Source of the DNA: an uncultured Bacteroidales bacterium
GTDB taxonomy: Bacteria; Bacteroidota; Bacteroidia; Bacteroidales; FEN-979
Direction of reading: 5' to 3'
Length of the DNA: 64,000 bases
NCBI GenBank assembly: GCA_903887775.1
Contig: CAISRB010000027.1
Location: forward strand, 62,001 to 126,000
In this document: one piece after another, positions 1 to 64,000 of the stretch
Layout: each line of letters starts with the position of its first letter
How positions within the stretch are numbered: position 1 is the first letter of the stretch
Translations under genes and position numbers: made by a program
The notes under the pieces: model-generated
Told to the model about the DNA's origin: nothing
What the model saw: the letters and a program-made list of their open reading frames with translations, nothing else
Databases searched by the model: none

Positions 1-1
1 G

Positions 2-148
2 GAGTTTGCCGAATTCGCAGGTTGTTCGAAGGAAAATGTCATTCACACATTACGGAAATTCCACAATGAAGGGCTCATCACTGTGGAAGGAAAGAAAATA
101 CTTCTGAATGATCCCGAACGCCTGCAGAAGATCAGTAAGCACGGGTAG
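2..148 (+). CDS. Crp/Fnr-family transcriptional regulator, C-terminal fragment
   Basis: The last 48 codons of a gene that begins before the window, ending at a TAG at 146-148. The translation reads EFAEFAGCSKENVIHTLRKF, followed by a short wing with NEGLITVEGKKI. This is the recognition-helix and wing pattern of the Crp/Fnr-type HTH that follows a cyclic-nucleotide-binding-like domain. The effector domain lies outside the window, so the ligand cannot be guessed. It converges on frr with only 11 bp between the two stop codons, and no clear terminator is visible. Confidence 0.75.
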   Translation, partial: EFAEFAGCSKENVIHTLRKFHNEGLITVEGKKILLNDPERLQKISKHG

Positions 149-159
149 GCTTCAAGGAA

Positions 160-723
160 TTATACAGTCATAATGTCTTTTTCCTTTATCTCAAGGATCT
201 TATCCACTTTGGCAATAAAATCGTCAGTTGCTTTCTGAATATCTATTTCAGCTTTCTCAACCTCATCTTCAGGAACACCGTCTTTTTTTAACTTTTTTGC
301 CGTTTCATTGGCATTTCGACGTATGTTCCGGATGCTGATCTTCGCATTTTCAGCCTCAGCCTTTGCCTTTCTGACCAGGTCGCGGCGTCGTTCTTCGGTA
401 AGCGGAGGAACCATGATCCTGAGTATTTCTCCTTCATTTTTCGGGTTGAACCCAAGGTTGGCAGCCTGGATTGCTTTTTCGATCAGGCTCAGGACGCTTT
501 TATCCCAGGGCTGAACTATGATCTGCCTTGCATCCGGAGAACTGATGTTCGCAGTCTGGTCAACCGGGGTCATAACACCATAATAGTCAACTTTGACTCC
601 ATCGAGCATTTGCGGACTGGCCTTGCCGGCCCGGAGTTTCTGAATCTCTTTTTCCAGATGGTGCAATGCATTCTGCATGCCTTCCTTAGCCTCTTCGAGC
701 GTGAACTCTAATTCTTCGTTCAT
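160..723 (-). CDS. frr: Ribosome recycling factor
   Basis: A 187-residue protein, the usual RRF length (about 185). RRF splits post-termination 70S ribosomes together with EF-G in the cytoplasm. The N-terminal half contains LEKEIQKLRAGKASPQML, matching the conserved region around the RAGRA/RTGRA motif. The basic stretch LTEERRRDLVRKAKAEAE and the following IRNIRRNANE match domain I helices. It lies downstream of pyrH on the same strand with a 32 bp gap. The pyrH-frr order is the standard bacterial arrangement, so the two are probably co-transcribed. Confidence 0.97.
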   Translation of the reverse strand: MNEELEFTLEEAKEGMQNALHHLEKEIQKLRAGKASPQMLDGVKVDYYGVMTPVDQTANISSPDARQIIVQPWDKSVLSLIEKAIQAANLGFNPKNEGEILRIMVPPLTEERRRDLVRKAKAEAENAKISIRNIRRNANETAKKLKKDGVPEDEVEKAEIDIQKATDDFIAKVDKILEIKEKDIMTV

Positions 724-755
724 CGTAAGGATCTTTTGAATTCATTTCGAAAATA

Positions 756-1463
756 TCACTTTTGCACGATAGTGCCAATTTTTTTTCCCCGGACCAGTTT
801 CAGCAGGTTGCCTTTCCTGTTCATATTAAAAACAATGATCGGCAGATCGTTTTCCTTGCACAGTGTAAAAGCCGTCAGGTCCATGATCTTCAGATTCTTT
901 TTAATCGCATCGTCAAAACTCAGGGTATCGAACTTCCTGGCCTTCTTATCTTTTTCAGGATCGGCACTGTATACACCATCCACCCTGGTTCCTTTCAGAA
1001 TAGCATCGGATTTGATCTCTATGGCCCTCAGAGCCGAGGCAGTATCGGTGGTAAAATAAGGGTTGCCAGTACCGCCGCTGATCAATACGACATAGCCTTC
1101 TTCCAGGTAGCAGATGGCTTTTTCCCGGCTCATCTTTTCACATATCGGATCAATAGCTATACCCCCAAGATGTTTCACTTTAACACCCACTTTCCCGAGT
1201 GCGTCCTCAATTGCCATGCTGTTGATCACAGTTGCAAGCATCCCCATATAGTCTCCCTGCACACGGTCAACTCCCAGGCCGGTTCCCTGTAAGCCCCTGA
1301 AAATATTGCCTCCCCCGATAACGATCGCGATCTGCAATCCATCTGAAGAAGCAGATTTGATCTCGGCCGCATAATCTGCCAAACGATCAGGATCAATCCC
1401 GTAACCTTGTTTGCCTTGAAGGGCTTCACCCGAGAGCTTTAATAAGATACGTTTTAATTTCAT
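756..1463 (-). CDS. pyrH: UMP kinase
   Basis: A 235-residue amino-acid-kinase-fold enzyme that phosphorylates UMP to UDP in pyrimidine nucleotide synthesis. Visible motifs are LKLSGEAL at the N-terminus, the glycine-rich GGGNIFRG loop, and VDGVYSADPEKD near the C-terminus. An upstream in-frame ATG at 1517 would add 18 residues, but the family begins at the MKLKRILLKLSGE stretch, so I start it at 1463. The rejected extension overlaps a repetitive intergenic array (1525-1550) only at its upstream edge. It is followed by frr and preceded by secA on the same strand. Confidence 0.96.
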   Translation of the reverse strand: MKLKRILLKLSGEALQGKQGYGIDPDRLADYAAEIKSASSDGLQIAIVIGGGNIFRGLQGTGLGVDRVQGDYMGMLATVINSMAIEDALGKVGVKVKHLGGIAIDPICEKMSREKAICYLEEGYVVLISGGTGNPYFTTDTASALRAIEIKSDAILKGTRVDGVYSADPEKDKKARKFDTLSFDDAIKKNLKIMDLTAFTLCKENDLPIIVFNMNRKGNLLKLVRGKKIGTIVQK

Positions 1464-1524
1464 ATGACTTTCATTTTGTAAATCAATAAAAGTGAAAAGC
1501 GAAATTTGTGCCTGCAATCATTCT

Positions 1525-1550
1525 GCTTTTCGCTTTTCGCTTTTCGCTAA
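1525..1550. repeat. GCTTTTC heptad array
   Basis: Three perfect tandem copies of GCTTTTC (GAAAAGC on the minus strand) plus a partial GCTAA, ending at base 1550, immediately before the secA stop codon at 1551. A further AGTGAAAAGCGAAATT stretch at about 1490-1505 continues the same vocabulary. It sits in the gap between secA and pyrH. It belongs to the family of 7-8 bp intergenic arrays described in the findings. Confidence 0.85.
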
Positions 1551-4500
1551 TTAATTTTGTCCCGTACCGTGACAATTCTTAAATTTTTTCCCGCTTCCGC
1601 AGGGACAAGGATCATTTCGGCCAACCTTTTTTTCAACCTTAACAGGTTGGGGGTGTGACTTATCCTGTGTATTCGAATTAGCCTGTGACAGCAGGTCGGA
1701 GCGTTCTTCTTTATAACGGCCGCGGTCGGTCTTTTTTGGCAGCTGAGCTTCTTTCACATTTGAAACCTGTATGGGAACATCGGCTTTGATCAGAAAAGAA
1801 AGAATTTCCTTGTTTGTGATCTGAACCATTGTTTTAAAGAGCTCAAAGGATTCGAATTTATAGATCAGCAAAGGATCTTTTTGTTCGTATGCAGCGTTTT
1901 GAACCGACTGCTTCAGGTCGTCCATTTCCCGAAGGTGTTCCTTCCATGCATTGTCGATCAATGAAAGGACAATACCTTTTTCGATTGAAAGTACTACTTC
2001 CTTTCCCTTGTCATCAAAAGCTTTGCGCAGGTTTGTGACGACCTGCATGGTTTTCAGCCCGTCGGTAACGGGTATTGCTATATTCTCATACCTGGGTTCA
2101 TTTTCAAGAACATCCTTTATTACGGGGAATGTCTTCATGGCAATATTCTCCCCTTTGTGTTTATACCGTTTATAGATATGGTTAAACAGTGATTCTGAGA
2201 CTTCGGAGGCATTTGCTTTCTCAAAAACCTGCTGGTCCATAGGAGGTTCAGCAGCAAATTCCTTGATCAGATCAAATTTAAATCCCTCAAAATCATTGTC
2301 ATCATGATGATCAAGTACGATAGTTTCACAGACATCGAACATCATATTGGCGATATCGACTGCAAGCCGCTCGCCAAATAATGCATGATGCCTTTTCTTG
2401 TAAATCGCTTCACGCTGGATGTTCATCACATCATCATACTCCAGGAGCCGTTTACGGATACCGAAATTGTTTTCCTCGACTTTTTTCTGGGCCCTTTCGA
2501 TGGATTTCGTGATCATAGAATGTTGTATCACTTCTCCCTCCTTGATGCCGAGACTGTCCATAATCCTTGCAATACGGTCTGAGCCGAACATACGCATCAG
2601 GTCATCCTCGAGGCATACAAAAAACTGGGAACTCCCGGGATCTCCCTGGCGACCTGAACGGCCCCTCAGCTGCCTGTCGACTCGCCTTGACTCATGCCGT
2701 TCTGTACCTATAATAGCAAGGCCGCCTGCAGCTTTCACCCCCGGGCCCAGCTTAATATCGGTTCCACGGCCGGCCATGTTGGTGGCAATAGTCACGGTTC
2801 CGGACTTCCCTGCTTCGGCAACGATCTCGGCTTCCTTGGCATGCAGCTTCGCATTCAGAACATTATGAGGAACGTTTACCCTTTTGAGCATTCGGCTAAG
2901 CAATTCGGAGGTCTCAACAGAGGTGGTACCAACCAGAACCGGTCTTCCTTTCTGGGTAAGGTCCTGGATCTCCAGAATAACCGCATTGAATTTCTCGCGT
3001 TTCGTTTTATATACAAGGTCTTCCCTGTCATCACGAATGACCTTACGGTTGGTGGGGATCACCACAACGTCAAGTTTGTAGATATCCCATAATTCGCCTG
3101 CTTCAGTTTCGGCAGTACCCGTCATACCCGCAAGCTTCTTATACATCCTGAAATAATTCTGTAGGGTAATTGTGGCATATGTCTGGGTCGCGGCTTCCAC
3201 TTTAACACTTTCCTTGGCTTCTATTGCCTGGTGGAGCCCTTCGGAATAACGCCGGCCTTCCAGAATACGGCCGGTTTGTTCGTCAACTATCTTGACTTTG
3301 TTGTCCATCACCACATATTCCACATCCTTTTCAAACAATGCATATGCTTTTATCAGCTGGTTCACAGTGTGCACCCTCTCCGATTTGATCGAATAGTCAA
3401 GCATCAGCGCATCTTTTTTCTCCAGTTTTTCTAAGTCCGTCAATCCGGAGCGTTCAAGGTCGGCGATTACGGCTCCGATATCCGGAAGAATATAAAAAGA
3501 AGAATCCTGGTAAGATTCCGTGAGCAGGTCTATTCCTTTGTCGGTAAGTTCAATCGTGTTTTGCTTTTCATCAATGATGAAATAGAGTTCATCATCAATA
3601 ACATGCATATTTTTTGCTTGTTCCTGAAGATAGAAGTTCTCTGTTTTTTGCATCAGAGCTCTCATTCCCTGCTCGCTGAAAAATTTTATCAACGCTTTAT
3701 TCTTTGGAAGTCCGTGATGGGAGCGCAGGAGTTGTTCCCCTGCTTTCTTCATGCTCTCGGCATCGTTGGGGTCGGAGGTAAGCTGCTTTGCATCCGAAAG
3801 GAGCTTGGTCACAAGGTTCCTCTGGGCGTTATACAGCTTTACGACCTGCGGTTTAAGCTCTTCAAAAAGCTGGTTTTCTCCTTTCGGGGTAGGACCTGAA
3901 ATAATAAGGGGTGTACGGGCGTCGTCAATAAGCACCGAGTCAACCTCATCCACGATAGCATAGTTATGCGGTCGCTGTACCATTTCTTCGGGATTGCCGG
4001 TCATATTATCACGGAGGTAGTCGAAACCGAATTCATTATTGGTTCCATAAGTGATATCGGCATTATAGGCGTTCCTCCTTTCGTTGGAGTTAGGCTCATG
4101 CTTGTCCACACAATCGACTCTCAAGCCATGAAACTCAAACAGAGTTCCCATCCATTCCGAGTCACGTTTGGCCAGGTAATCGTTCACGGTCACAATATGA
4201 ACCCCCCGGCCAGGCAAGGCATTCAGGTATACCGGGAGAGTCGCAACCAGAGTTTTTCCCTCGCCGGTAGCCATCTCGGAAATTTTTCCGTCATGGAGGA
4301 CGACGCCGCCGATCAGCTGGCAGTCATAATGCACCATATCCCAGCGTATCACATTTCCGCCAGCGACCCATGAAGAACTGTACCTTGCAATGTCGCCTGC
4401 AATCACAATGCTGTTGCGGCGTGTTGCAAGCTCACGGTCCATTTCGGTGGCTGTTACCTCCACCCATTCATTTTCGACGAACCTGCGGGCAGTTTCTTTG

Positions 4501-4841
4501 ATCACAGCAAAAGCCTCCGGAAGTATGATCTTCAGTTCATCCTGGATAAGGTCATATTCGTCCTTTTCAAGTTTGTCCAGCTCCTTATACATATCCTCTT
4601 TTTCGTCAATCTGGACGTCGTCTGAATTGATTTTTACACGAAGTTCCGATATCACCTGCTGTATAGGTGTAATCCTGTCCTGTATGCGTTGTCTGAATTC
4701 AACGGTTTTATCTCTCAACTGATCATTGCTGATCTCACGGAAAGCTTCCCCGAATTCAAGTGCAGCATCAACCTGGGGTGTAATCTCCTTTATATCACGA
4801 TCGGATTTGTTTCCCAGAAATTTTTTAAAAAGATCAAGCAT
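1551..4841 (-). CDS. secA: Preprotein translocase ATPase SecA
   Basis: A 1096-residue SecA, longer than the roughly 900-residue enterobacterial form, as is common in Bacteroidota (an acidic insertion is visible around residues 60-105). It powers Sec-dependent export through SecYEG. The Walker A region [11 protein letters not shown] is near residues 190-200. The DEAD-type motif [14 protein letters not shown], the [11 protein letters not shown] motif and [20 protein letters not shown] follow. The C-terminus carries the zinc-binding SEC-C motif [14 protein letters not shown]. The start at 4841 gives the usual [10 protein letters not shown] opening. It lies 33 bp downstream of the TlpA-like gene. 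Confidence 0.98.
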
Positions 4842-4874
4842 AATTTCATGGTTGCCGGTATTTCAGCGGCAACT

Positions 4875-6278
4875 TTATTTCGATGATTGTAATAACTTTT
4901 CAATTGAATTTTCCAGGCCATTGCTTGGAAAATCTGCAGAATATTTATATAAATTACCTTGTTTATCGATTATGACAAACAAGGGCAGGGAGCGCACATC
5001 GTATGCCTTCAGCACATCGATCTGGTCACCGATATGAAGAAAAGTCCAATCCCAGTCTTTTTTCATTTTAACATAATAACACATTCTCGTTCTGGAATAT
5101 TCTGAGGAAATGCTGATAAAAGCGACCTTTCCTTTGTACTTACCGGCAATTGGTTTGATCAGGTCCATTTCATTGGTACATCCTACGCAATAGGATGTCC
5201 AGAAATTGAGAACCACAACCTTGCCCCTCAGTGAATCCAGTTTTAGATAACCGCTGTTATCTTTGTTTCTAAGCTGAAACAGGGGCGCGGGAGTGCCTGG
5301 CTGAAGGTTTGAAAGGATTTTCTTAATATTCGATGCAATCAAACGGTTTTGCTTTTCCTTACTGTTTTGCTCAATCGAATTCAGCACGGCCAGAATTCTT
5401 TTCTGATCATCGGTGGCGGTGTTGTACATCTCCATCAGGCCTTTCAGAAGGACCAGCTCCCTGAGTTTCTCAGGTTTTATTATCGAATCAGCCTCAAGCG
5501 CTTTCATCAGGGCAGAATAAGGTTCCTGGCCTGAAAACAGGGCATGATAATCATTCTTTTTAAGTATCCTTGATGTTGCCGTCAGGTACTTTGAAAAATA
5601 GGTATTGAAAAAATCCATGTACTCTACATTCTCATAAAGTACAGGTTTCGTAGTGAAATATGTATTCCCTATCATAGCCGGGCTCATCAACTGGGTAAGC
5701 TGGATCAGGTTAGCAAGTTTATATTCTATATAATTCTTTACATACTGATCGGTTGGCTCCCCTATCTCTGATCTGATCCTTGTTTTCAGTGTGTCGATCA
5801 ACAATTTATTATGATCACGGTATAGTGCATTGAAGTTTTCAACCAGGAAAGCATTATAAGTGCCATCAAATGCACCGATGACGAAGTTGATGTCTTTAAG
5901 AGGAAGATTTATAAGTTCAATATGAAGGTTTGTCGAATTAATAAAAGGATTGAGTTCTTTTATCTCGCTATAGTTGTATGGGGCAATCCTGACTTCATAG
6001 GTTTTCCCGGGCTCAATAAAGAAACCGCCCGTATGGAAATCGATTGAAAGTTCACCCGGGATAGTTTTATCAACATTTACAGGCAGACTGAATTTGCCTG
6101 AGGAGTCTACTGTAGCTTTAGCCAGGGTTTTCCCGGCATTGGTGATAAGATCAGATGGCGTTGACAGCGTGATGAATCTTCCCTCAGCGCCCGGTGCAGT
6201 TCCATGGATGATCACATTCTGGGAAGATGCCGTCCACATTATCGTCAGTAAACATCCGATACAAAATATTTGTTTCAT
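4875..6278 (-). CDS. TlpA-like thioredoxin-fold protein, exported
   Basis: 467 residues. The N-terminal hydrophobic stretch followed by TASSQ looks like a signal peptide, so the protein is probably periplasmic or membrane-attached. Residues 20-110 resemble the small beta-domain (DUF4369-like) often fused to Bacteroidota thiol-disulfide proteins. Residues 115-320 form a helical region with no recognised motif. From about 328 a thioredoxin/AlkHP-like domain begins, with FWTSYCVGCTNE giving a CxxC pair at Cys364 and Cys367. The expected role is thiol-disulfide exchange or cytochrome/protein maturation outside the cytoplasm. The CVGC core differs from the CGPC of thioredoxin and points to a TlpA/ResA type. 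Confidence 0.85.
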   Translation of the reverse strand: MKQIFCIGCLLTIMWTASSQNVIIHGTAPGAEGRFITLSTPSDLITNAGKTLAKATVDSSGKFSLPVNVDKTIPGELSIDFHTGGFFIEPGKTYEVRIAPYNYSEIKELNPFINSTNLHIELINLPLKDINFVIGAFDGTYNAFLVENFNALYRDHNKLLIDTLKTRIRSEIGEPTDQYVKNYIEYKLANLIQLTQLMSPAMIGNTYFTTKPVLYENVEYMDFFNTYFSKYLTATSRILKKNDYHALFSGQEPYSALMKALEADSIIKPEKLRELVLLKGLMEMYNTATDDQKRILAVLNSIEQNSKEKQNRLIASNIKKILSNLQPGTPAPLFQLRNKDNSGYLKLDSLRGKVVVLNFWTSYCVGCTNEMDLIKPIAGKYKGKVAFISISSEYSRTRMCYYVKMKKDWDWTFLHIGDQIDVLKAYDVRSLPLFVIIDKQGNLYKYSADFPSNGLENSIEKLLQSSK

Positions 6279-6365
6279 CTGTGAATATTATTTTTTACAA
6301 ATTGGTCAGATGGAATACGCAAATTGTCATTGACGGTTTGCATTGACAGGATTAAGATGGGCATT

Positions 6366-6851
6366 TCAGAGTTGTTTATTGTCAAAATCCATGCCAATTA
6401 CTATATCCTTCGGAATGAACCTGCTCACATCGCCTCCATGCCTGAGAATATCTCTGACGATCGAAGAGCTAAGCGATGCATATTCAGGTTCGCAAAGCAG
6501 GAAAACCGTTTCAATATCCGGAACCATCAGTTTATTCATCTGGCCAATTTCCCGTTCAAATTCGAAATCAGCGCTTGTTCTGAGACCTCTTAAAATAAAT
6601 TGTGCCTTTTTTACCCGGCAGAATTCAACAGTCAGCCCGCTGTAATTTGTGATTTCTATGTTCTTTTCCCTGTCAAACAATTCATGCAGCCAGCCAAGCC
6701 TTCGTTCCATCGTGAAATACGATTGTTTCCGTGCATTCTCACCGAGGGCAATGATCAGTTTGTCAAACAGTCTGACAGAACGCAATATAACGGATTCATG
6801 TCCTTTAGTGACCGGGTCGAAAGATCCCGGAAAAACCGCAATTCGGTCCAT
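6366..6851 (-). CDS. coaD: Pantetheine-phosphate adenylyltransferase
   Basis: A 161-residue nucleotidyltransferase that transfers AMP to 4'-phosphopantetheine, the penultimate step of CoA synthesis. Motifs are FPGSFDPVTKGH (the T/HxGH motif) at the N-terminus, ILRGLRTSADFEFE in the middle, and the S-x-S-S-x-V-R motif in YASLSSSIVRDI. An upstream ATG at 6872 would add seven residues. A TATCTTTG promoter box at 6870-6877 would place the transcript start downstream of that ATG, so 6851 is the better start. The previous gene on this strand, porT, ends 44 bp upstream. Confidence 0.96.
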   Translation of the reverse strand: MDRIAVFPGSFDPVTKGHESVILRSVRLFDKLIIALGENARKQSYFTMERRLGWLHELFDREKNIEITNYSGLTVEFCRVKKAQFILRGLRTSADFEFEREIGQMNKLMVPDIETVFLLCEPEYASLSSSIVRDILRHGGDVSRFIPKDIVIGMDFDNKQL

Positions 6852-6869
6852 GATCAAATGATTTGAATG

Positions 6870-6904
6870 CAAAGATAAGAAAACGTCGGAAAGGCTTATT
6901 CAAA
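6870..6904 (-). promoter_or_regulatory. Bacteroidota-type promoter for coaD
   Basis: On the minus strand a TATCTTTG box (6870-6877) fits the TAnnTTTG -7 consensus. A TTTG (6901-6904) lies 23 bp upstream as a possible -33 element, just inside the end of porT. The predicted transcript start near 6863 leaves a roughly 12-nt leader before the chosen coaD ATG. Confidence 0.6.
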
Positions 6905-7681
6905 GGTAAAACTCAACTGGAAAATTTTGGAACTCAGCTTAGCGATTGGGTCGGTGTAAATATTGTGTTCATATTTGAGGATGTTCGCGATTCCATACAT
7001 CATTTTCACTTCAATTCCCATTTTGAACCATTCATTATAAAAATCGAATCCGACCCCGGCCTCAATATAGAGATCGTTCTGATTGAATTTGACTATTTTC
7101 TGGTCACTGCTCCTTTCTCTTTTTTTAGCCTGGGAAGCCAGGTCAAGCGTATATTGTGCACCTGCCAGGAGATAAGGTCGGAAATTATTATACCTCAGAG
7201 CTTTATATTTAATTTCGAGGGGGAAATTTATATAGGTCGAGGGTACTTTCTTTGTAACCATAAGCGTTGTATCATGGCCTGTTCCCCTGTAAACCAGTAT
7301 CGAATATACAAGGTCCCTGTCGCCAAAGCTCAGGGAGGGTATAAACCTAAGGTTGAACAGTCTGCCAATCCTCATATCGCTTACAATGCTGATCACGAAA
7401 CCTGGTGTAGGGCGGGATTCTATGCTCAGAACCTTTGCTCCTGTCTGTCCATATGCTAAAACATCGGGAAGATAGGTTGAATCCCAGCTGACTTGTTGCA
7501 TATTAGCGATTGGGCGTATTGTAAGGTAACTCATATTACCCCCAAGGACAAATCCGAAATGAAAACGTTCATCATCGTACCTGGGCATATTAAGGACAAT
7601 ACTTTTCTGGCTTTTTCCAGGTGTGCTGAATAAAAGCAAAAAAACGAGGCAGGCAAAGGAGAGAAATCGTTTATCTTTCAA
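6896..7681 (-). CDS. porT: PorT-like outer membrane beta-barrel protein (type IX secretion)
   Basis: 261 residues with a clear signal peptide (hydrophobic core, then TPGKSQ). The rest alternates as a small beta-barrel with aromatic strand ends and finishes on the phenylalanine-rich FQLSFTFE typical of outer membrane barrels. The pattern HFGFVLGGNMSYL near the mature N-terminus and the position directly beside ubiE match PorT/SprT, a component of the Bacteroidota type IX secretion system. Its likely clients in this window are the three proteins with C-terminal sorting domains at 16.2, 22.1 and 27.0 kb. A generic PorT-family barrel is the alternative. Confidence 0.82.
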   Translation of the reverse strand: MKDKRFLSFACLVFLLLFSTPGKSQKSIVLNMPRYDDERFHFGFVLGGNMSYLTIRPIANMQQVSWDSTYLPDVLAYGQTGAKVLSIESRPTPGFVISIVSDMRIGRLFNLRFIPSLSFGDRDLVYSILVYRGTGHDTTLMVTKKVPSTYINFPLEIKYKALRYNNFRPYLLAGAQYTLDLASQAKKRERSSDQKIVKFNQNDLYIEAGVGFDFYNEWFKMGIEVKMMYGIANILKYEHNIYTDPIAKLSSKIFQLSFTFE

Positions 7682-7768
7682 AAGATGTAAGCCTTAAGCT
7701 TAAAAATAACGGAAATTTTGCTGGTTTATTTTGCTGATGACAGCCGTTCTTTTGCGATCCTGGCAGGT

Positions 7769-8467
7769 TTAGTCAGGCTTTGTGCCGATGTAGATTGAAG
7801 CTATTCCTCCCGACAGACTTATCCTCCTGCAATCTTTAAACCCTGCTTGCTGCATAATGTTCAAAAATGCCTCACCCGAGGGGAACGCTGCAACTGTTTC
7901 GGGCAGGTAGCGGTATGCAGAAGGATGGGATGATATCAGCCTTCCCATCAGAGGTATAATAAAACGGGAATAGACCCCATAGACTTGTTTTATCGGGAAT
8001 GAAGCGGGGTGGGAGAATTCCAGGATCATAACTTTGCCGTTCTTTGTTAAGACCCTTTTCATTTCTGATATCCCTTTATCCAGATTCTCAAAGTTCCTGA
8101 CTCCGAATGCAATCATGGCAGCATCAAAGGTTTTATCAGAAAACTGAAGGTTCTCGGCATCCCCGGATATCAGATCAATTGAAGAGGAAAGACCTGCTTT
8201 TGCAATTTTTTCTTTTCCCACAGCCAGCATTTTTTCGGAGATATCCACTCCGGTGATCCTGATTTGGCTTTGACCGAGAAGTTCAATGGCGAGGTCGGCA
8301 GTGCCGGTTGCGAGGTCAAGCACGTGTTCCGGTTTGCCTTGTATCATTTCCCTGACGAGTCGCTTCCTCCATAACCTGTCAATACCCAGGGAAAGGAAAT
8401 GATTCAGGAAATCATATCTTCCTGAAATCTCGTTAAACATCTTTTTTACTGTTTCTTTCTGCGGCAT
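7769..8467 (-). CDS. ubiE: Demethylmenaquinone methyltransferase
   Basis: A 232-residue class I SAM-dependent methyltransferase. The glycine-rich SAM loop is seen as HVLDLATGTADLAIELL, followed by the acidic GVDISEKML and the post-motif SGDAENLQFSDKTFDAA. The ending, with AGFKDCRRISLSGGIASIYIG, is characteristic of UbiE/MenG. It performs the final C-methylation of menaquinone. The mqnE, mqnB and mqnD genes elsewhere in the window indicate that the quinone ring is made by the futalosine route. It follows tsf on the same strand but is separated from it by a strong terminator hairpin. Confidence 0.95.
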   Translation of the reverse strand: MPQKETVKKMFNEISGRYDFLNHFLSLGIDRLWRKRLVREMIQGKPEHVLDLATGTADLAIELLGQSQIRITGVDISEKMLAVGKEKIAKAGLSSSIDLISGDAENLQFSDKTFDAAMIAFGVRNFENLDKGISEMKRVLTKNGKVMILEFSHPASFPIKQVYGVYSRFIIPLMGRLISSHPSAYRYLPETVAAFPSGEAFLNIMQQAGFKDCRRISLSGGIASIYIGTKPD

Positions 8468-8469
8468 CG

Positions 8470-8512
8470 AAAAAAAACGGGATTATCCATCAACAAGATA
8501 ATCCCGGGGTTT
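8470..8512 (-). terminator. Intrinsic terminator after tsf
   Basis: A 10-bp perfect stem, CGGGATTATC (8478-8487) with GATAATCCCG (8497-8506), and a 9-nt loop. On the minus strand the stem is followed by a run of T (bases 8470-8477 on the plus strand are A-rich). It would end the ribosomal transcript running from rplM to tsf before ubiE. Confidence 0.85.
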
Positions 8513-8530
8513 TATGTAAACCTTTATGTT

Positions 8531-9364
8531 TTATGCTCCCAGCTGAAGTCTTTTAAAACCGCTGATCTTAAGGTTTTTATCATTTTCTGCGATATATTGG
8601 GCGCAGGTCTTTTTACTGTCCTTAATGTATTCCTGGTTCAGCAGTGTGCTGTCTTTATAAAATTTGTTTAGCTTCCCGGTAGCGATCTTTTCAAGCATTT
8701 CCTCAGGTTTGCCTTCCTGGCGGGCCTGTTCTTTCCCGATTTCAATCTCATGGTCGATCACGCTCTTGGGTACATCATCCCGGTCAACTGCAACAGGATT
8801 CATAGCTGCAACCTGCTTGGCCAGTTCATAAGCCACTTCCTCGGCGTTTTTTCCTTCTTTGGGGCTGATCCCAAGAATTGTTGCAAGGCGGTTGCCATGG
8901 TGATTATACGCGACGGTAAGAGGGGCTTCGACCACTTCAAAGTGTGCGATCTGCATTTTTTCTCCGGTTTTTCCAAGCAGGTCATTCAGCTTCGATTCAA
9001 CTGTGGATGTACCGATTAGCAGGGGCATAAGTTCTGCAACTGTATGAACTTTATTCATAACACCTGCCTCGAGGACATCCTTTGCAAACTGCCTGAATTC
9101 TTCAGTTTTTCCCACGAAATCAGTTTCGCAGTTAACCATTACGACAGCCGCATACTTCTTATCATCTGTTGTTTTAGCAACGACAAATCCCTCATTGGCA
9201 TCACGGTCGGCACGTTTGCCTGCGATCTTCTGTCCTTTTTTCCTGAGGTTGTCTATAGCTTTTTCAAAATCGCCTTCAGATTCCTGGAGCGCTTTTTTGC
9301 AATCCATCATTCCGGCTCCGGTCATCTGGCGAAGTTTATTTACATCTGTTGCTGATATATTCAT
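8531..9364 (-). CDS. tsf: Elongation factor Ts
   Basis: 277 residues. EF-Ts is the guanine-nucleotide exchange factor for EF-Tu. The N-terminal UBA-like domain shows VNKLRQMTGAGMMDCKKAL, and the signature CETDFVGKTEEF follows in the dimerisation core. The length matches the family. It is the last gene of the rplM-rpsI-rpsB-tsf run, 28 bp after rpsB, and is followed by a hairpin terminator at 8478-8506. Confidence 0.98.
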   Translation of the reverse strand: MNISATDVNKLRQMTGAGMMDCKKALQESEGDFEKAIDNLRKKGQKIAGKRADRDANEGFVVAKTTDDKKYAAVVMVNCETDFVGKTEEFRQFAKDVLEAGVMNKVHTVAELMPLLIGTSTVESKLNDLLGKTGEKMQIAHFEVVEAPLTVAYNHHGNRLATILGISPKEGKNAEEVAYELAKQVAAMNPVAVDRDDVPKSVIDHEIEIGKEQARQEGKPEEMLEKIATGKLNKFYKDSTLLNQEYIKDSKKTCAQYIAENDKNLKISGFKRLQLGA

Positions 9365-9391
9365 AAATTCAATTCGATTACTGTTTAAATA

Positions 9392-10312
9392 CTATTTTTT
9401 TGTTCTTCCGGCAGGTTTGTTGATCCTTTTCCTCAAAGTCTTTTTCTCTTCGGGTACGACATCCGTACTTGTTTTCATTTTTGCAAGTTTTGCATCAGGA
9501 TGTTCTTTGATCGCCAATTTGATTCCGGCCACTTCTTCTTCAATCTCATCCTCTCTCATCCTGGCTTCGAAATCCTCCTCAGGTTCTCCCCTCTCTTCAT
9601 CAGCAGCTTTTTTGTCGCGGTCGAGTTTACGTTCAACAAGTCCTTCCTCAATTGCATTAATGACTGACTCAAGGATAATATTGATCGATTTCGAAGCATC
9701 GTCGTTCGCCGGGATCGGAAAATCAACTTTACGGGGGTCTGAATTGGTATCAACAATGGCAAAAGTCGGAATATTCAGTTTTTTTGCTTCAGCCAGAGCA
9801 ATATGTTCTTTCAGGATATCGACAATAAAGATGGCAGCGGGCAGGCGGTTGAGGTCGGCAATTGAACCGAGGTTTTTCTCTAGTTTTGCACGCTCGCGGG
9901 TAATCGTAAGGCGTTCCTTTTTTGAAAGGTTATTGTACGAAGGACTGGTCATCAGTTTATCGATGGAAACCATTTTTCGTACTGCTTTACGGATCGTGGC
10001 GAAGTTTGTCAGCATGCCGCCGGGCCAGCGCTCAGTAACATATGGCATATTTACTCTTTTCACCTGCTCGGCTACGATTTCCTTAGCCTGTTTTTTAGTG
10101 GCAACAAAGAGGATTCGTTTACCTGACTTGGCAATTTGTTTAAGGGCTGCGGCAGCCTCATCGATCTTTGCAATAGTTTTATACAGGTCAATGATATGAA
10201 TGCCATTCCTTTCCATAAAAATGTAAGGAGCCATAGCAGGGTTCCATTTCCTTCTGAGGTGACCGAAATGAACGCCGGCTTCCAATAATGTATCAAAACT
10301 TGTTCTTGACAT
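9392..10312 (-). CDS. rpsB: 30S ribosomal protein S2 with charged C-terminal extension
   Basis: 306 residues, against about 240 for E. coli S2. The body matches S2: LLEAGVHFGHLRRKWNP, WPGGMLTNFATIRKAV and AIFIVDILKEHIALAEA. After about residue 230 there is a highly charged tail, first acidic (EERGEPEEDFEARMRED) and then basic to the C-terminal GRTKK. The tail is probably a disordered ribosome-surface extension. It is co-oriented with rpsI upstream (27 bp gap) and tsf downstream. Confidence 0.98.
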   Translation of the reverse strand: MSRTSFDTLLEAGVHFGHLRRKWNPAMAPYIFMERNGIHIIDLYKTIAKIDEAAAALKQIAKSGKRILFVATKKQAKEIVAEQVKRVNMPYVTERWPGGMLTNFATIRKAVRKMVSIDKLMTSPSYNNLSKKERLTITRERAKLEKNLGSIADLNRLPAAIFIVDILKEHIALAEAKKLNIPTFAIVDTNSDPRKVDFPIPANDDASKSINIILESVINAIEEGLVERKLDRDKKAADEERGEPEEDFEARMREDEIEEEVAGIKLAIKEHPDAKLAKMKTSTDVVPEEKKTLRKRINKPAGRTKK

Positions 10313-10339
10313 GTTAAATGATTGAGAGTTCTTAAAATA

Positions 10340-10726
10340 TTAACGTTTACTGAACTGGAATCTTTTGCGGGCTTTTTTCTGTCCGAATTTCTTACGTTCA
10401 ACCATTCTCGGGTCGCGCGTCATAAAACCTTTGGCTTTAAGCAAAGGTTTGTATTCTTCGTTGATCTTTACCAAAGCCCTTGAAAGGGCATGGGCAAGAG
10501 CTTCTGCCTGGCCTCTGACTCCACCTCCATCAAGGTTGACCTGAATGTCGTACTGCCCCATGGTTTTTGTGACTTCAAAGGGTTCAACAACCTTGAACTG
10601 CAATATAGGGGTCGGGAAATATTCCTTATAATCCCTGTCGTTGACTGTAATTTTTCCCTGGCCTTCTTTGACATAGATTCTGGCAACAGCAGTCTTCCTC
10701 CGGCCGATTGTGTTGATGATTTCCAT
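10340..10726 (-). CDS. rpsI: 30S ribosomal protein S9
   Basis: 128 residues, the normal S9 length. It opens with the typical GRRKTAVARIYV and ends with the RKKFGQKKARKRFQFSKR tail, whose final lysine-arginine is expected to reach the ribosomal P-site tRNA. DGGGVRGQAEALAHALSRAL is the conserved central helix. The upstream rplM stop is 1 bp from this ATG, so the two are tightly coupled. Confidence 0.98.
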   Translation of the reverse strand: MEIINTIGRRKTAVARIYVKEGQGKITVNDRDYKEYFPTPILQFKVVEPFEVTKTMGQYDIQVNLDGGGVRGQAEALAHALSRALVKINEEYKPLLKAKGFMTRDPRMVERKKFGQKKARKRFQFSKR

Positions 10727-10727
10727 T

Positions 10728-11183
10728 TTACTTGATTGAGGTTAATTGAATCTGTTTGGGTTGCTGGGCCTGATGCTGATGCTCGGTTCCTGCGTATACA
10801 TATAAATTGCGGAAAAGAGCGGCACCCAGTCGGTTCTTCGGAAGCATGCCTTTTACGGCCTTTTCAACTACTTCTGTAGGCTTCTTTACAAATAATTCAC
10901 GGGGAGTCCTGATCCTTTGTCCGCCGGGATAACCTGTATGACGAACATAGTTCTTATCATCCAGTTTCTTTCCGGTTAACAACACTTTCTCAGCGTTGAT
11001 GATGATCACGTTGTCGCCACAATCAACATGAGGGGTGTAATTGGTTTTCATTTTGCCCCTGAGAAGTTTTGCGACTTTAGCAGCCAAACGGCCAAGTATC
11101 TGGCCCTCAGCATCAACCAGCACCCATTCCTTTGTAACGGTTTCCTTATTGGCGCTGATCGTCTTGTAACTTAAAGTATCCAT
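10728..11183 (-). CDS. rplM: 50S ribosomal protein L13
   Basis: 151 residues. The WVLVDAEGQILGRLAAKVA opening, HVDCGDNVIIINAEKV and KGMLPKNRLGAALFRNLYVY are L13 hallmarks. It is first in the rplM-rpsI-rpsB-tsf operon. A canonical two-box promoter lies upstream (11216-11247), giving a short leader of about 25 nt. I see no room for an L13-type autoregulatory leader structure. Confidence 0.98.
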   Translation of the reverse strand: MDTLSYKTISANKETVTKEWVLVDAEGQILGRLAAKVAKLLRGKMKTNYTPHVDCGDNVIIINAEKVLLTGKKLDDKNYVRHTGYPGGQRIRTPRELFVKKPTEVVEKAVKGMLPKNRLGAALFRNLYVYAGTEHQHQAQQPKQIQLTSIK

Positions 11184-11215
11184 ATTTTAAATTGATTTCA
11201 TTTCAAAAAGGGGTG

Positions 11216-11247
11216 CAAAGATATTGATATTCTTTTGACCTCACAAA
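11216..11247 (-). promoter_or_regulatory. Bacteroidota-type promoter for the rplM-rpsI-rpsB-tsf operon
   Basis: On the minus strand a TTTG -33 box (11244-11247) is followed 20 bp later by TATCTTTG (11216-11223), a full match to TAnnTTTG. Predicted transcription starts near 11209, about 25 nt ahead of the rplM ATG. This is one of the best promoter matches in the window, consistent with strong ribosomal-protein expression. Confidence 0.78.
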
Positions 11248-11299
11248 CAATCTGATTATAAATTTAAAAGAAAATAGTATTATCATTTATTTTATAGCA

Positions 11300-11307
11300 T
11301 ATTTTTG
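11300..11307 (+). promoter_or_regulatory. Candidate -7 box before the DUF4143-type ATPase
   Basis: TATTTTTG matches TAnnTTTG but lies in very AT-rich DNA and lacks an obvious TTTG at the proper distance. If used, transcription would start at about 11314, leaving a leader of roughly a dozen bases before the ATG at 11327 and none before that at 11315. Confidence 0.35.
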
Positions 11308-11326
11308 TATTTTTATGCCTTATTTT

Positions 11327-12670
11327 ATGACAGATATTTATTTCAAAAGAACAATCACTGCCTTCCTGAATCAATGGGCAACGGATACTTCAAATCCGGG
11401 ACTTCTCTTATACGGTGCCAGGCAAACCGGGAAAACCTCCCTCGTGGAAAAATTTTCCCAATCGTTCCGGCAGTTTATCCGCCTTGATCTCAAAGACCCT
11501 GCAGACCTGGGGATTTTTCGAAGATTGTCTTCCGACCCGGATTTCTCAGACACACTTTTTTTTCTTAAAGGCAAAGATGACTCACGCAAAAGCACCTTGC
11601 TGTTTTTTGAAAACAACGGCAATGACCCCCGGGTATTGAATCTGGCTGAAGGCATCATCAGCAGGAAGCCCTGGCTGAAAGTTATTATATCTTGTCCTGT
11701 ACAGCTGCATAACTTACCCGGGGGATTCAGCACCTTGTATCTTAATCCTTTATCTTTCAGTGAGTTTCTGAATGCATACGGAAAAGAGGAGGCCATTGAA
11801 GCATTCAATGAGGTGCCTTTTCCCGTAAGCGGTTTCCATAAACTGCTTGGGTTGTTTCACCGATACTGCCTGATCGGGGGAATGCCTGCAATTGTGAAGA
11901 AATTCATCCAGTCGGGAAGCATGTCATCATTGAAACCGGTATACGAGGGGATTCTGAAAGAATTTCTCATTGACCTGGAAGACAGCTCATTAAGACAAAA
12001 TAAAAAAGATCTGCTGGCAATAACCTTGCAGAATGCATTTTTGTATGCCGGTACCAGAATTAAATTCAATGCCTTTGGAAATGTTCGATACGGAAGCAGG
12101 GAAATGGCAGCCATCTTCCGCTACCTTGAGCAGTCCATGTTGCTTAGTTTGAATTATCCATCGGTCACTACGATGTTTCCGCCTGAACCTGACAAAAAAA
12201 AATCACCCCGGCTGCAGATGCTTGATACCGGAATGATGACATTTTTTTCAGGCATTCAAAAACAGATGATCCTGGCGATGGATCTGAATGCATTGTTCGA
12301 AGGCCAGGTTCTGAGGCATGTTGTGGGGCAGGAATTGTTGAGCAATTCGTTCAAAGAACCCGGCCAGCTAAATTACTGGGTAAGAGATAAGGCACAATCA
12401 TCAGCCGAAGTAGATTATGTAATTTCCTATGAAGGCCTGATCATCCCTGTCGTTATCAAATCGGGCGAGCCAGGCAGGCTTCGCTCCCTGCACCAGTTTA
12501 TAGACGAAGCCGGGCATTCGTATGCAATCCGCCTTTATGCCGGAAATGTAAATATCCGCAAAGCAAAAACACTGAAAGGAAAACCATACTACCTGCTGTC
12601 ACTGCCTTATTTCCTTGCATGCCGTATTCCGGATCACCTGAAAGGGTTTATCAGATACGTTAACAGTTGA
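11327..12670 (+). CDS. AAA+ ATPase with DUF4143-like C-terminus
   Basis: 447 residues from the ATG at 11327 (an ATG at 11315 adds four). The Walker A is GARQTGKTSLVEKF. A degenerate Walker B/sensor region follows (KSTLLFFENN), then NPLSFSEFLNAYG, the hallmark LxPLSFxE stretch of this ATPase family. The C-terminal part has VDYVISYEGLIIPVVIKSG, resembling the nuclease-like E-(V)DYV...P-x-(E/V)xK core of DUF4143. Such proteins are common in Bacteroidales and their cellular job is uncertain. It is a lone gene between the ribosomal operon and gldA. Confidence 0.8.
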   Translation: MTDIYFKRTITAFLNQWATDTSNPGLLLYGARQTGKTSLVEKFSQSFRQFIRLDLKDPADLGIFRRLSSDPDFSDTLFFLKGKDDSRKSTLLFFENNGNDPRVLNLAEGIISRKPWLKVIISCPVQLHNLPGGFSTLYLNPLSFSEFLNAYGKEEAIEAFNEVPFPVSGFHKLLGLFHRYCLIGGMPAIVKKFIQSGSMSSLKPVYEGILKEFLIDLEDSSLRQNKKDLLAITLQNAFLYAGTRIKFNAFGNVRYGSREMAAIFRYLEQSMLLSLNYPSVTTMFPPEPDKKKSPRLQMLDTGMMTFFSGIQKQMILAMDLNALFEGQVLRHVVGQELLSNSFKEPGQLNYWVRDKAQSSAEVDYVISYEGLIIPVVIKSGEPGRLRSLHQFIDEAGHSYAIRLYAGNVNIRKAKTLKGKPYYLLSLPYFLACRIPDHLKGFIRYVNS

Positions 12671-12732
12671 AATTCCCGGGAAAATTTGCTTTGCACTTAC
12701 CTTTTTTATTATATTTATCCAAAATTCAATCA

Positions 12733-12978
12733 ATGAACGCTATTCAAAACGTTTCAATACTTCTTGAACTGGCCGTGACCATTCTTGGCCTGCTTATCTG
12801 GCTCCAGAAGAAGAAAACCTATGGCGCATTCATTTTTCTCACTTTTCTCCTCTATATGGTTTATGATGCTTCCAGGTTATGGTCGCTGGCAATCCCTGAA
12901 CTTGTATTGCGCATTCTCTATGCCACTGCCTCCCTTTCCATTCTTATTGCCGTCTGGAAACTTTTCAAGTCGGAGTAA
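12733..12978 (+). CDS. Small membrane protein, unknown function
   Basis: 81 residues from the ATG at 12733. The in-frame upstream ATG-less extension to 12667 overlaps the previous gene and lacks family logic. Three hydrophobic segments are visible: ILLELAVTILGLLIWL, FIFLTFLLYMVYDASRLW and the ILYATASLSILIAVWKLF helix. It ends with a short basic/acidic tail (KSE). I do not recognise a family. It lies 62 bp after the ATPase and just upstream of the GCGTTCT array. Confidence 0.55.
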   Translation: MNAIQNVSILLELAVTILGLLIWLQKKKTYGAFIFLTFLLYMVYDASRLWSLAIPELVLRILYATASLSILIAVWKLFKSE

Positions 12979-13012
12979 GCCTGTTCACGGTTTTTTGTAT
13001 TTTTGCACACTG

Positions 13013-13115
13013 GTTGCGTTTTAGCGTTCTGCGTTCTGCGTTCTGCGTTCTGCGTTCTGCGTTCTGCGTTCTGCGTTCTGCGTTCTGCGTTCTGCGTTAT
13101 TGCGTTAAAGCGTAA
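13013..13115. repeat. GCGTTCT tandem heptad array (10 perfect copies)
   Basis: Ten uninterrupted copies of GCGTTCT at 13024-13093, flanked by degenerate units (GCGTTTTA before; GCGTTAT, TGCGTTAAA and GCGTAAA after). There are no spacers, so this is a microsatellite-like tandem array and not a CRISPR. It sits between a small membrane protein gene and gldA and leads directly into a second heptad array at 13118. Confidence 0.95.
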
Positions 13116-13117
13116 AC

Positions 13118-13152
13118 ATTCGTCATTTGTAATTTGAAATTCGTAATTCGAA
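13118..13152. repeat. ATTCGNN degenerate heptad array before gldA
   Basis: Five heptads in register: ATTCGTC, ATTTGTA, ATTTGAA, ATTCGTA, ATTCGAA. The array ends three bases before the gldA ATG. The same word family follows the GCGTT array at 59531-59565. Confidence 0.8.
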
Positions 13153-13155
13153 ATA

Positions 13156-14103
13156 ATGTCTATATCGGTTAATAATATCACTAAAGTTTACGGTACCCAA
13201 AAAGCGCTGGATTCAGTTTCAATCAATATTCATCCGGGCGAAATTGTAGGCCTTCTCGGCCCGAATGGGGCAGGAAAAAGCACTCTCATGAAGATCCTCA
13301 GCTGTTTCATCCCTCCCACTTCAGGCGAAGCTTCAGTTTGTGGTTATGATATACTTGAACAATCGATAGAGGTCCGAAATAAAGTAGGTTACCTGCCGGA
13401 AAATAATCCGCTTTACCTTGACCTTTATGTAAGGGAATTTCTGGCTTTTGTTGCAGGCACTCATCATCTGAAAGGTTCTGTCAGGGAAAAAGTGGATGAG
13501 ATGATAGTGCTAACCGGGCTTCAGCCAGAACAACACAAAAAGATAGGATCCCTGTCAAAGGGATACCGGCAGAGAGTCGGACTGGCCCAGGCATTGATCC
13601 ATGACCCGGAAGTACTGATCCTTGATGAACCGACCTCGGGGCTGGATCCTAATCAGATTGCCGAGATAAGGCATCTCATAAGGGAGATAGGAAAAGCCAA
13701 AACTATAATGCTGTCGACACATATTATGCAGGAGGTGGAAGCTATATGTGACCGGGCGATCATTATACATAAAGGAAAGATCGTTGCAGATGACACAACG
13801 AAAAACCTGCATAAGATAACTGTTTCAAGAGCACTGATTAGGGTAGAGTTTTCATCCGAAGTGGAAAAACATATTATACAGTCCATTCCGGGTGTAATTG
13901 AAATGCTGGTACCCGGGAGGGAGGCCGCTGTCAAGAACAGTAAAAGCATTGCTTCTGCTATATGGCTGCTTGAATCCGAAACAGGCCTGGATATCCGTGC
14001 CGGTGTGTTCAAATTCGCGGTAGATAAAGGATTGACGGTACTTTCAATGCAGAAGGAAGAACAAAAACTTGAAGAAGTTTTCCAGGAACTCACTAAAAAT
14101 TAA
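13156..14103 (+). CDS. gldA: Gliding-motility/T9SS-associated ABC transporter ATPase GldA
   Basis: A 315-residue ABC ATPase. Walker A is GPNGAGKSTLMKIL, the Q/YLPE loop is VGYLPENNPLYLDLYVREFL, the signature is LSKGYRQRVGLAQAL, and Walker B is VLILDEPTSGLDPNQ, with STHIMQEVEAICD as the H-loop. The LPENNPLYLDLYV stretch and the IMQEVEAICD ending are characteristic of Bacteroidota GldA, which works with the permeases GldF and GldG. No gldF or gldG is present nearby, so they must lie elsewhere, as gldA often stands alone. The start follows directly on an intergenic heptad array. Confidence 0.85.
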   Translation: MSISVNNITKVYGTQKALDSVSINIHPGEIVGLLGPNGAGKSTLMKILSCFIPPTSGEASVCGYDILEQSIEVRNKVGYLPENNPLYLDLYVREFLAFVAGTHHLKGSVREKVDEMIVLTGLQPEQHKKIGSLSKGYRQRVGLAQALIHDPEVLILDEPTSGLDPNQIAEIRHLIREIGKAKTIMLSTHIMQEVEAICDRAIIIHKGKIVADDTTKNLHKITVSRALIRVEFSSEVEKHIIQSIPGVIEMLVPGREAAVKNSKSIASAIWLLESETGLDIRAGVFKFAVDKGLTVLSMQKEEQKLEEVFQELTKN

Positions 14104-14123
14104 CATCAGGTAAAAAAAATTTA

Positions 14124-14131
14124 TAATTTTG
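14124..14131 (+). promoter_or_regulatory. -7 box for the metK transcript
   Basis: TAATTTTG, a full TAnnTTTG match. Transcription would start about seven bases downstream (near 14138), which places the first stem of the SAM-II-like element at the very 5' end of the RNA. No clear TTTG -33 box is visible. Confidence 0.6.
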
Positions 14132-14137
14132 CCTTCG

Positions 14138-14197
14138 GGAGTGGAAAGATTTGATTGATTGCAACCACTGGAAAAAATGCTAAAACAACATTTCCTC
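14138..14197 (+). promoter_or_regulatory. SAM-II-like riboswitch upstream of metK
   Basis: A 5-bp stem AGTGG (14140-14144) pairs with CCACT (14165-14169), enclosing a 20-nt loop that contains GATTTGATTGATTGCAA. The strand after the stem has AAAATGCTAAAACAA. The order stem, GATTT...TTGCAA loop, stem, AAATG..GCTAAAA tail is the layout of the SAM-II (metA) riboswitch known from alphaproteobacteria and Bacteroidota. The location before S-adenosylmethionine synthetase fits feedback control by SAM. I matched this by eye and did not verify the H-type pseudoknot pairing base by base. Confidence 0.75.
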
Positions 14198-14227
14198 CTG
14201 TCAATCACAACTCCATCCCTTTCTTTT

Positions 14228-14259
14228 AAATCGTAAATCATAAATCGTAAATCGTAAAT
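14228..14259. repeat. AAATCGT heptad array in the metK leader
   Basis: Four heptads, AAATCGT, AAATCAT, AAATCGT, AAATCGT, then AAATT, between the riboswitch and the metK start at 14268. The word is the reverse complement of ACGATTT, seen again at 33137-33192 and 39763-39774. Confidence 0.85.
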
Positions 14260-14267
14260 TTTTTAAT

Positions 14268-15614
14268 ATGGGATACTTATTTACATCGGAGTCCGTTTCA
14301 GAAGGACATCCCGATAAAGTTGCCGATCAGATATCGGATGCATTGCTTGATGAATTCATGCGTTGGGACCCTGAATCGAAGGTGGCCTGTGAAACTTTTG
14401 TAACAACGGGCCTTGTAGTCTGCGGAGGAGAAGTAAAAACGAACGGTTGGGTGGATGTTCAGGAAACCGCAAGAAAAATAATCCGTAACATAGGATATAC
14501 GAAGGCCGAATACCGCTTTGATTGCGACTCCTGCGGTGTCGTTTCGACAATTCATGAACAGTCAGCCGACATCAACCAGGGGGTTGTGCGCGAGAAAAAG
14601 GAAGACCAGGGAGCAGGTGACCAGGGGATGATGTTTGGATATGCCTGTCGTGAAATGGACAATTTCATGCCCTTATCGAGCGAACTGGCTCATATACTGT
14701 TACAGGAGCTTGCTCTGATACGCCACGAAGGGAAACAAATGAAATATCTGCGTCCCGACAGTAAATCTCAGGTTACGATAGAATATGACGATGCCGGACA
14801 GCCATTACGTATCGATGCGATAGTTGTGAGTACCCAGCACGATGATTTTGTGAAAGCCAGGGACAAGTCAGCAAAATCCGAAAAAGCTTCCGAGAAAGCC
14901 ATGCAGGATAAGATCCGTGAAGACATCCTGAATATTCTGATTCCACGTGTTAAAAAAAACCTGCCTTCAAGAATAAAGAAGCTATTTGGAAACGATATCA
15001 AATTTTTCGTGAACCCGACCGGCAAATTTGTGATCGGAGGTCCTCATGGTGATACCGGACTAACGGGCCGGAAAATTATCGTTGACACTTATGGCGGTCA
15101 CGGTGCACATGGCGGAGGGGCTTTTTCAGGCAAAGATCCTTCTAAAGTTGACCGTTCGGCAGCATATGCTGCAAGGCATATTGCAAAGAACATGGTGGCT
15201 GCCGGTGTTGCAAACCAGGTTCTGATCCAGGTTGCATATGCCATCGGGGTTGCCCAGCCTGTGGGGCTTTATGTCAACACCTATGGAACTGCCCAGGTGA
15301 AGGACAAGAAAGGCAAGATACTTCATGACGGAGCAATCGCTGAAAAGATCAGCAAACTGTTCGACATGAGGCCTTATGCCATAGTTGAACGCTTTGGCCT
15401 AAAAAACCCGGTATTTGTCCCCACGGCATCTTACGGCCATTTCGGACGTGACCATTATATTAAAGAGGTTGAGGTTTATTATCCTGTTAAGGGAGCCAAA
15501 CCGAAACGTGTCAGCGGCAATGGAAAAGAAGTCTATCTGAAAAAAGTCGAATTCTTCGCATGGGAGAAACTCGATTATGTGGATAAAATTAAAAAGGAGT
15601 TTGGTCTTAAGTAG
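14268..15614 (+). CDS. metK: S-adenosylmethionine synthetase
   Basis: 448 residues, longer than the usual 380-430. It makes SAM from methionine and ATP. The ATP-site signature is [19 protein letters not shown] at the N-terminus. [12 protein letters not shown] and [20 protein letters not shown] carry the conserved phosphate- and methionine-binding loops. Extra length comes mainly from a lysine-rich insertion around residues 195-220 and a longer C-terminus. It is preceded by a SAM-II-like element and closed by a strong terminator, so it is probably a single-gene unit. Confidence 0.97.
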
Positions 15615-15628
15615 TTCCTGGCCAAAAA

Positions 15629-15667
15629 ATAAAAATGCTGCCACTCTCACAGGCAGCATTTTTTTTA
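15629..15667 (+). terminator. Intrinsic terminator after metK
   Basis: The stem AAAAATGCTGCC (15631-15642) pairs with GGCAGCATTTTT (15652-15663) around a 9-nt loop, followed by more T. The GC core is seven pairs with A/T flanks, so it could work in both directions, but only metK needs it here. Confidence 0.9.
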
Positions 15668-15715
15668 TCCTCTTTCCTTACCTTCGTATATTCATAATTG
15701 TAAATCCGGTTTTTT

Positions 15716-16192
15716 ATGCCCATCGAAATAGAACGTAAATTCCTTGTTGACCATGCCCGGTGGGAAGAGCTTCCCAAACCGTCAGGGGTCATGTACCGTC
15801 AGGGATACCTGAATGATACACCGGGAAAGACCATAAGGGTAAGGCTGGCCGGCGATAAGGCTTACATTACCATCAAAGGCCTTACCGTGAAAGCAAGCAG
15901 GAGCGAATTCGAATACGAGATCCCCATTGCAGACGCAAAGGAAATGCTGTCGTTGTTTACCCCGGTCCAGGTGGAAAAGGTGAGATACAGGATACTTTTT
16001 AACCAGAAAATATGGGAAGTTGACGTTTTCGGAGGTGAGAATGAAGGGCTGATCCTTGCAGAGATCGAGCTGATCAATGCTGATGAAAGCTTTGAGTTAC
16101 CTTCATGGGCAGGCAGAGAAGTTACAGATGATGCAAGGTATTATAATTCAGCATTGGCCTCAAAACCTTATAAATACTGGGCCCGGGAATAA
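15716..16192 (+). CDS. CYTH-domain protein (triphosphate tunnel fold)
   Basis: 158 residues forming a single CYTH domain. The signature ExExK motif is at the start (Glu4-Ile-Glu6-Arg-Lys8 in MPIEIERKF). Alternating charged residues follow, as in TIRVRLAGDKAYITIKG and EFEYEIPIADA, and the ENEGLILAEIEL segment lines the tunnel in the fold. Bacterial members of this small class hydrolyse inorganic triphosphate or act as class IV cyclases; triphosphatase activity is the more likely guess. A weak TACCTTCG -7-like box lies at 15679-15686. Confidence 0.85.
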   Translation: MPIEIERKFLVDHARWEELPKPSGVMYRQGYLNDTPGKTIRVRLAGDKAYITIKGLTVKASRSEFEYEIPIADAKEMLSLFTPVQVEKVRYRILFNQKIWEVDVFGGENEGLILAEIELINADESFELPSWAGREVTDDARYYNSALASKPYKYWARE

Positions 16193-16210
16193 AATAAGCG
16201 GTTGGGCCTT

Positions 16211-16951
16211 TCAGTGCCTGATAACCAGCTTCTTCGTGGAAACGATCTTATCGCCTACATAAAGTGAATAAAGGTAGATCCCTTCGGCAAGTCCGCCGAC
16301 ATTCACCTGGATCTTTCCATTGCCTTCAGAAACGGGTTCCTCACGTACTGATGTGCCCAGAACATTCTGTAAAACCAGTCTGGCAGGCTGCTGGCCTGAG
16401 AGAGTATAATCCACGGTGAATTTATCATTCGCCGGACTGGGGTATGCTGTGCCGAGCTCGACCTTAAAATTCGACAGGTCATTGATCCCAAGATGCCATA
16501 CTTCAGACTGTACAAAAACGCTGACAGTGTCTTTGGGGTTTTTGGTGGTGTAGAATTTATAGCAGACAACAGCTGAGCCGGAAAAATTGAATGGATTTAT
16601 ATGTGCGCTGAAATTCGCATCTGTCTTACCAGCATCCAACGTTAACTTGTTCGGAGAAACTGTAACCGTATCACCAAAACAAAAGCCGGCAAAACAAAAA
16701 TAGGCCGACTGTGTTCCGGGTAATGTTTTCAGAGTTTTTATGACTTTGACATCTGCCGATTCCGATGAAATGTTCTTAATTTGCAATTCTGTATTAACAT
16801 CCCAGGTAGTGTCATATAAGGTCCACTTGAGGCAAACAGTCCCGCCATTGGGAATAACTTGTCCTGAAGGAGTTAACAGCTGCAAGGATTGGGCAAAAAG
16901 ATCAAAGGAAGCGATTGTTAGGATAATCAATAAAATGTAAAGTTTTTTCAT
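16211..16951 (-). CDS. Secreted protein with C-terminal type IX sorting domain
   Basis: 246 residues from the ATG at 16951. An upstream ATG at 17014 is excluded because a TATCTTTG promoter box (16979-16986) lies between the two. MKKLYILLIILTIASF is a signal peptide. The middle resembles an immunoglobulin-like beta-sandwich with no identified catalytic site. The last 75 residues begin AYPSPANDKFTVDYT and end GIYLYSLYVGDKIVSTKK plus LVIRH. This is the conserved type A sorting signal exported by the PorT/GldA-associated system. Function unknown. Confidence 0.82.
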   Translation of the reverse strand: MKKLYILLIILTIASFDLFAQSLQLLTPSGQVIPNGGTVCLKWTLYDTTWDVNTELQIKNISSESADVKVIKTLKTLPGTQSAYFCFAGFCFGDTVTVSPNKLTLDAGKTDANFSAHINPFNFSGSAVVCYKFYTTKNPKDTVSVFVQSEVWHLGINDLSNFKVELGTAYPSPANDKFTVDYTLSGQQPARLVLQNVLGTSVREEPVSEGNGKIQVNVGGLAEGIYLYSLYVGDKIVSTKKLVIRH

Positions 16952-16978
16952 GTCTTTATAAGTGTAGGTTTGCTGCTG

Positions 16979-16986
16979 CAAAGATA
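16979..16986 (-). promoter_or_regulatory. -7 box deciding the start of the 16.2-16.95 kb gene
   Basis: TATCTTTG on the minus strand (plus-strand CAAAGATA). It lies inside the longest possible reading frame, so the protein must begin at the downstream ATG at 16951. No good -33 TTTG is seen. Confidence 0.55.
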
Positions 16987-17088
16987 ATGAATTAAACCTA
17001 ACAGAGCTCCGCAAGAATCACATATCTTTTTATTCATAATTCTTTTTTTTTGTACCTTGCGCCCAGTATTAACCAAAAAAACTGTATC

Positions 17089-18312
17089 ATGAGGAGAATT
17101 ACTTTCCTTTTGCTGCTATTTTGTTTTGCAGCAATGACCTCCATCGGAGGTGGTTACCAGGTAGGTTTGCACAGTACGAAGAATACCGGTATGGGTTTGA
17201 TCGGTACTTCGCTTACGTATGATGCAAGCAGTATATTTTATAATCCTGGTGGCGTGTCTTTTATTAAAGATAAATGGAGCTTATCAGGTGGCATCAATCT
17301 GATCATGGCAAGGGTAACCTTCCAGGGAAAAGACGTGAATTACCAGGCTCACCTTGTACATGAGTTGAACACTCCGTTCTATCTCTATGCTTCATACAAA
17401 GCGACAAACAATCTGAGTCTCGGGATCGCAGTTAACACTCCATACGGCAATAGCCTTTCGTGGGGCGACAACTGGCAGGGGCGTTTTCTGATCCAGAACC
17501 TGAGTTTCCAGGCCATTACTGTCCAGCCAACAGTTTCCTACAAGTTTAAAAATATAGTTGGCCTTGGTTTTGGTCTTGTATGGGCTTACGGAAATGTCAA
17601 GTTAAACAAAGCACTCCCAATAGACTATACAGGGGGTGAAGGCCAGCTGAACATCCAGGGCAGTACTATCGGATTCGGGTTCAATGCCGGTTTGATGATC
17701 CACCCGGTAAAAGGCCTCAATATCGGTATCGATTACCGTTCGAAGATTAATATGGACGTACAGAATGCAAATGCAACATTCACTGTACCTGCAGCTGTTC
17801 GCAGCCAGTTCCCCGACAGCAAGGTCGAGGTTGCTTTACCTCTGCCTGCAAATCTTGATTTCGGGGTTTCTTACGAGATCAATGAAAAATTTCTTATCGG
17901 AATCAATCTTTGCTATGTTTTCTGGAAACAATATGATTCGCTGGTTTTCAACTTTAAAACCAAAACCCCTTCTCTCGGCAGGACAGCCATGCCGGCTTTG
18001 TATCAGAACAGGCTTATTCCGAGAATTGGGTTGCAGTATAAAGTCAACCAGATTGTTACTGTAAGAATCGGCGGTTACTATGATCCTTCCCCCGTTCAAA
18101 CCGATTACCTTAATCCTCAGACACCCAGTTCAAATGAGATCGGTCTGACTGCAGGGTTATCAGTATATCCATTCAAGGGATTCAGTATTGACGCTGCATT
18201 TCTTTACCTGATGGGAACGAAACGTGATGGGACGTACAGCCCGGAAAATTTTGCCGGTACATACAGTTCGGTCTTTTATATCCCGGCCATCGGTTTATCA
18301 TATAGTTTCTAA
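17089..18312 (+). CDS. FadL/OmpP1-family outer membrane transport protein
   Basis: 407 residues from the ATG at 17089 (an upstream ATG at 17050 would precede the signal peptide by 13 unlikely residues). MRRITFLLLLFCFAAMT is the signal peptide. The mature N-terminus GGYQVGLHSTKNTGMGLIG, then AYDAS-type SSIFYNPGG, is the FadL plug pattern. Beta-strands follow to a final aromatic (GLSYSF). The family moves hydrophobic compounds such as long-chain fatty acids across the outer membrane. It is probably co-transcribed with the GDSL-type lipoprotein 18 bp downstream, which could act on ester substrates. Confidence 0.9.
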   Translation: MRRITFLLLLFCFAAMTSIGGGYQVGLHSTKNTGMGLIGTSLTYDASSIFYNPGGVSFIKDKWSLSGGINLIMARVTFQGKDVNYQAHLVHELNTPFYLYASYKATNNLSLGIAVNTPYGNSLSWGDNWQGRFLIQNLSFQAITVQPTVSYKFKNIVGLGFGLVWAYGNVKLNKALPIDYTGGEGQLNIQGSTIGFGFNAGLMIHPVKGLNIGIDYRSKINMDVQNANATFTVPAAVRSQFPDSKVEVALPLPANLDFGVSYEINEKFLIGINLCYVFWKQYDSLVFNFKTKTPSLGRTAMPALYQNRLIPRIGLQYKVNQIVTVRIGGYYDPSPVQTDYLNPQTPSSNEIGLTAGLSVYPFKGFSIDAAFLYLMGTKRDGTYSPENFAGTYSSVFYIPAIGLSYSF

Positions 18313-18330
18313 ATTTAAAAACTGAGCGAA

Positions 18331-19659
18331 ATGAAAAAACTATTATTCATTATATTGTCACTTGCCCTTTTCACCTCATGTGAACGTAAAATAAACGAAT
18401 ATGCTGCTGATAAAGGGTCAGCCAACTTCACTACCTATATATCTGTCGGAAATTCGCTTGTTGCCGGATATGCCGATGGAGCATTATACCATGACGGACA
18501 ATTATACTCCTGTCCCAATCTTATCTCAGGGCAGCTTCAGCTTGCCGGGGGCGGCGCATTTGTCCAGCCGATGGTCAACAGTAATATCGGCGTTGCAGTT
18601 TACCCTGGAGTCCGGCCTAAATTTGTACTTGGTTACAAGGCTGACTGTCAGGGCATTGTAGGTCTTTCACCGGTCCTTGCACAGGGTGATATGGATCCAT
18701 TTGCTCCTGTAGGCTATGCAGTAAATAACCTGGGTATCCCGGGCGCCAAGTCTTTCCATCTTATTGTTCCGGGCTACGCCACAATGAACCCCTATTATAC
18801 CAGGTTTGCCAGCAGCATGACCGGGGCCGTCGTGGGAGAATTTGCAAACCTTCACCCTACATTCTTTACCATGCAGCTTGGCGATAATGACGTTCTGGCA
18901 TATGCACTGGCAGGAGGCTCTTATGATTCCATTACTCCAATCCCAATATTTTATTATGCCATGAAAACCGTTCTCGGCACTTTACTGGCAACCGGAGCTT
19001 CGGGCGTGATGGCTAACATCCCTGATGTTACAAGCATTCCTTTCTTTACTACCATTCCTTATAACGGGCTGGTGATACCCAGGCAGAGTCTTGCCGATTC
19101 GGTTAACATGGCAATGGAACATTTTTACCACCTGCCCTTTCATTACATCGCCGGGCCGAATCCTTTTTTAATCAGGGACATGTCAGCATCTCCCCCGTTT
19201 TATGTGAGGCAGATGCAGCCTGGTGAGTTGGTGCTCATGACCGTGCCTCAGGATTCACTGAAGTGCAAGGGTATGGGGATTATCGATGTAAATACCCATT
19301 TGCCTTATCCTATTCCTGGCGAGTATGTGCTTACAACTGCAGAAGTGACCCAGATTAAAGGTGCAACCTCGATCTTCAATGCTATCATTGATACGATGGC
19401 AGCTAACCGTCACATTGGACTGGTTAATATGAATTCCAGGCTGAAGGAGCTGAATTCCCAATCAGGCATTGTATGGGACGGTGTTCACATGAATACAACA
19501 TTCGTGACCGGTGGAGCTTTCTCCCTTGACGGCATTCATCTTACTCCAAGGGGAAATGCACTTTCTGCGAATTTCTTTATTGACGCAATCAATCAAAGAT
19601 TTGGGAGTAAAATACCTTATGTAGATATAACTAAATATAAAGGGGTGGTTTTCCCGTAA
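18331..19659 (+). CDS. SGNH/GDSL-family lipoprotein with GNSL active-site block
   Basis: 442 residues. A lipobox (ALFTSC, Cys17) indicates an outer-membrane or periplasmic lipoprotein. Block I reads YISVGNSLVAGYADG, with Ser42 as candidate nucleophile but Asn41 in place of the usual Asp of GDSL. Block III is QLGDNDVLAYAL, carrying the GxND. Block V is SLDGIHLTPRGNAL, carrying the D-x-x-H dyad. The catalytic set is therefore complete apart from the D-to-N change. It is probably an esterase or lipase-like enzyme working with the FadL-type porin encoded just upstream. Confidence 0.8.
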   Translation: MKKLLFIILSLALFTSCERKINEYAADKGSANFTTYISVGNSLVAGYADGALYHDGQLYSCPNLISGQLQLAGGGAFVQPMVNSNIGVAVYPGVRPKFVLGYKADCQGIVGLSPVLAQGDMDPFAPVGYAVNNLGIPGAKSFHLIVPGYATMNPYYTRFASSMTGAVVGEFANLHPTFFTMQLGDNDVLAYALAGGSYDSITPIPIFYYAMKTVLGTLLATGASGVMANIPDVTSIPFFTTIPYNGLVIPRQSLADSVNMAMEHFYHLPFHYIAGPNPFLIRDMSASPPFYVRQMQPGELVLMTVPQDSLKCKGMGIIDVNTHLPYPIPGEYVLTTAEVTQIKGATSIFNAIIDTMAANRHIGLVNMNSRLKELNSQSGIVWDGVHMNTTFVTGGAFSLDGIHLTPRGNALSANFFIDAINQRFGSKIPYVDITKYKGVVFP

Positions 19660-19675
19660 CGGAGATCCTAACTTT

Positions 19676-19714
19676 GAAAAAAACATCCCGGCCAATAACC
19701 GGGATGTTTTTTTT
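19676..19714. terminator. Bidirectional terminator between the GDSL lipoprotein and rdgB
   Basis: AAAACATCCCGG (ending 19691) pairs with CCGGGATGTTTT (19699-19710) around CCAATAA. A-rich and T-rich flanks occur on both sides, so it can serve both converging transcripts. Confidence 0.92.
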
Positions 19715-20294
19715 ATTCGAGTTCGCTGAGGTACCTGAGCATTTTCTGTATGGCTCTTCCGCGATGGCTCAGGCCATTTTTCAGGTAAGCGGGCATTTCA
19801 GCAAAAGTCCGGGAATGATTATCCGGCCGGAATACAGGATCATATCCGAAACCATCAGCGCCTGAAGGGCTTTGTGTGATCTCACCATTAACCCGGCCTT
19901 CGAACATATACTCATTTCCCCTGAAGATCAAGCAGATGGCACAGCGGAAACAGGCCCGGCGATCTTCAATTCCATTCATTTCCTCCAGAACTTTTTTTAT
20001 ATTATCGGCAAAATCGCATCCTTCCCCGGCATAGCGGGCCGAATAAACACCCGGTCTGCCGTGAAGAGCTGCAATTTCAAGCCCTGTGTCATCAGCAAAA
20101 CAATCCATTCCTGTTTTGCTGAAGATGAACATAGCTTTTTGACGGGCATTTCCTTCGATGGTTTCCTGGTCTTCAGGAATTTCGGCATCAAGTTCGATAT
20201 CACTGAGACTCCTTATAATGACTGAATTCCCGGTTATCTCGCGAACCTCCCGGAGCTTATGCTTATTATTGGTGGCAAATACCAGTGTGCTCAT
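19713..20294 (-). CDS. rdgB: XTP/dITP pyrophosphatase (RdgB/HAM1)
   Basis: 193 residues, normal family length. It hydrolyses non-canonical purine triphosphates to keep them out of DNA. The N-terminal LVFATNNKHKLREVREI is the substrate-binding signature, and FADDTGLEI and GRPGVYSARYAG follow. FGYDPVF and HRGRAIQKM near the C-terminus complete the family pattern. It is downstream of ddl with a 16 bp gap and shares its transcript. Confidence 0.96.
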   Translation of the reverse strand: MSTLVFATNNKHKLREVREITGNSVIIRSLSDIELDAEIPEDQETIEGNARQKAMFIFSKTGMDCFADDTGLEIAALHGRPGVYSARYAGEGCDFADNIKKVLEEMNGIEDRRACFRCAICLIFRGNEYMFEGRVNGEITQSPSGADGFGYDPVFRPDNHSRTFAEMPAYLKNGLSHRGRAIQKMLRYLSELE

Positions 20295-20310
20295 CAGTAA
20301 ATATTCAAAA

Positions 20311-21279
20311 TCATATTATTTCATCAAGTAAATTGGTAATCAGATCGGTATAGCTCCAGCCATAGGCTTTCGCCATCTTCGGAACTATGCTTGCCGATGT
20401 TATTCCCGGGACCGTATTTACCTCAAGGAAAAAGAACTTCTTCCCGGAAAAAATAAAATCAAACCGCACAATCCCTTTACAATTAAGGTTCCTGAAAAGA
20501 TTCATTGAAATTTTCCGGCAGGTTTCCGCTACTTTTCCTGGCACCTTAGCCGGAACAACCTCCTCAGACAGCCCAGGCTGGTATTTTGCCTCATAATCGA
20601 AAAATTCCTTTTTGGAAATTATCTCAGTGACCGGAAAGGCAATTATTTTACCCTTTGACCTGATAACACCGCAGGTTAGTTCCCTGCCTTTAATAAACTC
20701 CTCAACAAGGATCTCGTCATCCTCGTGAAATGCTTTGTCCAGAGCGGCTTTCAGATCTTTTTTATGCTTCACCTTCGACATTCCCACACTGGAGCCTCCA
20801 TTGTTCGGTTTTACAAAAACAGGCATCTTGAGATTTTTCTTAATTAAAGATACGGCTCGTTTATCGTCCCTGTTAAGATGAACATGGCCTGCAATATCTG
20901 CTCCATAACATGAAACCACATCCTTACAGAAGGTCTTATTGAATGATAAGGCCGAAGTAGTAACTCCACAGGAAGTATAGGGAATGTCAAGCATATCGAA
21001 GTAGCCCTGAAGTTTACCATCTTCTCCGGGCGTACCATGAATTGCATTAAACACCGCGTCAAACCTGATCTTCCGTTTTCCAATGGTGAGTGAGAAATCA
21101 TTTTTATCAACAGGGAAGGTTTTTGTTTCAAGTTTATAGTTCCATTTCTTTCCCCTTATTTCAATAAGAAACGGACGAAATCTGGCCATATCCATGTTCA
21201 GCTCGACCTGCTTCCCACTCTTCATCGAAATTTCATACTCACCCGAATTACCTCCGGCAACTATAGCAATATTATACAT
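20311..21279 (-). CDS. ddl: D-alanine--D-alanine ligase
   Basis: A 322-residue ATP-grasp ligase making the D-Ala-D-Ala dipeptide of peptidoglycan. GGNSGEYEISMKSG is the N-terminal loop, KPNNGGSSVGMSKV the ATP-grasp glycine loop, VEEFIKGRELTCGV the substrate strand, and FFLEVNTVPGIT the metal-binding segment (E-x-N). It is divergent from the PASTA gene. The two are commonly neighbours in Bacteroidota, which agrees with a shared cell-wall role. Confidence 0.96.
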   Translation of the reverse strand: MYNIAIVAGGNSGEYEISMKSGKQVELNMDMARFRPFLIEIRGKKWNYKLETKTFPVDKNDFSLTIGKRKIRFDAVFNAIHGTPGEDGKLQGYFDMLDIPYTSCGVTTSALSFNKTFCKDVVSCYGADIAGHVHLNRDDKRAVSLIKKNLKMPVFVKPNNGGSSVGMSKVKHKKDLKAALDKAFHEDDEILVEEFIKGRELTCGVIRSKGKIIAFPVTEIISKKEFFDYEAKYQPGLSEEVVPAKVPGKVAETCRKISMNLFRNLNCKGIVRFDFIFSGKKFFFLEVNTVPGITSASIVPKMAKAYGWSYTDLITNLLDEII

Positions 21280-21296
21280 ACAACTCTTTTAAAAGA

Positions 21297-21304
21297 CAAA
21301 AATA
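21297..21304 (-). promoter_or_regulatory. -7 box for ddl-rdgB
   Basis: TATTTTTG on the minus strand, a full TAnnTTTG match, 17 bp before the ddl ATG. A possible -33 TTTG (plus-strand CAAA at 21329-21332) is 24 bp away, slightly long. Confidence 0.5.
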
Positions 21305-21321
21305 GCACAAAATCATACCGT

Positions 21322-21352
21322 TTTGTGACAAAGGCATTTTTTCGTAAGTTTG
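21322..21352 (+). promoter_or_regulatory. Promoter for the PASTA / T9SS protein / rluD / plsC run
   Basis: TTTG (21322-21325), 19 bp spacer, TAAGTTTG (21345-21352). Both boxes match the Bacteroidota consensus. It is divergent from the ddl promoter about 20 bp away. Confidence 0.72.
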
Positions 21353-21411
21353 TAAAGCCTTTGCAGGCACAATAAAATGATCTGATTCAGGTTAATAAGG
21401 TAAACGCAGGA

Positions 21412-22008
21412 ATGGAATTTGTCCGTTTTGTATTTTCTAAAAAATTTCTGAAACATTTTCTCATTTCCCTGGGGATCACAGCGGTTCTTCTCTGGATCAC
21501 CTTCTATTCTCTTTCCTGGTACACCAAACACAGCGACTATATTGTCGTTCCCGATTTCCGTGGCCAGCTCATTGCAAATGTCATGCTGGGAGATAAATTC
21601 ACTGATTTCAAGTTTGCCATCAACGACAGTATTTTCGATCCGGACAAGCCGAAAGGAGCTATTCTTTCCCAGGATCCCTTTCCCGGTTCAAGGGTAAAAC
21701 ATAATCGTATGGTGTATCTTACGATTGTATCCATTATTCCCGAAAAGACATCGATGCCCGACCTTAAGGATCTCACACTTCGTCAGGCCCAGTCGATGCT
21801 GGAATCTTCCGGTCTTAAGCCGGGAAAACTGATTTTTATTAAATCGTTTGATGAGGATGCCGTGCAGAATCAACTTTTCCGCAATAATGTGATCCCGCCA
21901 GGAACAATAATCGACAAAGGTTCCGTTATCGACCTGCAGGTGGGAATGGGGGCCAAAGCCAGCGAGTTGAAGAAAGATACGATGGAGGTGGATAGCCTCT
22001 TAAGATAG
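21412..22008 (+). CDS. Membrane-anchored PASTA-domain protein
   Basis: 198 residues. A short cytoplasmic N-terminus is followed by one membrane helix (FLISLGITAVLLWITFYSL). Two PASTA repeats follow: about residues 42-110, starting YIVVPDFRGQLIANV, and about 112-182, starting MPDLKDLTLRQAQSMLES. PASTA modules bind peptidoglycan or muropeptides. No kinase domain is present. The setting (ddl divergent, RluD-type enzyme downstream) is the usual one for this Bacteroidota protein. Probably a periplasmic wall-sensing or scaffold protein. Confidence 0.9.
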   Translation: MEFVRFVFSKKFLKHFLISLGITAVLLWITFYSLSWYTKHSDYIVVPDFRGQLIANVMLGDKFTDFKFAINDSIFDPDKPKGAILSQDPFPGSRVKHNRMVYLTIVSIIPEKTSMPDLKDLTLRQAQSMLESSGLKPGKLIFIKSFDEDAVQNQLFRNNVIPPGTIIDKGSVIDLQVGMGAKASELKKDTMEVDSLLR

Positions 22009-22010
22009 AT

Positions 22011-22089
22011 AGCGAGGTAGCGAAAGGCGAAAAGCGAAAAGCGAAAAGCGAGGTAGCGAGGTAGCTTAGTGCGAATAATAGCGAAAATT
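22011..22089. repeat. GCGAGGTA / GCGAAAA array
   Basis: Successive units read AGCGAGGT, AGCGAAAG, GCGAAA, AGCGAAA, AGCGAAA, AGCGAGGT, AGCGAGGT, AGCTTAGT, GCGAATAAT, AGCGAAAAT. It begins two bases after the PASTA stop codon and ends just before the next ATG at 22097, so it fills the whole gap. Confidence 0.9.
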
Positions 22090-22096
22090 TGAATAA

Positions 22097-24052
22097 ATGA
22101 AGAAATTACTTGTAGTACTTTTTCTTTTATCTTCTTTCTGCGGATGGCCACAGGAAATACTTACCGGCATGCAAACCAATCCAATAGTACGGCAGAAATA
22201 CCTGGAAAGGCAGATGCAGGGCCGGATTCATTCAGGCAGTGACACGATTCCAACAGGCCTGCCTTTTTTCGATGATTTCTCTTACGACAGTGTTTATCCC
22301 ACAAGCCTTCTCTGGATTGATCATTATGCTTTTGTCAATACCGATATCCCGATATATCCCCCCAACATTGGAGCCGTCACCCTTGACGCTATTGATGAAA
22401 ACGGGATGATGTATGACACTGCGCAACCCGGGCCGTCACCGTTTATTGCCGATCACCTGACCTCACGTTATATCCGGCTTGATTCTGTGTTCACACCTGT
22501 GCCGCGAAAACTAAGAGCATCGGATTCTGTTTACCTGAGTTTCTTTTACCAGCCACAGGGCAGGTCAAGGAATTTTCCACTAAAGCAGGATTCCCTGATA
22601 CTGCAGTTCCTCGTTTTTCCCGCCCACGACAGTATCACGCCAACCGGCTCTGTGCGTGTTCCTGATAAATGGAATAGAGTCTGGTCGAGCATAGGTATGT
22701 CGCTTGACACATTCCGTTTCTATAACAATGACCAGTACTTTGTTCAGGTGATGATTCCTATCACCGACACCATGCTTTTTTTCAAAAAGACCTTCCGTTT
22801 CCAGTTTTATAATTGGGTTAATTTCGGTGCCCCGCCGGAGATTTCCTGGCAGAGCAACTGTGACCAGTGGAATATTGACAATATATACCTGAACACGGGG
22901 CGCAGCATGTCCGACACCGTGCATCCTGAAATCCGCTTCGTTGACCGGGCTCCAAGCATGCTCAGGAATTATGAATCCATGCCTTACCCGCAATATAACG
23001 CCGCTCCTGATCAGGAGATCGCCGATTCAGTTTCGGTAATCCTCAGCAACCGGGACCTTGCTGTTCACAACTGCCGCTATTCTTATAAAGTTACTAATGG
23101 GTCAGGCTCATTCACAAAGAATTACACCAGCCCGAATTTTAATATGCAGCCGGTCTATACAGCCGGGCCGGTCACCCTGCATCCTACAATATCCTGGTTC
23201 TATCCGGTCACAGTGGCCGACAGCGCCGTTTTTCAGATGCAGCACATAATAAAAGACAATGCATCCGGTTCTGTTTTTGGAGATACTATCATCCGGAACC
23301 AGAATCTGTTTAACTATTTTGCATACGACGATGGCACACCGGAAGCATCCTATGGCCTGACCCCTGCCTGGTCTATGCTCGCTTACCGTTTCAACCTCGA
23401 TAAACCAGATACACTCAGGGCTGTTGAAATGTATTTCAACCAGGTCATGAATCATTCGACCCCCGAATATTTTTATCTTTGTATATGGAATGATGACGTA
23501 GGGGTTCCCGGCGATACAATTTTCGGAATGCTTACATTACCAAAGTATGCAGATCAGCTGAATAAATTTGTCACCTACCATATTCCTCCGCTTTTTGTAA
23601 GCGGTACTATTTATATAGGCTGGATCCAAACCACGGCCGACAACCTGAACCTTGGATTTGACGCGTATAATGATCATTCCGACCAGATATTTTACAATAC
23701 TTCGGGAAAATGGTACCCCAGTGCATATTCAGGTTCGCTGATGATCAGGCCTGTTGTAGGCAAAGCTATCCCCCTGGGTACGGAAGAAAAGGCCGCTTCA
23801 GTTTCTGAGCTCCGGGTTTATCCCAATCCCTGTCACGACGGCATTCTTTATCTCAGGACGAGAGGCGGCAGCACTTCATCCGCCGAAGGCTGCAGCATAA
23901 CGGTTACAAACCTTCTGGGGCAGACCCTGCTTTCGTCAAAATATTCAGGTCGTCTCGACCTGACCAGCCTCGGACAAGGGATCTACATCCTTTACCTCAC
24001 CGATTCTAACGGCAACAAAACTGCTGTGAGAAAGATCATCATTGCTCCATGA
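22097..24052 (+). CDS. Large secreted protein with type IX sorting domain
   Basis: 651 residues. The signal peptide is KKLLVVLFLLSSFCGWPQ. The body is beta-rich and aromatic (for example GLPFFDDFSYDS and FFYQPQGRSRNF). It resembles the large cell-surface proteins encoded beside PASTA and RluD genes in Bacteroidota. The C-terminal 75 residues, beginning RVYPNPCHDGILYL and ending with YLTDSNGNKTAVRKIIIAP, are a type A T9SS sorting domain. No catalytic motif is recognised. Its stop codon overlaps the next ATG (ATGA at 24049-24052), so it is translationally coupled to the pseudouridine synthase gene. Confidence 0.82.
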   Translation: MKKLLVVLFLLSSFCGWPQEILTGMQTNPIVRQKYLERQMQGRIHSGSDTIPTGLPFFDDFSYDSVYPTSLLWIDHYAFVNTDIPIYPPNIGAVTLDAIDENGMMYDTAQPGPSPFIADHLTSRYIRLDSVFTPVPRKLRASDSVYLSFFYQPQGRSRNFPLKQDSLILQFLVFPAHDSITPTGSVRVPDKWNRVWSSIGMSLDTFRFYNNDQYFVQVMIPITDTMLFFKKTFRFQFYNWVNFGAPPEISWQSNCDQWNIDNIYLNTGRSMSDTVHPEIRFVDRAPSMLRNYESMPYPQYNAAPDQEIADSVSVILSNRDLAVHNCRYSYKVTNGSGSFTKNYTSPNFNMQPVYTAGPVTLHPTISWFYPVTVADSAVFQMQHIIKDNASGSVFGDTIIRNQNLFNYFAYDDGTPEASYGLTPAWSMLAYRFNLDKPDTLRAVEMYFNQVMNHSTPEYFYLCIWNDDVGVPGDTIFGMLTLPKYADQLNKFVTYHIPPLFVSGTIYIGWIQTTADNLNLGFDAYNDHSDQIFYNTSGKWYPSAYSGSLMIRPVVGKAIPLGTEEKAASVSELRVYPNPCHDGILYLRTRGGSTSSAEGCSITVTNLLGQTLLSSKYSGRLDLTSLGQGIYILYLTDSNGNKTAVRKIIIAP

Positions 24053-25107
24053 TCCCGGAAAGCTCCCCTGTTATGAATGAACCAAACGACATTCAGGAAG
24101 ATCCTAACGAATTATACGAACATTTCAGGTTTGTTGTGGACAAGGGCCAGGGACAGATAAGGATTGACAAGTACCTTTTTGCAAAAATGGAGAATATTTC
24201 CCGCAACCGGGTTCAGAATTCAGCAAATGCCGGTAATATTCTTGTCAACGGATCATCCGTTAAGCCTAATTATAAGGTAAAGCCGCTGGATGTAATTACA
24301 ATTGTACTGGCTCATCCTCCGAGGGATGTCGAGATCTATCCTGAAAATATCCCAATTAATCTGGTGTATGAAGACAACGACATCATTGTTGTGAATAAGG
24401 AAGCCGGAATGGTTGTTCATCCGGGCCATGGGAACTTTACCGGAACACTTCAGAATGCGCTGCTTTTCCATCTGATGAAAGCAGATCCTTCGGGCGGGAC
24501 CAGGCCTTTCCTGGTTCACCGTATAGACAAAGACACTTCAGGTATTCTGCTTGTTGCCAAAAATGAACTTGCACAAAGCAAACTTGCAAGGCAGTTTTTT
24601 TATCATACAGTCAACCGCACATACGTAGCCCTGGTTTGGGGGAATCTGAAAGACGAGGAAGGAACCATCAGTGGCAACATAGGCAGGGATGTCAGAAACC
24701 GTTTGATTATGAAGGTTTATGAGGATGAGGATAAAGGCCGTGAAGCCATTTCTCATTACCGTGTTCTGGAACGTTTCGGTTATGTAAGCCTGGTTGAGTG
24801 CCGGCTTGAAACGGGCAGGACCCACCAGATACGTGTACATTTCAGGCACATCGGCCACCCGCTCTTCAACGATGAAAGTTACGGAGGCAGCGAGATCCTG
24901 AAAGGCACCACCTTTACGAAATACAAACAGTTTGTTCAGAATTGTTTTAAACTCATACCCCGACAGGCTCTGCACGCAAAATCATTGGGATTCATCCACC
25001 CAGCAAACGGCAAAACCATGTATTTCGATTCAGAGTACCCGTCAGACCTGGCCTCGGTAATCGAAAAATGGAGAGAATACAGCCGGCATAAAAGTCCTGA
25101 TGAATAA
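24049..25107 (+). CDS. rluD: RluA/RluD-family pseudouridine synthase
   Basis: 352 residues. An S4 RNA-binding domain occupies about residues 35-95 (RIDKYLFAKMENISRNRVQ). The catalytic RluA domain has HRIDKDTSGILLVAK with the catalytic Asp, then LETGRTHQIRVHF. By analogy it isomerises uridines of 23S rRNA helix 69, but target sites cannot be read from sequence. An ATG eight codons later (24073) is an alternative start. The ATGA overlap with the upstream gene favours 24049. Confidence 0.92.
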   Translation: MIPESSPVMNEPNDIQEDPNELYEHFRFVVDKGQGQIRIDKYLFAKMENISRNRVQNSANAGNILVNGSSVKPNYKVKPLDVITIVLAHPPRDVEIYPENIPINLVYEDNDIIVVNKEAGMVVHPGHGNFTGTLQNALLFHLMKADPSGGTRPFLVHRIDKDTSGILLVAKNELAQSKLARQFFYHTVNRTYVALVWGNLKDEEGTISGNIGRDVRNRLIMKVYEDEDKGREAISHYRVLERFGYVSLVECRLETGRTHQIRVHFRHIGHPLFNDESYGGSEILKGTTFTKYKQFVQNCFKLIPRQALHAKSLGFIHPANGKTMYFDSEYPSDLASVIEKWREYSRHKSPDE

Positions 25108-25118
25108 ACTTTACAAGC

Positions 25119-25865
25119 ATGAATAAAACAGTTCGCTTACTGGTTTCCTGTTATTTTTGGTTTGAGTTCATGTTAATTTCGGCTATCCTCGTTCCTTTCG
25201 CTTTTGTGATTTTCCTGATCACTTTTCTCTTTGATAAAAAACTGGTTATACTCCACAAGTATACCTGCATTTGGTCTTTTATCGTCCTCAAACTTAATTT
25301 TATGTGGAGGATAAAAGTGATCGGAAGAAAGAACATCAGCAGTAAAGAAACCTATGTTATGGTTTCCAATCATCAGTCAGGAGCGGATATTATTGTGCTT
25401 TTCCTGCTCTGGAAAAACTACAAATGGGTTGCCAAAAAATCACTCTACTACTTTCCTTTCATCGGTTGGAACATGTGGCTCAACCGTTACATTCCGGTCG
25501 AAAGGGGCAAGCCAAGCAGTATGCGCAAAATGATGAGCGATGCTGCAACCATGCTCAGATCAGGAATTTCACTGATGATATTCCCTGAAGGTACCAGGTC
25601 TAAGGACGGCAGGCTGCAGGCATTTAAAACCGGGGCATTTCATCTGGCGCTTGAAACAGGCAAAAGCATTGTGCCTATTGTCATTAAAGGCACTTCTATG
25701 GCAATCAGGAAAGGTGGATTTCTTATTAACAGGAACCACGACATACAGGCTAAAGTACTTCCACCTATCCCTTATGAATCAATAAAAGGTATGGATGTGA
25801 AAGAAGTCACCCTGATGGTGCACAACATAATGATGAAAGAATCAGACGACCGGCCTGTAATATGA
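25119..25865 (+). CDS. plsC: 1-acyl-sn-glycerol-3-phosphate acyltransferase
   Basis: 248 residues. It converts lysophosphatidic acid to phosphatidic acid at the inner membrane. Two hydrophobic N-terminal segments are followed by the acyltransferase motifs SNHQSGADI (HX4D), the WLNRYIPVERGK block and FPEGTRSKDGRLQAFKTGAF, then VPIVIKGT. It is the last gene of the plus-strand run. Its 3' end overlaps the converging mqnE by 24 bp. Confidence 0.93.
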   Translation: MNKTVRLLVSCYFWFEFMLISAILVPFAFVIFLITFLFDKKLVILHKYTCIWSFIVLKLNFMWRIKVIGRKNISSKETYVMVSNHQSGADIIVLFLLWKNYKWVAKKSLYYFPFIGWNMWLNRYIPVERGKPSSMRKMMSDAATMLRSGISLMIFPEGTRSKDGRLQAFKTGAFHLALETGKSIVPIVIKGTSMAIRKGGFLINRNHDIQAKVLPPIPYESIKGMDVKEVTLMVHNIMMKESDDRPVI

Positions 25866-26966
25866 ATCTCGTTCAACCGGCAATCTGCCCGCTTCTTCAA
25901 TGAGCTTTTTCATTCCCGAAACCGTCATTACAGGGTTTTGCTCTTCTGCGCCTGCAAGGGAATATATCCTCGTTGAATCGTTGATGGTCCCGTCCATATC
26001 ATCAACGCCAAAGGAAAGTGAAACCTGTGCCATTTTCCGGCCCAACGCAGGCCAGTACGCCTTAATATGAGGGAAGTTGTCGAGGTAAATGCGCGATACG
26101 GCAACCATTTTCATATCCTCAACCACTGAAACTTCGGGTATATCCTTCATTTCATTATTTGACCTGTGGAATTTGAGAGGGATAAAAGCATTAAACCCAT
26201 TGGTCAGCTTCTGAAGCTGTCTCAGCCTTTCAAGATGGTCAATCCGGTGTGCATAAGTTTCGACATGCCCGTAAAGCATAGTGGCATTCGAAGGAAGTCC
26301 CAGTTTGTGAGCGGTACGGTGAATCTCCAGCCAGTCGGCGGAACTGGTCTTCATCCCGCAGATCTGCTTACGGATTGTTTCATCGAAAATCTCCGCGCCT
26401 CCCCCGGGGACTGAATCGAGTCCGCAGTCCTTAAGATATTGCAGCCCTGTTGTAAAACTGAGGCCGGCTTTCCTGATCATATAATCCAGTTCCACAGCGG
26501 AATAAGCTTTCACATGCAAGCCGGGACGTAGTGATTTGATCTTTCTAAGAAGTTCACCGTAGTAAACTATATCTCTCTGCGGATGAACAGCCCCTGTAAT
26601 ATGGATCTCCCTGACAGTTTCATCCTGCTGGCCGACTTTTGCGAGTATTTCATCCACCGAAAGCTCCCATTTTGAAGCGCTGAAATGGTGTGAGAAGGAA
26701 CAGAATCTGCAATGGTTCACGCAAATGTTGGTAGGTTCCACATGGAAATTTCTGATAAACCATGCGTTGTTGCCGTTGTTCCTTGTCCTTACAACATCGG
26801 CAAGAACACCAAGGAGCCCGGGTTCAGCTTTCTCAAATAACAGAAGGCCTTCGGCAGGGCTCAGGGACCCACCGGAGACAACCTTATCTGCAATCGCCCC
26901 AAGTTCGGGTATCAGTGATTTTTGAAGGGTGTTAATTGTATCGTTTGTTCCGGGCAATTGGATCAC
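25842..26966 (-). CDS. mqnE: Aminofutalosine synthase
   Basis: A 374-residue radical-SAM enzyme. The 4Fe-4S motif CxxxCxxC is Cys82, Cys86, Cys89 (NICVNHCRFCSF). SVPGGGAEIFDETIR, LPSNATMLYGHVET and NAFIPLKFHRSNNEM are the MqnE pattern and distinguish it from the related MqnC. It adds a SAM-derived adenosyl group to the chorismate-derived enolpyruvyl benzoate made by MqnA. The start is a GTG at 26966 that overlaps the stop of the upstream protease gene (GTGA). No in-frame ATG occurs before the conserved region. Confidence 0.93.
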   Translation of the reverse strand: MIQLPGTNDTINTLQKSLIPELGAIADKVVSGGSLSPAEGLLLFEKAEPGLLGVLADVVRTRNNGNNAWFIRNFHVEPTNICVNHCRFCSFSHHFSASKWELSVDEILAKVGQQDETVREIHITGAVHPQRDIVYYGELLRKIKSLRPGLHVKAYSAVELDYMIRKAGLSFTTGLQYLKDCGLDSVPGGGAEIFDETIRKQICGMKTSSADWLEIHRTAHKLGLPSNATMLYGHVETYAHRIDHLERLRQLQKLTNGFNAFIPLKFHRSNNEMKDIPEVSVVEDMKMVAVSRIYLDNFPHIKAYWPALGRKMAQVSLSFGVDDMDGTINDSTRIYSLAGAEEQNPVMTVSGMKKLIEEAGRLPVERDSYYRPVV

Positions 26967-28627
26967 ATTTTGAGGAGTTTCATGCTTTTATAATAATTCC
27001 TGCCGGAGATGACAAGAAAGTACAAACCGGGTGAAAGGGATTGCAAGCCGACGACATACCTGCCTTTAGCCGTTTCGGTGATATTTAATGCCGTGCATGG
27101 ATTCCCGAGTACATCAAGCAGGGAGATATTCACTCCGCCTTCAGGCAAACTTTCATTCTCAAAATTTATAGTTGTTTTGTCATGTGCAGGATTGGGATAA
27201 AGGCTGATCGCTTCCATTGAATAGTCTTGTATTCCGAGCGCCCAACCTCCCATTGTTGTCACCCCGGTATTATGAGGATCAAGCCAGTATTTCAGAACAC
27301 TGGCCGAATCAGTACCGTTTTTATCCCAATGCCATGAAAATTTACCGTAATAATCCGACAGGTTAATCGAACCGGTGTCGCATGCGGAATCACCACCGGT
27401 AAGTGTTCCCACGATCTGGCCCTGGGGATTAAAGATAGGGGAACCTGAAGATCCGCCTTCGGTCACTCCATGTCCGTGAACCGTAAAGGTCCAAAACACC
27501 TCCCAAAAGCATGGGCTTGGGTTTCCCGGGTAATTTGAGGACAACAATGGTAATATATAGGTTGAAATCTTTTTTACATCACCGGCAGGATGATGTATTC
27601 CTGTTCCGTTGGGACTTGAAACCTCTTCACGGCTCCAACCGTTAAAATAAACATGAAGTGAATCGGGAATGCTCTCAGTGAGACGGACAAGGTAAAAATC
27701 AGAACCAGTATACTCGGTACCCCCATGAGCTTTCATGACTGCACCAAGTAATGACTTCCCTGCCAGGGGTATGGTGTTGGGACATCCGGGCATCTCATAA
27801 TTGAAATAGATCAGCCACTGGCTCAGATCAACGGGGCGTGAGTACCTGCCGCAATGATTTGCGGTAAGGAGGTAGGGAGTCCCGTCATTATCGGTGTTAT
27901 TTATCATCGAGCCCGAACAGATCCTTGAACCTCCCAGGCTATCCTTGATGATGATTTTCACGACTCCCCTTTTTTGCTTTTGCCAGTTATTCGCCTCAGA
28001 ACAATTTACATTGACTTCACAATTTCCTGCCGAAGCGACAGGGTTGTTTTCTTCATATGAAGTGAAACCCCTGAAAGCATAGGCCACTTCCGAAATATGC
28101 ATTTCGGGAATTGCCAGGTCAGTCGGGGCGTCATATTCAAGAACCAGGGTTTCACCTGCGATCAACGGGCATGCAAAAGTGCCGAATGAATTTGTGTTTG
28201 CTGATGTGTATGCCCCAAACATCATCGTCCGTGAAGGATTGTACACAAAAAGTTTACCACCTTCCGGTATGCTGAAACGGTCAAAATACAGCATGAGAGC
28301 TTTGGCTCCGGCCGAACGTATAGCCAGTCTCCAAACCCTTTGCCCGTCCTGAAGGAGTTCAGTATTCCCCGAATTAGTCATCGACATGTTTACAGGGAGA
28401 TTGATCGTGAAGCGGTATGGAAGTGATGACTCTTTTTCATTCTCAGCAACAACAGCTGCCGAAGGGGGTGGGATATCAGAAGTAACGACATTCACCGAAC
28501 TCATAGCTCTCCCAAAACTTAAGGGAACTCCTCCTGTCTGATGCTGAGCTGAAACCGGTTCTATACAAAGTAAAATAATGATAATGATTGCGAACACAAT
28601 CCTCAGACCGAAAAAAAATATCTTCAT
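26963..28627 (-). CDS. Secreted trypsin-like serine endopeptidase with T9SS sorting domain
   Basis: 554 residues. The signal peptide ends near PVSAQ. A beta-rich pro-region covers about residues 30-190. The protease domain resembles lysyl endopeptidases: YLLTANHCGRY holds the catalytic His, TGSDFYLVRLTES the Asp, and TEGGSSGSPIFNPQG the nucleophilic Ser, with paired cysteines (NCEVNVNC, CSGSM, PGCPN). The last 80 residues start SLYPNPAHDKTTINF and end YYKSMKLLKM, a type A sorting signal. A cell-surface or secreted enzyme for protein breakdown is likely. It is linked to mqnE by a 4-bp overlap, which is functionally odd. Confidence 0.9.
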   Translation of the reverse strand: MKIFFFGLRIVFAIIIIILLCIEPVSAQHQTGGVPLSFGRAMSSVNVVTSDIPPPSAAVVAENEKESSLPYRFTINLPVNMSMTNSGNTELLQDGQRVWRLAIRSAGAKALMLYFDRFSIPEGGKLFVYNPSRTMMFGAYTSANTNSFGTFACPLIAGETLVLEYDAPTDLAIPEMHISEVAYAFRGFTSYEENNPVASAGNCEVNVNCSEANNWQKQKRGVVKIIIKDSLGGSRICSGSMINNTDNDGTPYLLTANHCGRYSRPVDLSQWLIYFNYEMPGCPNTIPLAGKSLLGAVMKAHGGTEYTGSDFYLVRLTESIPDSLHVYFNGWSREEVSSPNGTGIHHPAGDVKKISTYILPLLSSNYPGNPSPCFWEVFWTFTVHGHGVTEGGSSGSPIFNPQGQIVGTLTGGDSACDTGSINLSDYYGKFSWHWDKNGTDSASVLKYWLDPHNTGVTTMGGWALGIQDYSMEAISLYPNPAHDKTTINFENESLPEGGVNISLLDVLGNPCTALNITETAKGRYVVGLQSLSPGLYFLVISGRNYYKSMKLLKM

Positions 28628-28662
28628 GAAGCTGGTTTTCGTCGTGGTTTATTTAACCCGGG

Positions 28663-28670
28663 CAAAGGTA
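28663..28670 (-). promoter_or_regulatory. -7 box for the protease-mqnE transcript
   Basis: TACCTTTG on the minus strand (plus-strand CAAAGGTA), a full TAnnTTTG match 36 bp before the protease ATG. No TTTG -33 box is obvious. Confidence 0.5.
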
Positions 28671-28721
28671 AAGATTATCCGGATAAAAGCATGGGCCTTC
28701 CGATCATATCCTGAATTGTAT

Positions 28722-28729
28722 TATTTTTG
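28722..28729 (+). promoter_or_regulatory. -7 box for the MFS transporter gene
   Basis: TATTTTTG, a full TAnnTTTG match. It lies inside the longest possible reading frame (ATG at 28578) and so supports the shorter start at 28806, leaving a leader of about 70 nt. Confidence 0.5.
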
Positions 28730-28805
28730 GAAGCCAGGATCATTTCCTGAAGAACCGGGGCTAAACGGTCGTGCATTCGAAAAAGAAAAACGTAAACCAT
28801 TCATC

Positions 28806-30248
28806 ATGTCTCAAACATTATTGATCAAGAAGGAACCACCCGCAGCACTGCGCTGGATTGTGCTTGTTTTTATCAGCCTGGCCATGTTCGGGAACTATTA
28901 TATATACGACAGCATAAGTCCACTTGCAGTTGCACTTAAAACCCAGCTTAAGTTCACCGACAGCGATCTTGGTTTGCTTCAGGGTATCTATAGTTTTCCG
29001 AATATCATCATGGTCCTTATCGGCGGCCTGATCATCGACCGCATAGGCACGAAGAAAGCAGCTCTCATCTTTTCCCTTCTCGTTTTTCTCGGAGCCTTTA
29101 TTACGGTCCTGCGCGGGGATATTTACCTGATGGCCGCCGGCAGGCTTATCTTCGGACTTGGCGCCGAAAGCATGATCGTAGCTATTACGACGGTTGTTGC
29201 CCAATGGTTTAAAGGGAAGCAGCTTTCCTTTGCATTCGGCCTCAACCTCACAGTCGCCCGGCTTGGGTCATTCCTCGCCCTGAATTCCCAGACCTGGGGC
29301 AGGAACCTTTATTCGCATTGGCAAAATCCTCTCTGGGTCTCTGTAGGCGCCGGAGTAATAAGTGTACTCACACTCGGGATCTTTTATTTCATCGATAGTT
29401 ATTCTCATAAGAATTACAACCTGGCCCATGCCGGCGAGCAGGATAAAGTGATCCTTTCAGATGTCTTTTCATTTTTAAAAAACCGTATAATAACCTGCGC
29501 CGTCCTCCTGGCTACAGTATTCATAATGATCAATTACATCCTGCATGCCGAAATTGAACTGATGCTCCAGATCGTCATGTACGTCCTGATCGTTGTTTTT
29601 TCCTTCCTGAATTTCAGGGCCTTCAGCAAATCATACTGGTTCATTGTGATGCTCTGTATCACATTTTATTCGGCTATGTTCCCTTTCCAGACCTTTGCGA
29701 TTAAATTTTTCCAGGAAGCACATGGGGTAACCCCCGAATACGCGGGATTCCTCTCCAGCATACTTACACTCTCGGCCATGATCTTCACCCCTCTTTTCGG
29801 GCTGCTTTCCGATTTCATCGGGAAACGATCCGTGCTGATGATGTTCGGCTCACTGCTAATCATCCCCGTATACCTGATGATGGGCTATACCAGTATCAAC
29901 CTTCTGATCCCTATGAGCATCATGGGGATTGCATTCTCACTGGTACCGGCAGTAATGTGGCCTTCGGTCTCACTCGTCACACCGGCCTCGAAACTGGGCA
30001 CTGCCTATGGGCTCATGACGATGATACAGAATATAGGCTTGTTCGGCTTCAATATCGTTATCGGCTGGGCAAATGATGTTTCGAAAGCCAGCGCTGAACA
30101 CCCCCAGGGTTATCATATGGGCATGTGGATCTTCAGTGTTCTTGGATTTTTCGGTCTTCTGTTTGCATTCCTTTTGAGAAGAAACGAGTCAGGGCCGAAC
30201 AAATTCGGGCTCGAGTACGGAACGAACTTCAATAAAAGACCAAATTAA
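28806..30248 (+). CDS. MFS transporter
   Basis: 480 residues from the ATG at 28806. The longer frame from 28578 adds 76 residues with no family likeness and crosses the divergent promoter region. About 12 hydrophobic helices are visible. The loop 2-3 signature GGLIIDRIGTKKAALIF and the second-half equivalent GLLSDFIGKRSVLMMFG are both present. A charged central loop separates the halves. The two extra central helices around residues 230-290 (ILHAEIELMLQIVMYVLI) are notable. The substrate is unknown. It lies upstream of mqnB, but a 44 bp gap leaves co-transcription open. Confidence 0.88.
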   Translation: MSQTLLIKKEPPAALRWIVLVFISLAMFGNYYIYDSISPLAVALKTQLKFTDSDLGLLQGIYSFPNIIMVLIGGLIIDRIGTKKAALIFSLLVFLGAFITVLRGDIYLMAAGRLIFGLGAESMIVAITTVVAQWFKGKQLSFAFGLNLTVARLGSFLALNSQTWGRNLYSHWQNPLWVSVGAGVISVLTLGIFYFIDSYSHKNYNLAHAGEQDKVILSDVFSFLKNRIITCAVLLATVFIMINYILHAEIELMLQIVMYVLIVVFSFLNFRAFSKSYWFIVMLCITFYSAMFPFQTFAIKFFQEAHGVTPEYAGFLSSILTLSAMIFTPLFGLLSDFIGKRSVLMMFGSLLIIPVYLMMGYTSINLLIPMSIMGIAFSLVPAVMWPSVSLVTPASKLGTAYGLMTMIQNIGLFGFNIVIGWANDVSKASAEHPQGYHMGMWIFSVLGFFGLLFAFLLRRNESGPNKFGLEYGTNFNKRPN

Positions 30249-30292
30249 ACGTTATTCCTGAATCATAAGGAACCTCAGAACTTACGCCATTC

Positions 30293-30994
30293 ATGAGAAT
30301 ACTTATCGTCGTCGCAACAGTCGCCGAAGTACGACCCCTTTTACAGAGACTTACATTCACAGGCTCTGATGGAGAATTCCTCCAGCATTATGAGTTTCAG
30401 AAACATTTGATTGACTTGCTGGTGACCGGGGTTGGGATGACTCATACCGCATTCCACCTCGGTAAGCAATTCAGCAGACAGACTTATGACCTTGCGATGA
30501 ATGTCGGGATTGCCGGGGCATACTCAAGCAGTGCAAAGATAGGAACTGTTTACCAGGTAAATGCCGAGATCTTTGGCTTACTCGGAGTCGAAGATGAAGA
30601 AAACTATCTTTCACTCTTTGACCTGGGGCTTCAGGATCCTGATTCCTTTCCATATGAAGGCGGATGGCTGATCAACCGGAAACCACCGGTTACGGTAACA
30701 CTAAAGAAACTTCCGGTTGCCAGAGGAGTTACGGTAAGCCTTATCTATACCCACAGGGACACAATTGAAACGTTGAAGCAGATGTATCATGCCGATCTGG
30801 AAAGTATGGAAGGGGCGGCTTTTTTCTATGCCTGCCTGGCAGAAGGCATTCCGTTTATCGAAATCCGTTCAGTATCAAACTATGTGGCAGAGCGTGATAA
30901 ATCCCAGTGGAACATTCCTGCAGCCATTCAAAACCTGGATAAGGCTCTGGATCACCTGCTCAGAGAACTTGCCCAGGTAAAAATCAGCTTGTGA
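30293..30994 (+). CDS. mqnB: Futalosine hydrolase
   Basis: A 233-residue nucleoside-phosphorylase-fold enzyme releasing the base from (amino)futalosine in menaquinone synthesis. ILIVVATVAEVRPLLQRL opens it. MNVGIAGAYSS, then the late DLESMEGAAFFYACLAEGIPFIEIRSVSNY segment with its Glu-Ser-Met-Glu motif, are typical of MTA/SAH-nucleosidase relatives. The RSVSNY with Asn is shared by MqnB. Its TGA overlaps the ATG of mqnD by one base, so the pair is coupled. Confidence 0.92.
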   Translation: MRILIVVATVAEVRPLLQRLTFTGSDGEFLQHYEFQKHLIDLLVTGVGMTHTAFHLGKQFSRQTYDLAMNVGIAGAYSSSAKIGTVYQVNAEIFGLLGVEDEENYLSLFDLGLQDPDSFPYEGGWLINRKPPVTVTLKKLPVARGVTVSLIYTHRDTIETLKQMYHADLESMEGAAFFYACLAEGIPFIEIRSVSNYVAERDKSQWNIPAAIQNLDKALDHLLRELAQVKISL

Positions 30995-31794
30995 TGATAC
31001 AGCTTTCATTTTCCCCCTGCCCCAACGATACCTTTATCTTCGATGCCCTGGTCCATGGGAAGATCGACCTGGAGGGATTAAAGTTCGAATTCCGGATGCT
31101 GGATGTTGAAACGCTGAACCACCTGGCCTTAAAAGGCCAGGCTGAGATGACCAAAGTCAGCTATCATACGTATTTGTACCTGCAGCGATCCTATGTTTTG
31201 CTGCAAAGCGGCAGCGCCCTGGGAAACGGCAACGGCCCCCTGCTGATTGCAAAAAAAGATATTCCCCCGGAAGAGATGCCTTTTCTCACAGTTGCAATAC
31301 CTGGTGAATATACCACCGCCCACCTTCTTTTCCGACTGGCTTATCCTGAGGCGGCTCTTAAGCGTTTTATGGTTTTCAGCGGGATAGAGGAAGCAATACT
31401 GAGCGATAAGGTTGATGCCGGTGTAATCATTCACGAGAACAGGTTTACATACCAGGACAAAGGACTTATTAAAATACTTGACCTCGGCGAATTCTGGGAA
31501 AACCTCACGAAAGCCCCGATCCCGCTGGGAGGCATAGTGGTAAAAAAAAGCCTGGGCTATGAGATTATCAATAAACTTAACCGGATCATGCACCGGAGCG
31601 TAGAGTATGCCATGCTTAACGGCCCTGATGTGATGCCTTTTGTGAGGGCGAACGCTCAGGAAATGCAGGAAGAAGTCATGATGAAACATATAGGCCTCTA
31701 TGTTAACGAATTTACCCTTCATTTGGGGGAGCAGGGCACAGCTGCTGTGTCAAAACTTATGGAATTAGCCAGGCAAAAGAATCTGATCTTATAA
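30994..31794 (+). CDS. mqnD: 1,4-dihydroxy-6-naphthoate synthase
   Basis: 266 residues from the ATG at 30994 (a GTG at 30991 is one codon upstream). A periplasmic-binding-protein-like fold enzyme that converts cyclic dehypoxanthinyl futalosine to 1,4-dihydroxy-6-naphthoate. SFSPCPNDTFIFDALVHG at the N-terminus is diagnostic for MqnD. VSYHTYLYL and HENRFTYQ with the conserved His follow. With mqnE and mqnB this shows the futalosine route. The mqnA and mqnC genes are not in the window. Confidence 0.94.
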   Translation: MIQLSFSPCPNDTFIFDALVHGKIDLEGLKFEFRMLDVETLNHLALKGQAEMTKVSYHTYLYLQRSYVLLQSGSALGNGNGPLLIAKKDIPPEEMPFLTVAIPGEYTTAHLLFRLAYPEAALKRFMVFSGIEEAILSDKVDAGVIIHENRFTYQDKGLIKILDLGEFWENLTKAPIPLGGIVVKKSLGYEIINKLNRIMHRSVEYAMLNGPDVMPFVRANAQEMQEEVMMKHIGLYVNEFTLHLGEQGTAAVSKLMELARQKNLIL

Positions 31795-31807
31795 TTTACG
31801 ATGCTTT

Positions 31808-33124
31808 ATGGAGAACCTTTCACCAGATAAAATTTCAACTGCTTTCAGAAAAGCGCTACAGGCAGGACTGATCCGGGAGGTCGACAGCGCCGTTATCTTC
31901 TACGACATTTCCTTCCTGCAAAAGCGGATCACCGACCTTAAATCATGCTTCCCCCAGGGAACACTTCACGGGCTTGCAATTAAGGCTTGTCCCCTTACAG
32001 GTATCATGAAGCTTACAAAAGACCTGGGATGCGGGGTTGAGGCAGCTTCAATGGGTGAAGTCAAATTAGCCCTTCATAACGGGTTCAAGCCGGAAATGAT
32101 AATTTATGATTCTCCGGTAAAAACTCATGAAGAGCTGGAGTTTGCCCTGAATGAAGGTGTTCATCTGAACCTGGATAATTTTTCGGAGCTGGAAAGGGTA
32201 AAAGGGCTGTTGGCGAAGAGCGGGGAGCGGCCGGTGAAAAGTAACATTGGTATAAGAATAAACCCGCAGGTGGGTCTGGGGACCATTCTGGAATCAAGTG
32301 TTGCCGGGGAATATTCCAAATTCGGAATTCCTCTTAAATTTAAACAGGAAGAGCTGATAAATGCATTCATCGAGAATGATTTTCTTACCGGGATGCACCT
32401 GCATGTAGGATCCCAGGGTTGCTCGCTCGAAATGCTCGTTGAAGGTACTGGAAAGCTGTATGACCTGATGCTCGAGATCAACAGGCGTACAATGAAACAA
32501 AAAGGGTTCAGTCAGGTCAGTATCTTCGATATAGGCGGAGGCCTGCCTGTTTCTTATTTCCGGGATAAACAACCGGTCGGGATGCAGACGTATGTTACAG
32601 CGCTGAAGCAGAGAGCGCCCGGTCTTTTCTTTGATGCTTCATCAAAAGATCATGGAGGAATCAGGCTGATGACCGAATTTGGACGATGGGCCTATACTAA
32701 TTCGGGCTGGACGGTGAGCCGCGTGGAATATGTAAAACAGGATCCGGGAATAAATACCGCGATGATCCATGTAGGCGCCGATCTTTTCCTTCGCGAATGT
32801 TTAAACCAGAAAGACTGGTCACATGAATACACCGTGCTTGACAGAAATGGCCAAATTAAAACGGGGTTCGCAGCTAACCCCTGGAACCTTGCAGGTCCGC
32901 TGTGTTTCTCAGGCGACATCATGGCAAAAGGTTTATCTTTACCTGAAGTACATGAAGGAGACTATGTCGTTATCCATGATACAGGGGGATATACTTTCTC
33001 AATGTGGTCAAGGTTTAACAGCAGGTTCATTCCGAGGATCCTCGGCTATTATTTCGATGGGGAGAAGTTCATACAACTTAAGGAAAGGGAAGAGATAGAG
33101 GATATTATAAGGTTTTGGACGTGA
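31808..33124 (+). CDS. Fold-type III PLP-dependent decarboxylase, substrate uncertain
   Basis: A 438-residue member of the diaminopimelate/ornithine/arginine decarboxylase group. PLP-lysine candidate Lys59 lies in LHGLAIKACPLTG. GMHLHVGSQGCSLEM and DIGGGLPVSYF bind the cofactor phosphate. The C-terminal GPLCFSGDIMAKG supplies the cross-subunit Cys, and DTGGYTFSMWSRFNSR replaces the usual GAY...Y(N) segment. These replacements differ from typical LysA, so I give no symbol. Substrates such as diaminopimelate or a polyamine precursor are all possible. It is 13 bp after mqnD and probably in the same transcript. Confidence 0.75.
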   Translation: MENLSPDKISTAFRKALQAGLIREVDSAVIFYDISFLQKRITDLKSCFPQGTLHGLAIKACPLTGIMKLTKDLGCGVEAASMGEVKLALHNGFKPEMIIYDSPVKTHEELEFALNEGVHLNLDNFSELERVKGLLAKSGERPVKSNIGIRINPQVGLGTILESSVAGEYSKFGIPLKFKQEELINAFIENDFLTGMHLHVGSQGCSLEMLVEGTGKLYDLMLEINRRTMKQKGFSQVSIFDIGGGLPVSYFRDKQPVGMQTYVTALKQRAPGLFFDASSKDHGGIRLMTEFGRWAYTNSGWTVSRVEYVKQDPGINTAMIHVGADLFLRECLNQKDWSHEYTVLDRNGQIKTGFAANPWNLAGPLCFSGDIMAKGLSLPEVHEGDYVVIHDTGGYTFSMWSRFNSRFIPRILGYYFDGEKFIQLKEREEIEDIIRFWT

Positions 33125-33134
33125 TATGATGTAC

Positions 33135-33194
33135 CATTTACGATTTAACGCTGAACGCCATAACGCTGAACGCCATAACGATTTACGATTTCGA
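33135..33194. repeat. ACG-phased 7/8-mer array
   Basis: Units ending in ACG: CATTTACG, ATTTAACG, CTGAACG, CCATAACG, CTGAACG, CCATAACG, ATTTACG, ATTTCG. It contains two perfect copies of the 15-mer AACGCTGAACGCCAT (33147-33161 and 33162-33176). It fills most of the gap before hldD. Confidence 0.85.
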
Positions 33195-33215
33195 AGAAGT
33201 AACAGTTAATACGAT

Positions 33216-34181
33216 ATGATTATAGTTACGGGAGCTGCGGGGTTTATCGGGAGTTGCCTCGTTGGCAAACTGAACAACAGGGGAATCACAGACATTATTA
33301 TCGTCGATGATTTTTCCCATCCCGAAAAGAGTAACAATTATACTCATAAAGCATACCGTGAGAAGGTCGGGCGTAAGGATCTCTTCTCATGGATGCCTGC
33401 CCGCGCAAAAGAGATTGAATTCATTTATCATATCGGGGCCCGTACCGATACTGCCGAATTCAACATGCAGGTATTTGACGAACTGAATACAGGCTACAGT
33501 AAAAAGATCTGGACGTTCTGCGCTGAACACGGAATTCCATTGGTTTATGCATCTTCGGCTGCCACATACGGCGACGGTTCGCTTGGATATAACGACAGCC
33601 ATGAACTCGTGGCCCGGCTTCATCCCCTGAACCCATATGGGATCTCTAAAAACGAATTTGATAAGTGGGTATTGCAGCAGGCTTCTTCTCCCCCGGCCTG
33701 GTTCGGCTTTAAATTTTTCAATGTTTTCGGCCCTAATGAATATCATAAAGGGCGGATGGCATCCGTGGTCTTTCATGCCTTTAACCAGATTACAACAAAT
33801 GGCAAAGTGAAGCTGTTCCGTTCCCACCGTCCGGATTACGAGGACGGGAAACAGCTTCGTGATTTCATTTATGTTAAGGATGTGGTTGATGTGCTGTACT
33901 TCTTTTATGAATACCGTGGCAAGCCGGGCATATATAACCTGGGTACCGGGAAGGCCCGTTCTTTTCTCGACCTGGCAAATGCAGTTTTTTACGCCCGGGG
34001 ACTGGAACCGGCAATTGAATTTATTGACACACCTGCAGACATACGGGATAAATACCAGTATTTTACCGAAGCAAAAATGGATAAATTAATGCAGGCCGGT
34101 TATTCGAAGCCTTTCTTCAGCCTTGAAGACGGCATCACTGAATACGTTCAGGCATACATGCAGTCATCAAGATATTACTAA
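33216..34181 (+). CDS. hldD: ADP-L-glycero-D-manno-heptose 6-epimerase
   Basis: A 321-residue short-chain dehydrogenase/reductase-type epimerase. The Rossmann loop is TGAAGFIGSCLV, the catalytic Tyr-Lys pair is in NPYGISKNEFDKW, and the family segments are YHIGARTDTAEFN, FNVFGPNEYHKG and RDFIYVKDVVDV. It makes the heptose precursor for the lipopolysaccharide core. It is followed one base later by the ATG of the large outer-membrane protein gene, suggesting coupling. Confidence 0.92.
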   Translation: MIIVTGAAGFIGSCLVGKLNNRGITDIIIVDDFSHPEKSNNYTHKAYREKVGRKDLFSWMPARAKEIEFIYHIGARTDTAEFNMQVFDELNTGYSKKIWTFCAEHGIPLVYASSAATYGDGSLGYNDSHELVARLHPLNPYGISKNEFDKWVLQQASSPPAWFGFKFFNVFGPNEYHKGRMASVVFHAFNQITTNGKVKLFRSHRPDYEDGKQLRDFIYVKDVVDVLYFFYEYRGKPGIYNLGTGKARSFLDLANAVFYARGLEPAIEFIDTPADIRDKYQYFTEAKMDKLMQAGYSKPFFSLEDGITEYVQAYMQSSRYY

Positions 34182-34182
34182 G

Positions 34183-37119
34183 ATGAAATATCCGGGCCTC
34201 AGGTTATTCACAAAATTTATATTTTTTTATGTTATAATTTGCAGCTTTCCGGCAAGTATACAAGGACAGTATTTCTCTACCGGTCAGGATCCGGCATCAA
34301 TCCGCTGGCGACAGATAAAGACTGATCATTTCAAAGTTATATACCCCTCGAAGTTCGAGACCCATGCCCAATATACAGCCTGTATCATGGATAAGGTGTG
34401 GCGGTATGAGACAAAAACCCTGACTGCAAAACCACCCCGTATTCCAATTATAATTCATACCGAATCAAGCCTTTCGAACGGGGTTACCGTATGGGCGCCA
34501 AAACGTATTGAGTTCTACCCAACACCCGATCCGGATTCATATGCCGAGGAATGGCTCGAGCAGCTTGCCATCCATGAGTACCGGCATTCCTTGCAGATCA
34601 ACAAGATGAACCGGGGTTTTACGAGGGCCTTGTATTATGTTCTCGGAGAACAGGCAACAGGTGGCATTCTGGGAGCCTTTATCCCGACCTGGTTTCTTGA
34701 AGGTGATGCAACGGTGACTGAAACGGCCCTGACAAAGACCGGGCGGGGCCGAATGAGTGCGTTTGAAGGAGTCCTGAGAGCCCAACTGCTTGAACAAGGG
34801 ATATATAACTTCAACAAAGCAACCCTTGGTTCTTATAAAACATTCATACCCGGTGATTATGAGCTGGGTTATTACCTTGTCGGGATGGGGAGAAAGGATT
34901 ACGGGCCGGAAATCTGGAATTACAGCCTCGACCACGTCGCCAAATATCCTTTCATGATCGTGCCTTTCGCTGATGGCATCCGGCGTACAACGGGGCTTTC
35001 AAAAGTAAAATGGTACAGGAAGTCATTAACCGAACTTGACAGTATCTGGAAGGTGCAGGACATTAAAACTCCAAAGTCCTCAGCCAGGATGATCAGTAAG
35101 CGGAATTGTAAAGATTATGCAACCTTTACTCACCCCATGTATCTTAACGACAGCACGATCCTCGCCGAGCGTTCAAGTAATGAAGATGTGAACCGCTTTG
35201 TAACAATAGGCCGTCTCGGCAGGGAAAAAAAGCTTTTCAGGATCGGGGCTTACCTGGACGGGAGTAATTCGACCTCAGAAAATCTGATCGCCTGGGCTGA
35301 ATATGAGCCCGACATCAGATGGGATAACAGGAATTATTCTGTGATCAAAATATATGACCTTAAAACAGGGAAAATGCGGCACCTTACAAAGAGGTCCCGG
35401 TATTTCTCACCGAACTTGTCCCATGACGGGAAAATGATCACTGCAGTGAGAGTAACAACGAATGGTGAATCTTTCCTGGAAGTTCTCAGTACTGCCGACG
35501 GGAGCGTCCTTTTTTCAAAAAAAGCAGAGGGCAGCTCCACGTTTCAGTCTCCCGACTTTTCCGATGATGATAAGGAACTGATCTATCTTTTAATGAACGA
35601 AAAAGGAAAGACCATTGCCAGTTGCAATATGGTAACTAATAAAACAAGCTACCATATCCCATTCACCTTTACCGGTATTGACGGGCCGTCCCAACTTCTG
35701 GCTAATTACATTATTTTTTCCTCAGACTTCTCCGGCATTGAGAACCTGTATGCCGTGCATACTATAACAAATAAAATATTCCAGATCACCTCTGCCCGTT
35801 TTGGAGCTTATGACCCCGACTTTAACAGTGATAAATCAAAGCTGATTTATTCTGATTATTGCAGTGACGGCCTGATGGTCTCGGAAACGTCTATCGATAC
35901 TTCAACCTGGATTCCGTTAAACAAAGTACAGGATCATTCCTTTAAACTCTATGATATACTCGCGAAACAGGAAAGCGCCAACATTCAGGACACCCTGGTG
36001 AAAGAAGGGTTATTCAGGATGCTTCTTGACTCACCGGGGGCGAAAGATTCAGCCGGGCTCTCTCATCCGCCTTATCCCTCAAAAAAGTATTCAAAGGCAG
36101 CTCATCTTTTCAATATCCATTCCTGGGCCCCGGTTTCATTAAGTGCCACGAACCTGACTCTTCACCCGGGTGTGATGGCTTTATCTCAGAATGTACTCAG
36201 TTCCACATTCGCAGGTGCAGGTTATGACTGGGATTACAATGAGCGGACCGGGCAGTTTTATCTGAATTTCAGTTACCAGGGCCTCTTTCCTGTGTTTGAC
36301 CTGAATGCCTCTTACGGGAAGAGAGCGGGTTATTATATTACCAGCGAGACTTCAGCAGCAACCAGGTTTACATGGAATGAGCTTAAATTTAACCTTAATG
36401 TGTCGGTACCTTTAAACTTTACCCGGGCTTCCTGGTCGAGGGGCCTTACGCCGGCTATCGGCGCTGCCCTGATCGATGTGATCCATGACAAGTCGACCCC
36501 CGATCTGTTTACAAATGGCTGGATTAACACGTTGACCTATAGTTTTACCTGCTATCAGTACCTTAATTCGAATTACCAGGATATGTACCCCCGCTGGGGA
36601 CAGAACCTCATCGTAAGTCTTACCAATTGCCCGTTTGAGAGTAATAACCCGGGTTCCATCTGGGCAGTTCAGGCAAATCTTTATTTTCCGGGCCTGCTGA
36701 AGCATCATGGTATCTGGCTTTATGGCGGCTATCAGCAGAGAAATGAAAACACGGTTTACGGTTACAGCTATTCTGAGGTCATACCTTATCCCAGGGGATA
36801 TTCGAACGCTTACGACAACCACCTGATCAGCTTCTCGGCAAACTATAAATTCCCGTTGTTTTGCCCCGACTGGAGTGTGGGAAGCGCGTTTTATTTCAAA
36901 CGGTTCAAGCTGAACCTTTTCTATGACCAGGCAATGGGAGACGATGCAAAAAAGATCGACTGGAACCTTCCGTATCTTTACCAGACAATAGGTTCAGAGC
37001 TGACAGCCGAACTGCACATCATGAGGTTTGTTTATCCTTTCGAATTAGGTGTAAGGCCCATGTATTTCCCGGCGAACAATACCTGGGGCTGCCAATTTAT
37101 TTACTCGGTAAGCTTTTAA
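34183..37119 (+). CDS. Metalloprotease-like / beta-propeller / outer membrane barrel protein
   Basis: 978 residues from the ATG at 34183. A longer frame (34123) overlaps hldD and precedes the signal peptide. The signal peptide ends near ASIQG. Residues 40-300 resemble a gluzincin (M1-like) domain: AIHEYRHSLQ gives HExxH (131-135) and WFLEGDATVTET a possible third ligand (Glu173). Residues 320-620 contain WD/TolB-like blades (RSRYFSPNLSHDGKMI, YDPDFNSDKSKLIYSDY). The last 330 residues look like a large outer-membrane beta-barrel ending FIYSVSF. Such proteins occur in Bacteroidota, but their substrate and topology are not known to me. Confidence 0.75.
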   Translation: MKYPGLRLFTKFIFFYVIICSFPASIQGQYFSTGQDPASIRWRQIKTDHFKVIYPSKFETHAQYTACIMDKVWRYETKTLTAKPPRIPIIIHTESSLSNGVTVWAPKRIEFYPTPDPDSYAEEWLEQLAIHEYRHSLQINKMNRGFTRALYYVLGEQATGGILGAFIPTWFLEGDATVTETALTKTGRGRMSAFEGVLRAQLLEQGIYNFNKATLGSYKTFIPGDYELGYYLVGMGRKDYGPEIWNYSLDHVAKYPFMIVPFADGIRRTTGLSKVKWYRKSLTELDSIWKVQDIKTPKSSARMISKRNCKDYATFTHPMYLNDSTILAERSSNEDVNRFVTIGRLGREKKLFRIGAYLDGSNSTSENLIAWAEYEPDIRWDNRNYSVIKIYDLKTGKMRHLTKRSRYFSPNLSHDGKMITAVRVTTNGESFLEVLSTADGSVLFSKKAEGSSTFQSPDFSDDDKELIYLLMNEKGKTIASCNMVTNKTSYHIPFTFTGIDGPSQLLANYIIFSSDFSGIENLYAVHTITNKIFQITSARFGAYDPDFNSDKSKLIYSDYCSDGLMVSETSIDTSTWIPLNKVQDHSFKLYDILAKQESANIQDTLVKEGLFRMLLDSPGAKDSAGLSHPPYPSKKYSKAAHLFNIHSWAPVSLSATNLTLHPGVMALSQNVLSSTFAGAGYDWDYNERTGQFYLNFSYQGLFPVFDLNASYGKRAGYYITSETSAATRFTWNELKFNLNVSVPLNFTRASWSRGLTPAIGAALIDVIHDKSTPDLFTNGWINTLTYSFTCYQYLNSNYQDMYPRWGQNLIVSLTNCPFESNNPGSIWAVQANLYFPGLLKHHGIWLYGGYQQRNENTVYGYSYSEVIPYPRGYSNAYDNHLISFSANYKFPLFCPDWSVGSAFYFKRFKLNLFYDQAMGDDAKKIDWNLPYLYQTIGSELTAELHIMRFVYPFELGVRPMYFPANNTWGCQFIYSVSF

Positions 37120-37162
37120 TTACTGCGGATGAGAAAGTCCTTTCGCCAGGGCTTTGCCCCGC

Positions 37163-37930
37163 TCAGAAATCCACTTCCAGCAGCGTGGGACAATGATCGG
37201 AATGCTTCGCCTGAGGCAGGATCGCAGCCCTTAAGAGTTTTTTCTCCAGCGGTGGCGTCACAACCTGGTAGTCAATACGCCATCCCAGGTTCCTGGACCG
37301 GGCGCCGGCACGGAAGCTCCACCATGTATAATTATGAGGTTCCTGGTTGAAAACACGGAATGTATCAATAAACCCACTGTCGAAGAACCTTGTAAGCCAT
37401 TCCCTTTCCTCAGGAAGAAAGCCGCTGCTGTTTGCATTTCGTATCGGGTCATGAATATCAATTGGCTTATGGCAGATGTTGAAGTCCCCGCAGATGATGA
37501 GGTTGGGCCGGGTCTTCCTCAATTCATTGGCATACCTGAGGAAATCCTCAAGCCATATCATTTTAAAACCCTGGCGTACCTCTCCCGTCGTGCCTGAAGG
37601 ATGGTAAACGCTTATTATCGTCACATCCCCGTAATGTGCCATGATAGTCCTTCCCTCGTCATCATACTTCTGGATATTCATACCAAAATCAACATGATCG
37701 GGCTTTGTTTTTGAAAGGATTCCAACCCCGCTGTATCCTTTCTTTACAGCAGAAAACCAGTAATGGTGGTATCCTGACGCTTCAAAGAGTTCTACCGGTA
37801 TCTGGTCAGGCTGTGCTTTTGTTTCCTGGAAGCAAACAATGTCGGGATCGGCAGCCCTGAGCCAGTCGGCCAGGCCTTTTCCCACGGCGGACCTGATCCC
37901 GTTGAGATTATATGATATGATCCTTTTCAT
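37163..37930 (-). CDS. xth: Exodeoxyribonuclease III
   Basis: A 255-residue exonuclease/endonuclease/phosphatase-fold AP endonuclease. SYNLNGIRSAVGKGL, CFQETKAQPDQIP (catalytic Glu), SVYHPSGT, ICGDFNICHKPIDI (GDFN) and AKHSDHCPTLLEVDF (SDH) are all present. It repairs abasic sites in DNA. It converges on the large membrane protein gene (43 bp gap) and is divergent from the ClC transporter gene, with overlapping promoter regions. Confidence 0.96.
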   Translation of the reverse strand: MKRIISYNLNGIRSAVGKGLADWLRAADPDIVCFQETKAQPDQIPVELFEASGYHHYWFSAVKKGYSGVGILSKTKPDHVDFGMNIQKYDDEGRTIMAHYGDVTIISVYHPSGTTGEVRQGFKMIWLEDFLRYANELRKTRPNLIICGDFNICHKPIDIHDPIRNANSSGFLPEEREWLTRFFDSGFIDTFRVFNQEPHNYTWWSFRAGARSRNLGWRIDYQVVTPPLEKKLLRAAILPQAKHSDHCPTLLEVDF

Positions 37931-37946
37931 ACATGAATGTTTGCTT

Positions 37947-37974
37947 CAAAAGTAAGAATATACTGTTACATTTG
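37947..37974. promoter_or_regulatory. Closely spaced divergent promoters for xth and the ClC gene
   Basis: Minus-strand TACTTTTG (37947-37954) faces xth and plus-strand TACATTTG (37967-37974) faces the ClC gene; both fully match TAnnTTTG. For the plus promoter a TTTG at 37940-37943 is a possible -33 box with a 23 bp spacer. The -7 boxes are 12 bp apart, so polymerase could not occupy both at once. The plus box lies inside a longer reading frame and fixes the ClC start at 37982. Confidence 0.6.
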
Positions 37975-37981
37975 CAGTATC

Positions 37982-39754
37982 ATGTCACGACATACTCTTT
38001 TCGACAGGATATATCTATACCAGTATAAGACCTTAAAACCAAGGCAGTTCGTACTGGTCCTGAGTTTTGTTGTCGGTATCCTCAGCGGGCTTGCCGGTGT
38101 TGTGTTGAAGAACACCCTGTATTTCACCAACTTTTTCCTGACGAACGGGTTTACATTCAAAGCTGTAAACTTTCTTTACCTGCTCTATCCTTTGTGCGGG
38201 CTGATACTAACTTATTTCTTCGTGAAATATATCGTAAAAGACAATATCAGTCATGGTATCAGCAAAGTCCTTTACGGGATCTCGAAAAACCAAAGCCTGA
38301 TCAAACCCCACAACACCTGGAGTTCGCTGGTTGCATGCACACTTACCCTGGGTTTCGGCGGATCGGTCGGCCCGGAAGCCCCGGGAGTTCTGACCGGTTC
38401 GGCAATCGGATCCAACCTGGCAAGATTATTCAGGCAGGATTATAAAAATACAACCTTGTTGCTGGGTTGCGGGGCGGCAGGAGCCCTGGCAAGCCTTTTT
38501 ACCGCTCCAATTGCAGGTGTGGTGTTTGTGATTGAAGTACTGCTGATGGACATGACAATGACAAACATTATTCCACTTCTGATTTCGGCTGTAACCGGTT
38601 CCCTTGTTTCAACTCTTCTGATGGGTAAAGATGTAGCGTTTTCATTTGTACTCCTGTCCCCTTTTCATTTTCATGAAACCGGGTTTTATATCCTCCTGGG
38701 AATTTTTACAGGGCTTGTTTCGGTTTATTTTATGCGGGGAAGTGCCTGGATCGAGCGTATGCTGGGTAAAATCCCTGCAGCCGCCCGTCTTCCCCTTGCC
38801 GGAGCAGTGCTGGCTTCATTGATCTTTATTTATCCTTCCCTCTTCGGTGAAGGATATACCATTCTGAAATCGGTACTCCATGGAAATGCTGAGACTATCG
38901 GCAATCCTGATTTTTTCGGATGGATGAAAACCAGCCCTTATTTATTCCTTCTGATCATCTTTGGCCTGATCATCTCAAAGGTCGTCGCCATGTCGGTGAC
39001 CCAGGGCAGCGGTGGAATCGGCGGGACTTTCGCTCCTGCCCTGTTCGTCGGCGCGATCAGCGGGCTTTTTCTTTCCAGAGGTATTAACCTTGGCCTCAAT
39101 TCTCATCTCCCCGAGAGCAATTTTGCCCTCGTGGGAATGGCCGGCATCATGACCGGGGTCATGCACGCACCTCTTACAGCGATCTTCCTTATCGCAGAAA
39201 TCACCGGGGGATATGAGCTGCTCACACCCCTCATCATCAGTTCAACGATTTCATATCTTACTGTTTATTATTTCGAGCCCCATTCCATTTATGCAAGGCA
39301 GCTTGCAACGCGTAAAGAGCTTATCACTCATCACAAAGACAACGCCATCCTGACGATGATGGACCCTGCCAACCTTATCGAAACGAATTTCCTGACGGTC
39401 AGTCCCGACTCGAGCCTGGGCGATCTTGTCAAGGTGGTTTCTGCCTCCAGCCGGAACAGTTTCCCCGTTGTGGATGATACAGGCACGTTTTATGGGATCG
39501 TGACCCTTGACCATATACGGAGCATTATGTTCGAGAGGGAAATGTACGATAAAAAATTAGTGCGGGATCTGATGTACACCCCCGAATTTTATATCACGCC
39601 CGACGACGACATGGAAAAGATCGTGAATATGTTCCATAAAAACGACCGGTTTAATATCCCGGTTCTGAAAGACGGGAAATATATCGGATTCATGAGCCGT
39701 GCGACAGTCTTTTCGGAATACCGGAAACTGCTGAAAAAATTCTCGGAAGAATGA
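37982..39754 (+). CDS. ClC-family chloride channel/antiporter with CBS pair
   Basis: 590 residues from the ATG at 37982. The longer frame from 37937 is rejected because the promoter lies inside it. Predicted transcription would start next to the ATG, so the mRNA may be almost leaderless. The membrane part spans about residues 20-440. GFGGSVGPEAPGV contains the gating glutamate (Glu132), and GGIGGTFAPALFVGA is the third ClC signature. Two CBS domains occupy about residues 455-585 (FLTVSPDSSLGDLVKVV, FYITPDDDMEKIV). These may sense nucleotides. Confidence 0.93.
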   Translation: MSRHTLFDRIYLYQYKTLKPRQFVLVLSFVVGILSGLAGVVLKNTLYFTNFFLTNGFTFKAVNFLYLLYPLCGLILTYFFVKYIVKDNISHGISKVLYGISKNQSLIKPHNTWSSLVACTLTLGFGGSVGPEAPGVLTGSAIGSNLARLFRQDYKNTTLLLGCGAAGALASLFTAPIAGVVFVIEVLLMDMTMTNIIPLLISAVTGSLVSTLLMGKDVAFSFVLLSPFHFHETGFYILLGIFTGLVSVYFMRGSAWIERMLGKIPAAARLPLAGAVLASLIFIYPSLFGEGYTILKSVLHGNAETIGNPDFFGWMKTSPYLFLLIIFGLIISKVVAMSVTQGSGGIGGTFAPALFVGAISGLFLSRGINLGLNSHLPESNFALVGMAGIMTGVMHAPLTAIFLIAEITGGYELLTPLIISSTISYLTVYYFEPHSIYARQLATRKELITHHKDNAILTMMDPANLIETNFLTVSPDSSLGDLVKVVSASSRNSFPVVDDTGTFYGIVTLDHIRSIMFEREMYDKKLVRDLMYTPEFYITPDDDMEKIVNMFHKNDRFNIPVLKDGKYIGFMSRATVFSEYRKLLKKFSEE

Positions 39755-39759
39755 TAAAA

Positions 39760-39833
39760 AATTTACGATTTACGTTTGGCTTCGTCAAATGCTACCTCGC
39801 TGTTTGATTTTCGCCACCTCGCCACCTCGCTAC
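39760..39833. repeat. Composite array: ATTTACG words, GGCTTCG hairpin, GCGAGGTA words
   Basis: On the plus strand, ATTTACG-type words are followed by the near-palindrome TTTGGCTTCGTCAAA (39775-39789), then GCTACCTCGC, TTTTCGCCACC, TCGCCACC and TCGCTACC (reverse complements of GCGAGGTA-type words). It ends next to the gatD stop codon. The same core recurs at 46271-46286 and 62573-62587. Confidence 0.85.
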
Positions 39834-41219
39834 CTACTTGTGGAACTTCCTGATAAAGTCCTCCACCTCAGGTACACCACCCTGGTAAATCAGGTAGCCG
39901 TTATACGGTTCGCGGGGCGTAATATCACTGTTGATCGGGGTAAGCATGATCTTTTTTACTTCTTCGAGGTCGGAAGTTTGTCCGAGCGCCCAGCCAAGTT
40001 TGATATAAGCTACTTCAGGCAGCATGTTTTCGAGAGGTATCACACCTTTTGCCATCAGGTCGCGGCCGGTATCGTAAACAAACATCCCAACGTATCCCCA
40101 GAGGGTTTGAACAGTCATATATACTGCGACTCCCTTTTCACGTGCCCTTTCGATCGCAGGATAGAGAGGTTTGTTCACATGGCCCAGGCCGGTGCCGATG
40201 ATGATGATCCCCTTATAGCCGCTATCGATCAGTGAATCGATCATGTCGGGCTGCATATTCGTATAATAGTAGATCATGGCCACCTTTTCCTCAAACACAG
40301 GAGTGATCTTCACATTACGATCGCTGCGGCGGTGATTGTAATCCGTCTTGATCGGAACAACACCTTTGCGGCTGACTGTGGCAATCGGTGTATCCCCTAT
40401 CGTCCTGAAAGTGGAACGATAAGATGAATGCATCTTGCGAACCCTTGTTCCACGGTGTAAAAATCCGTACTCGTCAGAAGTAGGCCCAAACATACACACC
40501 ATGACCTCTGCAATATCTCCGTGACCTGCAGCAGTTGCAGCATGCATCAGGTTCAGGGCAGCATCCGAACTGGGGCGGTCGGAAGAACGCTGGGAGCCGA
40601 CAAGTACAATGGGAATCGGAGAGTTCTGAACCATGAAAGTCAGGGCGGCTGAAGTATAATGCATCGTGTCGGTACCATGGCCGATGATGATCCCCTGTGT
40701 ACCTTTCTCAATCTCTTCCCCTATTGCAACAGCCAGTTTTTTGTACTGTAAAGGGCCCATGTTTTCGCTGAAAACAGCAAAGATCTTTTCGGTGGTCAGG
40801 TTGCAGATATCGGCAAGTTCCGGCACTGCGCCATATAATTCACCCGGCGAAAACGCCGGGATCACAGCCCCGGTGCGATAATCCAGCCTGGATGCGATGG
40901 TTCCTCCGGTTCCAAGTAATTTAACGCTGGGCAACCCCTTCGAATACGGAAACTCTTTTTCGGGGATTTTGTATACAGCCTTTTTATAGCCAAGTTCAAC
41001 AATATCTGTTATAGTACCAACATCGATACCTATATTATAACCCGTAAAGAACTTCATGACAAGGTGCTTATCGTCGGTGTTCTCGGCTCTTGGAAGAATA
41101 GTGCCCTCAAATATGCCGCGGGTTGTATCAACCTTAACTTTGGCCCAAACCCGGGCATTGAATTTCTGCATCACTTCGAGTGCATGTCCTTTATAGCCCT
41201 GGAAAATATCTTCAGTCAT
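39834..41219 (-). CDS. gatD: Glu-tRNA(Gln) amidotransferase subunit D (archaeal-type asparaginase-like)
   Basis: 461 residues. Residues 1-90 form the small beta-barrel domain specific to GatD (VWAKVKVDTTRGIFEG). The asparaginase-like core follows: LLGTGGTIASRLDYRTGAV with Thr107, IIGHGTDTMHYTS with Thr183-Asp184, and RGTRVRKMHSSY with Lys262, a complete T-T-D-K catalytic set. The N-terminal barrel and the SRLDYRTGAV stretch separate it from ordinary L-asparaginase. It releases ammonia from glutamine for GatE, which uses it to turn Glu-tRNA(Gln) into Gln-tRNA(Gln). GatDE is classically archaeal. The adjacent gatE makes a simple asparaginase unlikely. Confidence 0.93.
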   Translation of the reverse strand: MTEDIFQGYKGHALEVMQKFNARVWAKVKVDTTRGIFEGTILPRAENTDDKHLVMKFFTGYNIGIDVGTITDIVELGYKKAVYKIPEKEFPYSKGLPSVKLLGTGGTIASRLDYRTGAVIPAFSPGELYGAVPELADICNLTTEKIFAVFSENMGPLQYKKLAVAIGEEIEKGTQGIIIGHGTDTMHYTSAALTFMVQNSPIPIVLVGSQRSSDRPSSDAALNLMHAATAAGHGDIAEVMVCMFGPTSDEYGFLHRGTRVRKMHSSYRSTFRTIGDTPIATVSRKGVVPIKTDYNHRRSDRNVKITPVFEEKVAMIYYYTNMQPDMIDSLIDSGYKGIIIIGTGLGHVNKPLYPAIERAREKGVAVYMTVQTLWGYVGMFVYDTGRDLMAKGVIPLENMLPEVAYIKLGWALGQTSDLEEVKKIMLTPINSDITPREPYNGYLIYQGGVPEVEDFIRKFHK

Positions 41220-41220
41220 A

Positions 41221-41309
41221 AAATAAATAGCGAAATAGTGAAATAGTGAAGTAGCGAAATTAAAGAATTATATGTTCAATATAAGTAGCGAAATAGCGAG
41301 GTAACGAAA
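41221..41309. repeat. TAGCGAAA array between gatE and gatD
   Basis: Units AATAGCG, AAATAGTG, AAATAGTG, AAGTAGCG, AAAT, then after an AT-rich interval AGTAGCG, AAATAGCG, AGGTAACG, AAAT. The interval GAAATTAAAGAATTATATG resembles the gatE 3' end and its flank (GAAATTAAAATTTGATATG), with about three quarters of bases identical, suggesting a local duplication. It fills the entire gatE-gatD gap. Confidence 0.85.
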
Positions 41310-43274
41310 TTAAAATTTGATATGTTCGTTGAGCTCCCGTAATGAAATGTTGCCGAGGGCGAGTTTATGCAGGCTTCCCATGATCCAGCGATGGCCGGCT
41401 GCATCTTCGCCTGAGGTCCTGGTTTCCCTGTATTTTTTTACCAGGAAGGGAAGTTTACCCAGGATCTCTTCCTTAGCAACCTCTTTATAACCCAGGGTGA
41501 CCAGGATAGAGTCAAAATCCATCTTCGGATGATCGAACAGCACTCTCAGCATTTTTGGGGCAATGGCTAAGTCGAGCCCCCGCTGCCTGATGAATTTCAG
41601 CAGAGCAAATACCATGTCGTTGCGGAATAACCGGAAAGCATCATATTTTCCCTGAAGATGTTTCAATCTATGACCTAAAAGAGTGGCAACGAACTTAGGT
41701 GCGATTTCCAGTTCCCCGGAGCATTTCTCAATCAAGGGCAGCAGGTTATATTTCAGTAAAAAAGTAAACGTGTCTGGTGGGACTCCCCATGCCTTCAGCT
41801 GGCTGTAACGGTCACAGATATCAGGGGCAAGGTCTTTCCTGAGGTTTTCAATCACTTCATCTTCAAGGGGAATAGGAGCGGAATCTGTATCGGGATACAT
41901 TCGGTCGGCGCCCGGAAGCACACGTTCAAAAATCGTAGTCCCGTTCTCAAACGACTTACGGGTTTCGTTGGGAACACCGTTCATGGCCATTTTACAACGC
42001 TCTTCTATGGTCTCAAGTGCGGTTTTTATATCGGCCTCAGGTCCCCAGAAAATGATCTGCGCGTCTTCTTCCCTGCTGCCCAGTATGGTCCTGACTTTTG
42101 CCCATACCTTGTCACGGGCCATGTCTTCCAGCATCTCCGAATGGATCATATTCGGTTTTTCGATGCATGCAATCACTTTCAAACGGTCGGTGATCTCATC
42201 GGCGAACATTTTGCCCGGCTGCGTAAAGTGGGAAAGAATTCCACGGAACAGCGGCAGATTGACGATATATATTTTTGTTGATTTATTCGCTTTGTGGACT
42301 TCTGGCAGATCGATTTTTATTTCTTTCAGGCTGACTTCCTTTGAAGCAATCTTCCAGGCGGCCGTATCTTTGACCGGCTTCAGAAGCCGTTCTTTTATCA
42401 GAAGAAGCGCCCATTGCCTGAATGCTTCATTGTGTGTAAGCTCGGGCATCCAGGAAGTATGGGCCACGCCTTTGATCTCAACCCTGGTCCCTCCACGGCA
42501 GCTTACATTCACATCGGCCCTGGTTGAACCAATCCCCTGTCGGACCTTGCCGGTACTTCTGTTCAGGAAGCGTATGTAATCGGCCCCTTCCTTCACCTCG
42601 TCAGGGTTTGCAAAATCGGGATAGGTAACCGTTTCAATCAGCGGCATGCCAAGCCGGTCGGTGCGGTAAATCCTTACGTGACCTATATCGGAAACTTCAC
42701 GGCAGGAATCCTCTTCAAGGCTCAGTTGGATCAGCCTTACTTTTTTGTTCTTCAGCTGGATCTCACCTTCAACACCTATGATTGCAGTGCGCTGAAATCC
42801 TGTAGGAATGCTTCCGTCGAGATATTGTTTGCGGGTGATATGCACCTCACCTACGATTTTAAGTTTTGAGAGCACGGATATCGCGATGGCAATATTCAGG
42901 GCTTCCCGGTTCAGCGGGAAAGGAGGGGTGTCATCCACATCATACGTACAGGCTGAAGTGTTAGATATCCTGTAGACGATCTCCTTACGCGTTTTAAACT
43001 CCATCAGGGCTGTTCCGTCATATTCTCCCAGTTCGCTGAGTGTAGGCCTCATATGGCGGATAAGCTCCGCATCGAACTCTTCGGGTTTCTGAAACACTCC
43101 GGCCGGGCAGCGGCAGAATAGCTTAAGCTTCGTATTCAGCTGCTGGTGAACTTCCAGCCCCGACATGAATCCTATACGGTCATAATCGGCCTGGGTGGCT
43201 TGCTTGCGCCCGACGTACCCGACCAACTTCCGGGTCTCTTCATAGTTGCGCTTAGGGTCAAATAGTTGTTTCAT
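41310..43274 (-). CDS. gatE: Glu-tRNA(Gln) amidotransferase subunit E (archaeal-type)
   Basis: 654 residues from the ATG at 43274; an ATG at 43319 would add 15 residues. It begins GFMSGLEVHQQLNTKLKLF, then NTSACTYDVDDTPPFPLNREAL and RKQYLDGSIPTGFQRTA, the GatB/GatE catalytic core. The GatE-specific AspRS-like insertion is present at about residues 380-470 (VRTILGSREEDAQIIFWG, NGVPNETRKSFENGTTIFE, LPGADRMYPDTDSAPI). A GatB_Yqey tail with AAGHRWIMGSLHKLALGN closes it. It phosphorylates and amidates Glu on tRNA(Gln) using ammonia from GatD. The insertion domain rules out bacterial GatB. Confidence 0.93.
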   Translation of the reverse strand: MKQLFDPKRNYEETRKLVGYVGRKQATQADYDRIGFMSGLEVHQQLNTKLKLFCRCPAGVFQKPEEFDAELIRHMRPTLSELGEYDGTALMEFKTRKEIVYRISNTSACTYDVDDTPPFPLNREALNIAIAISVLSKLKIVGEVHITRKQYLDGSIPTGFQRTAIIGVEGEIQLKNKKVRLIQLSLEEDSCREVSDIGHVRIYRTDRLGMPLIETVTYPDFANPDEVKEGADYIRFLNRSTGKVRQGIGSTRADVNVSCRGGTRVEIKGVAHTSWMPELTHNEAFRQWALLLIKERLLKPVKDTAAWKIASKEVSLKEIKIDLPEVHKANKSTKIYIVNLPLFRGILSHFTQPGKMFADEITDRLKVIACIEKPNMIHSEMLEDMARDKVWAKVRTILGSREEDAQIIFWGPEADIKTALETIEERCKMAMNGVPNETRKSFENGTTIFERVLPGADRMYPDTDSAPIPLEDEVIENLRKDLAPDICDRYSQLKAWGVPPDTFTFLLKYNLLPLIEKCSGELEIAPKFVATLLGHRLKHLQGKYDAFRLFRNDMVFALLKFIRQRGLDLAIAPKMLRVLFDHPKMDFDSILVTLGYKEVAKEEILGKLPFLVKKYRETRTSGEDAAGHRWIMGSLHKLALGNISLRELNEHIKF

Positions 43275-43319
43275 AGATAAGGTCAGGATTGTTTTGAAAG
43301 AAGAGGTAAAATTAGGCAT

Positions 43320-43574
43320 TTCTGCGGGACCGGATGAGCTGCTGTTAATTATTGTGCAAAACTTCAGTTTAATCTCCTCCGGTTAATTTCCTGTTCCTCT
43401 GGGAGTGAACCAGGGCCCGGGGCTCATACCATTTGATCCACATTCCGCGAAACTGACGGAATGAAATTTGCCTGGTATTGAAGAACCTCGCTGCTTACAG
43501 TGGTGAATGCGATCTCGGGGATCAACATAAAAAACAGGTTTTTGAAAAAAAAATGAAAAATAAGTCAATAAAAA
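43320..43574. other. Non-coding gap between gatE and the membrane-protein/regulator pair
   Basis: No convincing gene. A 61-codon minus-strand frame (43383-43568) has no recognisable protein pattern and no promoter. An inverted repeat CATTCCG (43441-43447) / CGGAATG (43457-43463) with a 9-nt loop is present. The GC-richer part (43380-43530) differs from the AT-rich flanks and could be a gene remnant. The start of gatE transcription must lie in the 43275-43330 part; TAATTTTA on the minus strand near 43310 is only a weak -7 match. Confidence 0.5.
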
Positions 43575-43606
43575 TTTGGTTTATGTTATAAACTAGTTTA
43601 TATTTG
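43575..43606 (+). promoter_or_regulatory. Promoter with embedded 16-bp palindromic operator
   Basis: TTTG (43575-43578), 20 bp spacer, TATATTTG (43599-43606), both matching the Bacteroidota consensus. A perfect palindrome TATAAACTAGTTTATA (43587-43602) covers most of the spacer and the first half of the -7 box. A dimeric repressor bound there would block polymerase. The small winged-helix regulator encoded at 44361 is the obvious candidate. Confidence 0.75.
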
Positions 43607-43699
43607 CAACGTGAATAAATATTGAGACCCTGAACACCCCGCTTTCCGGTTTCATGATAAACAGTAAAATAAATGCGGGAACGTAAAAAAACAATCTTT

Positions 43700-44377
43700 A
43701 TGGAAAACTCATTAAACGAAAAAGAAAGCCTTGACCTGATCTCTCAAATGATCAACACGGCGAAGAACAATCTGCAGAAGGGAACAGCAAAGATAATCCT
43801 CCTCTGGGGGTACCTTGTAGCCGGAATCAGTCTTGCGACCTGGGTACTGCTGGAGACCCTTCCCTTTGAAACGCGCTACCATGCATTTTATCTGTGGTTC
43901 CTGATGGTCGCCGGTTACCCGTTCCATTTCATGCTGGTGAAAAAAATCGAACGTGAAAAACTGGTTCGGACCTATATTGAGGGCCTGATGAACAGGGTAT
44001 GGATTGGTTTTACCATTTCCATCCTTATGGTCGTGTTCGGAATGCTCATCGACTCCTTGATCGTCAATACATTTGCAGAAGCAGTAAAGCCAGGCCATGA
44101 ATTCATCCGCTGGTTCCATTGGCTGCTGTTAGTGCCTTTCATGCTTTGCCTGTACGGTTTTGCCTTGTTTGTTTCAGGAAAGGCATATGAATTCAAACCT
44201 CTGACCTATGGCGGGATCTTCTGCTTTGCAGCATGCTTTGTCCTGCTTTTCAGCCTGCACAAGACGGGTGTATACGGCATCCAGCAGTTCACACTGTTCA
44301 TTTCTGCCGTTGTCGGTTTCGTGATCCCGGGTCACCTGCTTAACAGGAAGGAGAAGAACGATGTTCAAGGATCTTGA
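43700..44377 (+). CDS. Membrane protein paired with a winged-helix regulator
   Basis: 225 residues from the ATG at 43700 (an ATG at 43673 would add nine basic residues). A short soluble helix (SLDLISQMINTAKNNLQ) precedes about six membrane segments, arranged in pairs with short loops (for example IILLWGYLVAGISLATWVLL and MLVVFGMLI-type helices). I recognise no transport or enzyme motif. The gene overlaps the downstream regulator by 17 bp, and such membrane protein/regulator pairs recur in Bacteroidota. The regulator probably controls the pair through the palindromic operator. Confidence 0.7.
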   Translation: MENSLNEKESLDLISQMINTAKNNLQKGTAKIILLWGYLVAGISLATWVLLETLPFETRYHAFYLWFLMVAGYPFHFMLVKKIEREKLVRTYIEGLMNRVWIGFTISILMVVFGMLIDSLIVNTFAEAVKPGHEFIRWFHWLLLVPFMLCLYGFALFVSGKAYEFKPLTYGGIFCFAACFVLLFSLHKTGVYGIQQFTLFISAVVGFVIPGHLLNRKEKNDVQGS

Positions 44378-44648
44378 TCCCCTGCTTCATTCACAGCTGC
44401 GGCTTGCTGTGATGTCGCTCCTGATCAGCACTGAAGAAGCCGATTTTGTCTTTATCCGGGAGAAGACCGCTTCCACTGCCGGCAACCTGAGTGTACAGAT
44501 CGAGAAACTGCATGAAGCCGGTTATATCAGCGTGAAAAAATCATTCAAAGGGAAAATGCCAAGGACAACCTGCCGCATCAGCCCGGCAGGAATTTCAGCT
44601 TTTGAGAAATATGTGGAGGCCCTCAGTGAGTATCTTCAGCCGAAATGA
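44361..44648 (+). CDS. Small winged-helix transcriptional regulator
   Basis: 95 residues forming one winged-helix domain. LHSQLRLAVMSLLISTEEA starts helix 1-2. FIREKTASTAGNLSVQIEKL is the helix-turn-helix, and EAGYISVKKSFKGKMPRTT the wing, followed by SPAGISAFEKYVEALSEYL as a likely dimerisation helix. This is the HTH_34 (MarR/ArsR-like) type, without metal-binding cysteines. It overlaps the membrane-protein gene by 17 bp. It likely acts as a dimer on the palindrome TATAAACTAGTTTATA in the promoter, so autoregulation is expected. Confidence 0.85.
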   Translation: MFKDLDPLLHSQLRLAVMSLLISTEEADFVFIREKTASTAGNLSVQIEKLHEAGYISVKKSFKGKMPRTTCRISPAGISAFEKYVEALSEYLQPK

Positions 44649-44673
44649 AATATCTTTGCAGAAATTCCGGTGA

Positions 44674-46197
44674 ATGCACATGCCGATAAAATTTTCCTGG
44701 TACTTTATGCTCTGTCTCATTTTATGGGGTCAGTCAGCTTTGCACGCCCAGGACACGACGAAGATCCTGCTTGAAAAAGGCGACCGCTGGGATTTCAATA
44801 AAGCTATCAGGCCCGATGCCCAGCGCATCATAGGGAATGTGATACTGCGCCACGACAGCGCCCTGATGTATTGCGACAGCGCTTATCTGAATGAAGCTGC
44901 CAATACAGTGTATGCTTACCATAATGTGCATATTCACCTCAGCGATACGCTGAACCTGTTCGGAGATTCACTTACTTATAACGGCAATACAAAGGAAGCA
45001 AGGATCTGGAGCAATGTGAAACTTATCGACAACCAGACTACCCTTACAACCGACACCCTGATCTATGACCGTAAAACACAGATCGCAACATACAATTACT
45101 GGGGCAAGATCGTGAATGAAAAAAACATTCTCATCAGCAAACACGGTTACTACTACACCGACAAAAAGGAATTCTTTTTCAGGAAAAAGGTTTTGTTGCT
45201 GAATCCGGATTATACGATGAAATCCGACACCCTGATGTACAATACTGTGACTTCGGTGGCTTATTTTTACGGGCCTTCGCATATTGTAAGCAAAGACCGC
45301 AAGGATTCGATTTACACCGAGAACGGATGGTACAATACTAAACTGGATATCGCCAGTTTTAAAGAAAGGGCGAAGATTTATCACGAGGCACAGTATCTCA
45401 CCGGCGACAGCATTTACTATGAAAGGAAGCCGGGGAATGGCCAGGTTTTCCGGCATGCAGTTATTTTCGATTCGATTCAGAATATGATGCTTACCGGGAA
45501 TTACGGGGAAATGCATCGCCACCTTGGTTTTGCCTTTATGACCGACAGCGCAGTTGCAATCATGATAGAAAAAAAGACTTCACTGCATATTCATGCCGAT
45601 TCGGTGAAAGCTTATTTCGACACAAACGAGAACATCCGCAGTATATATGCTTATTATAAAGTGAAATTTTTCAGACCCGATCTTCAGGGAATGTGCGATT
45701 CCCTGGCATGGCATAGTAAGGATTCGGCCATGGTAATGTACCATGAACCGGTGATCTGGTCGGTCAAGAACCAGCTTACTGCCGATTCTATAAGGCTGGT
45801 TATGAAAAATGGAACGATAGATACGATGGCACTGTACAATTCTGCTTTCCTTATTTCCCTGGATGATACCGGAAAATACAACCAGATCAAGGGCCGCGAC
45901 ATGGCCGGGTATTTTAAAAAGAATGAGCTGTACAAGATCAAAGTCATCGGAAACGCTGAGTCCGTTTACTGGGGCAGGGAGGAGGATAAAACACTCATCG
46001 GCATCCAGAAGGCTGTTTCGAGTGACATGCTGATCTTTATCACCAACAACCAGCTAAAAAGCATTACTTATCTTGGAAGTACCACCGGAACTATTTATCC
46101 CGAGAAAGACATCAGTCCGTACGACCTCAGATTAAAGAATTTCAAGTGGCTTGAAGACCGGCGGCCAAAGAAGATGAGCGATATATTTGTCTGGTGA
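44674..46197 (+). CDS. OstA/LptA-like periplasmic protein
   Basis: 507 residues with an N-terminal signal peptide (FMLCLILWGQSALHAQ). Most of the protein consists of repeating beta-strands of the OstA/LptA type, seen in runs such as IIGNVILRHDSALMYCDSAY, NVHIHLSDTLNLFGDSLTY and NVKLIDNQTTLTTDTLIYD, each adding a rung to a beta-jellyroll. It probably belongs to the lipopolysaccharide bridge between inner and outer membranes, together with LptD at 48.7 kb. It is 25 bp after the regulator gene but is probably not functionally linked to it. Confidence 0.82.
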   Translation: MHMPIKFSWYFMLCLILWGQSALHAQDTTKILLEKGDRWDFNKAIRPDAQRIIGNVILRHDSALMYCDSAYLNEAANTVYAYHNVHIHLSDTLNLFGDSLTYNGNTKEARIWSNVKLIDNQTTLTTDTLIYDRKTQIATYNYWGKIVNEKNILISKHGYYYTDKKEFFFRKKVLLLNPDYTMKSDTLMYNTVTSVAYFYGPSHIVSKDRKDSIYTENGWYNTKLDIASFKERAKIYHEAQYLTGDSIYYERKPGNGQVFRHAVIFDSIQNMMLTGNYGEMHRHLGFAFMTDSAVAIMIEKKTSLHIHADSVKAYFDTNENIRSIYAYYKVKFFRPDLQGMCDSLAWHSKDSAMVMYHEPVIWSVKNQLTADSIRLVMKNGTIDTMALYNSAFLISLDDTGKYNQIKGRDMAGYFKKNELYKIKVIGNAESVYWGREEDKTLIGIQKAVSSDMLIFITNNQLKSITYLGSTTGTIYPEKDISPYDLRLKNFKWLEDRRPKKMSDIFVW

Positions 46198-46205
46198 AAA
46201 TCAAA

Positions 46206-46328
46206 GGCGAAAAGCGAGATTTTTCTATTCAGCTTTATTCGAATCAGTTACTTCTTTAATTTGCGTGCTCATTTAGGCTTCGTCGAACAATATTTCGCTT
46301 TTCGCCTTTCGCTTTTCGCTTTTCGCTT
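46206..46328. repeat. Composite array with GGCTTCG core and TTTCGCT heptads
   Basis: After a GGCGAAAAGCGAGA patch (46206-46219) and an AT-rich interval, GTGCTCATTTAGGCTTCGTC (46265-46284) is followed by five heptads: TTTCGCT, TTTCGCC, TTTCGCT, TTTCGCT, TTTCGCT (46293-46327). The array ends one base before the MlaD-like stop codon. The GTGCTCATTT-GGCTTCG part matches, in reverse complement, the element at 62573-62595. Confidence 0.85.
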
Positions 46329-47282
46329 TTAAAATACCGAGATCTTCAGATATTTCTTCGGATTGGCTTTGAGATCCTCGATAAGCAGATTGAGGTTGCG
46401 GGCTGCATTTTCCAGGTCGGTATACAATTTCTGATCATTTACCAGTAATCCCAGCGAACCTTCCCCTTTATTTATTTTTTCAAGTGCGGTATTAAGACTT
46501 TTCATGACCAGGTTGACCTGCATTATGGTTGCAGGGATACGTGCCTTGGCCAGGGAATCACTTACATTCGAAAGATTATTGATAATATGGCTGATCTTTT
46601 CGTTGTTTTGTTTAAGGTTTTTACTGATAGACTCTACATTCACGATAATGCCTGCTATATTCTTCCGCTGGGATGAGACCAGGGTATCCAGGTCATATGT
46701 TGCATGTGAGATATTGGAGAGAGCCTCTTTTACATGATCGATTGCCTGAACAAGGCTTTCGCGGGTATTTTTATTAAGCACCTGCTGAACGATTATGACA
46801 ACCGAATCGATTGAACTGATCAGGTTCTCGGCTTTCCGTTTGAGCGGGAGCAGTTGTTTGTTGACTTCAGAACCAAGGGAAGCCTCAACATCATTCAGAA
46901 GCGTATCTCCGTTATTAGCAGCTGTTTTTGAATTCCCAAGTATTATGGCCACTTCCTTAGAACCAAGCAGACTTGAACTCCTTATCCGGGCAATCGAATT
47001 TTTTGGGAAAGGATATTCGTTTTTTATATATAATTCACAGATTATCTTTCCATTATGATGAGGGTCGAATTTCAGAACATTAACCTGGCCGACAGATAAA
47101 CCGTTTAAGGTTACAGGATTTGAAACCACAAGTCCATCCACATTATCATACACGGCATAAAAAAGCCTGCTGGATGTAAACAGTTCTAGACCTTTCAAAT
47201 ACATAAGCCCCCATATCATTACCAGCGTAGCTATAATGAAGACTATACCAATCCTGATTTCCCGTTTATATTTGATCGTCAT
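46329..47282 (-). CDS. MlaD/MCE-family membrane-anchored protein
   Basis: 317 residues. One N-terminal membrane helix (IGIVFIIATLVMIWGLMYL) anchors it. An MCE domain follows at about residues 38-115 (LFYAVYDNVDGLVVSNPVTL, GLSVGQVNVLKFD), then a long predicted coiled coil rich in N, S and L (residues 140-300). MCE proteins form hexameric lipid-transfer tunnels between the membranes. The gene lies 37 bp after the amidase gene on the same strand, a common Bacteroidota pairing. The permease and ATPase partners are not in the window. Confidence 0.88.
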   Translation of the reverse strand: MTIKYKREIRIGIVFIIATLVMIWGLMYLKGLELFTSSRLFYAVYDNVDGLVVSNPVTLNGLSVGQVNVLKFDPHHNGKIICELYIKNEYPFPKNSIARIRSSSLLGSKEVAIILGNSKTAANNGDTLLNDVEASLGSEVNKQLLPLKRKAENLISSIDSVVIIVQQVLNKNTRESLVQAIDHVKEALSNISHATYDLDTLVSSQRKNIAGIIVNVESISKNLKQNNEKISHIINNLSNVSDSLAKARIPATIMQVNLVMKSLNTALEKINKGEGSLGLLVNDQKLYTDLENAARNLNLLIEDLKANPKKYLKISVF

Positions 47283-47319
47283 ACTTTTTTTTACAAATTT
47301 AAACTTAAATCTGATGTTT

Positions 47320-48552
47320 TTATTTTATACCGGGTGTTGACAACGCTTCTTCTTTTGTTATCCTCGAATCATTTTTAAAATAAACCACGAAAGCATCTTT
47401 AAACCCTTTAGCCTTCACCTCTGCAAGCAGCCGTTCAGCGGCAGCCAGACTTGTTTCATCACCAACGGTATATTTGTACATCCCGTTATGCTTGTACATT
47501 CTCACCCCGGAAAGGCCACTGAAGACATGGGAAGAAGTTTCAACTTCAGTTGACATCGATGCGACCTGGACCCGGATGGAGATCTGGCCGGTTGAAGCCG
47601 GTTTTATCATAGCGGCCTGGGAATCCGTATGGGTATCGTCTTTTTTCACTTGCCGGGAATATTGTTTTGCCGGGGAAGAATCAGAGGCAGGCTTTTTGAG
47701 CTGTGTGGTTTCTGGTTTTGGCATGTAAGATTTTGGAAATTGCTGGTTGATTGCCATTTCCGGATGTTCAACATTTTGTTTAAATGTTTTAAATGCCCGG
47801 AAGACCGAGGAGGCGATATATTCCTGGCCCTTGTCGGTGACCATGAAGGTTTCTTCTGAAGGATTGCTCAGATACCCGGTTTCCACGAGAACACTTGGCA
47901 TGGTAGTCTTGTAAAGTACAAGGAAACCGGCCTGCCTTACACCACGGTCATTCATACCTGCCCCCTGCTCAAACTCTTTCTGAACATCGGCTGCAAACTC
48001 CATGCTTTGCTCAAGGTAAGCATCCTGGAACATGGAGAATGTAATATAGGATTCATCCGAGTTAGGGTTAAACCCGTCGTAATGGTTGGCATAATCAGCT
48101 TCCATCAGAATGGATGCATTTTCAGTCTTTGCAATTTCAAGATTTGCCTGGGTCCTGTGCAGCCCCATTACATATGTCTCAGCCCCTTTCAGTGAATGAT
48201 TATTGTTGGCATTGCAATGGATGGAGATAAACAAGTCTGCTTTCATGTCATTTGCAAACTGGGCCCTCCGGTTCAGTTCAACAAATACATCCCGGTCACG
48301 GGTAAAAATAACTTTGACATCCTTGCAATTTTTCTGTATCATATTGCCCAGTTTCAGGGCAATGGCAAGAGCCACATTTTTTTCTTTGGCACGCTTGCCG
48401 ATTGTTCCCGGGTCCTGTCCGCCATGACCTGCATCGATTACCACTCTTTTTATGGCAACTTTCTTCTGGGCCCAGCCGTCACCGCTTGATGTCAATATAA
48501 AAAGACAGGTAAGAAAAAACCAAACAGGAAAATAGGTTGTTGTTTTTTGCAT
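47320..48552 (-). CDS. N-acetylmuramoyl-L-alanine amidase with SPOR-like C-terminus
   Basis: 410 residues with a signal peptide. The Amidase_3 zinc enzyme covers about residues 33-250: VVIDAGHGGQDPGTIG (first His), FISIHCNANNNHS (second His) and VLVETGYLSNPSEE (catalytic Glu). A linker rich in S, K, P and Q follows. The last 80 residues (ISIRVQVASMSTEVE, then YKYTVGDETSLAAAERLL) look like a SPOR domain, which binds denuded glycan at division sites. It cleaves the stem peptide from muramic acid, probably at the septum. Confidence 0.92.
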   Translation of the reverse strand: MQKTTTYFPVWFFLTCLFILTSSGDGWAQKKVAIKRVVIDAGHGGQDPGTIGKRAKEKNVALAIALKLGNMIQKNCKDVKVIFTRDRDVFVELNRRAQFANDMKADLFISIHCNANNNHSLKGAETYVMGLHRTQANLEIAKTENASILMEADYANHYDGFNPNSDESYITFSMFQDAYLEQSMEFAADVQKEFEQGAGMNDRGVRQAGFLVLYKTTMPSVLVETGYLSNPSEETFMVTDKGQEYIASSVFRAFKTFKQNVEHPEMAINQQFPKSYMPKPETTQLKKPASDSSPAKQYSRQVKKDDTHTDSQAAMIKPASTGQISIRVQVASMSTEVETSSHVFSGLSGVRMYKHNGMYKYTVGDETSLAAAERLLAEVKAKGFKDAFVVYFKNDSRITKEEALSTPGIK

Positions 48553-48746
48553 GTGGGGACAGAACTCAGCGCAGATTAAGTAAATACCTGAAAGCCTTTG
48601 TTTTATTGTTAAAGATTCATAAAAAAATCAATAAATCTAAGTATTTTGATTAGTTTTGAACCTCGAAAAACAAGGGTTTTCAGTCTTTAATCCAGTCTGT
48701 TTTCAAAACAAAGATATATTATAAACCTCAGAATACGGAAGAGAAG
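48553..48746. other. Divergent regulatory gap between amidase and lptD
   Basis: An AT-rich 194 bp gap with no gene. A plus-strand TAGTTTTG (48651-48658) fully matches TAnnTTTG and is the best candidate promoter for lptD, leaving a leader of roughly 80 nt; no TTTG -33 box is evident at the right distance. I found no comparable box for the amidase on the minus strand. Confidence 0.45.
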
Positions 48747-51410
48747 TTGTTAACCAAATTATTAACAAGGACTACCTTCTTGCTCCTTTTTGTATTTATG
48801 GGGTTTACGCTTCATGCATTCCAGCCATCCATTCAGGATACTTTAAAGAGTAAGCTTCCCGACAGCTTAAAGGTAATGAGCAAAGCTGATTCCGCTAAGA
48901 GCGACAGCATTCAGAAGAAAAAGCAGTCCGGCGTAAAATTAAAATCGAAAGTAGATTTCAAAGCAACTGATTCTCTGAGATTTGAGGTCGACAAACAAAA
49001 AGTATACATGTTTAAAGATGCTGATGTAAAGTATGAAGATATCAGCATGAAATCGGCCTACCTGGAGATTGATTTTCCAAAAAGTGAGGTTTATGCCACC
49101 GGGGTTCCTGATTCAACGGGGAAGGATCAGGGTATTCCTGATTTTGCGCAGGGAGCACTGTCCTTCAAGTCGAAAGAGATGCGGTATAATTACGACACCA
49201 AACGGGGTTTCATAAAAACTGTATTTACGAAGCAGGACGAGGGGTACCTTCATGGGACGGTGGTCAAGAAAATGGAAAATGACGTGACTTATGTCAAGAA
49301 CGGGGCATATACGACCTGCGACCGTCCTGATGACCCTCATTTTGCATTCCGCTTCGGGAGAGCAAAAGTGATTCCCGGTAAAAGGGTTATCACAGGTCCG
49401 GCCTTTATGGAAATAGCAGGGGTTTCCACGCCGATCATTGTTCCTTTCGGATACTTCCCAAGCCGTTCGGGAAGACATTCCGGCATACTGATGCCTACGT
49501 ACGGCGAAACAGACAACCGGGGTTTCTATTTTCAGAACATGGGTTATTACTGGGCAATAAACCAGTATATGGACCTTACCGTGCAAGGTGACATTTACAC
49601 TCATGGAAGCTGGGCAGTCAGGCCTTCATTACGTTATACGAAACGATATAAATACACCGGGGGGATCAGGTTTGGCTATGCTTTAAACAGGATAGGTTCT
49701 CAGGATGCACCCGACTTTCAAATTAAAAAAGATTTCGAATTTCACTGGAGCCATGCACAGGACTCCAAGGCAAGACCCAGGTCAACTTTCTCTGCGAACG
49801 TGAATATAGTCAGCAACACATACAACCAGTATAATCTTAGTTCCTCCACCCAGAATTACCTGTCAAATACATTCACTTCAAGTGTAAACTATTCGACTAA
49901 TTTTGGCGGCAAGGTGTACCTGAACCTGAACTTCAATCATAACCAGAACACTCTGTCAAAATCGATAAACCTTACCCTTCCCCAGGTGGCATTGTCGGTA
50001 AACCAGTTTTATCCATTCCGTCGAAAAAACCCCGTAGGGAACCTGAAATGGTACGAAAACATCAGTATGAAATATAATCTGGATCTGGAAAACAGGTATT
50101 ATACCTATGACTCCCTGCTTTTCAGGGGGAACTGGATCGACAGCCTGCAAAACGGAATAAGGCATTCCATCCCGATAAGCGCTTCAATACGTGTGCTGAA
50201 ATTTTTCACATGGACCAATTCGGTTAACTTTACCGACAGGATGTATTTTAAAACCATCCGGAAATATTATCAGAAAGACACGATAATCAATGCAGGGGAC
50301 ACCTTACTCCCGGGATACAAGACGCGACAGGTCAGCGGTTTTGCAAATGCCATTGATGCCAGCTTTTCATCATCAATCAACACGAGGATTTATGGCATGT
50401 ACCAGTTCAAAAAGGGGCCGCTTGTTGCTATACGCCATATGGTCACACCTTCACTTTCATTTTCATACTCACCCGATTTCGCCGGCGCAACACTGGGTTA
50501 CTACCGGTATATTGAAAATGACACCAACACGATAAATCCCCAGAAATACTCTATTTTCCAACAGGGCATTTATGGTTCGCCTCCTCAATACAGGGCTGGT
50601 GTTGTGAGTTTTGGATTGAGCAACAACCTTGAAATGAAGGTGCGCAACAGAAAGGATACGGTAACCGGAACCAAAAAGATCCCCCTGATCGATGATCTCA
50701 GTTTGCGTATTTCCTATGACCTTACAAAGGATTCGCTGAATTGGTCACCCTTGCAGCTGTCGGCCCGAAGCACGCTGATGAAGGGGCTGAGTATTCAGTA
50801 CGCTGCGCAGTGGGACATGTATGCACATGATTCCCTTGGACGGAGAATGAATATTACAACTCTGAAAGCATTTAACAAGCTGCTGAAATTTGACAATTCA
50901 AGCGTTGACATAGGATTTAACTACAGCCTTTCTTCTGATAAGTTAAAAAAGAAGAAGCCTGCTCCAACCGTTGCCGCCAACTCAACCCAAGCTCCGGCCC
51001 CGGCTACAACCCAGGAAAAAATTGATGCTGTGCCCGATTATGACTACTATGTCGATTTTGATATACCGTGGAGTTTTAACATCAATTACAACTTCCACTA
51101 CACCAATTCATACAGCTCTGCATATATGCATAATGTTGATCAGGTCGTTCAGACCCTGGGTGTTAGCGGTCAGCTCAATATTACACCAAAATGGAAGATA
51201 TCCCTCACAACAGGATGGGACTTCACACACGGGCAAATTTCTTACACTTCAATTGACGTATACCGCGATCTGCATTGCTGGGAGATGCGATTTGGCTGGA
51301 TACCGAAGGGCGGACAGCAGAGCTGGAGCTTCTCGATCAATATAAAAGCCTCTATGCTACAGGATCTTAAGCTGAATAAAAAGAAAGATTTCCGCGATTT
51401 TACTAATTAA
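48747..51410 (+). CDS. lptD: LPS-assembly protein LptD-like
   Basis: 887 residues. It starts at TTG (48747): no in-frame ATG lies upstream, and the first downstream ATG would delete the signal peptide (TTFLLLFVFMGFTLHAF). The OstA-like N-terminal part (about residues 65-200) contains KVYMFKDADVKYEDI and SFKSKEMRYNYDTKRG, then the LptD plug-type AFMEIAGVSTPIIVPFGYFP. About 600 residues of beta-barrel strands follow, with a P/A-rich loop near residue 745. Bacteroidota LptD is often this long. It inserts lipopolysaccharide into the outer leaflet. Confidence 0.88.
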   Translation: MLTKLLTRTTFLLLFVFMGFTLHAFQPSIQDTLKSKLPDSLKVMSKADSAKSDSIQKKKQSGVKLKSKVDFKATDSLRFEVDKQKVYMFKDADVKYEDISMKSAYLEIDFPKSEVYATGVPDSTGKDQGIPDFAQGALSFKSKEMRYNYDTKRGFIKTVFTKQDEGYLHGTVVKKMENDVTYVKNGAYTTCDRPDDPHFAFRFGRAKVIPGKRVITGPAFMEIAGVSTPIIVPFGYFPSRSGRHSGILMPTYGETDNRGFYFQNMGYYWAINQYMDLTVQGDIYTHGSWAVRPSLRYTKRYKYTGGIRFGYALNRIGSQDAPDFQIKKDFEFHWSHAQDSKARPRSTFSANVNIVSNTYNQYNLSSSTQNYLSNTFTSSVNYSTNFGGKVYLNLNFNHNQNTLSKSINLTLPQVALSVNQFYPFRRKNPVGNLKWYENISMKYNLDLENRYYTYDSLLFRGNWIDSLQNGIRHSIPISASIRVLKFFTWTNSVNFTDRMYFKTIRKYYQKDTIINAGDTLLPGYKTRQVSGFANAIDASFSSSINTRIYGMYQFKKGPLVAIRHMVTPSLSFSYSPDFAGATLGYYRYIENDTNTINPQKYSIFQQGIYGSPPQYRAGVVSFGLSNNLEMKVRNRKDTVTGTKKIPLIDDLSLRISYDLTKDSLNWSPLQLSARSTLMKGLSIQYAAQWDMYAHDSLGRRMNITTLKAFNKLLKFDNSSVDIGFNYSLSSDKLKKKKPAPTVAANSTQAPAPATTQEKIDAVPDYDYYVDFDIPWSFNINYNFHYTNSYSSAYMHNVDQVVQTLGVSGQLNITPKWKISLTTGWDFTHGQISYTSIDVYRDLHCWEMRFGWIPKGGQQSWSFSINIKASMLQDLKLNKKKDFRDFTN

Positions 51411-51534
51411 AAGTAAAGCATGAATTAACAACGATTTCTGACATGAAATACTCATAAGGACTACGCTCATACCAATCGTGAATGTTAATTATGGGTATTC
51501 CATTTGAATAATTTGCAAAAAATAATATTGACAC

Positions 51535-51912
51535 ATGAAAAAAATCATTTCTACTCCTCATGCACCTAAAGCCATTGGGGCATACAGCCAGGCTGTTGAA
51601 GCAAACGGCATGTTATTTATTTCAGGTCAGATCGGCATAGACCCTGCTACCGGGAAACTTGTTGAGGGAGGGATCGAAGAACAAACCAGGCAGGTGATGA
51701 AGAACATCGGGGCTATACTTGATGCGGCAGGATTGACATACAACAATATAGTTAAAACAAGCTGCCTTTTAAGCGACATTGCTAACTTCGGAGCGGTAAA
51801 TTCCGTTTACGGAACCTATTTCCCCGATCAACCTCCTGCACGCGCTGCGTATGCAGTTGCCGGATTACCCCTGGGTTCACTTGTTGAGATAGAAACAATA
51901 GCCTGCAGGTAA
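51535..51912 (+). CDS. ridA: RidA-family enamine/imine deaminase
   Basis: 125 residues, exact family length. APKAIGAYSQAVEANGMLFISGQIGIDP, then the final RAAYAVAGLPLGSLVEIETIA, match RidA, including the arginine and glutamate (RAAYAV, VEIE) needed for 2-iminopropanoate hydrolysis. It removes reactive enamines produced by PLP enzymes. It follows lptD after 124 bp and ends 8 bp from the converging CHAT gene. A TAATTTGC before it is a poor -7 box. Confidence 0.95.
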   Translation: MKKIISTPHAPKAIGAYSQAVEANGMLFISGQIGIDPATGKLVEGGIEEQTRQVMKNIGAILDAAGLTYNNIVKTSCLLSDIANFGAVNSVYGTYFPDQPPARAAYAVAGLPLGSLVEIETIACR

Positions 51913-51919
51913 GCCCGGT

Positions 51920-53287
51920 TCACTCTCCTATCAAAATATAAGCCGCCCAGTTCACTGGTAATGAAGTTGACGGTTCATTAATCATTTTCACCTTGACCTG
52001 TTGCAGGGCTTTACTGAACGACATGCCTGCAAGATAGTACCTGTAGAATTCCACCATGAATTTTTCTGCAAAGCGGTCACTAACATTCCACAGAGTGCAG
52101 AGCACGTTCCTTGCCCCTGCCTTCATGAAACAATCGGCACAGGAGAACCAGTTCATACCAATACGGCTTCTGATATTTGCAGAAGAACATGAATTAAGCA
52201 CGATAAGATCGGCCGGTATCTTCAATTCACAGATTTCATGAATGGATAGCAGTCCGTCATCTTTGTCGCTATCATCCTGGTCCGATCCGAACTCATGGAA
52301 AAGAAGTCCGTTCATTTCAGGAAATTCTTCACTGTTTATTGTATGCGTGGCGATATGGACAATATGGCTGAATCGTGCAATTGATTTAAAATTGTTTTCG
52401 TTTGAATTCTCATTCAATAGAAGGACGGGCGCTTTCCCATTATCCCTGAACATTTTTCCAATTGTGCTGATCTCGGTATCCGCGTCCTGTAGCTCATGAA
52501 TGCATTCATGATATGAAAAGCCCGGGGAAAACCCAACAAATGCAAGGCTATTCTCAACAGGCGCCTTTACTTCTCGGATCTTTTTCCGGATCCTGGAACT
52601 TAGCCATTGGGTGACCGAATTATTATAGACGATCTCCTTGCCCTCAACGAGATGCCTTGCTTTAAGTATTGGAGGGCCAGGGGTTAGAACAGGCAATACA
52701 AGTACCTCAAATGGGAAACCCGACAGTGTATTATGAGCAATAATTACAGCCTTAGACTTTTGTTGAAATTTCATGGCAACCTTTCCAAGTAATACCCTGC
52801 TCAGAACTTCTGCCTGCTTCCTGCAGTCTCCGAAATCGGCAAGCCTGATCCTTTTCAGGAACAATTTGATTTCCTGCCAGAATTCCTGTCCTGTCCTTAC
52901 TGAGTAAAATCCAACCGACTCCCTGGTGACAGCTGTTACATACAGCATGGTATCGGCAGGAAAATATTCCAGGAGTATTTCCTGCTTTGAAAGTAGTCCC
53001 TGGACCATCATCAGAAGGGATGAGTTATAAACCGGTATTTCTCCAGACGATATGATCGGAAGCTGAATTACTGTGTCGGGGATATCCCGATCCCGGGATA
53101 ATAAGCTGCTTACAGGCTCTGAGCCTGAACCGGAACGCAGCGCCAGGCAAGGTTCATGCTTTCCCTGAACCGGCTTTATATCGGATGGAACTCCCTTAAT
53201 ATCCTGAACCCGGGCCGGGGCAGAGGTCAAAGAACCTGGAATAACCAACGTTAAAAGCACAACACATACCAATACTTTAAGTTCCAT
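51920..53287 (-). CDS. Exported CHAT-domain cysteine protease
   Basis: 455 residues. A signal peptide is clear (LKVLVCVVLLTLVIPGSLTSA), so the caspase-fold domain would act outside the cytoplasm. Residues 1-130 show no TPR repeats, unlike most CHAT proteins. The CHAT domain covers about 180-455. The catalytic dyad is His315 in HIVHIATHTINSEE and Cys367 in DLIVLNSCSSA, and the C-terminal GARNVLCTLWNVSD and FYRYYLAGMSFSKALQQ segments are CHAT hallmarks. It is third in an operon with an ECF sigma factor and a one-pass membrane protein (5 bp gap), suggesting a role in controlling the sigma factor. Confidence 0.88.
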   Translation of the reverse strand: MELKVLVCVVLLTLVIPGSLTSAPARVQDIKGVPSDIKPVQGKHEPCLALRSGSGSEPVSSLLSRDRDIPDTVIQLPIISSGEIPVYNSSLLMMVQGLLSKQEILLEYFPADTMLYVTAVTRESVGFYSVRTGQEFWQEIKLFLKRIRLADFGDCRKQAEVLSRVLLGKVAMKFQQKSKAVIIAHNTLSGFPFEVLVLPVLTPGPPILKARHLVEGKEIVYNNSVTQWLSSRIRKKIREVKAPVENSLAFVGFSPGFSYHECIHELQDADTEISTIGKMFRDNGKAPVLLLNENSNENNFKSIARFSHIVHIATHTINSEEFPEMNGLLFHEFGSDQDDSDKDDGLLSIHEICELKIPADLIVLNSCSSANIRSRIGMNWFSCADCFMKAGARNVLCTLWNVSDRFAEKFMVEFYRYYLAGMSFSKALQQVKVKMINEPSTSLPVNWAAYILIGE

Positions 53288-53292
53288 ATCAC

Positions 53293-54075
53293 TTAGTAAA
53301 TTGAGATACTACCCATTGTCACAAGTTCCTCCCCGGCTGAAATTTTATAATAGTAAAGCCCCCTGGCCAGGCATTTTGTGCTGAGAATAAAACTTTCATC
53401 TGTCATTTGCATGTTGTTCAATACAAGATGGCCATGGTTGTCGGTGATCTCAAGGCTTACCGGTACAAAACAGCTCATCCATCTCCAGCTAAACAGGATC
53501 AGGCTGTCGGACTTGCATTTAACCCTTGGCACAGGTGAAATAACAAAAACAGAGATATCCCTTGTGACAGTCCCGACAAGAAATTCATATTCGGGCCTTG
53601 GAGTATATATATCATTGTCAATATTGTTTTGAACAAATTCCCTTCTCTTTGCAGGAGTAAGAGTAGTGTTCACCGTCCTGATACTCGTAAGAAAGTCCGG
53701 AAAACCCTGAACCCTGGGTATAATAAAACGTTGGGAAGTGTGCAAAGCATGCCTGATATTTTGATTCGTATTATGTATTAAAAGGCCTGCTATTCCGGCT
53801 AATGTAACAAGTATCATAACCGAAGCAGCAATTTTCAGGTATATTGGGAGGATTACTTTGCTTTCATCATGCTTCATAGTTTTCCTGATGGCTTCCGACA
53901 ACTGAATCCGGTCATAGTCGGCCACAAGTTCACTGATATCCCTGTCAAGCCTTAATTCATTTCTTAGTAAGGGATTGTGGGAAGCCTGATCTAAAAGCCT
54001 GATCTCCTCTTCATGGGTCAACTCATTATCGGTGAACTTTCCAATCCAATGGCTTTGTGTAAGAAAGTCATTCAT
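53293..54075 (-). CDS. Membrane anti-sigma-like protein
   Basis: 260 residues. A cytoplasmic N-terminal 78 residues, helical and charged (FTDNELTHEEEIRLLDQA, LRNELRLDRDISELVADYD), resembles anti-sigma domains in general layout but lacks the zinc HxxxCxxC motif. One membrane helix follows (about 79-101, LKIAASVMILVTLAGIAGLL). The periplasmic part (100-260) is beta-rich, ending GLYYYKISAGEELVTMGSI, which is like a T9SS-type or Ig-like fold. It overlaps the sigma gene by 8 bp and precedes the CHAT gene by 5 bp. The position favours an anti-sigma role, but this is inference. Confidence 0.65.
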   Translation of the reverse strand: MNDFLTQSHWIGKFTDNELTHEEEIRLLDQASHNPLLRNELRLDRDISELVADYDRIQLSEAIRKTMKHDESKVILPIYLKIAASVMILVTLAGIAGLLIHNTNQNIRHALHTSQRFIIPRVQGFPDFLTSIRTVNTTLTPAKRREFVQNNIDNDIYTPRPEYEFLVGTVTRDISVFVISPVPRVKCKSDSLILFSWRWMSCFVPVSLEITDNHGHLVLNNMQMTDESFILSTKCLARGLYYYKISAGEELVTMGSISIY

Positions 54076-54649
54076 AGTTCATAAATTGTTTACACTCCGG
54101 GTCGCTTAGTATTTTCTTACGGAGCAGGTTTTTACAGTAATATTTTCTTGCTTTAACATACTCGGTATCCTTATAGTTCATGATCCGTGCAATTTCCGGC
54201 AACGGCGTTTTCCGGATATAGTAAGTCAGGAGTTCTTTGCAGAAATCAGGCATCTCAACAAAGTGTTTCTTGTATAACCTGAATTTCTCCGCATTTTCTT
54301 CCTCTGTTTCATCAAGGGAATAGCATCCTTCCGAATCATTGACATATGAATCAGCCCCATACAGTAACCTGTATTTCCTTTCACACCTTCTTCTCCAAAG
54401 ATTTCTGCAGACAGAGAAAAGATATGTCTTTAAACTGCTGTTCAGAGCAAATTCCTTATTTTTAAGGCGGTTATAAATAACAATTAAGCCATCATGAAAT
54501 ACATCCTCGGCATCTTCCAGGTTTCCATTTTGTGCGCCGACAATTGATCTTACCATTGGAAAGTATTCCCTGTAAATATATTTTATGCAGGATTCCTTTC
54601 CTTCAGCCAGGCCTTTTACGAGCCATTCATTTGTATACAACAGAATCAT
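54068..54649 (-). CDS. ECF-type RNA polymerase sigma factor
   Basis: 193 residues. Region 2 (about 14-85) shows YIYREYFPMVRSIVGAQ and NLEDAEDVFHDGLIVIYNRL, then LKTYLFSVCRNLWRRR. Region 4 (about 130-185) has LLTYYIRKTPLPEIARIMNY, a shortened or divergent HTH, and KARKYYCKNLLRK. It is first of three genes (sigma, membrane protein, CHAT protease). ECF factors redirect polymerase to envelope-stress or surface genes. Its target promoter is not evident in this window. Confidence 0.9.
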   Translation of the reverse strand: MILLYTNEWLVKGLAEGKESCIKYIYREYFPMVRSIVGAQNGNLEDAEDVFHDGLIVIYNRLKNKEFALNSSLKTYLFSVCRNLWRRRCERKYRLLYGADSYVNDSEGCYSLDETEEENAEKFRLYKKHFVEMPDFCKELLTYYIRKTPLPEIARIMNYKDTEYVKARKYYCKNLLRKKILSDPECKQFMNYE

Positions 54650-54904
54650 AACAGATGAGCTACCCCTTTATCCGGGAAAAGTAAAAAAGTGATACGATTG
54701 TTGAAAAAAAATAGCAGGTCTAGGCCAGGTCGCCTGTTGTAATGGTAATGACAGGATAAGATTTCAATCCGTTGCATCGAAAAAAAAAAAATTGAAGAAC
54801 CATGCCAGAGATTAGAAGTTTGCCCAATTTACTTTATTGCAGTACGTTTGCAGGATCAAACCCTGTATATCCTTTTCTAACCTGCTTCCAAAAATGATTT
54901 CCTG
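54650..54904. other. Divergent intergenic region between the sigma operon and the M28 peptidase
   Basis: 255 bp without a gene. A canonical promoter lies at 54819-54850 on the plus strand (listed separately). On the minus strand the leader before the sigma gene has a TTTTTTACTTTTCCCGG-type T/C run and GATAAAGGGGTAGCTC, but no TAnnTTTG box, so the sigma operon may use another sigma factor or itself. A poly-A run of 12 or more lies at 54779-54791. Confidence 0.55.
54819..54850 (+). promoter_or_regulatory. Bacteroidota-type promoter for the M28 peptidase gene
   Basis: TTTG (54819-54822), 20 bp spacer, TACGTTTG (54843-54850), both boxes fully matching. Transcription should start near 54857, giving a leader of about 48 nt before the ATG at 54905. 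Confidence 0.75.
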
Positions 54905-56503
54905 ATGAAAAAGCTACCTGAATTCAGTACATGTTTATGGTTTATTATTCTTTTCATTGCTATTGCGGGGTGTTCAGGCACCCAGTTCAGTTCAGGAAAC
55001 GGGAAAAAACTCATTACGCCTGATTTTTTAAGTAAACAGATCAACTTCCTTGCATCGGATTCGATGAAGGGCAGGAACACGCCCAGTCCTCAGCTGGACT
55101 CTGCAGCCGTGCATATTGCCAGGAGTTTCAGGGATTGGGGGATACAGCCCTGGAACGGAAGTTATTTTCAGCAGGTTCCGGTTTGTATGGATCAGCTTGG
55201 TGACACCAATGAATTAACTGTGATTCGTAGGGGTGCCGGTTTTCAGCTGACCATTAAATCGGATTATGTACCTTATGATTTCTCGTCTCCCGCCTCTGTC
55301 AAGGCTCCGGTTGTTTTTGCAGGATACGGCATAACGGCACCTGAGTATAACTATGATGATTTCAAAGGGATTGACGCCAAAGGCAAGATCGTTGTCATTT
55401 TCAGGAACGAGCCCCAAAAAGATGATTCCACTTCAGTTTTCATGGGAAAAGAAGACACCAGATACGTTTCTCTGAAAGAGAAAATGAAGAATGCAATCTT
55501 CCATGGCGCAGTCGGCATGCTGGTCGTGAACGGCCCCTTGCAATACAGCTCTGTCAAAGCCAGAGGATTCCCCTGGCCCTCGTTATCAAAAGTAATCCCA
55601 AAAGATGCTGTCCCCATGCATTTATGCATCGACAAAGAAGATCAGATTCCTGCAATGCATATAGGCGAGGAAGTTGTAAAACTGCTTTTCGGAAGTGTGG
55701 ATTCACTAAAAAATCTTGAAGAAAAGATTGAGAAGGACCTATCATGCACTTCTTTTGAATTACCTGAAATCATTGTCTGTATGCATGCCAACATCCTTAC
55801 CACTGTTTATACGCCCAACAATGTTGTCGGATATATTCAGGGAAGCGATCCGGTTTTGAGTAAGCAGGTTGTGATCATTGGGGCACATTACGATCATGTG
55901 GGATATAAAAAGGAACATAAGGCTGATGAAGATTATATTTTCAATGGAGCCGATGACAACGCATCCGGCACTTCAGGTGTGATGTCGGTCGCCTATGCTT
56001 TCAGCAGGCTCAACAAGAAACCCAAACGCAGCATGATGTTCCTTCTGTTTGCAGGTGAAGAAAAAGGCCTGTTTGGATCCAAATATTATACGACTCATCC
56101 ACTGCATCCCCTGGCTTCGACCGTGGCCATGCTGAACCTGGATATGATCAGCAGAAATTATCCTGATTCACTTTATCTTGAAGGGGCCAAACAAAGTCCC
56201 GACATCACGAATATTATCAGAAAAGAGAATAAAAAAACAAAATTCACGCTTGTTGTCCAGGATAGTGATTTTTTAGGAGGCAGCGACCATTACTACTTTT
56301 ATAAACATAATATCCCCTTCATTTTTTTCTTTACAGGCCTCCATAATGATTACCATAAGGTTAGCGACAATCCCGACAAATCTGACTGCAACAAGGCGGC
56401 CAGAGTTTCAAGACTCGTCTTTTATACTGCAGGGAAAATAGCAAATGAAACAATACGTTACAGCATCAACCCTCTCGAAAGCGATGCTCCACTCAGTGAA
56501 TAA
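54905..56503 (+). CDS. M28-family metallopeptidase lipoprotein with PA domain
   Basis: 532 residues. A lipobox (FIAIAGC, Cys23) makes it a lipoprotein. A protease-associated (PA) domain covers about residues 130-235 (VVFAGYGITAPEYNYDDF). The di-zinc catalytic part follows: IIGAHYDHVGY (His, Asp), NGADDNASGTSG (bridging Asp), LLFAGEEKGLFGSKY (Glu-Glu), LNLDMISRN (Asp) and GLHNDYHKVSDNPDK (last His). All metal ligands of an M28 aminopeptidase are present. It probably trims peptides at the cell envelope. The following gene starts 15 bp later. Confidence 0.93.
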   Translation: MKKLPEFSTCLWFIILFIAIAGCSGTQFSSGNGKKLITPDFLSKQINFLASDSMKGRNTPSPQLDSAAVHIARSFRDWGIQPWNGSYFQQVPVCMDQLGDTNELTVIRRGAGFQLTIKSDYVPYDFSSPASVKAPVVFAGYGITAPEYNYDDFKGIDAKGKIVVIFRNEPQKDDSTSVFMGKEDTRYVSLKEKMKNAIFHGAVGMLVVNGPLQYSSVKARGFPWPSLSKVIPKDAVPMHLCIDKEDQIPAMHIGEEVVKLLFGSVDSLKNLEEKIEKDLSCTSFELPEIIVCMHANILTTVYTPNNVVGYIQGSDPVLSKQVVIIGAHYDHVGYKKEHKADEDYIFNGADDNASGTSGVMSVAYAFSRLNKKPKRSMMFLLFAGEEKGLFGSKYYTTHPLHPLASTVAMLNLDMISRNYPDSLYLEGAKQSPDITNIIRKENKKTKFTLVVQDSDFLGGSDHYYFYKHNIPFIFFFTGLHNDYHKVSDNPDKSDCNKAARVSRLVFYTAGKIANETIRYSINPLESDAPLSE

Positions 56504-56518
56504 ACAAATTATTGATAT

Positions 56519-57358
56519 ATGAAAATCAGACTGATTATTTTGGTCATCGCAAGTGCTTTTTGGATGATTAATATCGAAAGCCAGGCCCAGGAGAAATTCA
56601 ATCTGGGCTATAAATTTGAAAAAGGGAAAACATACAGGTTTACCCAGGATAATATAATTGAAAGTATACAGGAAATCAGTGGTCAGGAGATGAAGTTCAA
56701 TACCAACATGCATTTCGTGCTGAAGTATGAAGTTGAAGATGTTTCCAGCGAAGGCATGATGACTCTTGTATATAATTATGACGAGTATAAGTTGCAGAAC
56801 AAGGGAATGGGCCGGGATACGACGATGGACATGAAAAACATGCTGACTAAAAAAACCAGGGCTGAGATCACCAAATACGGAAAAATCATCAGGGAGACTT
56901 CCACCGATACTGCAAAAACTTCAAAAAGGCTAATGTCGTTGAATCTTACTGGAAACACAAACCTGGCCATGTTACCAGAGCAGGCAGTTGGGATTGGTGA
57001 CAAATGGCCGATGATCTCAAGCGATACCAATACCTCAGAAGAGAGCCAGATGATCTATAAAAGAAACATGGAATGCTCTCTTGTTGGAAAAGACAATAAC
57101 GGGAACCATGACTGCCTGAAGATAAATTATAAAGGCACCCTCGAAATAACCGGGAAAATGAAACAAATGGGAATGGACATGGTCATGGAAGGAAGCGGGG
57201 AAGTTTCAGGGACATTATGGTTTGACCCCACATCTGGTATAACAGTTGAGAATCAGAGCAATACCTCTCTTGAAATGACCGTGACTCTGACCGGGCAGGC
57301 ACAAATGACGATCCCTATGTCGCAAAAGATGTCGAGCACACAGAAGCTGAAGGAATAA
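56519..57358 (+). CDS. DUF6263-like exported protein
   Basis: 279 residues. A signal peptide (IILVIASAFWMINIESQAQ) is followed by one extended beta-rich domain rich in Met and Lys: FNLGYKFEKGKTYRFTQDN, MNTNMHFVLKYEVEDV and SEGMMTLVYNYDEYKLQN, then a C-terminal part with MKQMGMDMVMEGSGEVSG. The pattern fits the DUF6263-like proteins of Bacteroidota (my best guess). No enzymatic motif. Probably co-transcribed with the upstream peptidase. Function unknown. Confidence 0.6.
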   Translation: MKIRLIILVIASAFWMINIESQAQEKFNLGYKFEKGKTYRFTQDNIIESIQEISGQEMKFNTNMHFVLKYEVEDVSSEGMMTLVYNYDEYKLQNKGMGRDTTMDMKNMLTKKTRAEITKYGKIIRETSTDTAKTSKRLMSLNLTGNTNLAMLPEQAVGIGDKWPMISSDTNTSEESQMIYKRNMECSLVGKDNNGNHDCLKINYKGTLEITGKMKQMGMDMVMEGSGEVSGTLWFDPTSGITVENQSNTSLEMTVTLTGQAQMTIPMSQKMSSTQKLKE

Positions 57359-57419
57359 ACGAGGAAAGCTGATGCCGTCATAAGTCGGTTTTCTGATTCC
57401 GAACCGGGCGGCAGGGAAA

Positions 57420-59411
57420 TCAGAAGAGGTCCTTCAGCAGCGAATCTTCCACTAAATTAGGCAGGGTAACCTCAAGTGCGGGGTTGTGTTCCATAGCCCG
57501 TTTGATTGCAAAGACGGCTTCATCATTGCGTGCCCAGGCCCGCCGGGAAATCCCGTTATTCACATCCCAGTATAACATGGAACGCAGGCGGCGGTCAGTA
57601 TCGGCAGAACCATCCAGGACCATGCCGAAACCACCGTTGATGACCTCTCCCCATCCCACTCCTCCACCGTTGTGAAGCGAGACCCAGGTGGCGCCCCTGA
57701 AACTATCGCCTATCGCATTTTGTACTGCCATATCCGCAGTAAAAGCAGATCCGTCATAAATATTTGAAGTTTCCCGAAAGGGAGAATCAGTGCCGGAAAC
57801 ATCGTGATGGTCCCTGCCGATGACTACAGGTGCTGAAATTTTTCCCTCCCGGACAGCATCGTTGAAAGCAGCGGCAATTTTAGTACGGCCCTCGCAGTCG
57901 GCATATAGTATCCTGGCCTGGGAGCCCACAACCATCTTGTTTTTTCCAGCCTCCCGTATCCAATGAATGTTATCCCTCATCTGCAGTTGTATCTCCCCGG
58001 GCGATCCGGATGCAATCTCTTCCATGATATCTCCGGCAATAAGGTCGGTAATTCGAAGGTCTTCCGGATCACAGGAAGTACAGACCCAGCGGAAAGGTCC
58101 GAATCCGTAATCAAAAAACAGGGGGCCCATGATGTCCTGCACGTACGACGGATAAATGAATGTGCCATCCGCTTTCATCACATCGGCTCCTGCACGGCCT
58201 GCTTCAAGAAGAAATGCATTGCCATAATCCCAGAAGTACATGCCCTTTGCCGACATGCTGTTGATTGCAGCAACCTGGCGGCGGAGCGACTTCTGAACCT
58301 CTTCCCTGAACCGGGCCGGATCCCTGATCATGAGAACGTTCGATTCCTCCATAGTAAGGCCGGCCGGGTAATACCCGCCTGCCCAGGGATTATGCAATGA
58401 AGTCTGGTCGGAACCCAGTTCTATATCGATATTTTTTTCGACGAGCTTTTCCCATAAATCAACGATATTTCCTTGGTAAGCAAGGGAAACAGCTTTTTTA
58501 TCTGACCTGGCTGTAAGCATTCTTTCGATCAGGCGGTCCAGGTCGGTATACACTTCATCGACCCAGCCCTGGGAATATCGTTTCTTTACGGCCCAGGGGT
58601 TGATCTCCGCCACCACCCCTATCGCACCTGCAATAACCGAGGCTTTTGCCTGGGCTCCCGACATACCTCCCAATCCGGAAGTCACGAAGATCTTTCCACT
58701 GATATCTCCCGAGGCCTGGCGCCTGGCAGCATTCAGAACGGTTATCGTAGTACCGTGAACAATGCCTTGCGGTCCTATGTACATATAAGAACCTGCCGTC
58801 ATCTGGCTGTACTGAGTCACCCCGAGAGCATTAAACCGTTCCCAGTCATCGGGTTTGCTGTAGTTTGGGATCATCATGCCATTGGTGACCACTACCCTGG
58901 GAGCATCCTTATGGGATGGGAAAAGGCCCATGGGGTGCCCTGAATACATAACCAGGGTTTGTTCGTCGGTCATGCCGGCAAGGTATTTCATCGTGACCAG
59001 GTACTGGGCCCAGTTCTGGAAAACAGCTCCATTTCCGCCGTAGGTGATGAGTTCATGAGGATGTTGTGCAACAGCCGGATCAAGGTTGTTCTGGATCATC
59101 AGCATCACTGCTGCAGCTTGCTTGGATTTGCAGGGATACTCATTGATGTGCCGTGCATGCATAGGATAATCCGGACGGAAACGATACATATATATCCGGC
59201 CGAAATGCCTAAGTTCTTCTGCAAATTCTTTTGCCAGAACACTGTGAAAACCGGAGTGGAAATAACGAAGGGCATTGCGGACAGCCAGTTCTTTTTCAGA
59301 AGCAGTCAGGATATCTTTTCTTACCGGGGCATGACTCACACTGCTGTCATATGACCGGGGCTCCGGTAATACTCCCGGTAAACCCTGAAGGATTTGCTGT
59401 CTGAAGTCCAT
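57420..59411 (-). CDS. hutU: Urocanate hydratase (long bacteroidal type)
   Basis: 663 residues, about 100 longer than Pseudomonas urocanase. HELITYGGNGAVFQNWAQY, MYSGHPMGLFPS, MTAGSYMYIGPQGIVHGT and VTSGLGGMSGAQ are the NAD- and substrate-binding segments. SLHNPWAGGYYPAGLTMEE, FGPFRWVCTSCDPEDL and SLHNGGGVGWGEVINGGFG are also conserved. It converts urocanate to imidazolone propionate in histidine degradation. No hutH, hutI or formiminotransferase is nearby, so the pathway is dispersed or the neighbours lie outside. The 5' side is a 150 bp repeat region. Confidence 0.95.
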   Translation of the reverse strand: MDFRQQILQGLPGVLPEPRSYDSSVSHAPVRKDILTASEKELAVRNALRYFHSGFHSVLAKEFAEELRHFGRIYMYRFRPDYPMHARHINEYPCKSKQAAAVMLMIQNNLDPAVAQHPHELITYGGNGAVFQNWAQYLVTMKYLAGMTDEQTLVMYSGHPMGLFPSHKDAPRVVVTNGMMIPNYSKPDDWERFNALGVTQYSQMTAGSYMYIGPQGIVHGTTITVLNAARRQASGDISGKIFVTSGLGGMSGAQAKASVIAGAIGVVAEINPWAVKKRYSQGWVDEVYTDLDRLIERMLTARSDKKAVSLAYQGNIVDLWEKLVEKNIDIELGSDQTSLHNPWAGGYYPAGLTMEESNVLMIRDPARFREEVQKSLRRQVAAINSMSAKGMYFWDYGNAFLLEAGRAGADVMKADGTFIYPSYVQDIMGPLFFDYGFGPFRWVCTSCDPEDLRITDLIAGDIMEEIASGSPGEIQLQMRDNIHWIREAGKNKMVVGSQARILYADCEGRTKIAAAFNDAVREGKISAPVVIGRDHHDVSGTDSPFRETSNIYDGSAFTADMAVQNAIGDSFRGATWVSLHNGGGVGWGEVINGGFGMVLDGSADTDRRLRSMLYWDVNNGISRRAWARNDEAVFAIKRAMEHNPALEVTLPNLVEDSLLKDLF

Positions 59412-59416
59412 GTTTT

Positions 59417-59527
59417 GCGTTATTGCGTTTTAGCGTTCTGCGTTATTGCGTTTTAGCGTTCTGCGTTATTGCGTTTAACGTTTTGCGTTATTGCGTTTTA
59501 GCGTTCTGCGTTATTGCGTTTTAGCGG
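59417..59527. repeat. 23-bp higher-order GCGTT array before hutU
   Basis: About five tandem copies of a 23-bp unit built from GCGTTATT, GCGTTTTA and GCGTTCT; the third copy is degenerate (GCGTTATT, GCGTTTAA, CGTTTT) and the last is truncated at GCGG. It starts five bases before the hutU ATG (minus strand) and runs into an ATTCGNN array. Confidence 0.93.
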
Positions 59528-59530
59528 TCA

Positions 59531-59565
59531 ATTCGAAATTCAATATTCGATATTCGACATTCCTT
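59531..59565. repeat. ATTCGNN heptad array
   Basis: Five heptads in register: ATTCGAA, ATTCAAT, ATTCGAT, ATTCGAC, ATTCCTT. It ends five bases before the ECF sigma stop codon (59571). It has the same word family and order relative to a GCGTT array as at 13118-13152. Confidence 0.85.
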
Positions 59566-59570
59566 TCTTC

Positions 59571-60179
59571 CTAGATCTTATCCTGCGAATCCTTCAGTAT
59601 CTGGTAAAGGAATTCACGGGCCCTGAAAAGCTGGGCCTTTACAGTGCCAATCGGAAGATCCAGAGAGGACGCTATTTCTTCGTAGGACCATTCCTTAAAA
59701 TATCTCATTTCAATGAGCTGGCGGTAATGCGGTTTAAGCTTTTCAACCACCTCATGCATCAGTTTTACCTTCTGCTTTGCAATGACATGTTCCTCCGGGT
59801 CAGGACTATCGGCAGTAATTTTTGAGTGGTAATCCGAAGTACCTTCTTCATCTCCCCATTCTAAATCGGTAAACTGCAACCTCCTGCTCTTCCTGAGGAA
59901 ATCAATGCAATTATTGGCGGCTATCTTAAACAGCCAGGTGCTGAAAGCATAGTCGGGAGTATATTGAGCCAGGTTCCGGAATGCCTTTCCAAACGCCTCA
60001 ATAGTAAGGTCTTCTGCATCAGCTGCATTACCTGTCATTTTCAGCATCATGAAATACAGGGAATCACGGTAATTATTGAGCAATTCCGCATAAGCCTTCT
60101 GATCCCCTTTTTCCAGAGCCAGTATTACAAGGCGGTAATCCCTCTGCCCCTTATCGGTAAGATGGTTGGTTATTTCCAT
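59571..60179 (-). CDS. ECF-type RNA polymerase sigma factor
   Basis: 202 residues. Region 2: LLNNYRDSLYFMMLKMTG, NAADAEDLTIEAFGKAFRNL and AFSTWLFKIAANNCIDFLRK. Region 4: MRYFKEWSYEEIASSLDLP, then GTVKAQLFRAREFLYQIL. This is a standard ECF layout with no visible anti-sigma partner nearby. Its ATG at 60179 lies inside the end of the upstream GT2 gene (10-bp overlap), so the two are coupled. A linker of about 30 residues between the regions is acidic (EWGDEEGTSDYHSK). Confidence 0.93.
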   Translation of the reverse strand: MEITNHLTDKGQRDYRLVILALEKGDQKAYAELLNNYRDSLYFMMLKMTGNAADAEDLTIEAFGKAFRNLAQYTPDYAFSTWLFKIAANNCIDFLRKSRRLQFTDLEWGDEEGTSDYHSKITADSPDPEEHVIAKQKVKLMHEVVEKLKPHYRQLIEMRYFKEWSYEEIASSLDLPIGTVKAQLFRAREFLYQILKDSQDKI

Positions 60180-61303
60180 TTATTCGGTTTGCGGAAAAGA
60201 TTTGTGATGCCGATACCTGTATTCAGCAACAAAAGTACAATTTCCAATAATGGAATAAACAAAATAAGATCCTTTTCATTCAACCGCCTGAAGCATCCTC
60301 TCAGGATCAGATACTGTAGTGTCAATCTCAGTACAAACAAGCCCAGTACCGGAAAGACCGAAAAATTCAATGAAAGCATCAGTACAAAAACAAGATAGAA
60401 AAGCAGAAGGCTTAAAGAGTATAATCCAAGCAGGAATTTGTGCCCGAACCGGTAATATGCCGAAGTCGTAAGGTGTCGTCTTTTCTGGGTTACCCATTGG
60501 CCAAATGTTTTTTTCGGCTCCGAAATGGTATAACTGCCGGCATCTACGACAATGGCTGTATTGGACCTTTTTGCGACCCGGTTGATAAAAAGATCATCAT
60601 CCCCGGATCGTATGCTATAATCCGGGATGAACCCCTTATTACCGTAAAAAACCGATTTCAGGTATGACAGGTTCCTTCCGACCCCCATATAAGGCATGCC
60701 GGCCAGGGCATAGGATAAATACTGGGTTGCGATATGAGCTGTATCGAAGCGGATTATTTTGTTGAGTATACCTTTAACCCGGGTATATGGACTGTAACCA
60801 AGCACGACCTGGATCTTGCTGCTGTAGGCTGATTGCATAGCCCTAATCCAGTTACGGGATGAGGGTGTGCAGTCGGCATCTGTAAGCAGTACCTGATCAT
60901 ATTTTGCCGATTTGATCCCAATGGCAAGTGGAAATTTTTTTCCTGTGAAGAAATTCAGGTCCCTTTGAATTTCGATGCTTTTCAATACGGGAAATTCCCT
61001 TTGCAGGTCTGAAAGCAGGTATGAGGTTTCATCCGTCGAGGCATGGTTTACAACCAGCACTTCAAACTCAGGATAGTCCTGATCGAGTATAAAAGGCAGG
61101 TTTGCCTTCAGATTATAATACTCATTATGTGCACAAATGACTACCGAAACACCTTCTTTTGGCGGGGCCGGACTTGCCTGTTTATATCGCGCAAGACGCA
61201 GAAAAATCAAGAGGTAATATGCAAGCTGGATCAGGAAAAAGAAGCAGAAAACGATCAGTAACCCAAATGGGATGATGTTCAGATTTATAAGCCTGTCAAG
61301 CAT
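60170..61303 (-). CDS. Membrane-bound family 2 glycosyltransferase
   Basis: 377 residues. The N-terminal membrane helix (LLIVFCFFFLIQLAYYLLIF) is followed by the GT-A catalytic domain: VSVVICAHNEYYNLKANLPF, VNHASTDETSYLL, VLLTDADCTPSS (DxD-type) and SGDDDLFINRVAK, with a QWVTQKRRH segment matching the Q/R-x-x-R-W acceptor motif. Three or four C-terminal helices suggest a processive or lipid-linked sugar transferase. The acceptor is unknown. It overlaps the ECF sigma gene. A TATCTTTG box (61331-61338) lies 28 bp upstream on its strand. Confidence 0.88.
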   Translation of the reverse strand: MLDRLINLNIIPFGLLIVFCFFFLIQLAYYLLIFLRLARYKQASPAPPKEGVSVVICAHNEYYNLKANLPFILDQDYPEFEVLVVNHASTDETSYLLSDLQREFPVLKSIEIQRDLNFFTGKKFPLAIGIKSAKYDQVLLTDADCTPSSRNWIRAMQSAYSSKIQVVLGYSPYTRVKGILNKIIRFDTAHIATQYLSYALAGMPYMGVGRNLSYLKSVFYGNKGFIPDYSIRSGDDDLFINRVAKRSNTAIVVDAGSYTISEPKKTFGQWVTQKRRHLTTSAYYRFGHKFLLGLYSLSLLLFYLVFVLMLSLNFSVFPVLGLFVLRLTLQYLILRGCFRRLNEKDLILFIPLLEIVLLLLNTGIGITNLFRKPNKWK

Positions 61304-61330
61304 TTAACAAGATTTAACTGTAGGTAAAGG

Positions 61331-61368
61331 CAAAGATATTCAGAATCCGCTATAAAAACCTACCTTTG
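61331..61368. promoter_or_regulatory. Divergent -7 boxes for GT2-sigma and tgt
   Basis: Minus-strand TATCTTTG (61331-61338) faces the GT2 gene; plus-strand TACCTTTG (61361-61368) faces tgt. Both fully match TAnnTTTG. Neither has a clear TTTG -33 box. Confidence 0.5.
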
Positions 61369-61424
61369 TCGATAAATAGGCAGCTTCGTTAATTTTTTAA
61401 ATCCCAGAATTCTGTTTTTAACTG

Positions 61425-62555
61425 ATGAATTTCAGAATTGAACACCGCGATCACGGAAGCTCAGCCAGGGCCGGGTCACTGATCACTGATCATGGTTTGG
61501 TTCACACTCCCTTTTTCATGCCGGTTGGTACTGCAGGGGCTGTAAAGGCATTGCACATCAGGGACCTTCGGGATGAGATCAGGTCTGAGATCATGCTCAG
61601 CAATACATATCACCTGTACCTGAGGCCAGGAGCCAGGATTATCTCTGATGCAGGCGGGCTGCATAAATTCAATGGCTGGGACCGGCCCATCCTCACCGAC
61701 AGCGGAGGGTTCCAGATCTATTCACTTACTGATATCAGGAAGATCACCGATGAGGGTGTTGTTTTCCAATCACATATCGACGGATCAAGGCATCATTTCA
61801 CTCCGGAATCGGCAATAGACATCCAGCGTTCGCTCGGAGCCGATATCATCATGGCATTCGACGAATGCACTCCCTGGCCGTGCGAATATGAGTATGCAAG
61901 GAAATCCCTGAAGCGAACCCATAAATGGCTGGACCGTTGTATCCAGCACTTTCATATAACAGAATGTCCTCACGGGTATACCCAGGCCTTGTTCCCTATC
62001 GTCCAGGGAAGCACGTTTGAAGATCTGAGGGTGCAGTCAGCCGAATATATTGCATCAACCGACGCAGCCGGCTATGCCATAGGAGGCCTTTCGGTAGGTG
62101 AGCCTGCAAAGGTCATGTATACCATAACAGGCCTGGTATGTAATATACTGCCTCAGGAAAAGCCCAGGTATCTGATGGGCGTGGGAACACCTGCAAACAT
62201 CCTCGAAAGCATAGCGCTCGGCATCGATATGTTCGACTGCGTGATCCCTACACGGAATGGCAGGAACGGTATGCTTTTTACGAGAAACGGCATCATCAAT
62301 ATCAAGAATGAAAAATGGAAGGACGACTTCTCCCCTGTTGAAGCCGGGGGTGATGTGTTTTCCGATACTCAGTATACAAAAGCGTTTCTGAGACATCTTT
62401 TTATTTCGGGTGAAATGCTTGCAGCCATGATTGCAACGATGCATAATCTCGGGTTTTATATCTGGCTGATGAAGGAAGCGCGGAAACGCATACTTGAAGG
62501 GGATTTTACTGACTGGAAGAAAGAGATGGTAATCAAACTGATGAGCAGACTTTAA
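61425..62555 (+). CDS. tgt: Queuine tRNA-ribosyltransferase lacking the zinc cysteines
   Basis: 376 residues. It exchanges guanine for preQ1 at the wobble position of GUN-anticodon tRNAs. ILTDSGGFQIYSL carries the general base Asp92. IGGLSVGEPAKVMY follows, and DMFDCVIPTRNGRNG carries the nucleophile Asp271. Canonical bacterial Tgt then has a CxCxxC...H zinc site. Here the corresponding stretch is FSPVEAGGDVFSDTQYTKAF with no cysteine, while His340 remains in TMHNLGFYIWL. The same substitution seems usual in Bacteroidota from memory, so the enzyme is probably functional. Confidence 0.93.
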   Translation: MNFRIEHRDHGSSARAGSLITDHGLVHTPFFMPVGTAGAVKALHIRDLRDEIRSEIMLSNTYHLYLRPGARIISDAGGLHKFNGWDRPILTDSGGFQIYSLTDIRKITDEGVVFQSHIDGSRHHFTPESAIDIQRSLGADIIMAFDECTPWPCEYEYARKSLKRTHKWLDRCIQHFHITECPHGYTQALFPIVQGSTFEDLRVQSAEYIASTDAAGYAIGGLSVGEPAKVMYTITGLVCNILPQEKPRYLMGVGTPANILESIALGIDMFDCVIPTRNGRNGMLFTRNGIINIKNEKWKDDFSPVEAGGDVFSDTQYTKAFLRHLFISGEMLAAMIATMHNLGFYIWLMKEARKRILEGDFTDWKKEMVIKLMSRL

Positions 62556-62558
62556 AAA

Positions 62559-62640
62559 ATAGCGAGGTAGCGTTTGGCGAAGCCAAAATGAGCACTCAAA
62601 AGAAATAAGAAATAGGTGCAAATAACTAGCGAAATTGGGT
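62559..62640. repeat. GCGAGGTA word plus TTTGGCGAAGCCAAA palindrome
   Basis: AATAGCGAGGTAGCG is followed by the perfect inverted repeat TTTGGC-GAA-GCCAAA (62573-62587), then ATGAGCACTCAAAAG and an AATAACTAGCGAAATTGGG tail. It begins four bases after the tgt stop. It is the best-preserved copy of the GGCTTCG-core element, also found at 39775-39789 and 46271-46286. Confidence 0.8.
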
Positions 62641-62674
62641 ATTGCGCATTCGTAAATCGAACATTTTTAGAAAA

Positions 62675-64000
62675 ATGATAAAAAATAAGAGCCAACGCCT
62701 GCTATTATACATTCTCCTCGGCTGGATGCTTATCAATTTCATACAGGCGGCATTGACGGGCTTGTTTGACGACGAAGGTTTATTCTGGTTGTATGGTGAA
62801 AGGCCTGCCTGGGGATATTATGAACATCCACCTATGGTTGGTATTCTTATCAGGGCGGGCTATATGTTGTTTCACAACGAATTCGGGGTAAGGTTTTTCT
62901 TTGTGATCATTAACGCCCTCTCGTTTTACCTGCTGGCCAGGCTCGCCGGGGTTAAAGACCCAATACTATTCGCAGCCCTGGGGTTCACAACGATGATTGC
63001 CCAGGTCGGAGGGTTTATAGCTGCCCCGGATGTTGCATTGCTTTTCTTCATCATCCTGTTTTTCCTGGTTTATAAAAAGCTGCTCGAAAAGGACGATATC
63101 CCTATGGCAGTGCTTTGGGGGATGATCATGGCAGCCATGATCTACAGCAAATACAATGGCATACTTGTGATCCTGTTCACTATCTTCTCGAATTTCCGGC
63201 TTCTTAAAAGCCGCTCATTTTACATTGCCGCTCTCAGCGGCATCGCATGCATGATACCGCATATCCTATGGTCATTTACGAATGATCATCCGACAGCATA
63301 TTATCATCTTTTTGAAAGAAGCTTCGAACAATTCAACATCCTGAAATATTTCAGCGAGTTTTTTATCGGTCAGATCGGCATTTATGGTCCAATTATGGCA
63401 TTTATATTTTTCTGGGCCATGATTGTGTTCAAACCAACAGATACCTTCGACAAAAGCCTCAAGTTCACCGCTATCGGTATCATGCTGTTTTTCATGGCCT
63501 ATACTTTCCGTGGAAGAGTTGAGCCAAACTGGACTGTTCCGGCTTTCGCACCTATGCTGATCATGGCTTACAGGACATCCGCAGAAAAACTAAGACTGAG
63601 GAAATGGATCATGGCTATGGCTGTAACAAGTCTTGTTTTAATGGCCGGGTTCAGAATATACCTTGTTCATGATTATTTAAAACTCTCCCGCCATACCCTG
63701 AATCTTTCTGAGTTATACGGATGGAAGGAATGGGCAAAGGAACTTGAGAAAAGATCGGGTGGCAGGCCGGTACTTTTCCTGAACTCTTATCAGAGGACCG
63801 CCAAATATATTTTTTATACCGGGAAACCTGCATATACCATGGAGGATTATTCGGGGCACAGGACACAGTTTTATTACTGGAGTGAAATTGAAAAGCAATT
63901 GCAGGGAAAGGATATCATGGTGGTTGATTTTGCATCCTGGCGCTGGCTTCCTGATAAAAAAGACTTTGTGACCAGCAATAACATCATCACCTATTACGGC
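62675..64000 (+). CDS. Family 39 (PMT/ArnT-type) membrane glycosyltransferase, 3' end cut
   Basis: 442 codons from the ATG at 62675, still open at the window end. FDDEGLFWLYGERPAWGYYE, followed by HPPMVGILIRAGY, is the first extracytoplasmic loop of GT39 enzymes, with the acidic pair Asp32/Asp33-Glu34 and the YEHPP motif. About 10 or 11 membrane helices follow, with IYSKYNGILVIL between them. The final 100 residues begin a soluble periplasmic domain. It probably transfers a sugar from an undecaprenyl-phosphate carrier to a protein, lipid or polysaccharide. It is 119 bp after tgt; no promoter is obvious. Confidence 0.88.
   Translation, partial: MIKNKSQRLLLYILLGWMLINFIQAALTGLFDDEGLFWLYGERPAWGYYEHPPMVGILIRAGYMLFHNEFGVRFFFVIINALSFYLLARLAGVKDPILFAALGFTTMIAQVGGFIAAPDVALLFFIILFFLVYKKLLEKDDIPMAVLWGMIMAAMIYSKYNGILVILFTIFSNFRLLKSRSFYIAALSGIACMIPHILWSFTNDHPTAYYHLFERSFEQFNILKYFSEFFIGQIGIYGPIMAFIFFWAMIVFKPTDTFDKSLKFTAIGIMLFFMAYTFRGRVEPNWTVPAFAPMLIMAYRTSAEKLRLRKWIMAMAVTSLVLMAGFRIYLVHDYLKLSRHTLNLSELYGWKEWAKELEKRSGGRPVLFLNSYQRTAKYIFYTGKPAYTMEDYSGHRTQFYYWSEIEKQLQGKDIMVVDFASWRWLPDKKDFVTSNNIITYYG

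Follow-up and report, generated by a model that had tools for sequence, protein, structure and literature searches.

Does the genome of this uncultured Bacteroidales bacterium encode a genuine GatDE amidotransferase, an enzyme that published papers, in their available parts, state to be confined to archaea, and what would such an enzyme do in a cell that also encodes GlnRS? No bacterial GatDE is described in the accessible portions of PMC8007984, PMC4206432, PMC9499178, PMC9976931, PMC13047044, PMC4027206, PMC3655853 and PMC4810234. The two candidate genes and their parts are located in the window (the whole stretch of 64,000 nucleotides that was analysed) as follows:

41310..43319, minus strand: gatE, an open reading frame of 669 codons (TIGR00134, 391.5 bits, cut-off 319.6; 2d6f_C, E 8.7e-84)
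42360..43190, minus strand: GatB-like catalytic core of GatE, about residues 44-320 (Pfam GatB_N)
41979..42359, minus strand: AspRS-like inserted domain of GatE, about residues 321-447, which GatB lacks
41313..41861, minus strand: helical plus YqeY tail of GatE, about residues 487-669 (HHalign)
41220..41309, minus strand: spacer of 90 bases between gatE and gatD
39834..41219, minus strand: gatD, 461 codons, GatD N-terminal domain and L-asparaginase-type amidase
41004..41147, minus strand: GatD N-terminal domain, residues 25-72 (PF18195, 41.2 bits, cut-off 25.7), preceding the asparaginase domains
40434..40901, minus strand: span of the GatD catalytic codons, Thr107 (40899-40901), Thr183 (40671-40673), Asp184 (40668-40670) and Lys262 (40434-40436)

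Judged by sequence, this pair is GatDE with its active-site residues intact. The gatD product exceeds the cut-offs of TIGR02153 (501.8 bits; cut-off 324) and NF003217 (501.5; cut-off 310) and contains the Pfam domains GatD_N, Asparaginase and Asparaginase_C; in particular, T107, T183, D184 and K262 are identical in 54 of 54 aligned rows. GatE passes TIGR00134, and a second curated GatE model, NF003107, is its top-scoring model at narrowly under the annotation threshold (442.7 vs. 456). A comparison of 56 GatE rows (54 bacterial and two archaeal) with nine GatB rows revealed that E56, H58, E202, E203, D204, R222, E229, D269, N271, E281 and K283 are common to GatE and GatB. The full GatD and GatE patterns in adjacent genes, from which the initial annotation started, are thus confirmed. 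Translation of gatE probably begins at Met16 (43274), as alignments with homologues mostly open at residue 12 or later (species scan, best 80 of at least 571 loci). The GatE tail matched archaeal tails at 96.3% and GatB tails at 87.0% in HHalign (eight of the nine GatB rows used), and the control reached 0.2%.

The predicted fold of GatE finds its best match in archaeal GatE, at 30-33% identity, and the predicted model aligns with several GatB chains up to residue 669. The confidence of this model is low to middling in the catalytic part, where most blocks of 10 residues from 61 to 230 have pLDDT values of 41-75; this weakness is a point against the best explanation given below. In its two subunits, domain order and catalytic residues, the pair resembles archaeal GatDE of M. 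thermautotrophicus (2d6f) and P. abyssi (1zq1), which also provide the best structure and sequence match, whereas the tail of GatE has diverged. The GatE core and tail are likewise homologous to GatB of bacterial GatCAB; however, GatE contains the AspRS-like insertion, and its partner is GatD in place of GatA and GatC. GatD, in turn, shares its amidohydrolase domains and T-T-D-K residues with type I L-asparaginase but differs from it in the extra N-terminal domain and in having a GatE partner.

The two genes form a unit: of 109 loci, 95 have gatD immediately behind gatE, and in eight the fetched DNA contained no gatD, which is counted against the best explanation. Scans yielded nine promoter sites, compared with 6.0 (sd 3.0) in shuffles, and four terminator sites, compared with 4.7 (sd 2.3). 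The contig is 178,756 bases long, and the neighbours include the outer-membrane genes LptD, OstA and MlaD. Among 108 loci, gatD is a neighbour in 92 and the next commonest, an OstA-like gene, in 34; no conserved translation-linked neighbour was found.

GatDE is old and recurrent in Bacteroidota and is not a recent import. Of 41 genomes, those of the host and its nearest relatives, 27 have a GatE scoring over the cut-off (23 of these 27 rows belonging to one family); in the other 14, several of them incomplete, GatE is under the cut-off or missing. Across the phylum, 30 of 395 genomes have GatE over the cut-off, including three on a single contig (G172, G334 and G164). The species scan returned at least 571 loci with a relative at E <= 1e-3, and all of the best 80, which were inspected, contain GatE, so that homologues had indeed been sitting unnoticed in bacterial assemblies. 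Among viral contigs, 65 pattern matches included no relative, and plasmids gave one archaeal GatE match (Natrinema), the reading frame of which stops at 481 residues. A clean loss of gatED in one relative (G004) is not supported: the chloride-channel neighbour is missing as well, and the absence is therefore probably an assembly gap.

In the tree, bacterial GatE forms one supported clade, separate from the two archaeal sequences and from GatB, and the split between GatB and GatE has 100/100 support. GatE is therefore distinct from GatB by this split, and GatD from a plain asparaginase by its curated scores and extra N-terminal domain. The GatD tree has a single asparaginase as outgroup, with a very long branch, and in it the two archaeal GatD sequences do not fall on one side of a branch. 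A grouping of the archaeal rows with GatE of other bacterial classes, named after the tree had been seen, was rejected (p-AU 0.02). An inter-domain acquisition special to this genome, as first proposed, finds no support, given the age of the pair in the phylum and the single bacterial clade; judged on two or three archaeal sequences, an ancient archaeal origin of bacterial GatDE is neither shown nor excluded. The stem of the Bacteroidales-type GatE clade is long (1.44 changes per column). Relative to other-class bacterial GatE, the tail is 11-22% and the core 59-77% identical, within the clade the tail is 38-47% identical, and GatD is 68-71% identical to most other-class rows. The tail is the tRNA-reading part of GatE, and its low identity to other bacterial GatE could mean another substrate.

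The host encodes a curated GlnRS (TIGR00440, 768.2 bits; cut-off 425.8), and GlnRS is found in 27 of the 30 GatE-bearing genomes of the phylum sample; GatDE therefore adds to GlnRS. Of the two roles first considered, duplication of glutaminylation was upheld and replacement of GlnRS was ruled out. A search for GatB, rather than GatA or GatC, found none in the host genome (G000, 98% complete), in which PF02934 is matched by GatE alone. The single gltX is bacterial (TIGR00464, 485.5 bits, cut-off 290; archaeal model 104.7, cut-off 401.8). This GluRS has an arginine aligned with Arg358 of T. thermophilus GluRS, presumably a feature of the discriminating type; chain 4gri, which we take to be Borrelia GluRS, also has arginine there, and the site therefore decides little.

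The host has two bacterial-type tRNA-Gln genes, one for the CTG isoacceptor directly behind glnS and one for the UUG isoacceptor with a small D-loop. A scan of 60 loci, among the matches listed, allowed 50 tRNA-Gln genes of the host and relatives to be read (41 with GatE, nine without; L219 had no readable gene). All 50 have T1-A72 and A73, none has the archaeal A1-U72 pair, and no difference was seen between relatives with and without GatE, a result counted against the best explanation. The expected adaptation of the host tRNA(Gln) and GluRS to GatDE was thus not borne out, both being of the ordinary bacterial type. The host tRNA-Asn has T1-A72, and tRNA-Asp has G1-C72; that tRNA-Asn shares the first pair of tRNA-Gln is a point against salvage of Glu-tRNA(Gln). 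There is no tRNA gene within the window, and the genome, with 40 tRNA places surveyed from 175 first-look candidates (25 of them unscored), showed no unusual tRNA. According to the parts available, archaea are without GlnRS, A1-U72 is the pair by which their tRNA-Gln is recognised (PMC9499178), and bacterial amidotransferases read a U1-A72 pair (PMC9976931). The host hence differs from the archaeal pathway (ND-GluRS plus GatDE, no GlnRS) in the presence of GlnRS, in the first pair of tRNA-Gln and in the type of GluRS.

We lean, somewhat beyond an even balance, toward a genuine GatDE, long resident in Bacteroidota, that would salvage Glu-tRNA(Gln) beside GlnRS. GatD enzymes release ammonia and GatE enzymes perform ATP-dependent activation and amidation; here, GatD would free ammonia from glutamine or asparagine, and GatE would convert Glu-tRNA(Gln) to Gln-tRNA(Gln) by first activating its glutamate with ATP and then amidating it. 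We infer the substrate, the source of mischarged tRNA and the isoacceptor preference: GluRS might mischarge tRNA-Gln, most likely the UUG isoacceptor, because U34 and U35 are common to tRNA-Gln(UUG) and tRNA-Glu(UUC). GlnRS, encoded in the same genome and yielding the same product in one step without amidation, would perform the bulk of charging, with GatDE as a salvage or second route. However, in the part of the survey PMC3927822 available, Bacteroidetes GluRS is classed, from gene content, as discriminating, and there may therefore be little Glu-tRNA(Gln) to salvage. In a stronger version, which we hold to be unlikely, two full routes are split by isoacceptor: GlnRS would serve CUG, whereas part of UUG would receive glutamate from GluRS and then be amidated by GatDE, the tail having been re-fitted to bacterial tRNA.

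The main rival is tRNA-dependent asparagine synthesis, in which a relaxed AspRS would form Asp-tRNA(Asn) for amidation by GatDE despite AsnRS. The first pairs of tRNA-Asn and tRNA-Asp would suit this scheme, and available text describes a precedent with GatCAB in bacteria having AsnRS and GlnRS (PMC4206432). A search for asparagine synthase of the AsnB, not the AsnA, type found none over the cut-off in the host (sole match 48.8 bits, a 616-aa frame), and AsnB is over the cut-off in five of 27 genomes with GatE vs. eight of 14 without; these counts, however, are confounded by kinship because most GatE rows belong to one family. Moreover, the host has a curated AsnRS (675.8 bits; cut-off 414) and a single, ordinary bacterial AspRS (817.5 bits, cut-off 443; aspartate--tRNA(Asn) ligase model 225.8 vs. 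353), scores that indicate type rather than discrimination, and the archaeal GatDE substrate is Glu-tRNA(Gln) in the available part of PMC9499178. We regard this scheme as doubtful. Similarly improbable is a shift of the Bacteroidales-type GatDE to another charged tRNA or to glutamate outside translation, which would account for both coexistence with GlnRS and the diverged tail. The long stem, the contrast of the tail with the core and GatD, and the lack of a conserved translation-linked neighbour are consistent with it; nevertheless, the tail has remained recognisable as a homologous region of the helical plus YqeY type, conserved within the clade, neither window nor genome offered an unusual tRNA, and other classes also pair GatE with GlnRS, with a less changed tail. 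It is quite improbable that GatD alone matters, as a plain glutaminase or asparaginase, or that the pair is dispensable baggage: GatD holds a complete asparaginase active site, GatE falls short or is absent in some relatives and GlnRS by itself ought to suffice, but GatE, which amide hydrolysis does not require, is retained under constraint, active site included, and gatE and gatD remain linked in most loci. Archaeal contamination by assembly or binning, initially judged unlikely, has a negligible chance of explaining gatED and is refuted for the GatDE family as a whole, for although the host genome and nearly all searched relatives are draft assemblies split into several to hundreds of contigs, the relatives, the species scan (76 of the best 80 records, of at least 571, carrying the label Bacteroidota or that of one of its subgroups), the single-contig genomes and the outer-membrane neighbours on the long contig all speak against it.

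The recurrence of GatDE beside GlnRS in Bacteroidota touches three claims: that GatDE is confined to archaea; that no bacterium is known with both routes to Gln-tRNA, as stated in the available part of a 2014 paper; and that Bacteroidetes GlnRS is functional and essential, GatCAB being absent, as judged in the portion of PMC3927822 at hand. With bacterial GatE, the history of the GatB/GatE family also gains a branch in bacteria. If active, these enzymes would make it possible to study in nature whether mischarged tRNA can be subject to quality control by an amidotransferase, and why no archaeon combines GlnRS with GatDE. Were the two routes split by isoacceptor, GatDE and GlnRS would be compatible with each other, against the reason usually given for the failure of archaea to acquire GlnRS.

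The two genes stand one behind the other in the window:

41310–43319, minus strand: gatE, upstream of gatD
39834–41219, minus strand: gatD, starting 90 bases after gatE

GatD scores far above the cut-offs of both curated GatD models, and a domain search places the N-terminal GatD domain in it. GatE exceeds the TIGR00134 cut-off and falls narrowly under that of NF003107 (442.7 vs. the threshold of 456). The solved structures nearest to the pair are the archaeal GatDE enzymes of P. abyssi and M. thermautotrophicus. The GatD pattern claimed in the initial annotation (Thr107, Thr183-Asp184, and Lys262) is borne out, as these residues, together with Thr104, are identical in 54 of 54 aligned rows; moreover, the window GatE retains 38 residues shared by no fewer than 95% of the 56 GatE rows and no fewer than 85% of nine rows of GatB, the homologous GatCAB subunit. 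Residues and predicted fold support GatDE chemistry for this putative enzyme. Of 14 dN/dS comparisons with near relatives, nine were saturated; the three remaining for gatE gave 0.050, 0.059, and 0.097, and the two for gatD gave 0.023 and 0.017, values that are rough because dS is 1.2–2.5. The spacer between the genes (41220–41309) contains short TTTCGCTA-like repeats; a 13-base version of them is present a single time in the window, with one mismatch.

GatE over the cut-off is found in 27 of 41 genomes (the window's own and 40 relatives), including 23 of the 25 in its own family; a phylum-wide sample of 395 genomes contains 30 such carriers, from eight families. The suggestion that homologues sit in other bacterial assemblies proved correct: a scan with one genome per species turned up relatives at E ≤ 1e-3 (some possibly GatB) in at least 571 loci, the best 80 of which all encode GatE-like proteins (61–86% identity). 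Seventy-six of those 80 bear the label of Bacteroidota or of one of its subgroups; the others are two Aminicenantes, one Alphaproteobacteria, and one 'uncultured bacterium'. In 95 of 109 loci, gatD is the next gene after gatE; a contig end lies within 300 bases in six, and for eight (L082, L088, L089, L093, L097, L109, L116, and L143) the retrieved stretch downstream (704 to 5006 bases) holds no gatD. Such proteins may already be named GatD and GatE in database annotation via curated models. The available text of PMC9499178 states that GatDE is now found in archaea alone and that GlnRS is missing from all archaea, and that of PMC8007984 likewise describes GatDE as archaeal only; no report of bacterial GatDE was found in the text consulted from open-access papers on GatDE.

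In a careful 29-row tree, GatE and GatB are split at 100/100, two archaeal GatE are set apart together (100/99), and all 23 bacterial GatE form one group (97/97). Within the latter, the Bacteroidales-type clade, to which the window GatE belongs, has 100/100 support and a stem of 1.44; the other-class sequences (79/96), from which it is set off, are drawn open, and GatE of genome G397 is a deep single row. A quick 66-row tree, which carries a long-branch warning for Natrinema, G397, and GatB of L043, gives the same groups and places the two Aminicenantes rows inside the Bacteroidales-type clade, but it does not resolve where G397 and the archaea stand relative to the remaining rows. On a haloarchaeal record called a plasmid (Natrinema thermotolerans CP031304.1, L190), a GatE reading frame ends at 481 residues, and no gene is listed there. 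The GatD tree unites its 51 bacterial rows in a single group (100); other-class rows lack support as a group there, and two archaeal rows do not fall on one side of a branch. The G397 gatE-gatD pair (L247) is much more diverged; that genome has GlnRS, and a search of it returned no GatB match. The Bacteroidales-type pair of G196 (L249), a genome from a different class that also has GatB and GlnRS, suggests transfer of gatED inside the phylum. Initially read as an inter-domain acquisition, GatDE here is, from the tree groupings and the G196 pair, a resident bacterial lineage, which, in trees that sample archaea by two or three sequences, may or may not have an ancient archaeal source.

The two PF00749 genes of the window's genome are a curated GlnRS (768.2 bits vs. 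a cut-off of 425.8) and a bacterial GluRS (485.5 bits), and PF02934 matches GatE alone there, with no GatB. Of the two roles initially proposed, duplication of glutaminylation is thus favoured and its replacement is rejected. Bacteroidetes GlnRS is taken as functional in the available text of PMC3927822, since gatCAB is absent. At least two PF00749 matches occur in 35 of the 41 genomes and in 24 of the 27 with GatE, the exceptions being G006 (zero matches, assembly 80% complete), G012, and G033. Across the phylum sample, GlnRS is over the cut-off in 196 of 395 genomes: 27 of 30 with GatE and 169 of 365 without (Fisher p 1.8e-6, uncorrected for kinship). G327 and G354, of one family, have both GatB and GatE with GlnRS not over the cut-off, and hence may possess two indirect routes to Gln-tRNA(Gln); G291, with GatE and no GlnRS over the cut-off, has GatB and one PF00749-matching fragment. 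Excluding the window's genome, seven of 29 GatE genomes lack a GatB match, and all seven have GlnRS. In this sample of 395, GatDE is an addition and was never seen as the sole amide route.

Of 175 host tRNA candidates, 150 were scored, and 40 matches exceed the Rfam cut-off. Among these, tRNA-Gln(CTG) comes immediately after glnS (L188:2113-3931), and tRNA-Gln(TTG) lies elsewhere; near relatives contain numerous short matches to the stretch upstream of the latter (L182). ARAGORN finds a tRNA-Gln(CTG) at the glnS loci of many relatives as well. The expected adaptation of tRNA(Gln) is not seen in its first pair: T1-A72, with A73, occurs in 50 of 50 genes from the host and relatives, 41 of them from genomes with GatE and nine from genomes without it. 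The other host first pairs are G1-C72 in tRNA-Asp, T1-A72 in tRNA-Asn, and, rather than G-C, G1-T72 in tRNA-Glu (TTC, L179). D-loops drawn by ARAGORN measure 7 nt in tRNA-Gln(UUG), 8 nt in both tRNA-Gln(CUG) and tRNA-Glu, and 9 nt in tRNA-Asn and tRNA-Asp. The three host PF00152 genes are curated AspRS (817.5 bits, cut-off 443), AsnRS (675.8, cut-off 414), and LysRS (682.5, cut-off 468). That AspRS and AsnRS are of the ordinary kind argues mildly against tRNA-dependent asparagine synthesis by GatDE, which is rather unlikely; what speaks for it is that no AsnB over the cut-off was found in the genome.

Identity between Bacteroidales-type and other-class GatE is 59–77% in the core (44–300), 27–33% in the insertion region (301–440), and 11–22% in the tail (491–669), vs. 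38–47% in the tail within the Bacteroidales clade. In known amidotransferases, according to the available portions of PMC4810234 and PMC4027206, the tail reads the tRNA elbow; the corresponding part of GatE is thus the most changed yet still constrained. The diverged tail is what speaks for a move of GatDE to a changed substrate, an unlikely course. The most economical reading, and one we consider slightly better than evenly balanced, is that GatDE would amidate Glu-tRNA(Gln), its predicted substrate, as a salvage or second route alongside GlnRS.
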